This document shows positions 1 to 35,289 of a stretch of DNA of 35,289 bases, piece by piece. A program made the translations under genes and the position numbers. Numbering within the stretch: the first letter of the stretch is position 1; each line of letters opens with the position of its first letter. Source of the stretch: Bacteroidota bacterium (lineage in GTDB: Bacteria > Bacteroidota > Bacteroidia > NS11-12g > UBA955); NCBI GenBank assembly GCA_016868535.1, contig VGGQ01000009.1, forward strand, positions 1 through 35,289, written 5' to 3'. Below the pieces are notes generated by a model that was not told the origin of the DNA, ran no database searches, and was given only the letters and a program-made list of their open reading frames with translations.

Positions 1-23
1 TGTAACTAATTGTTTTTAATGTT

Positions 24-1076
24 TTATCTATTTAACAGTACATTTTTAATGTAGGTAACTGCTTGCTTTGCTGCAGGAGTTTTATAGGTAATGGTTACCC
101 TGTATGTACCCGCAGGGCATTCTAGAGATGCACATTTGCCAGTCCAACGGATTGCGGTGCTGTTGCTGACAAATACCTGTTTACCGTTCCTGTCGGTCAC
201 AACCTGATTAAACATAGCAACCTCGGGCAAGGTAATCACGAGTTCATCATTGAGATTATCGCCATTGGGTGTGAACACATCAGGAATGCTGAGACCTGCA
301 TGGCGCTGTCGCGTAACTACACGGCAAATACCTGAATCAATGCAGCCTGCTGACCTGAATACCAGAACTTTCACTTCATATTCCGCGTTCAAATCAGTGT
401 AGGTATGCTGCACCGGATTTCCTGAGCCTGTCTCTCCGTCGCCAAACATCCATGAGCTGTAAGTTCCGGAAGAAATGCCTGCTGCTGCAAATGTCCAGTT
501 ATTATCCGAGCCGGATTGCAGGGGGGTAATTTTTAAATTTCTGCCGCAAGGGGTGGTTACAACTGTGCTGTGATCTTGAACGACAAGCTTGTCGGGCTGT
601 TTTTCTGTCGGTGGCTGCAGCTGATTTGTTTGGTTTGTATGGCCTGTATTTTCGCCTGCACTAACGAAACCTGCAATGACAATAGCATTGTTATTTTCTG
701 AATTACCAAGTATTTGACGGGTGGGTTTACCTTCAGTATTTTGCTTATTGACGGCCTCTGTTAACGGGGTAATTACCTCAATTTTCCTATCAGTAACTTT
801 TCCCTCTTCCTGTGCCTGTTTTTGGGTCGTTTTTTCTGTAATTACAGGCGCCTCATTTTTACTATTGGACAGCACGGACAGAACAGCACCGGTTCCAATG
901 ACAGCAAGGGTAACCCAGGTCCATACCGATTTTACAATCACTATGCCCAAACTTGGGGCAACAGATACGGACACACCGGCAGAAACAGCCTCCCACACAC
1001 CCGGCGGGGGTGTTATTCCACCGTCTTTCAACCCGTTGCGGAACAATTCGTCTATGGAATTTCGTTCGTTTGCCAT
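24..1076 (-). CDS. Probable anti-sigma protein with PKD and T9SS type B-like C-terminal domain
   Basis: This 350-residue protein is encoded 3 nt after the ECF sigma gene, so it is probably its membrane-bound partner. Residues 1-30 form a short cytoplasmic-type head with a PPPGVW motif, as in Bacteroidota anti-sigma proteins. One hydrophobic segment lies at about 49-70 and is followed by a Gln/Thr/Asn-rich linker (about 75-175). A PKD-like fold spans about 195-255 (WMFGDGETGSG, then HTY). The last part, from about 264, has the VFTPNGDNLND signature and a VLLNR ending, typical of the gliding-motility-associated/T9SS type B sorting domain family. Seen: domain order and gene position. Inferred: control of the sigma factor. 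The odd point is a secretion-type C-terminus on a protein with an inner-membrane anchor. It could instead be a T9SS cargo that merely shares the sigma operon. Confidence is high for the gene and moderate for the role. Confidence 0.8.
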   Translation of the reverse strand: MANERNSIDELFRNGLKDGGITPPPGVWEAVSAGVSVSVAPSLGIVIVKSVWTWVTLAVIGTGAVLSVLSNSKNEAPVITEKTTQKQAQEEGKVTDRKIEVITPLTEAVNKQNTEGKPTRQILGNSENNNAIVIAGFVSAGENTGHTNQTNQLQPPTEKQPDKLVVQDHSTVVTTPCGRNLKITPLQSGSDNNWTFAAAGISSGTYSSWMFGDGETGSGNPVQHTYTDLNAEYEVKVLVFRSAGCIDSGICRVVTRQRHAGLSIPDVFTPNGDNLNDELVITLPEVAMFNQVVTDRNGKQVFVSNSTAIRWTGKCASLECPAGTYRVTITYKTPAAKQAVTYIKNVLLNR

Positions 1077-1079
1077 TTT

Positions 1080-1625
1080 CTATCCGTTTCCGGTAAGTTT
1101 AGTCTGTAATATCCTTCTTGCCTTGAAAAGCTGGGTTTTACTGGTGTTTTCACTGATACCCATGAGTTCCGCAATTTGACCGTGATTGTATCCTTCAATA
1201 GCATACAGGTTAAACACGGTTCTGTAACCTACAGGAAGGGTTTGCAACAATGCAAGTAAGTCTTTCATGCCCAGTGCGGGAAAAACGGCGGCTTCCACAC
1301 CCAGATTGGTATGATTTTCCAGTTCATCTGCATAGGGCCGGTGTTTTAGTTTTTTGATAAAATCGAGGCAGGTGGTAACAGCAATACGCCTGGTCCAGCC
1401 TTCAAAAGAGCCCTGAAACCTGAAATTTTTCAGGCTTTCGAACAACTTGATAAAGGATTCCTGCAACATATCTTTGGCATTATCAGTCGATCCGCAATAC
1501 CGCAGGCAAATGGCATACATAACAGGTGCATACTTTTGATACAATGCTTGCTGGGCGAGGGCATTCCCCTCCAGACAGGCCTTGACCAGTTCGCTCTCCG
1601 TAATGTCCGCATTCAATGATGCCAT
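1080..1625 (-). CDS. ECF-type RNA polymerase sigma-70 factor
   Basis: At 181 residues this has the usual size of an extracytoplasmic-function sigma factor. Region 2 lies at about 25-95 (YQKYAPVMYAICLRYCGS, then DMLQESFIKLF). Region 4 lies at about 120-175, with the helix-turn-helix IEGYNHGQIAELMGISENTS followed by KARRILQ. It would recruit RNA polymerase to a specific regulon. The adjacent downstream membrane protein, 3 nt away, is the probable anti-sigma factor, so the pair likely senses an envelope or surface condition. No clear TAnnTTTG box was found in the 75 nt before the start, so the gene may depend on its own sigma factor; this is not shown. The ATG is preceded by no usable in-frame start before the holB gene. 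Confidence 0.93.
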   Translation of the reverse strand: MASLNADITESELVKACLEGNALAQQALYQKYAPVMYAICLRYCGSTDNAKDMLQESFIKLFESLKNFRFQGSFEGWTRRIAVTTCLDFIKKLKHRPYADELENHTNLGVEAAVFPALGMKDLLALLQTLPVGYRTVFNLYAIEGYNHGQIAELMGISENTSKTQLFKARRILQTKLTGNG

Positions 1626-1700
1626 GCAGGTATTTCATAGACCCTGATTATCCTATAGAAGATTTCCGGTATCAAAGGGTTGCTTGACAATAAAATAAAT

Positions 1701-2798
1701 TTAAAATAGCCTGCTGATTTTGAAAGACAGATCTGTGAATATCATTTTCACATTGCCGTTTCTTTCAACCTCATAAATGGCTGCATCCAGCACATCGAAT
1801 ATCCCAAATATCTTTTTATTCGATAACAGTTTGCCTAGTTTTGTCACAAATTCCTTTTCTTGTTCATTAAGTCCGTTGCGCTCCCCGAGATTATCCATCA
1901 CAGCAATTGCCCGCATAATTTCAATTCCGTACAGCAGAAGACCTTTGATGTATTCGCGTCCTTTACCGCTGATATCTTCAATCCATTTGGCAGAGAGAAA
2001 GAAGTTCTTTTTATAGCAATACAACATCCACTGCCTAAACGGCTCCATATACGGACTTTCTGAGTTGGAAGCCAGTTCGAGTGCCTTAAGTAAATCCCCT
2101 CCCGACATCATGGAAAATCGGGCGGCCTCCTCGGGCGTTATTTCCAGTTTTTCAGACAGATATGCAGTTAGATCCGATTCGTCTATAGGCGGAACGCGCA
2201 ACATCTGTGTGCGTGAAACGATGGTACTCAGCAATTTATCAGGCTGGCTGCAAACCAACAAAAACAGGGTGTCTGGCGGGGGCTCCTCCAGAAATTTAAG
2301 CAAAACATTACCTTCCTTACCCAAAAATTCCGGCAGCCACAGCAGCAAAATCTTGTATCTGCTTTCATACGCCTTCATAGATAACTTTCGAATCAGAGCC
2401 CGGCATTCCAGAATGGGAATATTCCCCTGATTATTTTCGGCACTCAACAGCCGCATCCAAGCCTCATAGCTCAGATATGGCTCTGCCTGCAGTGCCTTTC
2501 TCCACTGAGGGTAAAGATCTACGCAGGTATCGCCGGAGCTTGAAGGAAAAGGAAAGGAAAAATGCAAATCGGGATGTGTGAAGGTCTGCATTTTACGACA
2601 GGCATCACATTCTCCGCAACTATCGTCAGGCAGTGGATTCTTACAGAGCAGATAAGCGGCAAATGCTAGGGCTATGGGCAAATTTCCGGCCCCGGACTGC
2701 CCCAGCACCAACTGTGCATGCGGCACACGCCCGCTTACAGCCATGGCTGTCAGCTTTGTTTTTAGCGGTTGTTGCCCTGCAATCTGCTTAAACTGCAT
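1701..2798 (-). CDS. holB: DNA polymerase III clamp-loader subunit delta'
   Basis: This is a 365-residue AAA+ family clamp-loader subunit of the chromosomal replicase. The N-terminus has FKQIAGQQPLKTKL and a degenerate P-loop (GQSGAGN, without the usual lysine), as expected for the non-hydrolysing delta' subunit. Four cysteines around residues 52-67 (C, then CGECDAC) form the zinc-binding module. Further on are LLKFLEEPPPDTLFLLV and the SRTQ motif corresponding to the arginine-finger SRC region. The start codon overlaps the last codons of lgt by 11 nt, so the two are probably translated as one transcript. The C-terminal collar region is less conserved, as usual. Confidence 0.9.
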   Translation of the reverse strand: MQFKQIAGQQPLKTKLTAMAVSGRVPHAQLVLGQSGAGNLPIALAFAAYLLCKNPLPDDSCGECDACRKMQTFTHPDLHFSFPFPSSSGDTCVDLYPQWRKALQAEPYLSYEAWMRLLSAENNQGNIPILECRALIRKLSMKAYESRYKILLLWLPEFLGKEGNVLLKFLEEPPPDTLFLLVCSQPDKLLSTIVSRTQMLRVPPIDESDLTAYLSEKLEITPEEAARFSMMSGGDLLKALELASNSESPYMEPFRQWMLYCYKKNFFLSAKWIEDISGKGREYIKGLLLYGIEIMRAIAVMDNLGERNGLNEQEKEFVTKLGKLLSNKKIFGIFDVLDAAIYEVERNGNVKMIFTDLSFKISRLF

Positions 2799-3570
2799 TC
2801 TGTATTCTGGTTTTATGGTATCTCAGGATGAAAACAAAAACACATACGGAAAGTACCGCTATGGCTATTGCCTGGCTGTGGCTCAACAGTCCATTCAGCA
2901 CAAACCCACGTTCCTCATCCCCACGGTATTTTTCTGTAAAAAATCTGCCGATGGCATACACTATGCCATAAGTAAGAAACAGTTGTCCATCCATCCATTT
3001 CTTTCTTTTCATAAACATCATCAGCCCAATAGCCATAAACAATATCATTGCGTCCCATAACTGGGTTGGATAGAGTGGTGTATCCAAAGGAGATGCGTGA
3101 CAGTTAGGGTTGGTAAACACAATGGAAATAGGCCCGGTCGATACCTTACCATGGCAACAACCTGCCAGCAAACAGCCCAGCTTGCCGAATGCATGCACCA
3201 GGGCCCCGGCGATACCTGCATAATCAAATGCCACCCACGGGTCAATGGATTTCTTTTTAAACCAATATATGAGAACAGGCACGGTCAGCAAGAAAGAACC
3301 ATAGAATACGAAACCATTTCCAATTGACTTGAAAAGCAATCCGGGATTGCTAAAATACCGGGTGGGATCTTCCAGCCAGTAAAAAATCTTGCCGCCTATA
3401 ACAACCGAAGCGAAGCACCACAGAAACATTTCACTCACACCATCTGATTTCAAACCGTGTTTTTTCAGGCTGCCCAGCATATAAGCATATGCCAGCATCA
3501 CGCCGATAAATATCATCAGTCCATAACCCTGAACAGTAAAAGGGCCGAGTGAGAAAATCTCAGGATACAT
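2788..3570 (-). CDS. lgt: Prolipoprotein diacylglyceryl transferase
   Basis: This 260-residue polytopic inner-membrane enzyme attaches diacylglycerol from phosphatidylglycerol to the lipobox cysteine of preprolipoproteins, the first step of lipoprotein maturation. The sequence shows about seven hydrophobic segments, the VIGGKIFYWLED motif, and the family signature around HAFGKLGCLLAGCCHG. The gene is the first of a pair with holB. A TATCTTTG -7 box ends 4 nt before the ATG, so the message may begin at or next to the start codon. The substrates include the small lipoproteins found elsewhere in this window (the TM2 pair and the 43-residue protein). Confidence 0.95.
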   Translation of the reverse strand: MYPEIFSLGPFTVQGYGLMIFIGVMLAYAYMLGSLKKHGLKSDGVSEMFLWCFASVVIGGKIFYWLEDPTRYFSNPGLLFKSIGNGFVFYGSFLLTVPVLIYWFKKKSIDPWVAFDYAGIAGALVHAFGKLGCLLAGCCHGKVSTGPISIVFTNPNCHASPLDTPLYPTQLWDAMILFMAIGLMMFMKRKKWMDGQLFLTYGIVYAIGRFFTEKYRGDEERGFVLNGLLSHSQAIAIAVLSVCVFVFILRYHKTRIQNAV

Positions 3571-3574
3571 GAAA

Positions 3575-3582
3575 CAAAGATA
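3575..3582 (-). promoter_or_regulatory. -7 box of lgt promoter
   Basis: On the minus strand the octamer reads TATCTTTG, a perfect match to the Bacteroidota -7 consensus TAnnTTTG. It ends 4 nt before the lgt start codon. No good TTTG -33 box is seen at the usual distance. The expected transcription start falls at or beside the ATG. Confidence 0.55.
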
Positions 3583-3594
3583 AAAAACTAAGCC

Positions 3595-3993
3595 TTAAGC
3601 GGCAGTATATCTGCGTATTTTTTCTGCTGTTTCAGCAAGTTCTTCCTGCGTTGGCTTGAGTTTAGGAAGGGTGAAGTTTATATCCCCCACTTCGTTCATA
3701 GGTACCAGGTGAATATGTACATGCGGCACTTCCAAACCAATTACGGCAATGCCAATTCGTTTACAAGGTATTGCCATCTTAAGACCTGCTGCCACTTCCT
3801 GCGCGAATGCCCACAAGGCAGTGTAGGCCGTGGTTTCCATATCGAAGATATATTCTACTTCTTTTTTGGGGATAACAAGGACATGCCCATTTACCAGTGG
3901 CATCACATCCAGAAACGCCAGAAAGTCATCTGTTTCGGCAATTTGATGGCAGGGAATTTCACCCGAAACGATACGGCTGAAAATACTGGCCAT
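3595..3993 (-). CDS. HIT-family nucleotide-binding hydrolase
   Basis: This is a 132-residue histidine-triad protein. The catalytic motif HVHIHLVP (His91, His93, His95) is intact near the C-terminus, and the N-terminus has the family pattern IFSRIVSGEIPCHQIAETDDFLAFLDV. HIT enzymes of this branch hydrolyse nucleoside phosphoramidates or dinucleoside polyphosphates; the substrate here cannot be read from the sequence. The gene begins 2 nt after the greA stop codon and is surely co-transcribed with it. The greA-HIT pairing suggests a shared housekeeping expression level rather than a known shared pathway. Confidence 0.93.
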   Translation of the reverse strand: MASIFSRIVSGEIPCHQIAETDDFLAFLDVMPLVNGHVLVIPKKEVEYIFDMETTAYTALWAFAQEVAAGLKMAIPCKRIGIAVIGLEVPHVHIHLVPMNEVGDINFTLPKLKPTQEELAETAEKIRRYTAA

Positions 3994-3995
3994 AA

Positions 3996-4469
3996 TTATA
4001 AAGTAATATCCAAAATTTCGAGTTTTACCTTACCTGCAGGCACGACAATTTCCACCACTTCGCCCTTGGCTTTGCCAAGCAAACCCGCACCGATAGCGCT
4101 TTTTACACTGATTTTGTTTTCCTTGAGATTGGCTTCCGTTTCACTTACCAGCTGATATACAGCCTCTTTTCCCACATTGTGATTCATTATTTTCACTTTG
4201 CAAAGAATAGAAACCTTGCTGGTATCCAATTGCGAGCTATCGATCACACGGGCGTTCGCAATCAATGTTTCCATTTGCCTGATTTTATCTTCAAGATGAC
4301 CCTGAGCCTCTTTCGCGGCATCGTATTCGGCATTTTCGCTCAAATCACCCTTATCTCTTGCTTCGGCGATGGTGTTCGTTATACGGGTTCGTTCTTCTGT
4401 TTTCAGAAAATGCAGTTCATGCTTGATTTTCTCAAGCCCTTCTTTGGTAAAATATTGAATCTCGCTCAT
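3996..4469 (-). CDS. greA: Transcription elongation factor GreA
   Basis: At 157 residues this is the normal length for GreA. It rescues backtracked RNA polymerase by inserting its coiled coil into the secondary channel and stimulating transcript cleavage. The N-terminal coiled coil (about 1-75) carries the conserved tip motif GDLSENAEYDAAKEAQ, with the acidic residues that coordinate the second metal. The C-terminal FKBP-like domain ends in GKVKLEILDITL and includes the SAIGAGLLGKAKGEVV stretch. The ATG lies just 11 nt after the U-tract of a terminator hairpin, an arrangement that may control its expression. Confidence 0.95.
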   Translation of the reverse strand: MSEIQYFTKEGLEKIKHELHFLKTEERTRITNTIAEARDKGDLSENAEYDAAKEAQGHLEDKIRQMETLIANARVIDSSQLDTSKVSILCKVKIMNHNVGKEAVYQLVSETEANLKENKISVKSAIGAGLLGKAKGEVVEIVVPAGKVKLEILDITL

Positions 4470-4479
4470 CGGTAACTTT

Positions 4480-4522
4480 TAAAAAAAGAAAGGTTGCACG
4501 GGTGTATTACATCGGTGCAACC
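4480..4522 (-). terminator. Intrinsic terminator just upstream of greA
   Basis: Read on the minus strand, an 8-bp stem (GGTTGCAC at 4522-4515 pairing with GTGCAACC at 4499-4492, 15-nt loop) is followed by TTTCTTTTTTT. This is a standard intrinsic terminator. It lies after the long TonB receptor-PorV operon and only 11 nt before the greA start codon. It could end that operon or act as an attenuator in the greA leader. Confidence 0.7.
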
Positions 4523-4525
4523 CTG

Positions 4526-4533
4526 CAAAGTTA
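4526..4533 (-). promoter_or_regulatory. -7 box of greA promoter, overlapping the terminator
   Basis: The minus strand carries TAACTTTG, matching TAnnTTTG. The predicted transcription start (about 4-5 nt downstream) falls inside the 5' arm of the terminator stem. Transcripts from this promoter would lack an intact 5' arm, while readthrough from upstream would form the full hairpin. No convincing -33 TTTG is seen. Confidence 0.45.
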
Positions 4534-4554
4534 ATAATAAATCTGTTTTCGCAC

Positions 4555-5658
4555 TTATTCTTCGCCGCCTCCCAAACCTATTCTCAAACCGAACGAATGG
4601 GTTCCGTCAAATGGATTGGTAGCACGATAGCTGTAGTCAATGGAAATGATGTTTGACTTGGATCTGATATCATAGCTTATACCTCCGCAAAGGCCGGTAA
4701 ATGCACTGGTACGGTTTTCCTTGTCAAACGCACCTTCCTGGTGAACAAATGCGGTTCTTAAAGAAATAAAATTTTTGTAAGTATACTCCAGGCCCAGCGT
4801 TGTCTGATTGGCTGTAAACGCGTGATTGGTAAAACCAAAACCAACAGTGAGTTTGTTGTTATAGGCATCTGCATCCTTGTCCAGACGTATGTCATAAGAA
4901 CCACTGATATTCAGCAGGGAAGGCAATTTTATCTTATCCACCTTAGGCTGCATAGTCTTGGAGAAATCTCCGTTGGATATGATTGCTTTGTAGCTCAGTC
5001 CATCTCCCTGATGACGCATATCAGGTCCAATATTCTTCATGGAAACACCAAACTTTATGTCATTTTGCTTTATTTTATTAGAAGTTGGACGCAGTGTGGT
5101 CGTATACTGAACACCGGCATCCAGACTCATCCCCATGGCACGGGCATCGGGAATACCTTCATTTACGGCTCTTACTACCATACCGGCAGAAATGTTGTTG
5201 CTGAATGATTTGCTGTAAGCCAGTCCAATATTGGTCATATTTACCCTGTAATTACCAATTCCCCCGTAAGGATTGCTTTCTGTGGTTATTTCAATGGGTT
5301 TGATACCAAACTGCATTACGCTCACACCTAAAGTGCCTCTATCGCCGTCTTCACCCATCTTCTGGCTGAAACCGAAGTTGTTGATGGCGATTCCTGAACC
5401 TAATAGCCACTGGGTTCTATTGAAGGCCAGTTCTGTTTTGCTGAGACTGCGATCCAGGCCGGCGGCATTCATGTACATGGCTTCCACGCCGGTGATTCCG
5501 CCACCATTGGCCCATCCCCAGCCGCTGCTGCGGGCCCATCCGTTGATGGTAAGTTGCATGGCACCCGCCTGTCCCTGACGTTCAGGATTCCCAGCCTGCA
5601 AGGCTGAAAAACCTGCAAGCATGCCCAAGGTAATTACTGCTATATATTTAGTTTTCAC
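4555..5658 (-). CDS. PorV/PorQ-family outer membrane protein
   Basis: A 367-residue protein with a signal peptide (about 1-22, cleavage near LQAG) and the DUF3308/PorV-PorQ pattern: AMQLTINGWARSSGWGWANG, the EAMYMNAAGL segment, FGIKPIEITTE and alternating barrel strands to a glycine-rich end. PorV-type barrels are FadL-like outer-membrane proteins that shuttle T9SS cargo from the translocon to the attachment complex. Here the gene is last in an operon behind a TonB-dependent receptor and a large T9SS cargo-like protein, 19 nt after the cargo stop. This suggests a dedicated partner for that cargo rather than the global PorV. Family assignment is confident; the specific role is inferred. Confidence 0.85.
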   Translation of the reverse strand: MKTKYIAVITLGMLAGFSALQAGNPERQGQAGAMQLTINGWARSSGWGWANGGGITGVEAMYMNAAGLDRSLSKTELAFNRTQWLLGSGIAINNFGFSQKMGEDGDRGTLGVSVMQFGIKPIEITTESNPYGGIGNYRVNMTNIGLAYSKSFSNNISAGMVVRAVNEGIPDARAMGMSLDAGVQYTTTLRPTSNKIKQNDIKFGVSMKNIGPDMRHQGDGLSYKAIISNGDFSKTMQPKVDKIKLPSLLNISGSYDIRLDKDADAYNNKLTVGFGFTNHAFTANQTTLGLEYTYKNFISLRTAFVHQEGAFDKENRTSAFTGLCGGISYDIRSKSNIISIDYSYRATNPFDGTHSFGLRIGLGGGEE

Positions 5659-5677
5659 TGTGTTTTACTTTTAAATT

Positions 5678-8600
5678 TTAATAAGTATCAAGATCAATGG
5701 CGTGCATAATACCGTACCAACGAACGATTTTCTCACCCAGTCCGGGGGCTTTCACGTGTATGAGGTAAAGACCGCTCGAGATAGGCACATTGTTACCGTT
5801 TTTTAAATCCCACTCATAATAGGTCTTCTCATCAGCTTTGCTGATTTTACGGATGAAGTTACCGGCCATATCATACACGGTTATGGTGCAGGTTGGCGGC
5901 AGGTTGGTTATCTTAACTCGGCTGTCAATCGGGCTGTTTTCATACTCGCTGTAGGCCCTGTAAGGGTTAGGCACTACATTCACCAGATCCAGGCTCTTTT
6001 TACCCACTTCCTTGTTTATCGTTGGTGCAATATCAGCAGCATCAAATGAATACATTGGACGTGTGTCGTTGAGTGTGCTGCCGGTGTTAAAGGTAGTGTA
6101 TGCCTTTTGAATGTTAATCTTGAATTTCACATCGGTAGGCGGAACACCATTGGTCATATCATAGCCCGGCGCCATATACGTTGGGATTACCCACATAGCC
6201 TGACTTAGGAAACGGCGTTTTTCCAGTGTACCTGTAGGAACGTTTGCCAGACCGGTACGGAAGCGATTGAAGTTGCCATCATCTTCACCATAGTAACGTT
6301 CACCTTTGATAGCACGGTTTGTCATAGTGAGTCCGGTGCCGAACACATAAATGAAGTGTTTACCACCCAAAGCAGGATAGTTACCATTGTCGTTATACAC
6401 CTTATCTGTAGGATTCCAAATCATATCACGGCCATTTTCACCACCCAGATAGCTGTCTTCACTAAAAGCGATATTCAATCTTTCACCGGTTTCCATATTG
6501 ATGGCATAGCCGGGGAACCAGCTCAGACCGCTACTGCCGGACTGTGGATTCAGGTTTCTGTCACGTGAGGTACCGGCACGCATGGAGAACTTGTAGATAG
6601 AACCTTCGTTGCTATTACGAATTTCATCATCAGACATTTCAATTACGGCGCAGCGGGTCCATTTACTTCTGTCTTTTGTGATTACCAGTTCTATGCTTGC
6701 TATCTCAGACATTGGATTATCTGCGGAACCATTGCTGGTCCAGGCAAAGCCATAGGTATTGCGGCCATTGCTGGGATTGAATGCGGTGCGGGCGGCAAGC
6801 GCATAAGGCGCAATTCTACCGTTCCAGATTCTCTCGTATGCTTGTCCGGGGTCAAGTGCGTTTCCGCCAGCATCGGTAAAGTCATGTAAATGACCATCAA
6901 AGGTTCCGCCGCGTCCATTTGTGCCCGATCGTATCCAGTTTTGCCACAGCGCACCACTGGTTGCTGTGCTTTGCGCATCGTTGTCAACCACGGCTGTAAG
7001 CCACTGTTTGCCGTTATCTTCCCATTCCACAGACCATGAAACCATACTGTTTGATGGATCTGCTTCGGCATTCTCACCCGGATTTTTAACCTGGATAATT
7101 TCAATGCTTAGACCCCAGTCTGCCAGGCTCACACCAGCGTTGGCATTGTTAAATGCACGGTATTTGCCTTTGGCAGGATATTCGAATTTGCGGCCCTGCA
7201 GAGACTCAAACTTAGTACTCAGGGTAGTATCGCCTGCGATGGTATCGCCGGTTGTTTTGTTTACTAAGACCCAGTAGGAATTTGCGGTCATGGAATCTCG
7301 GAGCAAAGTTCCATTTGAAACCGTGCGCTCTTTGAAATAAAGTTCAAACTTGGCATTGGGCACTTTCATGGGATCAACCACCTTCACGGCTACCGGGCCC
7401 ATTCCACCCATGTAGGTTGGGTTATTGCTGATGCCTGTGCTCATGATTTCATCAATGGTTTCTTTGGAAAATTCAAGTACGTTGCCACCATTGCCACGGC
7501 CTTCGATGCGTGTTAGCTTGGGGCCGCTGCCATAGTTACTGTTGAGGGAAGTACCAAAATTTTCTGGCTCGGTTTTGTGAGGAACTGCGCGGTAAACCTT
7601 GATATTTCTGCGGCCCGCAAGGAATTGATTGGGATCAGCCTGCAGAGGATCATCAGAAATAGTGGCATAGGAAAGCAGCATGTAATAGTAAGGCTTGAAG
7701 TCAACTAGGTCTGTATTGGAACCTGTGGCAAAAAGATCTTTTTTGATGCTGTAACTGTGCTGAACACCCTTATCGGCACCATCAACCTTTTCTATGGGAA
7801 TCAATGTAGCCAGTTTGGGATCATAAACCTTGTTGATAATTTGACCGCGGTTGTTCTTGATATCGCACTGGAACAAAAGACGTGCTTTGTCAACATTGTC
7901 AAGATCGCCTGTGTTTACAGTACCATCCTTCAGCTGATAGATCATGTAACCTTCAAACTTGTAGGTTTTGGTCTGGTTGTTGGCATCTTTATATGTTTCC
8001 CGGTAGGCTTCCACCTTATCAGAACCGGTATTGAGCATTTTAAGCACCAGTTCCTGGTTAAGTTCCTGAATCTCCACGTCAGGAGCGTTGGGTCCATCCA
8101 GAATTTTAAAGTTGTTATTGAACAGGGTTTGGGCTTTGTCTGAAGCGAGTTTCAGCACATTTAATGAGCCGAGTGCACCGCCACTGGTAGTTCTCGCCCA
8201 CACAACACCAACCGTGATGCGCTGCACCTGACCTTTTTTCAGTTCGAAAGGTCCTGTACTTTGTATAAAACGTCGGTCACCGGGTTTGTTGCCGCTGGAT
8301 TTTTCAGTCCAGCTGCTGCCCGGATAATCGGGGTCGGTATTGTCTGGGAACATGTATTTTGCGGGTTGACTTCCACCGAAACCGGTTCCGCCGCGGGTAA
8401 CGGTCTGTCCGCCCAGCCATTTACCCTGAAGCAAATTATAGAATTCAGGGGCCAAATCGGGATTACCACGAATTGGATCTGCGTCGTTGTTATAATACAT
8501 GAAGTGACTCAAACCCATCTGATTGCCTGCTGTATCGGTAGGACCTTCAAAATAGTCAACGCCAACGGTAGGCGGATTCAAACCATACCCAAGCACACCT

Positions 8601-9586
8601 TCATCTTCATCATCACCATTATAGCAATATCCAAGGCTCCTGTTCACATCACAACCCACATAGTCATCGGCATAGTTACCCAAGTCGGCATCCACCCACT
8701 CTCCCATATAACAGTCGTTCAAGGTAGTGAAACCACGGTTAATGATTTTTGTGGTGTAAAAGGTCATGTTGTTTACCTCGTCATTGGTTGCAAATGCAAA
8801 ACCAGTAGTCTGGCATTCAATACCAATTGGCTGACCTTGTGTTTCCGAGTGGATGTTTCCACGATCGTTGAAAACCCACCAGATAAACATATCGGGCTGT
8901 CTGTCAACACCATTCTCACTCACAGGGCGTCTTTCGTCGAGTACCGGGTGCTCACCTAACTCGGGTTCATATACACCATCGTTATCAATATCTTTAAATG
9001 GCGCCAAGTAACGAGCTTCGTTCCCTGTTTTGGTGGCGCGGTCTCTGCCTGCAGGCCACTCACGGATGTCGTTGGTCTGAGAAATAAATTTGCTTTCCTC
9101 AAATTGTTCAAGGTCATCGCGGGTAACCTTCCACATGCGGTTGTAGTTTTTGCAACGTGCGGGGTCTGTGCTTGCAGTTGAGGTATCCAGCGGGCCGGGC
9201 CAGAAATCTGAGCCTCTTTGACGGTACGTCATGGCAGCCAATTTAAGGCTTCCGCCATTGTCCTTACCACCAATCCAGATTGCACCGGAAAACAGGGCAT
9301 GCTTACGAACCGCATTGGGATCTGTAATCTTGGGTATTTCATACTTAGGGTTGTTCAAATCCCACCACATATCACCGCCATTGAGCAACTTGGTTCTCAC
9401 GTTATTTATATCAAGGTCTGCGCTGGTTGAGGCTGGTTCGCAGGTATTTGCCAGCATGGTGAGACGCTGATCGTCGTTCTGGGTTGGGCGCACCCTGAAG
9501 GTTCCCACAACAGGTCTGGCATTTGCAGCTGAAGACATTAGTGCAGCAGCAATGATCAAAATACTTTTCACTTTATTGGATTTCAT
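5678..9586 (-). CDS. Large secreted protein with T9SS type A-like C-terminal domain
   Basis: The protein has about 1302 residues. The chosen start (ATG at 9586) gives a normal signal peptide with a KxNKxK head and a hydrophobic core ending SSAANA. An alternative ATG at 9613-9611 overlaps the receptor stop codon as TAATG and adds nine residues. The C-terminal 90 residues follow the T9SS sorting-domain layout: VVPNPYRAYS, then ITVYDMAGNFIRKI, YYEWDLKNGNNVPISSGLYL and a final strand, with an unusual short extension (MHAIDLDTY). The central 1200 residues match no domain I can name; they are rich in Asn, Gly and Asp, with acidic Asp/Asn stretches (DIDNDGVYEPELGEHP) that may bind calcium. Second gene in the receptor-cargo-PorV operon. 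Likely a surface-exposed partner of the receptor; function unknown. Confidence 0.85.
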   Translation of the reverse strand: MKSNKVKSILIIAAALMSSAANARPVVGTFRVRPTQNDDQRLTMLANTCEPASTSADLDINNVRTKLLNGGDMWWDLNNPKYEIPKITDPNAVRKHALFSGAIWIGGKDNGGSLKLAAMTYRQRGSDFWPGPLDTSTASTDPARCKNYNRMWKVTRDDLEQFEESKFISQTNDIREWPAGRDRATKTGNEARYLAPFKDIDNDGVYEPELGEHPVLDERRPVSENGVDRQPDMFIWWVFNDRGNIHSETQGQPIGIECQTTGFAFATNDEVNNMTFYTTKIINRGFTTLNDCYMGEWVDADLGNYADDYVGCDVNRSLGYCYNGDDEDEGVLGYGLNPPTVGVDYFEGPTDTAGNQMGLSHFMYYNNDADPIRGNPDLAPEFYNLLQGKWLGGQTVTRGGTGFGGSQPAKYMFPDNTDPDYPGSSWTEKSSGNKPGDRRFIQSTGPFELKKGQVQRITVGVVWARTTSGGALGSLNVLKLASDKAQTLFNNNFKILDGPNAPDVEIQELNQELVLKMLNTGSDKVEAYRETYKDANNQTKTYKFEGYMIYQLKDGTVNTGDLDNVDKARLLFQCDIKNNRGQIINKVYDPKLATLIPIEKVDGADKGVQHSYSIKKDLFATGSNTDLVDFKPYYYMLLSYATISDDPLQADPNQFLAGRRNIKVYRAVPHKTEPENFGTSLNSNYGSGPKLTRIEGRGNGGNVLEFSKETIDEIMSTGISNNPTYMGGMGPVAVKVVDPMKVPNAKFELYFKERTVSNGTLLRDSMTANSYWVLVNKTTGDTIAGDTTLSTKFESLQGRKFEYPAKGKYRAFNNANAGVSLADWGLSIEIIQVKNPGENAEADPSNSMVSWSVEWEDNGKQWLTAVVDNDAQSTATSGALWQNWIRSGTNGRGGTFDGHLHDFTDAGGNALDPGQAYERIWNGRIAPYALAARTAFNPSNGRNTYGFAWTSNGSADNPMSEIASIELVITKDRSKWTRCAVIEMSDDEIRNSNEGSIYKFSMRAGTSRDRNLNPQSGSSGLSWFPGYAINMETGERLNIAFSEDSYLGGENGRDMIWNPTDKVYNDNGNYPALGGKHFIYVFGTGLTMTNRAIKGERYYGEDDGNFNRFRTGLANVPTGTLEKRRFLSQAMWVIPTYMAPGYDMTNGVPPTDVKFKINIQKAYTTFNTGSTLNDTRPMYSFDAADIAPTINKEVGKKSLDLVNVVPNPYRAYSEYENSPIDSRVKITNLPPTCTITVYDMAGNFIRKISKADEKTYYEWDLKNGNNVPISSGLYLIHVKAPGLGEKIVRWYGIMHAIDLDTY

Positions 9587-9612
9587 CGGATTTCTGTAAT
9601 TGAAGTAGAACA

Positions 9613-12600
9613 TTAATTAAAATTCATACGTATACCAATACGGGCATTTCTGGGCGCCCCAAAATTGCCGGTTTGAGAGTTTAACAGGATTTTATATAGA
9701 TCGTTGTAGCTCTGTGCGTCAATCTGGTTGCGCACCAGCAACTGACCGGCCTGCGAGTTTAGGAAGCCATCATCCATAGGCTGGCCTGTGAATGGAAACA
9801 CACCCAAAACATTCTTGGTGTTGAGCACGTTTTGCACCCAAACAAACACATTCAGCTGCAGGGGATTGTCTTTACCTGAACGCTTCAGGCTAAAGCCTTT
9901 GGTAATATTGATATCGATGGTTTGCTGCCATGGCAGACGGGCACCAAAAGGAACACCTTTAATCTGCGCTCTGTCCACCGCACCAATCTGCACCGGGCGG
10001 GTAGTTGGTGTGTAAGGCGATCCACTGTAAGCATTTGCAATAATATTAAAGCTGGTAAATTTGAAAATCTCTTTTCCACCAACCACAGGGCCGGTATAAA
10101 GATTTTTCTTGGTTTTAAAGTCTTTACCACCGGCCCATGCCCAGGTAGCAGAAAGCTTCACGTTGTGGCGAATATCCAGTTCACCCAGCGGAATAACGTT
10201 TCTCAGGTTGGGCTGGTTGCTGGCAATAAGGGCAGCTTGTGAGTTGATATTGGAGCCTGTACCGTCGGCAAACTGCATCATGTAGCTGGCCAGCAGGCTA
10301 AGCGGTCCAATTTCCTCCATAACAAAGGTTCCGCGGAAACCGGTAATGGTTGCGAAATCGATATTACGGTAGGTGGTGTAAGTAACTGGAAAGCCTTGGG
10401 CTATTTGATACAGACCGAAGTCACGGCGAATTTCTGAGTAGGAAGCAGCCATCTCGAGACCTTTGTTTTTCTTGCGGCCAAACAGTTGCTTGTAACCCAC
10501 TTCATAGTCGGTTTTTACACGGCTTTTAAGATCACCGTTTGATATGGTAGAACCCTGACGGTTCTTCAGGTAGTACAATTCGTCAATGGTGAGGAAAGAA
10601 GCACCTGCATTGGGTCTTTGTGCAAGTACATCATAACTCACATAGAAAGTTTTACGGCCGGGTTCCAGCGGGAAGCTGAACCAAATACGGGGTAGGAAGT
10701 TCAGTGCGGGGGTAAAATCGCGAAGTGCATCTTTGCCCAGCAACAGGCTATCGGTTTTGGTAGCTACCAGGTAGGGCGCTATACTGCCATTTGAAGTCTG
10801 GTTGGCCAGAAATTCAGGATTGCGCTGTTCACTTCCGTCCGCGTTGAACCAGCGATCACCATTGCGGTAACCCACAATTTTGGTTGGCGATTTTAAGTCG
10901 TTGACATATACCGCGTAATCACTGCCGATGTTATCCGGATGGGCCACATCAAGTCCATTGACTTTCTTAACCTCAGCCGCGGTGCGGATTGGATATAATG
11001 TATAAGGATCTTTCAGCACATACTGGTTGGCATCGTAGCTTTCCATACGCAGTCCAAGACGGAAAATCAGGTCTTTGAACTGGAACTGATCCTGCAACCA
11101 GGCAGCCATATAAACAGGGCGGAAAGCACCAATGGTGCGCATTGTGGGATTGTTTAGGAACTCTTCAATGGCAGGCTTTCTGAAGACCTTGTTGCCCATG
11201 TGGTCATAACCGAAATAGCTTACGTATCCATTACCATTGTTCAGCAGTTCGTCGGAAGTGAACATATCGATTGAGAAGGCACCGGGTTTGTAGCTGTTGA
11301 TGTCCACAAATGTGCGCTCGTCCACAGGTTTACCGTAAACGTCACGGGCTCCCTGTGAAATCAATTTGTTTCGGAAGGAGCGGTCAAAGTTGCTTTGGTC
11401 GGCATAGTTAATAAGGCGGTTATAGCGAACCGTATCGGTAAAAACACCGTTGGCATCATAGCTGAGAATGGGGTTGTTGCGATCCAGTTCAGAAATGTGA
11501 CGGTTCATCAGCTGCCCCATAAGAATCCAAAGGCCGTTTGCATCCAGACCATAACCACGTGAAATTTGCTGTTCGTAGTAAACACCCGCCTGTAAATCAT
11601 GCGGTGTGCGCTCGCGCCCACCTACAGTTTTGGGTTTAACCTGCATCTGGCCGATGGCAAATAGTGAGAAACGCTGTGCCTGGTTTTTGTTGTAGGCGCT
11701 GGTTACACCGCCGGGTGTTCCCCAAAGAGAGTATACGTTGTTGGGATTGAATCCATTCATCAGACCCTGGCTTTGAAATACCTGAGAGGAATTTCTTACA
11801 CTGAAACCACGGCTAGCATAGTAATCATATACATTTTGGGTGTAACGTGCTCTTGTAGGATTGAGATTGCTTGGGTTAAAAGTCATCAATGTATCTGCAT
11901 AACCCACCAGCTCCCAGTAATTTCTCAGCTGAACAGTGTTTCCAAACTGGTCTGTTACCGTGCGGGGCTCTTTATTGGGATTCTGTTGTCCGTCATAGTT
12001 AGAGTATTGGTATACAGGCATTGGATATGACTGGAATGTACCTACATAGCCATAATCAAAAATATTGTTCAGGTGATTGGCATCGCGGCCCATGCCGGAT
12101 ACATCCTGATACTCAAGGCGTGCGGTGTAGAATGCACTTTTGATGCTGCTGTTTTTATCAAGTTTAAAATTTTGGGTAAACTGCAGGTAGCTTCGAAAAG
12201 TGGTATTGTCACTACGGGCATTGTTTTTGTAGTTCATGATGGAGTTGGTGGCCGCAATCCCCTGGCTGTAGAAATAAGAAGCGTAACCGGTAACTGTAAT
12301 CTGGTTATTGGGACGGAATTCAAGTTTTCCGATAAAGTTACCTTGATACAGGGGTGAATTGGGACGTGCCTTCAGGCGCTCGAAATCGCTTTCGCGCAGG
12401 TAAGCACCACGATGTACAAATCCATTGGGAGTAATAATCAGCGGGTTCTCTTCCATCTCGCGCAGTTTGTCTTCTTTTACCACATATACACCTGTGCGGG
12501 TAGGAGCGGGATCTTTGAAATAACCGAGGTTACCATTCAAAACAAAGCCCAGCCTCACAAGCTCTTTGGTAGTGCCGTTTTCGTCTTTGTATTTTTTCTT

Positions 12601-13365
12601 CCACAGCGGACCTGAAACAAAACCTTCAACAGAATTGTATCCGAAAGGATCCAAACCCTGAGAGGTAATACCTTCTAGGGCAGTTACCAGTTTAGCGGTA
12701 GCACCGCGTGAGGTGTAGCTGAATGCTCCACCGGTAAGGTCACCATACATGGCGGGAATACCTCCGATATTGGCAGCGATGGCATCTGTACCCAAAGTGG
12801 GCAGGGCACCTGAGCCGATTACACGCATGCCATCAATGAATGTTCCGTTACCATCAGCGCGGGTACCTCTCACCGAAACACCCTGTCTTGTGGCTACTAC
12901 TGCAGCGTTGGTTGCAATTACGGCATTCAAACCGCGCTGACTACCTTGCAGCAGTTGCTTGTTGGATACAGAACGTTCGTTTTTAATGAGATCCACGGGC
13001 GTTTTTTTGGCAACACCGGTAATAACCAGTGTTCCCATCCCTTGGGTAAGAGACACGTCTTGTTGGGGGTTAAGGCCTACTGAAAGAGGAATCTCGAGTT
13101 TTACGGGATTGTAACCCCCTTTTTCCACTTCCATTTCATAGGTCCCAGGATCCAAGGTCTGGAATACGCAGTAACCATCGCCGTCTGTGGTGTCTGTTTT
13201 TACCAGAATGTCGTTTTTAAACATTTTGATCACGGCACCCGAAACGTAAGCACCTTTAAAAGTCACCTTTACACGGAAGTCGGCAAAACTGGTCTGTGCC
13301 ATGCCTGCTGCCGCACTGAGAGTGAAAATGGCTACAAAAAGAAATTTAAGTATAGTTCTGTTCAT
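9613..13365 (-). CDS. TonB-dependent receptor with carboxypeptidase-regulatory-like N-terminal domain
   Basis: About 1250 residues. The start at 13365 gives a signal peptide (MNRTILKFLFVAIF... ending GMAQ); in-frame codons further upstream begin with TTG and lie before the predicted transcription start. Residues about 25-105 form a carboxypeptidase-regulatory-like beta-sandwich (DGYCVFQTLDPGTYEMEVEKGGY). A plug domain follows (about 115-230, with GVSVRGTRADGNGTFIDG). The rest is a 22-strand-type barrel ending NARIGIRMNFN. Such receptors take up large or scarce nutrients with energy from TonB. No SusD-like partner is present; instead a T9SS cargo and a PorV-like barrel follow, so this is not a classical polysaccharide-utilization pair. 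The ligand cannot be read from the sequence. Confidence 0.88.
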   Translation of the reverse strand: MNRTILKFLFVAIFTLSAAAGMAQTSFADFRVKVTFKGAYVSGAVIKMFKNDILVKTDTTDGDGYCVFQTLDPGTYEMEVEKGGYNPVKLEIPLSVGLNPQQDVSLTQGMGTLVITGVAKKTPVDLIKNERSVSNKQLLQGSQRGLNAVIATNAAVVATRQGVSVRGTRADGNGTFIDGMRVIGSGALPTLGTDAIAANIGGIPAMYGDLTGGAFSYTSRGATAKLVTALEGITSQGLDPFGYNSVEGFVSGPLWKKKYKDENGTTKELVRLGFVLNGNLGYFKDPAPTRTGVYVVKEDKLREMEENPLIITPNGFVHRGAYLRESDFERLKARPNSPLYQGNFIGKLEFRPNNQITVTGYASYFYSQGIAATNSIMNYKNNARSDNTTFRSYLQFTQNFKLDKNSSIKSAFYTARLEYQDVSGMGRDANHLNNIFDYGYVGTFQSYPMPVYQYSNYDGQQNPNKEPRTVTDQFGNTVQLRNYWELVGYADTLMTFNPSNLNPTRARYTQNVYDYYASRGFSVRNSSQVFQSQGLMNGFNPNNVYSLWGTPGGVTSAYNKNQAQRFSLFAIGQMQVKPKTVGGRERTPHDLQAGVYYEQQISRGYGLDANGLWILMGQLMNRHISELDRNNPILSYDANGVFTDTVRYNRLINYADQSNFDRSFRNKLISQGARDVYGKPVDERTFVDINSYKPGAFSIDMFTSDELLNNGNGYVSYFGYDHMGNKVFRKPAIEEFLNNPTMRTIGAFRPVYMAAWLQDQFQFKDLIFRLGLRMESYDANQYVLKDPYTLYPIRTAAEVKKVNGLDVAHPDNIGSDYAVYVNDLKSPTKIVGYRNGDRWFNADGSEQRNPEFLANQTSNGSIAPYLVATKTDSLLLGKDALRDFTPALNFLPRIWFSFPLEPGRKTFYVSYDVLAQRPNAGASFLTIDELYYLKNRQGSTISNGDLKSRVKTDYEVGYKQLFGRKKNKGLEMAASYSEIRRDFGLYQIAQGFPVTYTTYRNIDFATITGFRGTFVMEEIGPLSLLASYMMQFADGTGSNINSQAALIASNQPNLRNVIPLGELDIRHNVKLSATWAWAGGKDFKTKKNLYTGPVVGGKEIFKFTSFNIIANAYSGSPYTPTTRPVQIGAVDRAQIKGVPFGARLPWQQTIDINITKGFSLKRSGKDNPLQLNVFVWVQNVLNTKNVLGVFPFTGQPMDDGFLNSQAGQLLVRNQIDAQSYNDLYKILLNSQTGNFGAPRNARIGIRMNFN

Positions 13366-13419
13366 TTGTTTTTTTTCTTTGGTCGATGAAAGCCGCTTTT
13401 TCGTCCGGCCTTTCGATTG

Positions 13420-13451
13420 CAAGTTTACCCAAAAAACAATGATTTAACAAA
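13420..13451 (-). promoter_or_regulatory. Promoter of the TonB receptor-cargo-PorV operon
   Basis: The minus strand shows TTTG (13451-13448), a 20-nt spacer and TAAACTTG (13427-13420), one mismatch from the Bacteroidota consensus with ideal spacing. Transcription would begin near 13415, leaving a leader of about 50 nt before the ATG at 13365 and excluding the longer TTG-start reading. Confidence 0.6.
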
Positions 13452-13555
13452 CCCTAGGTTAAAGGTTGTAAAAACCTGCATTTTTTCTGACAAAAAGTTT
13501 TTTTTAAAACCCAAAGCAACATTACCATAACAAAAGTGCAGGCTACTTTATGATT

Positions 13556-14503
13556 TCATGACATTCTTCGGCATATTTCATGAGCCAGTACTTCAGAAAT
13601 TTTGCGGTAACTCTCGTATGTCCAACCACCAATGTGCGGGGACAATACGGTACGGGGACTTTGAATAAGCGCTTTGAACCATCGGTTTTCCGCTGTTGAG
13701 AACGAACTTAACTTCTCGTTTTCAAGTACATCGGCTCCAAAGCCGGCAATACGCTTATTTGCCATAGCTGCCAGTACATCCATAGTATTGACAATCTCTC
13801 CCCTGCTGAGGTTTAGCAAATAAAAAGGGCGTTTGCATTTTTCAATAAACACCTGGTTAACCATGTAGCGGGTTTCATCGGTTAACGGAACATGTAACGT
13901 AACGATATCGGAAGATTGCTGCAACTCATCCAATTTTACCTCTTTTATTTGTTGTGTCCCAAAATTTTGCTTGTACTTATCATAAACAATCACATTCACC
14001 CCAAAACTTTGAAGTCTTTCAGCCACGGCACTTCCCGTATTGCCGTATCCTATGATTCCTACTGTTTTCCCTTTTAATTCTGTTCCGCGGTTTTCTTTAC
14101 GTTTCCAGATGCGGTTTCGAACTTCTGCATCAGCGCGGGCAAGGTTGTGTAAAAGGGATAAAAGCATGCCCAGGGTATGTTCTGCTACCGAATCTGCATT
14201 TGCCGCTCCGGCATTGAAAACATCTATCCCCAGCAAGTTTGCGGTTTTCACATCAATATTTTCGGTGCCAGAACCACCACGACCCACCCATCGCAATTGA
14301 GAAGAGGCCTGAAGTAATTCCTTGTCCACAGGCGTTTTACTGCGAATAATAAGTCCTTCAAAGCCTTGGCCTAACAGTTCAACAATGCGGCTTCTGCCTG
14401 CCTGCGGCTCATATACAAAGGCTACACCTGCCGCTTCCAGGGCTTCTGTTAGTGCAGGATGAAAATCATCTGCTATCAATACGGCATGGATACCGGAATT
14501 CAT
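13556..14503 (-). CDS. D-2-hydroxyacid dehydrogenase (phosphoglycerate dehydrogenase-like)
   Basis: At 315 residues this is the normal size for a catalytic plus Rossmann two-domain D-isomer-specific 2-hydroxyacid dehydrogenase. The nucleotide-binding motif is GIIGYGNTGSAVAERL. The catalytic set is visible: Arg in NLSRGEIV, Glu in GADVLENEKL, and His in LSPHIGGWT. A substrate-binding loop (VGRGGSGTENID) resembles phosphoglycerate dehydrogenase, but there is no ACT regulatory domain, so the substrate may be 3-phosphoglycerate or another 2-ketoacid. It follows the biotin carboxylase gene by 10 nt and is probably the last gene of that operon. Confidence 0.9.
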   Translation of the reverse strand: MNSGIHAVLIADDFHPALTEALEAAGVAFVYEPQAGRSRIVELLGQGFEGLIIRSKTPVDKELLQASSQLRWVGRGGSGTENIDVKTANLLGIDVFNAGAANADSVAEHTLGMLLSLLHNLARADAEVRNRIWKRKENRGTELKGKTVGIIGYGNTGSAVAERLQSFGVNVIVYDKYKQNFGTQQIKEVKLDELQQSSDIVTLHVPLTDETRYMVNQVFIEKCKRPFYLLNLSRGEIVNTMDVLAAMANKRIAGFGADVLENEKLSSFSTAENRWFKALIQSPRTVLSPHIGGWTYESYRKISEVLAHEICRRMS

Positions 14504-14513
14504 GCCCTGTTTT

Positions 14514-16019
14514 TTAAGAGTAATAACTTTTACGGTTTTTCAGCCAGCCGCTCTCTAAAGCGGAAACGGCTGTCGTTTCAGCAGATGACTTTCCACGCTG
14601 AAAAAAGGCTACAGCAGCCATGGCAGCGGCATTTTGCTCTTCTGAGGAAAGCGGCTCGCCTGTTTGCTCTTCGGGGTTGTAGTTTTTGGTTATAAAATGG
14701 GTATCAAAATTACCTGACCTGAAATCGGAATGATTAAGAACAAATTTTCCGAAATCCAGGGTGGTTTCAATGCCTGTTATCCGATATTCATCGATAGCCC
14801 GGATGAGCCTTGAAATGGCGGTTTCTCGGTTTTCACCCCAGGCTATGAGTTTGGAAATCATGTTGTCATAAAATATAGGAATTTCCATACCGGGCTCCAT
14901 ACAGTCATCCACGCGCACACCCGGACCTTTGGGAATGACATAATCGGTGAGGTTTCCCACGCTGGGCAGAAAGTTGTTGCGAGGATCTTCGGCACAAACG
15001 CGCAATTCCACGGCATGGCCGTTCATTTTAAGTTCATCCTGAACGAACCCCAGTGGGTAGCCTGCGGCAACCCTGATTTGTTCTTTCACCAAATCAAGCC
15101 CTGTTATACATTCCGTAACGGGATGCTCGACCTGCAGGCGGGTATTCATCTCCAGAAAATAGAAATTCCCGTCATCACCCAGCAGAAACTCAACAGTTCC
15201 TGCACCACTATAGTTGCAGGCTTTGGCCACATTTACCGCAGCTTCACCCATTTTATTTCGCAAATCCTGGGTAAGCACTGTACTGGGGGCTTCCTCCACC
15301 AGTTTCTGATGACGGCGCTGTATACTGCATTCGCGTTCAAAGAGGTGACACACATTGCCGTGTGTATCGGCCATAATCTGAAACTCTATGTGGCGTGGGC
15401 CGCTCACGTATTTTTCTATGAAAACGCTGTCATCACCAAAGGCGCTTATAGCCTCACTGCGGGCGGTTTGCAAAGCCTGTGCAAATTCATTTTCGACATA
15501 CACCACACGCATACCTTTGCCACCACCACCGGCACTGGCTTTTACCAACACAGGAAAACCCACCTGCTTTGCAATTTGCAATGCAGCGGTGTCATCTGTA
15601 ATGGCATTATTGATACCGGGCACTAGCGGCACACCATACTTTTCGACGGCCTGCTTGCTTCGGATTTTGTCACCCATCATATCCATACTCTCGGGAGACG
15701 GACCAATAAGTATTATACCATTCTCTCTAAGCAAACGTGCAAAAGTGGCGTTTTCGCTCAGAAATCCATAACCCGGATGAACGGCATCTACACCGGTTTT
15801 TTTGATTACCTCGAGAATACGATCTTGGCGAAGGTAGCTGTCGGCGGAAGCTGCAGTGCCAATGCAGTATGCTTCATCCGCATAGCGAACATGAAGGGCA
15901 TTTTTATCGGCCTCGGAATACACTGCCACGGTGGGAATACCCAGTTCCCTGCATGTGCGCATTACCCGGATTGCAATTTCACCGCGGTTGGCAATCAGTA
16001 TTTTTTTAAAAAAGGTCAT
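14514..16019 (-). CDS. accC: Biotin carboxylase subunit of acetyl-/acyl-CoA carboxylase
   Basis: About 501 residues from the ATG at 16019, one nt after the preceding stop codon, giving the standard beginning MTFFKKILIANRGEIAIRV. ATP-grasp signatures are present (KASAGGGGKGMRVV, ERECSIQRRHQKLVEEAPS, FYFLEMNTRLQVEHPVTE), with the catalytic Glu and Arg of the last motif intact. It carboxylates the biotin of a carrier protein using ATP and bicarbonate. The protein is about 50 residues longer than E. coli AccC; the extra C-terminal tail has no biotin-attachment MKM motif. No carrier or carboxyltransferase gene is nearby, so it may serve acetyl-CoA or propionyl-CoA carboxylase encoded elsewhere. 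Confidence 0.93.
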   Translation of the reverse strand: MTFFKKILIANRGEIAIRVMRTCRELGIPTVAVYSEADKNALHVRYADEAYCIGTAASADSYLRQDRILEVIKKTGVDAVHPGYGFLSENATFARLLRENGIILIGPSPESMDMMGDKIRSKQAVEKYGVPLVPGINNAITDDTAALQIAKQVGFPVLVKASAGGGGKGMRVVYVENEFAQALQTARSEAISAFGDDSVFIEKYVSGPRHIEFQIMADTHGNVCHLFERECSIQRRHQKLVEEAPSTVLTQDLRNKMGEAAVNVAKACNYSGAGTVEFLLGDDGNFYFLEMNTRLQVEHPVTECITGLDLVKEQIRVAAGYPLGFVQDELKMNGHAVELRVCAEDPRNNFLPSVGNLTDYVIPKGPGVRVDDCMEPGMEIPIFYDNMISKLIAWGENRETAISRLIRAIDEYRITGIETTLDFGKFVLNHSDFRSGNFDTHFITKNYNPEEQTGEPLSSEEQNAAAMAAVAFFQRGKSSAETTAVSALESGWLKNRKSYYS

Positions 16020-16020
16020 T

Positions 16021-16488
16021 TCATGAATGTGCAGGGGCATTCAGCATGGGTAGCTTAACAAAGGCTTTTTCAGCATCTGAAACAGCTGATATGCCCCACC
16101 ATCCGCCATCTGCCGTTGAAATATAAACGGCAAACTGCCTGAGGCTGGAATACAACTGAACAGCAAAACTGCCTTCCAGTTTTGGAAAGATTTCATTGAG
16201 CCTTGCAATAAGTTCACTTAGATATATATTGCGTTCATCGGTGTTTTCCGGAAGGGAAGAAATCATGTTTCTGATTTGCTCTTGCGCATTTAAATTCAAA
16301 TGTTTATAAAGGGACCGCAGTTCATATCTTTCAGTTATTGTTTTAATGTGAATGAGTTCAACAATTCGCCTTTTTTCATCGGTATCGAAATGGCCATCCG
16401 CACCGGCAATGAGCAAGCTGACATATATTGGTGATTGTGCAACGATTCGCTGTTCGTCGGCACTAAGGTGTTTAATGAAATCTAACAT
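16021..16488 (-). CDS. TerB-like helical protein of unknown function
   Basis: About 155 residues from the ATG at 16488. A longer reading begins with TTG at 16542, but that lies upstream of the predicted promoter and would overlap ccmB. The segment LLIAGADGHFDTDEKRRIVELI resembles the TerB/DjlA-type pattern (A.ADG..D..E...I), a small helical fold associated with membrane or stress proteins. No other domain is recognised; the rest is predicted helical. It is the first gene of an operon with the biotin carboxylase and the hydroxyacid dehydrogenase, with stop and start separated by one nt. Its link to carboxylase function is unknown. Confidence 0.75.
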   Translation of the reverse strand: MLDFIKHLSADEQRIVAQSPIYVSLLIAGADGHFDTDEKRRIVELIHIKTITERYELRSLYKHLNLNAQEQIRNMISSLPENTDERNIYLSELIARLNEIFPKLEGSFAVQLYSSLRQFAVYISTADGGWWGISAVSDAEKAFVKLPMLNAPAHS

Positions 16489-16504
16489 TGAATCAGGTAT
16501 TGAA

Positions 16505-16522
16505 TTACCTTCGCGAAGGTAA
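16505..16522. promoter_or_regulatory. Self-complementary divergent promoter (18-bp palindrome)
   Basis: TTACCTTCGCGAAGGTAA is a perfect 18-bp palindrome in which each strand reads TACCTTCG, a TAnnTTTG-type -7 box. On the minus strand a TTTG (16543-16540) lies 18 nt upstream. The palindrome therefore provides the -7 elements of both ccmB (plus) and the TerB-accC operon (minus). Both expected start sites are 15-25 nt from the start codons. It could also be a dimeric repressor site. Confidence 0.6.
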
Positions 16523-16536
16523 AACAGAATTTCGGC

Positions 16537-17199
16537 ATGCAAAATGGTATTCGAAGGTTTTGGATTTTAGTATCCCACGAAGTTGCTTCGGATTTTCGAA
16601 AGCCGTTTTTTCTGTCTGCCGCAGTGTTACAACTGCTAACCATAGGAATGTTTTGTTATCTGGGCAATCCAAATATTCAAATTAAGACATGGAACAGCCT
16701 GTTTTGGATTTCAATGATTTTTAGCACCTTTCAGGCTATTTCGCGCAGTTTCACCGGAATTTCCCGCAACAGATGGATTTACCTCAATCAGCTGGCATCA
16801 CCATTTATGATTGTAATTTCCAAAATCACCTACAATGGTATGCTCATGGGGGTTTTCAGCCTGCTAAACCTGCTTGTTTTCTCCCTTTTGCTGGGCTATC
16901 CGGTGCAACACGGCATTGTTTACATGGTTTCTCTGTTTCTGACAGGTCTCGGCATATCTACCATTTTCACAATGATATCGGCCATAGCCAGCAAAACCCA
17001 TCAGCCGGGAGTTGTGGCCCCTGTTTTGTCGCTACCTGTCATCCTTCCGATGATTCTGGTGGGCATGCAGGCCAGCCAAAAGGCACTTCAGCCCTTACTG
17101 GTTAGTTCAGTTTACAAAGATTTGTTGCTGCTGGCTGCACTCAATTTTCTGGTGCTGATGCTGTCAAGCATTCTTTTCATCCCGCTTTGGCGAGACTGA
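16537..17199 (+). CDS. ccmB: Cytochrome c maturation permease CcmB
   Basis: At 220 residues this has the exact length of typical CcmB. Six hydrophobic segments are visible, and the sequence carries the family pattern: an N-terminal RRFWILVSHEVASDFRK, LNQLASPFMIVISKITYNG and VLSLPVILPMILVGMQA. CcmB is the permease of the CcmAB ABC complex of system I cytochrome c maturation. No ccmA, ccmC, ccmE or ccmF lies in the window, so the gene is isolated here. It diverges from the TerB-accC operon through a shared palindromic promoter and converges on the S41 protease with 8 nt between stop codons. A c-type cytochrome encoded at about 32.3 kb is a potential client of the system. Confidence 0.88.
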   Translation: MQNGIRRFWILVSHEVASDFRKPFFLSAAVLQLLTIGMFCYLGNPNIQIKTWNSLFWISMIFSTFQAISRSFTGISRNRWIYLNQLASPFMIVISKITYNGMLMGVFSLLNLLVFSLLLGYPVQHGIVYMVSLFLTGLGISTIFTMISAIASKTHQPGVVAPVLSLPVILPMILVGMQASQKALQPLLVSSVYKDLLLLAALNFLVLMLSSILFIPLWRD

Positions 17200-17207
17200 T
17201 TTATTGA

Positions 17208-19295
17208 TCACAGGAGATCCTGCATCATCAGTATCGCCTGATCAAGCCATGCATCTTTGGCATACATTTTCAGCCATTCCTTGCGCTGTGCTTCGCGGTT
17301 TGCATCGCCCTTCACTTCTTCCAGGTCTGATGCCAAAGCCTCGATAGTGCGGTTAATGGGTTTATAAGCACTGTCAGAATATAATTTTTCCTCATCCTTA
17401 AGTGTTTTTTGCTGGACCGTATATTTTATAAGGTTAAGGCTCCAAGTGTAGCTATCCCTCATAGCAGCAAGGCTTTTTGCCCTTTTCTGCACATTGGTAA
17501 AATGCGCTGAAGCTGATACTCTGCTTTTGGCCGCCTGCACAGCAGATGCAAATCTACCTGAATATGAAGCTGTAAATGGCGTGTAGGAAGCCGCTTTGAT
17601 TTTGTCGTAGGCCAGATGGTGTTTTATTTCCTGCTCGCCCTGGGGAATTCCATCATAGATATCGGGAATAATAACGTCGGGAGTTACACCGTATAGCTGG
17701 GTTGTACCACCATTGATCCTATAAAATTTTTGTATGGTCACCTTGAGCTGCCCAAATCCTTTTGGGAAATCGGCAGAACTACCACCCCCAATAGGAATAA
17801 AGGTTTGCACTGTCCCTTTTCCGAAAGTGCTTTTTGAGCCCACTATCAATGCACGTTTGTAATCCTGCATGGCGGCGGCCAGAATTTCGCTGGCAGAAGC
17901 ACTATACACATTGGTCAAAATCACAAGGGGACCAGTATAAACAATATTGGGATCCGGATCGCCGGCGGCGTCCACGCCTCCGTGCGGTTCACGCACCTGC
18001 ACAATAGGACCATCCTTAATAAACAGTCCGCCCATATCAATGGCATCTGCAAGTGAACCCCCTCCGTTATTCCGTAGATCAAGCACAACGCCCTTAGCAC
18101 CCTCATCCTGCAATTTCAATAGCTCCATATAGACGTCCTTAGAAGAGTGCCTGCCGCGGCTTTTTTCGCTAAAATCGGCATAAAAACTCGGTAGTTGAAT
18201 AATGCCTATCTTCTTGCCTCCAAAATCAATAATGGCACTGCGGGCGTAGCTTTCTTCAATCACAACTACCTCGCGAATGATGGGAATTATCTTTACAATT
18301 CCATCCGGTTTTTTTACAGTCAGGCGTACTTCTGTTCCCTTTTTGCCGCGAATAAGTTGGATGGCATCATCCAGTTTCATATCCACCACATCCACGGGTT
18401 CTGCGCCTCCCTGCGCTACTTTGATGATGAGATCCCCCGCCTTGAGTTCACCCTGTCGGTAGCTGGCGCTGCCAGGCACAATGCGTTCTACCTTTATATA
18501 TCCGTCTCGCTCTGAAAGTGTGGCACCAATGCCCTCCAGTTTTCCGGTCATGCTGATATCAAAATTGGCCTTATCCTCAGGCGGATAATAGTTAGTATGC
18601 GGATCGTACAATGCTGAAATAGCGTTGAGGTAAAAGGATATTTTATCGCGCTTATCCATTTTACGCCAGCGTTTAAACCAATCTGTACAAAACTTGCGGG
18701 TCTCCTGACGTGCTTTGGTTTCCAGGGTATCAAAAGGCTTGCCTGTGCTCTGTGCCGAATCTTTGGCATTGCGGGCGGTCTCTTGCTTTCGGTACAGCCT
18801 ATCTACGGTCTGGTATTTAAGCCATAGTGTCCAGTCATCTTTCAATGCTTTCAAATTAGGCTGATATTTTTCGGTAGTTTCACGAACGGTATAAGTACCA
18901 TTCTGTTCATAGTTAAAAGGCTTATACAGTGTGGCGTTGAAGTGGGTTTCCAGCACGGCAAGGCGATCCATGAGAATACTCCAGGCCGAGTCAAAGAAAT
19001 CGTATCGACCTGCCTTAATCTGGTCATCGAGTGAATACTGGTATTTCTCCAGTTTTTTTATGTCTTCCTGGGTAAAGAAATGCTTATCATCATCCAGTTT
19101 TTCCAAAACATTATCATATAATTTCTTTGAAAACTCGTCGTTCACTCTTACCGGGGCATAGTGTTTTTCGGAAAGTATTCCGGTAACCCTCACCAGCAGA
19201 GAATCTCCGGCAGTAAATTTTTTATTGCTACAAAAAACCAGCAGGGTAAGTACCGTACCAACGGTAAAAAATGAAATCCAGGATTTTACTCTCAT
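17208..19295 (-). CDS. prc: Carboxy-terminal processing (tail-specific) protease, S41 family
   Basis: A 695-residue Prc/Tsp-type periplasmic protease. A single N-terminal hydrophobic segment (about 8-22) ends at Cys22, but the -1 residue is Phe, so a lipoprotein is doubtful. The N-terminal helical region (about 30-240) and the DPHTNYYPPE motif are typical. A PDZ domain lies at about 248-335 (EGIGATL through AGDLIIKV). The S41 core has LDLRNNGGGSL, the nucleophile Ser467 in SASASE and the general base Lys493 in FGKGTVQ. It degrades periplasmic proteins with exposed C-termini and helps regulate murein hydrolases. It lies 8 nt after the M49 peptidase, so the two form an operon of envelope peptidases. 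Confidence 0.92.
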   Translation of the reverse strand: MRVKSWISFFTVGTVLTLLVFCSNKKFTAGDSLLVRVTGILSEKHYAPVRVNDEFSKKLYDNVLEKLDDDKHFFTQEDIKKLEKYQYSLDDQIKAGRYDFFDSAWSILMDRLAVLETHFNATLYKPFNYEQNGTYTVRETTEKYQPNLKALKDDWTLWLKYQTVDRLYRKQETARNAKDSAQSTGKPFDTLETKARQETRKFCTDWFKRWRKMDKRDKISFYLNAISALYDPHTNYYPPEDKANFDISMTGKLEGIGATLSERDGYIKVERIVPGSASYRQGELKAGDLIIKVAQGGAEPVDVVDMKLDDAIQLIRGKKGTEVRLTVKKPDGIVKIIPIIREVVVIEESYARSAIIDFGGKKIGIIQLPSFYADFSEKSRGRHSSKDVYMELLKLQDEGAKGVVLDLRNNGGGSLADAIDMGGLFIKDGPIVQVREPHGGVDAAGDPDPNIVYTGPLVILTNVYSASASEILAAAMQDYKRALIVGSKSTFGKGTVQTFIPIGGGSSADFPKGFGQLKVTIQKFYRINGGTTQLYGVTPDVIIPDIYDGIPQGEQEIKHHLAYDKIKAASYTPFTASYSGRFASAVQAAKSRVSASAHFTNVQKRAKSLAAMRDSYTWSLNLIKYTVQQKTLKDEEKLYSDSAYKPINRTIEALASDLEEVKGDANREAQRKEWLKMYAKDAWLDQAILMMQDLL

Positions 19296-19303
19296 TGAAA
19301 TAT

Positions 19304-21067
19304 TTATTTTCTAATGTCCAAGCCCAGTAGATCGGTGCCCTGTTCAAAAATCAAATCAATGGGGACACCTGCTTTTTCAATTCCGGCCAGATCCAACTTC
19401 AGGGTTTCTGATATAACGGCATAGGTGTGGAGCATATTGGATACCCCTTCTTTATTTCCGTCGCCCTGTAAGGTAAGGAGTTCGGCAGCAAGGTTGCTGA
19501 TTACCTTTTTCATTTGAGGCACATTCACAAGGTATTTACCTACTTTGTTGCGTGAGATTGCTCCTTTTGAAACAAGGGTGTTAAAAATAATCATGTTGGC
19601 TTTGCCATGAGCACTGGCGGCCCCAAAACGCACACTGCGGAAGGTTCCTGCCACGAATGTTATGTAGAAATCATCCACATTTCCCATCAATTCTCCGGAT
19701 TCCAGCAGTTTGGTTACCATATACAAACCCAGCACATCGGCTTTGCATTCTTCAATAGGTGAAAATCCGGCACCCAGAGCTTCGCGAACCGTGCCTTTGC
19801 CATTCACGGTGTTCTTCACACCCAGTCCATGGGCCACTTCATGAAACATTACATTGTTGAAGAAAGCATCAAAGTTAACATTGGCGGCCTGCTGCTCGCT
19901 CAGCATAAGATTGGCAATAGGTTTTACCATGTTGTCAAATTTTGCCTGCATTACATTTTTCAGCTGAGAGCGGCGCGTTCCGTATTCCTGCTGCAGGGTT
20001 TCGTCGTTGGGCAAATTCACGGCAATGGTTTTGCTACCGGCATTGTTGTGTCCGGCGTAGTAGACCACGTCAAAAACAGCCAGGGAACTTCCGGGTTTGA
20101 GACCATCCGGCGCTCCGGGCGGGGGCGCTTCCACCACAAGCAGTGCATCATTGGAGCCTGATGAAGGCAATGGCTGGGGTGAATTCATGGCCAGTGCAGG
20201 CTTGTAAGGCGCATCCACGGGCAGACTTTGCTGCAGGGAGGGCAGCAGTGATACGTATTTTTCCAGTTTTTGGGTCCATGCCATATCCCGTATCATCACA
20301 TAAGATTCAAAAGCCGTTCTGGAGCCTTGAAATTCATCTTCGTAATTTTCTATGGGACCTATAATTATGTCAAGACGATTGTTCAGTAAACCCAGCCAGT
20401 GAATATCGCTGTTGTTATAGTTGCTTTGCATCAATGCATTACAGCGTTCAATCAGAAAATTAGCCAGACGATCGTCTTCAGCTCGGATGGTATTGGCGGC
20501 CTGGGAAAGGTGCTTCACCATCTCACGAATTTTTTCTTCATATACCGTGTGATAGGGAACTGCAACAAGGTTACCGCCATAATTGCGCTGCACAATAGTG
20601 TAAGGATTGTTCTTATCAGGATTATTCCATTTTTCAAATTCTTCTGCCGTAATATCTTTTGGATAAAAATTGGCACCTTTGGGTTTTTCCCCTACTCCCT
20701 GAACAAAAGGAGTGTTGTCATTGAGGCGGTCCCATGGACCATAGTTTAACATAATGAACTTAGCAAACGTATCGTTCTTCACATTATCAAGCAATATTTT
20801 TTTGTCGCCCCAGGCCTGCAGCCAAAAAATTTCATCAGCCACTTTGGCGGCATCTATCATGTGACGCAACGTTTGTTTTTGAACATCCGTAAGGGTTGAG
20901 ATATCCGCTTTAAGTGGCAAAGACTTGTAGGAAGCCAGACTTTTGGCAACCGGATAATCTTTAACGGCTTCGGTATTGATGCGATTTGCTTTAACAGGGT
21001 TGGACTTTTGTGCCTTTGCACTTAAAATTCCAAAAAAGAGGATAAAAACCAGAATTCTATATTTCAT
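19304..21067 (-). CDS. M49-type (dipeptidyl-peptidase III-like) zinc peptidase
   Basis: A 587-residue exported protein with a signal peptide ending SAKAQ (about residue 20). The metal site is visible: HEVAH (His409, Glu410, His413) and EECKAD (Glu439-Asp444), the second matching the EECRAE motif of dipeptidyl peptidase III. The first motif is the five-residue HExxH, not the six-residue HExxGH of classical M49 enzymes. A conserved NYGPWDR motif (about 109-114) is also present. Family members remove dipeptides from the N-terminus of oligopeptides. Here it would act in the periplasm or outside, alongside the downstream S41 protease. A weak -7-like GATATTTG lies 16-23 nt before the start. Substrate is not predictable. 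Confidence 0.85.
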   Translation of the reverse strand: MKYRILVFILFFGILSAKAQKSNPVKANRINTEAVKDYPVAKSLASYKSLPLKADISTLTDVQKQTLRHMIDAAKVADEIFWLQAWGDKKILLDNVKNDTFAKFIMLNYGPWDRLNDNTPFVQGVGEKPKGANFYPKDITAEEFEKWNNPDKNNPYTIVQRNYGGNLVAVPYHTVYEEKIREMVKHLSQAANTIRAEDDRLANFLIERCNALMQSNYNNSDIHWLGLLNNRLDIIIGPIENYEDEFQGSRTAFESYVMIRDMAWTQKLEKYVSLLPSLQQSLPVDAPYKPALAMNSPQPLPSSGSNDALLVVEAPPPGAPDGLKPGSSLAVFDVVYYAGHNNAGSKTIAVNLPNDETLQQEYGTRRSQLKNVMQAKFDNMVKPIANLMLSEQQAANVNFDAFFNNVMFHEVAHGLGVKNTVNGKGTVREALGAGFSPIEECKADVLGLYMVTKLLESGELMGNVDDFYITFVAGTFRSVRFGAASAHGKANMIIFNTLVSKGAISRNKVGKYLVNVPQMKKVISNLAAELLTLQGDGNKEGVSNMLHTYAVISETLKLDLAGIEKAGVPIDLIFEQGTDLLGLDIRK

Positions 21068-21122
21068 ACTGTAAGAACTTTCAAATATCGTGCAAATTCA
21101 ATTTGGAAACATTGAATGTGGT

Positions 21123-21193
21123 TAAATTTGGTTTAAACGACCCTAGCTAGGGTCCGATGAAAAAACCAATAACCGCTACTTTTGTTAGATTTG
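21123..21193 (+). promoter_or_regulatory. Two -7 boxes and an operator-like palindrome before the acyltransferase
   Basis: TAAATTTG (21123-21130) and TAGATTTG (21186-21193) both match TAnnTTTG; the second ends 4 nt before the ATG at 21198. Between them lie GTTTAAAC (21131-21138) and the perfect 16-bp palindrome GACCCTAGCTAGGGTC (21139-21154). The palindrome sits immediately downstream of the first box, where a repressor would block it. Confidence 0.45.
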
Positions 21194-21197
21194 CAGC

Positions 21198-22196
21198 ATG
21201 TCTGTATTCTGTTTCACCACCGGCGTTTTATGCCGAAAAACTTTTGCAAACACAGAACCTAGGCTCGGACAGAAATTACAGCATGGCGAATCTCAGGCAC
21301 GAGACATTGGCCTCTACATACCAGAATTCAGCAAGCCAACCGGCAGATATGTTTCCAGACTGTTTCTGCGGGTTTTTAACGCATTGCTGCGCAGAGGCAG
21401 CCTAGTTTTTGTGGGCAATCCCTGCACATCGGGCATGTCTGTTTTTTACCATGACCGCGAAGCCGAAATAATATCAGCCTTGCAACTAAAAGAAATCCAA
21501 ATAGTAGTGTGTAACTTTTGGGATACACCCTACACACAACAAGGCATTGTATTTAGGGCAGAACCTTTTATGCTTCTAAAAATTCGCCCTGAATGGAAAA
21601 ATATTGAGGACTATAAACAGGCTATGCACAGCAAATACCGGGTGCGGGTAAACAAGGCGCTGAGCTGCAGCCGGCACCTCACTTCCGAATGGCTCAGAGG
21701 CAGCGAACTGGATGAAGAAAATATTAGTGTTATGGCCAATCTGTTAGCCGCAACACTGGCCCAAAAAACCCTTGCATTGCCATCCGATTTGAGAGGTCTT
21801 ATAAAAGGCTTTTGCAAAGAATTTGGCAACGCGTATCAGACTGTTTTTTGCCGTGATGGAAGTGGGAAAGTGGTGGGTTTCCTAAGTGCAGTTATAACCG
21901 GGAAAAAAGTTTTTGCCATGCATATAGGTTACCTGCCTGAAGATGCCAGAGCTTGGCATCTGTATCAAAGGCTGATGATAGACTTGATTGAAAAGTTCAC
22001 GGGCAGCGGCATTACAGACATACAACTTGGAAGAACAGCCACCGAAATCAAAAGCACGTTGGGCGCAGAACCTCAACAAAACAGCATAACGATATATACC
22101 AAAAGTATAGTCTTGAAGTATGTACTGAAAATCTATAAACGCTATTTTTTCAACCCCAAAGATTATATATTGCGCAGACCTTTTAGGGAGAACTGA
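21198..22196 (+). CDS. GNAT/FemAB-like acyltransferase
   Basis: A 332-residue protein without signal peptide. The middle and C-terminal parts (about 120-300) resemble the BioF2/FemAB-like GNAT domain: IEDYKQAMHSKYRVRVNKAL, then VVGFLSAVITGKKVFAMHIGYLPEDARAWHLYQRLMIDLIEKF, and IQLGRTATEIKSTLGAEPQ. Such proteins transfer an acyl or aminoacyl group from CoA or tRNA; neither donor nor acceptor can be read here. The start at 21198 follows a TAGATTTG box by 4 nt. The stop codon overlaps the beginning of an out-of-frame remnant of a cysteine peptidase, so the gene may have been inserted there by recombination. Confidence 0.75.
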   Translation: MSVFCFTTGVLCRKTFANTEPRLGQKLQHGESQARDIGLYIPEFSKPTGRYVSRLFLRVFNALLRRGSLVFVGNPCTSGMSVFYHDREAEIISALQLKEIQIVVCNFWDTPYTQQGIVFRAEPFMLLKIRPEWKNIEDYKQAMHSKYRVRVNKALSCSRHLTSEWLRGSELDEENISVMANLLAATLAQKTLALPSDLRGLIKGFCKEFGNAYQTVFCRDGSGKVVGFLSAVITGKKVFAMHIGYLPEDARAWHLYQRLMIDLIEKFTGSGITDIQLGRTATEIKSTLGAEPQQNSITIYTKSIVLKYVLKIYKRYFFNPKDYILRRPFREN

Positions 22197-22387
22197 TTTC
22201 AAATAAGCTGCTAACCGACCAGAATGGCACCCGCTATTTCAAGGTAAAAAACAGCTGGGGCAGCGGCAATAACTGCGGAGGTTATCTGTATGTCAGTGAG
22301 GCCTATTTCAGGCTAAAAACGATTTCTATTATGCTGCACAGGCAGGGAATAGACAAAAAAACAAAAGAGCGGCTGGGACTGGAATAG
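22187..22387 (+). pseudogene. 3' remnant of a C1-family (bleomycin hydrolase/aminopeptidase C-type) peptidase
   Basis: The reading frame after the stop at 22184-22186 encodes 66 residues with KLLTDQNGTRYFKVKNSWG, then GGYLYVSEAYFRLKTISIML, ending KERLGLE and a stop. This is the C-terminal end of papain-superfamily aminopeptidase C, including the catalytic Asn of the NSWG motif. The regions that would hold the catalytic Cys and His are missing, and no in-frame ATG precedes the conserved segment. The sequence is abutted by the acyltransferase gene, whose end it overlaps by 10 nt in another frame. It is a decayed gene end and most likely not expressed as a functional enzyme. Confidence 0.75.
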
Positions 22388-22403
22388 GCATAAAAGTTTG
22401 CGG

Positions 22404-22411
22404 TATATTTG
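22404..22411 (+). promoter_or_regulatory. -7 box before the small lipoprotein
   Basis: TATATTTG matches TAnnTTTG and would start transcription near 22416, about 20-40 nt before the two possible ATG codons of the small lipoprotein gene. A -33 box is not clear. Confidence 0.4.
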
Positions 22412-22455
22412 TTTTTACAGCACAATGCCACGGGGTAATGAGGCGTTATACATAC

Positions 22456-22587
22456 ATGAATAGTCATCGTTTGATTCTCGGATTAATCGGCATTTCATTG
22501 CTGATAACAACCCTGAGCGCCTGTGGAGCAAGCCGCAGCAAATGCAACACCAAAAACAAATTCCGCACAGAAATGGGCTGGATGTAG
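22456..22587 (+). CDS. 43-residue small lipoprotein
   Basis: This short gene encodes MNSHRLILGLIGISLLITTL followed by SACGASRSKC and a tail ending KFRTEMGWM. It has a complete lipoprotein signal: a positively charged head, a hydrophobic core and the lipobox LSAC with Cys23. The mature peptide is only about 21 residues, rich in Lys and Arg, with a second cysteine at 30. An alternative ATG in the same frame at 22438 adds six residues (MRRYTY). From memory, small Bacteroidota lipoproteins with a similar C-terminal RTEMG motif exist, but this could not be checked. It has its own -7 box and precedes the tyrosine phosphatase by 24 nt. Function unknown. Confidence 0.65.
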   Translation: MNSHRLILGLIGISLLITTLSACGASRSKCNTKNKFRTEMGWM

Positions 22588-22611
22588 GCATGCAGCATTA
22601 ATATTGCGCCC

Positions 22612-23082
22612 ATGCAATTCAAGGTAATGTTTGTTTGTCTGGGCAACATTTGCCGATCTCCGCTTGCCAAAGCCCTATTTGAGAAACATGAGTATGAAAA
22701 CGGGTTACAAAACCGGTTTTACATTGACAGTGCGGGAACCAACAGAAACCATGCGGGCGAGGGAGCCGACAGAAGAACCCTGTTGAATGCAAGAAAAAAC
22801 GGATTGGTTTTTTACCATGAAGCCAAACAATTTAAGCTGAGTCATTTTGAAACCTTTGATTTGATTGTGGTGATGGACCGAAGCAATGAGAATAATGTTA
22901 AATCACTGAGCGCAGATATGGAACTGCACAAAAAAGTTCATCTGATGCGCAAATGGGACATCCATGGCACAAATGAAGACGTGCCCGATCCCTGGTATGG
23001 CGGACCGGAAGGCTTTGAAGAAGTTTTTCAGATATTGAACCGCAGTACTGCCGCCCTGCTGCGTGATTTAGCGTTTGGCTGA
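22612..23082 (+). CDS. Low-molecular-weight protein tyrosine phosphatase
   Basis: A 156-residue cytoplasmic LMW-PTP. The P-loop CLGNICRS (Cys9 to Arg15, CX5R) and the general acid Asp126 in VPDPWYGG are intact, so the enzyme should be active. Family members dephosphorylate protein tyrosines, often those of polysaccharide-export tyrosine kinases, but no such kinase or capsule genes are nearby. The gene follows the small lipoprotein and overlaps the 3' end of the opposite-strand membrane protein by 15 nt. Confidence 0.93.
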   Translation: MQFKVMFVCLGNICRSPLAKALFEKHEYENGLQNRFYIDSAGTNRNHAGEGADRRTLLNARKNGLVFYHEAKQFKLSHFETFDLIVVMDRSNENNVKSLSADMELHKKVHLMRKWDIHGTNEDVPDPWYGGPEGFEEVFQILNRSTAALLRDLAFG

Positions 23083-23451
23083 CGTTTTTTTAGACTCCGG
23101 TGCAGCAAGGTCATCGGCATTTGACTTACCTATAAACAAAAACACTATGCTAAAGGCAAGAAACCCCAGCAACTCCCATGAAATTTCTTTTTTTGTGGTA
23201 AAAACATGCCCGCAGGAAAGCACAATAAGTCCGGCTATATTCAACAGGCACATGCTACCGGTATTGAACAGAAGCGTTCTTTTGCCCAAATACAACAGTC
23301 GAAGGGAATTGAACATATTGGTTAAGCCTACCAGAACCATTAGGATGCCTGCATAGGACCAAATGCCGCAGTCGAGCAATGAAATGCCTCCTAAAAGCAA
23401 TAAAAACCAACCCAGGTTTAAGGCATATTTTTGAAGCCAGTTCAAGTTCAC
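23068..23451 (-). CDS. Small four-helix membrane protein of unknown function
   Basis: About 127 residues from a GTG at 23451. The frame is open to a TTG at 23574, but that would run through the ald promoter and start region. Four hydrophobic segments are visible (around LGWFLLLLGGISLL, SYAGILMVLVGL, SMCLLNIAGLIVLSC and LLGFLAFSIVFLFIG), and the C-terminus is hydrophilic (DDLAAPESKKTSAKR). A TATTTTTG -7-like box ends 4 nt before the GTG. No family is recognised. The 3' end overlaps the phosphatase gene by 15 nt. Gene moderately supported, start uncertain. Confidence 0.6.
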   Translation of the reverse strand: MNLNWLQKYALNLGWFLLLLGGISLLDCGIWSYAGILMVLVGLTNMFNSLRLLYLGKRTLLFNTGSMCLLNIAGLIVLSCGHVFTTKKEISWELLGFLAFSIVFLFIGKSNADDLAAPESKKTSAKR

Positions 23452-23455
23452 AAAG

Positions 23456-23463
23456 CAAAAATA
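23456..23463 (-). promoter_or_regulatory. -7 box of the small membrane protein
   Basis: The minus strand reads TATTTTTG, matching TAnnTTTG and ending 4 nt before the proposed GTG start. It lies back to back with the ald promoter, forming a divergent promoter pair. Confidence 0.35.
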
Positions 23464-23492
23464 AGCAATATCTTTCGGAACAATACACCAGG

Positions 23493-23525
23493 TTTGTAGG
23501 AGATAACCAAAGGTGAGTATCTTTG
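23493..23525 (+). promoter_or_regulatory. Promoter of ald
   Basis: TTTG (23493-23496), a 21-nt spacer and TATCTTTG (23518-23525) form a full-consensus Bacteroidota promoter. Transcription would begin near 23530, about 10 nt before the ATG at 23540, which excludes the earlier in-frame ATG at 23513. Confidence 0.7.
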
Positions 23526-23539
23526 CGTCACTATTTCTA

Positions 23540-24655
23540 ATGATAATCGGAGTTCCAAAAGAAATTAAAAACAATGAAAACCGTGTAGCTTTGACCCCAG
23601 CGGGCGCAAACGAACTAGTAAAAAACGGCCATACTGTATATATTCAGTCAAGTGCAGGCAATGGAAGCGGTTTTGATGATGCTGAATACACAGAAGCCGG
23701 TGCGAAGCTGCTCCCGACTATTGAAGAAGTTTACGGCGCAGCCGAAATGATTATCAAAGTAAAAGAACCCATTGAGAGTGAATACAGCCTGATAAGGCCA
23801 AACCAACTGCTCTTTACCTATTTTCACTTTGCAAGCTACGAGCCTCTCACACACGCCATGATTAAAAGCAATGCAGTTTGTCTGGCTTACGAAACTGTAG
23901 AAAAAGCCGACCGCAGTTTGCCCTTGCTGGTTCCCATGAGCGAAGTAGCAGGCCGCATGAGCGTGCAGGAAGGCGCCAAATACTTGGAAAAACCCATGGG
24001 TGGACGCGGCATTCTGCTGGGTGGTGTGCCCGGTGTTAAGCCCGCTGAAGTTGTTGTTCTTGGAGGTGGTATTGTAGGAACACAGGCCGCAAAAATGGCT
24101 GCAGGTATGGGAGCGCACGTAACCATCATGGACATAAGCCTTCCCCGTCTGCGTCAGCTGGATGACATCATGCCCGCCAATGTTGATACACAGTTTAGCA
24201 GCAGCTACAACATTCGTCAGGCAGTGAAAACCGCAGATCTTGTTATTGGCGGTGTATTGATTCCCGGTGCCAAAGCCCCCAAGCTCATTACCCGCGACAT
24301 GCTCTCCACCATGCGCAAAGGCGCGGTGATTGTGGACGTTGCCATTGACCAGGGCGGTTGCTTCGAAACCAGCAAACCCACCACGCATGCTGAGCCTATC
24401 TATGAAGTAGATAATGTAATTCACTACTGCGTAGCCAATATGCCCGGAGCGGTACCCTACACCAGCACCCTGGCTTTGACCAATGCTACCCTTCCCTATT
24501 CCATACAGCTGGCAAATCAGGGCTGGAAAGCCGCCTGCAGCAAGAGTCAGGAGCTTTGCCTGGGTCTGAACGTGGTGAATGGCAAGGTTGTATACAAAGG
24601 CGTGGCAGAGGCCTTTAACCTGGAGTATACGCCGGTTGAAACGGTGTTGAATTAA
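23540..24655 (+). CDS. ald: Alanine dehydrogenase
   Basis: 371 residues from the ATG at 23540, the standard length and beginning (MIIGVPKEIKNNENRVALTP). It interconverts L-alanine and pyruvate plus ammonia with NAD. Signatures are KVKEPIESEY with the catalytic Lys, FTYFHFAS with the catalytic His, and the Rossmann motif VVVLGGGIVGTQAAKMAAGMGAHV. VDVAIDQGGCFETSKPTTH and HYCVANMPGAVPYTST are also family-specific. It is transcribed alone from a consensus promoter and ends at a strong bidirectional terminator. Codon use is richer in GC than in the flanking small genes, as expected for a highly expressed enzyme. Confidence 0.95.
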   Translation: MIIGVPKEIKNNENRVALTPAGANELVKNGHTVYIQSSAGNGSGFDDAEYTEAGAKLLPTIEEVYGAAEMIIKVKEPIESEYSLIRPNQLLFTYFHFASYEPLTHAMIKSNAVCLAYETVEKADRSLPLLVPMSEVAGRMSVQEGAKYLEKPMGGRGILLGGVPGVKPAEVVVLGGGIVGTQAAKMAAGMGAHVTIMDISLPRLRQLDDIMPANVDTQFSSSYNIRQAVKTADLVIGGVLIPGAKAPKLITRDMLSTMRKGAVIVDVAIDQGGCFETSKPTTHAEPIYEVDNVIHYCVANMPGAVPYTSTLALTNATLPYSIQLANQGWKAACSKSQELCLGLNVVNGKVVYKGVAEAFNLEYTPVETVLN

Positions 24656-24671
24656 TAAAATGCCTTTAATA

Positions 24672-24705
24672 CATAAAAAAAGCGGCATTGGCCGCTTTTT
24701 TTATG
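24672..24705. terminator. Bidirectional intrinsic terminator between ald and the TM2 gene
   Basis: CATAAAAAAAGCGGC pairs perfectly with GCCGCTTTTTTTATG around an ATTG loop, a 15-bp stem with A/T tracts on both sides. It serves the two convergent genes ald (plus) and the TM2 lipoprotein (minus). Confidence 0.9.
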
Positions 24706-24717
24706 ATTAAAATTAAC

Positions 24718-25326
24718 TTAGTCATCGTAGCTGCCATCTTTAGGCTGAAGATCGCGCATCAGGATTCTAATAAAATCTATGAAAGTCCAAATTCCTAAGC
24801 CGCCGAGAGTAAGCAACTGAAGAACACCCTCCAGGGTGTAACCCAGGTAAAAGCGGTGAATGCCTATACCACCCAAAAAGAAACACAACAATACTGCTAC
24901 CATCCAGCTCTTAGATCCGCTATTCTTGTCAGAAGCAGCATCCGGAGACTTCTTTACAGCCTTTTCAGCGAGTGTTTGCAAAGATTTTACGGGAGCAACA
25001 GAACCCTGTCTCTTAGCAACATGCAGCTTGGTTGCAATGGTCTTAGATTCAGCAACTGAAACATTGGAAGACACGGCAGCTGTGCTTTCAACGGAGGCGG
25101 GAACAGAAACCACCGATGTAGCAGCAGGCATTGCCTCTTCAGGAGCAGCAACATCCTGAGATGCCATGGTTTTGGTTTGCTTTGCCTTGTGGGAAGAGGC
25201 GAAACCCGATTGAATTCCGTAACCTGATTCACCACCACGGGTGATTGCATTTCTTTCAACGGAACAAGAGATGAACACGGTGGTGGCAGTGAGGAACAGT
25301 GCGAATTTGGTAATTACTTTTTTCAT
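24718..25326 (-). CDS. TM2-domain lipoprotein (copy 1)
   Basis: 202 residues. The N-terminal signal ends at a probable lipobox (FISC, Cys21), followed by the conserved SVERNAITRGGESGYGIQSG stretch. Residues about 50-135 are a low-complexity Ala/Ser/Val/Thr/Lys linker. The C-terminal 65 residues form a TM2 domain (LLCFFLGGIGIHRFYLGYTL, then LGGLGIWTFIDFIRIL), two short membrane helices around a conserved loop. It is a paralogue of the next upstream gene. Having both a lipid anchor and membrane helices is unusual. The role of TM2 proteins in bacteria is not established. A degenerate -7 box (TAATTTCG at 25355-25348) lies before the start. Confidence 0.85.
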   Translation of the reverse strand: MKKVITKFALFLTATTVFISCSVERNAITRGGESGYGIQSGFASSHKAKQTKTMASQDVAAPEEAMPAATSVVSVPASVESTAAVSSNVSVAESKTIATKLHVAKRQGSVAPVKSLQTLAEKAVKKSPDAASDKNSGSKSWMVAVLLCFFLGGIGIHRFYLGYTLEGVLQLLTLGGLGIWTFIDFIRILMRDLQPKDGSYDD

Positions 25327-25433
25327 AGTATAATTATTTGGTATTTACGAAATTATGACATTAACCCTGCATTTTAGTCATTTTTCTAATGTTCTGTTAT
25401 GGACATATTTTGAACAATTAAAACAAGTAAAAT

Positions 25434-25457
25434 AAAAAAAGCGGCTCTTGCCGCTTT
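25434..25457 (-). terminator. Intrinsic terminator after the second TM2 gene
   Basis: On the minus strand AAAGCGGC and GCCGCTTT pair around a four-base loop and are followed by a run of seven T. The arm shares 12 identical bases (seven A then GCGGC) with the terminator of the neighbouring TM2 gene. Confidence 0.85.
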
Positions 25458-25479
25458 GGGGAGTGGTTAACGGCTGATT

Positions 25480-26091
25480 TTAGATATCTTCATAGATACC
25501 ACAGCATGGCTCCAGCTTTTTCATGATGATGCGCACCAGGTCAATGAGCCACCAGATGCCCAAACCTCCCAAGGTAAACAATTGCACCCATCCCTGCCAG
25601 TTGTAGCCGAGATAGAAACGATGCAATCCCAATAACCCAAAGAAGAAGCACAGAAAAAGTGTCAAGTACCAACTTTTGCTTTTACCTTTAACCCCATTTG
25701 CCACAGCCGGTGCCTGTTTCATTGTCTTTTCGGCATGCAAAGATTGCTCAGCTTTTTGGGCCGTTTTGGAAAATATATTGAAAGCGGCAGCGATGCCACG
25801 GTTAGAAACTCCAGTATTTGAAACACCCACTGACGATACCTCTATTTCCCGGTTAACAGCGGAGCTTTCCATATTTTCAGCAACGGTAGCATTTTCTGTT
25901 TGAAGTGTATTTTCAGCGGTGGCTGCCATGGTCTTACCGGTTTTCATGGTTGACTTAGGGGCTGTGGAGGCCTGAGATCCGATGCCAAAACCGCTTTCGC
26001 CGCGTGAAACTGAATTTCTTTCCACCGAACAAGAAAATAGAAACATAGCCATTCCGAAGAAAAGGCTGAAAGTTTTTACAGTATTTTTCAT
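25480..26091 (-). CDS. TM2-domain lipoprotein (copy 2)
   Basis: About 203 residues from the ATG at 26091; another ATG two codons upstream at 26097 is possible. The signal core is followed by a cysteine in FLFSC, then SVERNSVSRGESGFGIGSQ, closely matching the sister protein. A linker rich in Ala, Thr, Glu and Ser (about 45-130) leads to the TM2 domain (FLCFFFGLLGLHRFYLGYNW, then LGGLGIWWLIDLVRIIMKKL). The pair clearly arose by tandem duplication and diverged mainly in the linker. Each copy has its own terminator. Function unknown; a paired envelope structure or heteromer is possible but only inferred. Confidence 0.85.
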   Translation of the reverse strand: MKNTVKTFSLFFGMAMFLFSCSVERNSVSRGESGFGIGSQASTAPKSTMKTGKTMAATAENTLQTENATVAENMESSAVNREIEVSSVGVSNTGVSNRGIAAAFNIFSKTAQKAEQSLHAEKTMKQAPAVANGVKGKSKSWYLTLFLCFFFGLLGLHRFYLGYNWQGWVQLFTLGGLGIWWLIDLVRIIMKKLEPCCGIYEDI

Positions 26092-26191
26092 GCACATTAT
26101 TGTTTTACACTACAATATTAGGGTTTGCACACCAAAGATGCGCAGATTTTTTTTCAAACAATATTTTTAGGGGTAATATTGGGTTGTGAAA

Positions 26192-26199
26192 TACCTTTG
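26192..26199 (+). promoter_or_regulatory. -7 box of the alpha/beta hydrolase
   Basis: TACCTTTG matches TAnnTTTG and ends 8 nt before the ATG at 26208, implying a leader of only a few nucleotides. No clear -33 box is seen. Confidence 0.55.
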
Positions 26200-26207
26200 C
26201 GGCAAGG

Positions 26208-26993
26208 ATGTCATCAACCCCCAACCACCGCATATACGGAGATTCAGGCCCGGCAGTTTATATCTTGCATGGCATTTTTGGTATGCTGGAAAACTGGCAT
26301 TATGCAGCCGGAATACTGAGTAAAACCTGCAGGGTAATAACCTTTGATGCACGCAATCATGGACGCAGTTTTCATGATGATGATGCCTCATTTGAAGCCA
26401 TGAGCCAAGATTTGCGGCAGCTTATGGTGCACCTTGGTGATGATAAATCCATTGTTATCGGGCACAGCATGGGAGGGAAAACCGCTATGCTATTTGCAGA
26501 GCGCTACCCTGAAATGTTGCAGGGCCTTGTGGTGGTTGATATCTTACCCAAAGCATACCATCCAGGGCATGGTGATTATTTCAGGGCGTTTCGTGAAATT
26601 GATTTCAGCCGGGTTCAAAGCAGAAAGGAAGTAGAAACACTTTTTGAACCCTATGCACCCGATGCTTTAGTGAGGCAGTTTTTGCTTAAAAACCTGGGAC
26701 CTACAAGGGGTGGTGGTTATCAGCGTAAAATAAATTTAGATGCGCTGGAAAAGCACTACCCGCATATAATCGGTGATTTACACCTTTCGAAGGGATATGC
26801 CGGTCCGACAGTCTTTATTCGTGGTGAAAAAAGCGGATATATCAAGGACACAGATATGCCCCATATTCTCAACTTTTTCCCGAATGCCTCACTAAAAACA
26901 ATAACCGGTGCGGGCCATTGGGTGCATGCAGACAATCCCGCTGAATTTATATCTGCCATATCTGACTTTATTGTTGCACATTCAGCGGTATAA
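26208..26993 (+). CDS. Alpha/beta-fold hydrolase (YbfF-like esterase)
   Basis: 261 residues without signal peptide. The alpha/beta hydrolase landmarks are present: oxyanion loop HGIFGMLENWHYAAGIL, FDARNHGRS, the nucleophile elbow GHSMGGKTAM and the catalytic His in GAGHWVHADNPAEF. DARNHG and the GHSMGGK elbow resemble the esterase YbfF branch, which acts on acyl-CoA or short-chain esters; the natural substrate here is unknown. It is transcribed from a -7 box 8 nt away. The next gene has its own box, so the two may or may not share a transcript. Confidence 0.88.
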   Translation: MSSTPNHRIYGDSGPAVYILHGIFGMLENWHYAAGILSKTCRVITFDARNHGRSFHDDDASFEAMSQDLRQLMVHLGDDKSIVIGHSMGGKTAMLFAERYPEMLQGLVVVDILPKAYHPGHGDYFRAFREIDFSRVQSRKEVETLFEPYAPDALVRQFLLKNLGPTRGGGYQRKINLDALEKHYPHIIGDLHLSKGYAGPTVFIRGEKSGYIKDTDMPHILNFFPNASLKTITGAGHWVHADNPAEFISAISDFIVAHSAV

Positions 26994-26999
26994 ATCGCG

Positions 27000-27007
27000 T
27001 AGATTCG
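27000..27007 (+). promoter_or_regulatory. -7-like box before the outer-membrane barrel gene
   Basis: TAGATTCG, a TAnnTTTG variant with C as seen also in the ccmB palindrome, ends 9 nt before the ATG at 27017. A TTG lies about 23 nt upstream. Confidence 0.35.
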
Positions 27008-27016
27008 CAACACGAA

Positions 27017-27781
27017 ATGCGGAACCTGTTTTTAACATTCCTGATTCTGCGCTCTGCAACGCTGCAGGCACAAACTGTGCAGGGGCCTGCGCCTGAACCC
27101 GGAAATGGATCATTTCTTTTATTGCGCGTTGGCGGTGGCTTTTACATTACCGGAGCCGATCTGGCCGATGGATTTCCGCAATTTGCTAGTCTTCCCACAG
27201 GCCTGTATTACAAATCGGCTAAAAACATTACCCTGGGCATCAATTACACGCCTTTTTGGGGAAATAAAGTCAGCTATAACAACCTGTTTGGCGATGTGCT
27301 TGGTCCAAGCGGAGAAATTCTTGATCAGAACGGCTTTCCTACCATTATTCGCTACTACATGCGGGGAAATTCCACTACTTTCACCGCAGGAAAACTATTG
27401 GGCGGTAAGCCCGGAAAACCCGGACAATTTGAAATTGCGCTGGGGACAGGGTTTATGCAGCACTACGTAAAAATGCAGTTCGACGCGGGCAGAACGCCCC
27501 AGCTGGAAGGTGCTTACGCTAAGGGATATGACCGCCTCACCAATGGGTTGCAGTTGGTACAGCATTTTCGCTGGCATTACCTGAATCCTGAAACCATCAG
27601 TTTGTTTGCGGGACTGGATGTTGCTCAGGGTTTTACCAAAAATCGGCGCAGCTGGAACTACGGCAATCGGGGTCCCGATAAAAGCACACATTTTGATTTT
27701 TATACCGGTATTTCGGCAGGCATCATAATTCCATTGAGCCTGAAGTCGCAGGCACAGGACAACCCCAAGTATTTTGAGTGA
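27017..27781 (+). CDS. Probable outer-membrane beta-barrel protein
   Basis: 254 residues with a signal peptide (cleavage near LQAQ, about residue 19). The mature part has alternating aromatic and polar strands with glycine turns (FLLLRVGGGFYITG, KNITLGINYTPFW, GQFEIALGTGFMQHYV, ISLFAGLDVAQGF, FYTGISAGIIIPLSL), consistent with an 8-10 strand barrel. No specific family is recognised. Its stop codon overlaps the waaA start as ATGA, so the two are translationally coupled. This suggests a role tied to the lipopolysaccharide layer, though that is only contextual. Confidence 0.75.
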   Translation: MRNLFLTFLILRSATLQAQTVQGPAPEPGNGSFLLLRVGGGFYITGADLADGFPQFASLPTGLYYKSAKNITLGINYTPFWGNKVSYNNLFGDVLGPSGEILDQNGFPTIIRYYMRGNSTTFTAGKLLGGKPGKPGQFEIALGTGFMQHYVKMQFDAGRTPQLEGAYAKGYDRLTNGLQLVQHFRWHYLNPETISLFAGLDVAQGFTKNRRSWNYGNRGPDKSTHFDFYTGISAGIIIPLSLKSQAQDNPKYFE

Positions 27782-29031
27782 TGTTGTATCCATTGCTGAT
27801 AACACTTTATTTAATGGGTTTAATTGTTGCCTCTCCATTTCACCCAAAAGCAAGAAAAATGCTGAAAGGGAGATGGCAGTGGCGTAAAAGAATGCGACGC
27901 GCCCTGCCCAAAAAAACCGGCAAACGAATCTGGTTTCACTGCGCTTCCCTGGGCGAGTTTGAAATGATAAGGCCCCTGCTTGACGCACTCAAAAAAGAAC
28001 AACCCGACACTTCTGTCGTAATTTCTTTTTTCTCGCCTTCAGGCTTCGAACAGTGTAAAAATTATACTTGCGACGGAGTTTTTTACCTACCCCTGGATTT
28101 TGAGCGCAACGCCAAACTCTGGTATCGTTTTGTACAACCGGACATATCGGTATTTGTTAAGTATGAATTCTGGCTGCGCTACATGCAGCAGGGATTAAAA
28201 TATGGCTGTAAAATGCTGGCAGTGGGTTGTTTATTCCGTGAAGAGCAGTTTGTTTTTGAACCCTGGGCCAAGCAATGGAAACGCTGTCTGCAGGATTTTG
28301 ACCGGGTTTTTGTTCAAAACGAACAAAGTGCCGAAAAAGCGCGTGCTGAAGGTTTACGCAATCTCAGTATTAGCGGAGACACCCGATTTGATAGGGTATT
28401 GGATGTAATCCGTGAGACAGTGTCTATGCCTGAAATCGAATCGTTTAAAGGGGAAAACATCCTCTGTGTAGCAGGCAGTTGCTGGCCACCGGAAGAAAAA
28501 CTGCTGCAGCAATTCTTTGAAAGCAACGGAATGCCTGTTAACCGTAAATTTATTCTTGTACCTCATGATATCAGTAAAAAACACATACAGGAAATTCAAA
28601 AACGATTTTCGGCATATCCCCATTTAACTTATAGCCAATGGAAAAGCGGTGCAGATATTTCCAAGGCCAAAATACTTATAGTGGATTATATCGGTGTTTT
28701 GAACGGTATTTACGCCTACGCAGACATGGTCATCATTGGCGGTGCTTTTGGCAAAGGCCTGCACAACATGCTGGAAGCAGCTGCGCGGGGTATTCCTATA
28801 TTATTTGGTCCCAAACATCAAAAATTTCCGGAGGCGCAGGAAAGTATAGAAGCAGGTTTTGGATATGAATGTGAGGATTATAACACTTTTGAAAAACACC
28901 TGAGAAGCGGGTTGGGTAATCCGGAATTCAGGGAATACGCCGGCAAAAAAGCCAAACAATATATCGCTTCAAAAGCAGGCGCCACAGGGCATATAATGGA
29001 ATACCTGAAATATATTATTCAGAAACCATAG
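27778..29031 (+). CDS. waaA: 3-deoxy-D-manno-octulosonic acid (Kdo) transferase
   Basis: 417 residues, the usual length. WaaA adds Kdo from CMP-Kdo to the lipid A precursor at the inner membrane. An N-terminal hydrophobic anchor (about 1-22) precedes IWFHCASLGEFEMIRPLLDAL, the conserved active-site region with the catalytic Glu. The C-terminal GT-B domain has IIGGAFGKGLHNMLEAAARGIPILFGPKHQKFPEAQ, diagnostic for the family. It begins inside the stop of the barrel gene (ATGA overlap) and ends flush against the corA stop codon on the other strand. Confidence 0.95.
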   Translation: MMLYPLLITLYLMGLIVASPFHPKARKMLKGRWQWRKRMRRALPKKTGKRIWFHCASLGEFEMIRPLLDALKKEQPDTSVVISFFSPSGFEQCKNYTCDGVFYLPLDFERNAKLWYRFVQPDISVFVKYEFWLRYMQQGLKYGCKMLAVGCLFREEQFVFEPWAKQWKRCLQDFDRVFVQNEQSAEKARAEGLRNLSISGDTRFDRVLDVIRETVSMPEIESFKGENILCVAGSCWPPEEKLLQQFFESNGMPVNRKFILVPHDISKKHIQEIQKRFSAYPHLTYSQWKSGADISKAKILIVDYIGVLNGIYAYADMVIIGGAFGKGLHNMLEAAARGIPILFGPKHQKFPEAQESIEAGFGYECEDYNTFEKHLRSGLGNPEFREYAGKKAKQYIASKAGATGHIMEYLKYIIQKP

Positions 29032-29943
29032 TTACATTATTTTTCTTTTTCTGAACCATATAAAAATAGCGATACAAACTATTGCCATGAATGATAACGC
29101 ACAGTAATATCCATTTTTCCATAACAGTTCAGGCATGTATTTAAAGTTCATCCCATAAACTCCAACAATAAATGTAAGTGGCAGAAAAAATGCCGAAAAT
29201 ATTGTCAATAATTTCATTACATCATTTGTTTTTCGGGAATTAATTGACAAATATGTATTTAATAAATTTATCGAATTTTCCATGGTTTCTTCATACCCCA
29301 GTATCAAACCGAACAACTGGTCTTTTACATCCTGAAAAGCTGTCTGGTGTTGATTTTCAATTTTTATTTGATTAAGTACACTTTGTGAAATCTGCAATAA
29401 TTTTTTTATAACCCGGGTTTTGCTTTTATGAAAATATAAATCTTCTAATGATATGCGGGAAAAGTTTCTCAGGAAAATAATCTTTTCAATGTTATCTACT
29501 TTGTCTGATAATTGTTTTAATGGTGCATCATAGGTTTGAAAAATACGGCTCATAATCTCAATTACAAATGCCTCAGTGCTTTTCATTTCCTCGGTAAAAG
29601 GTTTTTCCATAAACGCAAAATGATGTCGGCAAATGGTGATTACTTTTTCGGCGTTGTAGAAGAAAGAAATCTTGCCTGAAACCTGACCTACGGTATTGTT
29701 GCGCTCCGGGACCTTTGGCAACAAAGCACGCAAAATTAAGAAACGATATTTTTCCTGATACTCAAATTTGGGAAGGTGACCGGGCTGCAAACTATCTGTG
29801 AGCTGGTAATCGTTCAGGTTGTAATTTTCGGCAAACCGTTCCATGTTTTGCAAATCGGGATTGATAATGTGAATCCAGGTGAAACCGGAAAACGCCTTCT
29901 CTGTAATCTGCTCGGGATATTGCATTGCACATGCAATTAACAC
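29032..29943 (-). CDS. corA: Magnesium/divalent cation transporter CorA
   Basis: 303 residues, the usual size. A large N-terminal cytoplasmic domain is followed by two C-terminal transmembrane helices, the first ending in the ion-selectivity motif YGMNF, then the second helix and a basic tail (RKRKIM). A second ATG six codons in (29925) is an equally plausible start. It forms a pentameric channel for Mg2+ or Co2+. It converges with waaA with no spacing at all, leaving no room for a terminator between them. Confidence 0.92.
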   Translation of the reverse strand: MLIACAMQYPEQITEKAFSGFTWIHIINPDLQNMERFAENYNLNDYQLTDSLQPGHLPKFEYQEKYRFLILRALLPKVPERNNTVGQVSGKISFFYNAEKVITICRHHFAFMEKPFTEEMKSTEAFVIEIMSRIFQTYDAPLKQLSDKVDNIEKIIFLRNFSRISLEDLYFHKSKTRVIKKLLQISQSVLNQIKIENQHQTAFQDVKDQLFGLILGYEETMENSINLLNTYLSINSRKTNDVMKLLTIFSAFFLPLTFIVGVYGMNFKYMPELLWKNGYYCALSFMAIVCIAIFIWFRKRKIM

Positions 29944-29975
29944 AAAAAAAGTATAGTAAGGGTAGCGTTGTGTAT

Positions 29976-29983
29976 TAAATTTG
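29976..29983 (+). promoter_or_regulatory. -7 box of the ferredoxin-NADP reductase gene
   Basis: TAAATTTG matches TAnnTTTG and ends 5 nt before the ATG at 29989, predicting a leaderless or near-leaderless transcript and excluding the upstream TTG reading. Confidence 0.5.
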
Positions 29984-29988
29984 CAGCC

Positions 29989-31005
29989 ATGTCAGCAGCC
30001 ATAGAAACGGATATCATCATTATCGGTGCAGGACCGGTGGGTTTGTTTACGGTTTTTGAGGCGGGTTTGCTGAAATTGCATTGTCATCTCATTGACGCTT
30101 TGCCTAAGCCCGGCGGGCAATTGACCGAGATTTACCCCAAAAAACCTATCTATGACATTCCCGGATTTCCTTCGGTGCTGGCCGGCGATCTGATTGAGAA
30201 CCTCATGGAGCAGATTGCGCCTTTCAAACCCGGATTTACACTGGGCGAGAGGGCAGAAAAAATACATCAGCTGGAAAACGGACATTTTGAAGTTATCACC
30301 CACAAGGGCACAGTGCACCGGGCGCCCAACATTGCCATAGCCGGCGGCCTGGGTTGTTTTGAGCCCCGCAAACCTCCGATTCCAAACCTGGAACAATACG
30401 AAGACAATGGTGTGGATTATATCGTGAAAGATCCTGAGAAATACCGGGGCAAAAAGCTGATGATTGCGGGTGGTGGCGACAGCGCGCTAGATTGGAGCAT
30501 CTTTTTGGCCGATGTGGCTTCTAACGTAACGCTGGTACACCACCGCACCGAATTCAGGGGCCACCCTGACAACGTACAGAAAGTGCTGGATCTGGCCGGC
30601 GGCGGCAAAATCAATCTGATAACAAATTGCACAGTAACCGAACTCAGAGGCACACCCGCACTGAAATCGGTGGTGGTGATGCGGGAAGGCCAAGAGGATG
30701 CTGTGATTGCTGCCGATTACTATCTGCCACTGTTTGGCTTGTCGCCCAAGCTAGGGCCTATTGCCGACTGGGGTTTACAGGTAAGCAAAAACGCCGTGGA
30801 AGTAAATACGGAAGACTACAGCACGCAGGTTCCGGGCATTTATGCCGTGGGTGATATCAATACATATCCGGGTAAATTAAAGTTGATTCTGTGCGGTTTT
30901 CATGAAGCCACGCTGATGGTGCAGAGCGCGTTTAAGCGGATTTATCCGAACAAGAATGTAGTGCTGAAGTACACCACGGTGAGCGGCGTTCAAGGCTTTT
31001 CGTAG
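29989..31005 (+). CDS. Ferredoxin/flavodoxin-NADP reductase, thioredoxin-reductase-like type
   Basis: 338 residues. Two dinucleotide-binding motifs are present: GAGPVG for FAD near the N-terminus and GGGDSALDW for NADP in the middle. The C-terminus has AVGDINTYPGKLKLILCGFHEATLMVQSAF. The redox CxxC of thioredoxin reductase is absent, which together with the size points to the YumC-type ferredoxin-NADP oxidoreductase. It supplies electrons to ferredoxin or flavodoxin-dependent enzymes from NADPH. It stands alone, divergent from corA. Confidence 0.9.
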   Translation: MSAAIETDIIIIGAGPVGLFTVFEAGLLKLHCHLIDALPKPGGQLTEIYPKKPIYDIPGFPSVLAGDLIENLMEQIAPFKPGFTLGERAEKIHQLENGHFEVITHKGTVHRAPNIAIAGGLGCFEPRKPPIPNLEQYEDNGVDYIVKDPEKYRGKKLMIAGGGDSALDWSIFLADVASNVTLVHHRTEFRGHPDNVQKVLDLAGGGKINLITNCTVTELRGTPALKSVVVMREGQEDAVIAADYYLPLFGLSPKLGPIADWGLQVSKNAVEVNTEDYSTQVPGIYAVGDINTYPGKLKLILCGFHEATLMVQSAFKRIYPNKNVVLKYTTVSGVQGFS

Positions 31006-31008
31006 GTT

Positions 31009-31091
31009 CGACCTCCGGGGTCGTTGGCTTGTGGTGTGGGCCCACCCGACGCTGACGCATCGGGTTATTAATATTTGACTCCTCCGGAGTC
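31009..31091. repeat. Cluster of short palindromic hairpins
   Basis: Three inverted repeats lie in 83 nt: CGACCTCCGGGGTCG (31009-31023), CCCGACGC pairing with GCATCGGG (31045-31064, one mismatch), and GACTCCTCCGGAGTC (31077-31091). The self-complementary GTGGGCCCAC lies at 31036-31045. The first and third share a GACnTCCGGnGTC-like core. None has a T-tract, so they are not classic terminators. The layout resembles dispersed intergenic repeats of Bacteroidota genomes. Confidence 0.5.
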
Positions 31092-31107
31092 AGATGTGGT
31101 GGATTCA

Positions 31108-31506
31108 CTAATTTTTTCGGGAATTTTTAATGAGATGAGATTCATCATCAATCAAACCCATTTTGTACTGAAATATAATGCCCAGTTCATTGCTTTTATT
31201 TATCCATTTTTCAGCATTGGGACCTTCATATTTTTCATTAATTGCTGAGTGTAAATAGTGAAGCCAAATTTTAAAATGTTTGGCGGTTAACCCAAGTTTT
31301 GTATGCGGTTCAAAAGCGCTACCATGGTAGGGATTATTTGCAGCATCTATATCCAGCACAAAGCACCAGAAAGTAAAGATGCGGGGTAAATGCTCTTCGA
31401 AATTCAAATGCGAAAATACCAGAGCGGTGAATTTATCCTCAAGCAATTTTCCATATTGTTCACGAACGATAATTTCTATGTCAGATTTGGTATTTAAATC
31501 AGGCAT
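31108..31506 (-). CDS. Group III truncated haemoglobin
   Basis: 132 residues with the 2-on-2 globin pattern of group III: an N-terminal helix leading to YGKLLEDKFTALVF, HLPRIFTFWCFVLD, YHGSAFEPHTKLGLTAKHFKIWLHYLHSAI and EKWINKSNELGIIFQYKMGL. The proximal haem ligand is expected to be the His in AKHFKIWL. Such proteins bind O2, NO or other small ligands; their role is often in NO or sulfide tolerance, but nothing nearby specifies it. A long AT-rich region of about 200 nt lies between a possible promoter and the start. Confidence 0.9.
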   Translation of the reverse strand: MPDLNTKSDIEIIVREQYGKLLEDKFTALVFSHLNFEEHLPRIFTFWCFVLDIDAANNPYHGSAFEPHTKLGLTAKHFKIWLHYLHSAINEKYEGPNAEKWINKSNELGIIFQYKMGLIDDESHLIKNSRKN

Positions 31507-31850
31507 TTTTATTGGTTTAATTCTTTATCATAAATGAATGAATGAAATAATTAATAAATTATTTTATGGTTTATTGCTGATTTAATGAAAATATTTAATT
31601 TTTTATTGAACAGCCATGTAACATAATAGATTGGTAAACTGATTTCGGTAATTTATTATTCTGTGGTTACTATAAAACATCATATCCATATCTAATCCTG
31701 ATTAAAAACGAATTTAGACAAAATTAATGTGTTTTAATTTCCTAACAACAGGATTGAACTTTTTGTTGATAGAAAAGCGGCAAATTAGCTCAATTATGTA
31801 AACCTAATGTAAACCGGTCAAAAAACAGCATCGTAATTCAGGCATGGACA
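31507..31850. other. AT-rich intergenic region upstream of the globin gene
   Basis: No coding sequence is supported here. The region contains three ATGA repeats (about 31533-31545), the inverted repeat AAATAATT-AATA-AATTATTT (31545-31564) and, further out, a possible minus-strand promoter. Base composition is markedly more AT-rich than the surrounding genes. Confidence 0.5.
31719..31749 (-). promoter_or_regulatory. Possible distal promoter of the globin gene
   Basis: The minus strand reads GTTG (31749-31746), a 19-nt spacer and TAATTTTG (31726-31719). The -7 box is perfect and the spacing right. It would give the globin message a leader of about 205 nt. Confidence 0.35.
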
Positions 31851-31901
31851 GACTGTCAACTAGAAAGATTACTCGCTGGTTACTCTCGCTCGTGAACTTT
31901 C

Positions 31902-31986
31902 GGGGGTGGTCTCAACCCCAAAAGCCCGGGCTGCCGCCCTGGTTTTTTTATGCCCCAACTGCGCCTTCAAGCGGAGCTTGGGCGTG
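31902..31986. other. GC-rich structured intergenic segment
   Basis: This segment, flanked by AT-rich DNA, holds several hairpins: GGGG/CCCC around a GTGGTCTCAA-type loop near 31902-31918, a bulged CCGGGC/GCCCTGG stem followed by seven T (31927-31949, terminator-like on the plus strand), and CGCC-tt-CAAGC paired with GCTTGGGCG (31962-31984). The start of a preceding plus-strand transcript is not evident. It may be a small RNA or the end of a decayed element. Confidence 0.35.
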
Positions 31987-31994
31987 TTATACCA

Positions 31995-32020
31995 TAAAAA
32001 AACCCACACTGTTGTGTGGG
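31995..32020 (-). terminator. Intrinsic terminator of tRNA-Pro
   Basis: On the minus strand CCCACAC and GTGTGGG pair around AACA and are followed by TTTTTTT. The hairpin begins 11 nt after the CCA end of the tRNA. Confidence 0.88.
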
Positions 32021-32030
32021 CTTTTGTGGT

Positions 32031-32107
32031 TGGTCGGGATGACAAGATTCGAACTTGCGACCCCTTGCACCCCATGCAAGTGCGCTACCGGGCTGCGCCA
32101 CATCCCG
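32031..32107 (-). tRNA. tRNA-Pro (anticodon GGG)
   Basis: On the minus strand a full cloverleaf can be drawn: acceptor CGGGATG/CATCCCG, D arm GCGC...GCGC with AGCCCGGTA loop, anticodon arm CTTGC-ATGGGGT-GCAAG giving anticodon GGG, T arm with GTTCGAATC, discriminator A, and a genome-encoded CCA (32033-32031). It reads proline codon CCC (and CCU by wobble). Promoter and terminator are both visible, so it is a single-gene transcript. Confidence 0.96.
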
Positions 32108-32182
32108 ATGTCTTTCCTTTTTTTCGGTATCTGCGACACTTTCTGCCGCCGGCATGGGATCGGGTCTCCCGCTAAGGGGCTG

Positions 32183-32213
32183 CAAAACTAAGGTAAAGTT
32201 GCCAATTCACAAA
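32183..32213 (-). promoter_or_regulatory. Promoter of tRNA-Pro
   Basis: The minus strand has TTTG (32213-32210), a 19-nt spacer and TAGTTTTG (32190-32183), a full-consensus Bacteroidota promoter. It predicts a 5' leader of about 70 nt before the mature tRNA. Confidence 0.7.
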
Positions 32214-32235
32214 AGTTCACTGCAGTTTTCGGCGG

Positions 32236-32258
32236 TACCTTTGTTTATCCTATCTTTG
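32236..32258 (+). promoter_or_regulatory. Tandem -7 boxes before the SirB-cytochrome c gene
   Basis: TACCTTTG (32236-32243) and TATCTTTG (32251-32258) both match TAnnTTTG, spaced 15 nt start to start. The second ends 4 nt before the ATG at 32263. Confidence 0.5.
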
Positions 32259-32262
32259 AACT

Positions 32263-32886
32263 ATGTACACAGGATTCTTACACATGCACAAAACGGCCGT
32301 TATCCTATTTCTGGCCTTTTACTTCTTAAAATGGATTGCCCTCACTTTCAATTTGGAAGGAATGAAAACATTCTTTGCCAAAAAAAGCCTGCGCATCTTT
32401 GAAATGGTTATAAGCACCTTGTTTCTGGCTACCGGCATTTACCTGATGGTCAACCTGGCGCCTGAAATGCGCTCCAACCTGCTGTGGATTAAAATTGCCC
32501 TGGTTCTTACCTCAATTCCCCTCGCGGTTGTTGGCTTCAAACGCGGAAACAAAATCCTTGCTACCCTGAGCGTGCTGCTAATTGTTGCCTCCTATGGGCT
32601 TGCCGAAATGCATAAAAAACGCCCTATCGTAAATAAAGAAAAAACCGTTACGGCAACTACCGGAGAAGACATTTACAAAGCCAATAACTGCGCTGTTTGT
32701 CACGGACAGGACGGAAAACTTATGTTGAACGACGCCAAAGACCTTACATCCTCCGCCCTCAGTCGCGCCGACATAGAATACCAGATTCTGAATGGCAAAA
32801 ACGCAATGCCCGGGTATAAAAATACACTAACTACCGAACAACTAAAGTTACTTACAGATTACGTGGAAACCTTCCGCAAAAAATAA
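32263..32886 (+). CDS. SirB-like membrane domain fused to a class I cytochrome c
   Basis: 207 residues. The first about 118 residues form four membrane helices and begin MYTGFLHMHKTAVILFLAFY, the pattern of the SirB family. The C-terminal about 75 residues are a small c-type cytochrome: haem motif CAVCH (CxxCH) in NNCAVCHGQDG, and a probable axial Met in AMPGYKNTLT, ending with the helix LKLLTDYVETFRKK. The cytochrome domain would face the periplasm, tethered by the membrane part. It probably carries electrons in respiration, with maturation by the Ccm system (ccmB lies at 16.5 kb). The ATG at 32263 fits the SirB N-terminus better than the internal ATG at 32284. Confidence 0.85.
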   Translation: MYTGFLHMHKTAVILFLAFYFLKWIALTFNLEGMKTFFAKKSLRIFEMVISTLFLATGIYLMVNLAPEMRSNLLWIKIALVLTSIPLAVVGFKRGNKILATLSVLLIVASYGLAEMHKKRPIVNKEKTVTATTGEDIYKANNCAVCHGQDGKLMLNDAKDLTSSALSRADIEYQILNGKNAMPGYKNTLTTEQLKLLTDYVETFRKK

Positions 32887-32952
32887 TATTTTAACTATTT
32901 AATTTATCATATCGCAATAATACGAATTAGTAATATCAGCTGATTTTAAAGC

Positions 32953-34188
32953 TTATACCAAATCCGTTAAACTTAGTTCTAGACCTTTGGCACTTATGCC
33001 AGTATGTTTGGGATTGAACTGGTGCAAACGCATCACCGATCCGTGTATAATTTTGCTCACATCTTTAAAGATAGCAACGTCGGTTACCTCGGCATCTTTC
33101 TTCATGAGATAGGCAAATACGCGTGCCATGCCACAATTGGCAATAAAATCAGGTATCACCGCCATACGGCTGTCAGCCAGCCTGCTGATGGGTCCCATAA
33201 AAATCTCTTTGTCGGCGAAAGGCACATTGGCACCGCAGCTCACCACTTCAATTCCTGCAGCTGACATGCAATTCACCTGGTCTTCGGTTACTAGTCTGCT
33301 GGCCGCTGCGGGAATAAAAATTTCAGCGGGCAGATCCCATATTTTAGCATTTACCTCTTCAAAACTCAACATATTGTCCGCCACCAGCTTGTTGCCATCG
33401 CGGTTTAGGAATAGCTGACGCACCTCTTCCTCTCCCAGGCCATTGGGCGCAATAATGCCGCCATCACGGTCGATAATGCCGGCCACACGTACGCCATATT
33501 TGGTGAGATAATAAGCAGCGGCGGCCGCTACATTGCCCCAGCCCTGAATAATGGCCAGTTTACCGTTCATGAAACCGCCGTAAACTTCGTAGTAATGACG
33601 AACAGCTTCACACACACCCCATCCGGTAATCATGTCGGCCACGGTATAGCCTTGGGCCACATCGGGGCTCAGTCTTTCGTCGGTGATAGGCAGCACCACA
33701 CCCTCCTGAAGACGTGAAATAGCCCGCAGACGTTCCTCAGCTGTATAATGCTTCAAATGCCCGTTTACCGTGCCTTCCTGCGGATGCAGCAGACCATTGG
33801 CAGCGGTGTAGGGAATCACTTCATGAATTTCGTCCACATTCAGGTCGCCCCCGGTGCCGTAATAATGTTTCAGCAAGGGATGTACGGCCTTATACCAGCG
33901 CTCCAGCACACCTTTTTTGCGGGGATCGGCAGGATCGAAATTGATACCGCTTTTGGCACCGCCAATGGGCGGACCGGCCACGGTAAATTTCACTTCCATG
34001 GTTTTGGCAAGACTCTCCACTTCCCTTTTATCAAGCCCTTTGCGCATGCGGGTTCCACCGCCTGCTGAGCCGTTCCGCAGCGAATTGATTACCACCCAGC
34101 CTTCGGCCTCGGTTTCACTGTCTTTCCATTCAAATACAATCTCAGGGCGCTTGCCCTCGAATTTGGCTATCAGTTGATCTAATTTCAC
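32953..34188 (-). CDS. Glu/Leu/Phe/Val-type amino-acid dehydrogenase
   Basis: 411 residues with the amino-acid dehydrogenase fold. The N-terminal domain has GGTRMRKG and PIGGAKSGINFDP, the latter holding a conserved substrate-site Lys, and GTGGDLNVDEI with the catalytic Asp. The NAD-binding domain has IIQGWGNVAAAAAYYL. GANVPF and PDFIANCGMARVFAY are family-typical near the end. It deaminates an amino acid to its 2-oxo acid; whether glutamate or a branched-chain amino acid is the substrate cannot be decided from motifs alone. It lies 9 nt after anmK on the same strand and is probably co-transcribed. Confidence 0.9.
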   Translation of the reverse strand: MKLDQLIAKFEGKRPEIVFEWKDSETEAEGWVVINSLRNGSAGGGTRMRKGLDKREVESLAKTMEVKFTVAGPPIGGAKSGINFDPADPRKKGVLERWYKAVHPLLKHYYGTGGDLNVDEIHEVIPYTAANGLLHPQEGTVNGHLKHYTAEERLRAISRLQEGVVLPITDERLSPDVAQGYTVADMITGWGVCEAVRHYYEVYGGFMNGKLAIIQGWGNVAAAAAYYLTKYGVRVAGIIDRDGGIIAPNGLGEEEVRQLFLNRDGNKLVADNMLSFEEVNAKIWDLPAEIFIPAAASRLVTEDQVNCMSAAGIEVVSCGANVPFADKEIFMGPISRLADSRMAVIPDFIANCGMARVFAYLMKKDAEVTDVAIFKDVSKIIHGSVMRLHQFNPKHTGISAKGLELSLTDLV

Positions 34189-34197
34189 GTTTTGTTA

Positions 34198-35280
34198 TTA
34201 CAATAAATTCGAAAAATCACCATCTAGCGACCCGCTCAAACAGGCGCGGGAAGCACCGGTGGCTGTATGCCGGATATTGGGTATGTTTTTGACACGCATA
34301 GCGCCAAGCAGTGCAAAAATCAGGGCTTCCTTGTAATCAACGAGCGATGCTTCGGGAACCACAATCTCTGCTTCGGTTTCAGAACGCAGGTGGTCTATGA
34401 GCGATGTATTGTGGGCTCCGCCGCCGGTTACCAGCACCGCACGGCCGGCACCATTATCGCCATGTAAGGCATTCAGCGAAGCACCAATCTGTCTTGCAAT
34501 GTGAACCACCAGGGTTTTCATGCGGTCTGCCGCCGGTTCCTGATCAAAATCGCGCACAACATGCCAGAAACCTTTGTTTATCCACTCGCGGCCCAGGCTT
34601 TTGGGGCCTTTTTGTTTGTAATATTCAATATCATCGAGGCGGTTCAGCAGGGTGTATATGATTTGTCCGCCTTCCGCGATTTGTCCATTCTCATCATAAG
34701 ACTGCCCAAGTTCCCTTGCCACGCGGTTCAGCACAATGTTGCAGGGCGCAATATCGTAAGCCATACGCTTGCCATCCACCTCAGCGCTGATGTTGCAGAA
34801 ACCGCCAAGGTTGAGGCAGCTGTCGTATGCGGAAAAAAGCAGTTCATCGCCAATGCCCACCAACGGTGCACCCTGTCCGCCCAGTGCCACATCGGCCCTG
34901 CGAAAATTGGAAACCACGGGAAGTCCGCAAATGGAGCTCAGTGAGGCCCCATCGCCAACCTGTGCAGTTAGGCGGTGTTCGGGGTTGTGAAAAATGGTAT
35001 GTCCGTGAGAGGCCACCAGATCGGGCTTTACACCTGTTTCCTGGCAAAAGGCATTTACCAGTTCACCCAGGTAATGCCCGTAAAACACATCGGTTTTGGC
35101 ATACAGCTCCGGATTCTGGTATTTCAACTGTGATAACCGTACCCGCCACTTTTCGTTGTAGGGATAGGTTTTGGCAGTTTCAACGCCGGCAACCCATTCG
35201 CTGCCGTTAAATTGCACGTCACACAGAGCCAAATCAACACCATCCATGCTGGTCCCGCTCATTATTCCAATCACTTTCAT
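34198..35280 (-). CDS. anmK: Anhydro-N-acetylmuramic acid kinase
   Basis: 360 residues, complete at the right edge of the window. AnmK phosphorylates and opens 1,6-anhydro-MurNAc to MurNAc-6-phosphate, a step of murein recycling. Signatures are MKVIGIMSGTSMDGVDLALCD at the N-terminus, SHGHTIFHNP, GDGASLSSICGLPVVSNFR, the catalytic-type DVALGGQGAPLVG and CLNLGGFCNIS, plus VLVTGGGAHN. Its promoter is outside the window. The dehydrogenase gene follows after 9 nt. Confidence 0.95.
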   Translation of the reverse strand: MKVIGIMSGTSMDGVDLALCDVQFNGSEWVAGVETAKTYPYNEKWRVRLSQLKYQNPELYAKTDVFYGHYLGELVNAFCQETGVKPDLVASHGHTIFHNPEHRLTAQVGDGASLSSICGLPVVSNFRRADVALGGQGAPLVGIGDELLFSAYDSCLNLGGFCNISAEVDGKRMAYDIAPCNIVLNRVARELGQSYDENGQIAEGGQIIYTLLNRLDDIEYYKQKGPKSLGREWINKGFWHVVRDFDQEPAADRMKTLVVHIARQIGASLNALHGDNGAGRAVLVTGGGAHNTSLIDHLRSETEAEIVVPEASLVDYKEALIFALLGAMRVKNIPNIRHTATGASRACLSGSLDGDFSNLL

Positions 35281-35289
35281 AGGCGCGAG

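Follow-up and report, generated by a model that had tools for sequence, protein, structure and literature searches.

The following described systems come closest to the locus that we report here. The SusC-SusD pairs: in these, as in our locus, the gene of a TonB-dependent receptor adjoins that of a large extracellular partner, and some genomes have many paralogous copies, several of them near glycoside hydrolases. The SprB-SprF and PG1035-PorP pairs: in these adhesins, likewise, a surface protein exported by the T9SS has, judging from gene order, a FadL-type barrel dedicated to it as shuttle and anchor; type B C-terminal domains (CTDs) use cognate PorP/SprF barrels, which also anchor them (PMC12618676, PMC9143113). 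The PorQ-PorZ and PorV-PorU attachment complex: here a PorV-family barrel holds a surface protein with its CTD unremoved, and PorZ retains its CTD on PorQ (PMC10202324). The chu_1276-1280 cellulose cluster of Cytophaga hutchinsonii: this proposed PUL-like cluster lacks any SusD homologue but includes a TBDT-like barrel (PMC12016534).

The trio of genes described below, coding for a TonB-dependent receptor, a T9SS-type surface protein (the cargo) and a PorV/PorQ-family outer-membrane barrel, differs from each of these. Compared with SusC-SusD, its receptor gives no SusC-family match, the partner is a T9SS-type substrate and not a SusD lipoprotein, and there is a PorV-family barrel in addition; most trio genomes have few SusD genes or none. 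Relative to SprB-SprF and PG1035-PorP, the barrel is of the PorV/PorQ family, the unit invariably includes a TonB receptor, and its CTD resembles type A. Relative to the PorQ-PorZ and PorV-PorU complex, the trio barrel falls well short of the PorV and PorQ models and stands in a clade apart; PorQ and a PorV fragment are encoded separately in the window's genome. The chu_1276-1280 cluster, set against the trio by its description only, is described as containing an endoglucanase and a binding protein that is SGBP-B-like. Neither dedicated barrels nor SusCD-like pairs are new in kind; what is new is combining them with a PorV-family carrier. A search of published open-access papers returned no description of the trio.

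Organization of the locus

The window, that is the whole stretch of 35,289 nucleotides analysed here, is contig C9 of a genome of 1.9 Mb with a completeness of 99.8%; its receptor, cargo and barrel genes all lie on the minus strand (Table 1). A first-pass annotation had read these genes as one operon of exactly this composition, which is confirmed by the coordinates and by the match of the barrel to the PorV/PorQ-family model NF033709 (114.2 bits, above the curated cut-off of 90). The same annotation had described the genes as tightly packed. The 19-nt gap between cargo and barrel stands, and the TAATG overlap of receptor and cargo is indeed present in the sequence, but it was rejected as the true cargo start: the alignment of the homologues begins at M10 (9586, MKSNK...), so the actual receptor-cargo gap is probably 26 nt. 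In relatives this gap is mostly 10-50 nt.

The promoter that had been placed ahead of the operon also holds, as a Bacteroidetes-type motif, TTTG-N20-TAAACTTG, which is kept 5' of the receptor in the close relatives L057, L059 and L061-L064. A scan for sigma-70 promoters and terminators did not exceed shuffled sequence, and its sigma-70 part returned nothing beyond chance at the promoter site (13451-13420), a result that fits expectation for the phylum, and the Bacteroidetes motif was adopted instead.

Table 1. Coordinates of the trio and its constituent features in the window.
Feature	Coordinates	Strand	Remarks
Bacteroidetes-type promoter	13420..13451	-	TTTG 13451-13448, N20, TAAACTTG 13427-13420; basis: sequence and relatives
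TonB-dependent receptor, 1,250 aa	9613..13365	-	Signal peptide, N-terminal CarboxypepD_reg; no SusC-family match
T9SS-type surface cargo, 1,311 aa	5678..9613	-	Likely start M10 at 9586
Cargo N-terminal domain, residues ~50-505	8099..9466	-	Best-conserved region; super-beta-sandwich-like predicted fold
C-terminal sorting domain, residues ~1213-1299	5717..5977	-	FlgD/Por-type Ig fold by profile
C-terminal tail past the usual CTD end	5681..5716	-	YGIMHAIDLDTY here; 53-homologue comparison
PorV/PorQ-family outer-membrane barrel, 367 aa	4555..5658	-	GTG start at 5658; distinct from PorV and PorQ

The receptor frame opens with an ATG at 13365 and closes with a stop at 9613-9615. Its CarboxypepD_reg domain scores above the cut-off and its Plug match is weak; against NCBIfam at E 1 it has zero matches, hence no SusC-family assignment, and in the PDB its sequence finds just two marginal matches, both unrelated. 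That the receptor has no SusD partner, as first noted, is true of the whole window genome, in which PF07980 has no match anywhere. In some relatives (L069, L094, L096, L097 and L099) a second related receptor lies 5' of the trio (near 300-4050), with ~1.1 kb between. Elsewhere in the window, at 24718-26097 on the minus strand, two small proteins that resemble each other are encoded in tandem, and their start, SCSVERN, is lipoprotein-like.

The cargo and its N-terminal domain

The cargo combines a signal peptide, as read from the sequence, with a Por/FlgD-type C-terminal domain. It is single-copy in the window genome, where no paralogues were found. The core of this ~1,300-aa protein belongs to no Pfam family, and a cargo profile searched against the PDB by sequence gave no match for it. 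Residues 50-1230 were modelled with AlphaFold at a pLDDT of 85 and a pTM of 0.72, and several beta-rich stretches are predicted C-terminal to the N-terminal domain. Structure prediction of the cargo alone, as had been suggested, also covered the N-terminal domain modelled by itself (pLDDT 86, pTM 0.87), with weak fold matches: Foldseek retrieves dextran dextrinase, exo-arabinanase, GH116 and GH94 enzymes, at a best E of 8e-6 and with low TM-scores (TMq 0.27-0.38). What these enzymes have in common is a non-catalytic super-beta-sandwich. The fold of the cargo, at first taken as unknown, is in this way narrowed for its N-terminal ~450 residues, the predicted structure of which weakly resembles that sandwich of carbohydrate enzymes; it may be read as a slight hint of carbohydrate contact and carries no family assignment.

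A family of ~500-aa proteins, found in G036, G041, G013 and other genomes and absent from the window genome, matches cargo residues ~100-460 only. In the MAG G004 the cargo is split over two overlapping frames (L067, 4678-8509), reflecting a frameshift or an assembly error.

Conservation of the trio and its paralogous copies

A cargo match is present in 58/58 genomes sampled between the levels of genus and order, a set that includes the window genome, and in 277 of 345 good Bacteroidia genomes; of 346 searched, 68 are without one. The receptor lies directly 5' and the barrel directly 3' of the cargo in all 51 relatives with long enough flanks (51/51), and of 80 loci taken from named genomes, 72 contigs were judgeable and 68 of these gave the full trio. 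L076 and L102, which make up half of the four that did not, are additional copies of the cargo, and their genomes do have a full trio (L097, L098). Beyond class Bacteroidia the cargo is a smaller protein (~1,010-1,260 aa), and the same three genes stand in the same order in 20/20 loci with wide flanks. A search for this gene order in other genomes had been among the checks proposed for the idea of a self-contained unit: the order, whose absence was to have counted against the idea, is conserved across the phylum, and strongly supports such a unit. The housekeeping genes for greA and a HIT protein are also kept near the Bacteroidia trio; synteny by descent therefore explains part of the conservation, and gene order alone is no proof of a complex.

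Vertical synteny does not explain the multi-copy trios of the two distant genomes examined, G459 and G439, which have 15 and 7 complete trios respectively, each with a receptor, a sorting-domain protein and its own PorV-family barrel in the same order. The neighbours of these paralogous trios include GH9, GH3, GH13, GHL10 and GH94 with a glucoamylase-like protein, as well as esterases, peptidases and FadL proteins. Glycoside hydrolases adjoin 8 of ~19 multi-copy trio loci; they account for 10/30 neighbours against 2/20 random control ORFs (two-sided p 0.09), where the control count includes one GH2 and one heparinase-like lyase and some of the neighbours were chosen by eye, so that the enrichment is suggestive only. 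Following this comparison the glycoside-hydrolase neighbourhood was rejected as proof. The window's own trio has no adjacent carbohydrate gene. FadL/TodX-type channel genes lie directly 3' of the barrel in two of the paralogous trios, each from another genome (L218, 2367-3893; L209, 7709-9265), suggesting a sub-type for hydrophobic substrates.

Genomes with the cargo seldom carry many SusD genes: in a class-wide draw, at least 6 SusD matches were found in 14/16 cargo-negative genomes, one of these 16 having a marginal cargo match, versus 2 of ~93 cargo-positive genomes (Fisher), a contrast that tracks a small number of families, with descent as a confounder.

A dedicated barrel and a distinct sorting domain

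The first-pass annotation had taken the barrel to be private to its cargo. Against the PorV equivalog NF033710 it scores 52.4 bits and against the PorQ equivalog NF033711 38 bits, far below the respective cut-offs of 250 and 220; no PorP/SprF model in Pfam or NCBIfam matched it at E 1. An identity with PorV2 (NF052325) was rejected for the window barrel, with no match at E 1. The single barrel sequence finds nothing in the PDB, and the barrel profile finds PorV (6h3i, E 3.7e-16) and distant channels, with FadL/TodX channels at 0.05 or worse and no BamG chain among the matches, which lend no support to an identity with BamG. The window genome encodes the SprA translocon (PF14349, 552.9 bits, in a frame of 2,121 aa), a PorQ on C13 (284.8 bits) and a PorV that is present as a C-terminal fragment at the end of contig C44 (NF033710, 136 bits over 100 residues); the operon barrel is thus a third member of the family and not PorV. 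In a tree of the family all 53 trio barrels fall on one side of PorV/PorQ (support 98); the 32 barrels that go with tailed cargos form one group (support 99).

The CTD of the cargo is borderline against the type A model TIGR04183, with 19.7 bits for the whole protein and 24.2 bits in six frames around a cut-off of 23, and PorV could therefore still handle it. This score speaks for a reading in which PorV carries the cargo like any ordinary type A substrate and PorU then cleaves it or anchors it by A-LPS, the barrel being a FadL-like channel or another outer-membrane protein that is only co-regulated with receptor and cargo. The barrel does come from a FadL-like family, and in F. johnsoniae every type A CTD is reported to be recognised by PorV (PMC12618676). 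We nevertheless consider it unlikely. The barrel profile matches PorV far better than FadL/TodX, the pairing with a barrel recurs in each of the 15 and 7 trios of the multi-copy genomes, and the barrel-adjacent CTDs group apart from the ordinary CTDs of the same genomes. In the G459 and G439 stretches the former end in a K-F-A-I-I-K type or a tailed form, whereas the T9SS proteins that are not next to a barrel mostly end in K-K-M-M-L-L-K. In a tree of 83 sorting domains, a set chosen via barrel adjacency and the CTD-end pattern, a single branch (SH-aLRT 100) divides the 51 barrel-adjacent domains from the other 32, against a mean of 25.7 changes needed when the labels are shuffled; with few columns in the alignment, it is this split that is strong and not the internal order of the tree.

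What these comparisons show is a conserved unit of three genes in which each cargo has one PorV-family barrel dedicated to it, with distinct clades of both sorting domains and barrels. The one-to-one pairing in multi-copy genomes, the separate barrel clade and the separate sorting-domain subtype all support a private barrel, and this in genomes that encode PorV as well (together with PorQ in that of the window).

Past the usual CTD end the cargo carries a tail of ~12 residues, in which position -5 is D and the final residue F or Y in 53/53 homologues; this conservation led us to reject a chance extension. Type A CTDs have a near-invariant lysine near the C terminus that is needed for contact with PorV (PMC10994853), and the tail is therefore a candidate element for recognition or retention.

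A proposed T9SS-dependent counterpart of SusCD

Taken together, these observations make it reasonably probable that the trio serves uptake across the outer membrane in a SusCD-like way but is built differently: the T9SS would export the extracellular partner, and a cognate barrel of the PorV family, not PorV, would hold it. On this view the TonB-dependent receptor would pair with a large protein on the outside of the cell, a T9SS substrate and no lipoprotein. The cargo would be exported via SprA, where the operon barrel, not PorV, would pick it up through its distinct sorting-domain subtype; it would most likely remain on the barrel, uncleaved, beside the receptor, and there capture or cap the ligand in a SusD-like role, much as the first-pass annotation had suggested in speaking of a lid or ligand collector. 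That the barrel may bind the cargo as it leaves SprA and retain it by the sorting domain is argued by analogy with SprB-SprF, PG1035-PorP and PorZ-PorQ (PMC12618676, PMC9143113, PMC10202324). The constant presence of the receptor, along with the gene context, suggests the cargo as its uptake partner, with a putative contact between the two and a nutrient, possibly a carbohydrate, as the putative ligand. The weak super-beta-sandwich match, the glycoside hydrolases next to multi-copy trios and the SusD contrast also speak for such a function.

The trio could instead be an accessory unit of envelope biogenesis or of the T9SS, acting in the manner of BamG/BamH on BAM or as an Oar-like exporting receptor, and no nutrient importer. 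It is usually single-copy and kept in small genomes (1.7-2 Mb), it has the housekeeping flanks greA and HIT, and the FadL-like BamG carries a surface subunit in the BAM of Bacteroidota (PMC12611786, PMC12578637). BamG/BamH, however, are reported to be universal (PMC12611786), whereas many complete Bacteroidia genomes are without the cargo; the PDB matches of the barrel profile, moreover, include PorV and no BamG, and paralogous trios multiply next to degradative genes. We regard this reading of the window-type trio as quite improbable. Very improbable, in our view, is a structural surface layer or adhesin anchored by the barrel, where the receptor would share the operon on grounds that have nothing to do with the cargo: the cargo is large, with the beta-rich stretches predicted past its N-terminal domain, and anchor barrels do serve type B adhesins (PMC9143113), but a receptor homologue stands 5' of essentially every judgeable cargo across the phylum and in every complete paralogous trio.

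If the trio is the uptake unit that we favour, it supplies a hypothesis, at the level of function, about a protein of ~1,300 aa that is found in most sampled Bacteroidia genomes. A broader proposal is conceivable, though we hold it with less than even confidence: a second, T9SS-based architecture of TonB-linked uptake in Bacteroidota, possibly older and in many lineages commoner than SusCD, in which each receptor has a partner with its own sorting-domain subtype and PorV-family carrier. Were this true, the T9SS would have many dedicated type-A-like carriers and not PorV alone, amounting to a third substrate/carrier class besides type A/PorV and type B/PorP-SprF. It would also give a reason for the numerous PorV-family genes in many Bacteroidota genomes and indicate how lineages poor in or devoid of SusD build surface partners for their TonB receptors. 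The NCBIfam model NF052325, curated as 'putative type IX sorting system protein PorV2', weakly matches the barrels of distant trios as well as PorV; its existence may mean that curators already suspect more PorV-type carriers.
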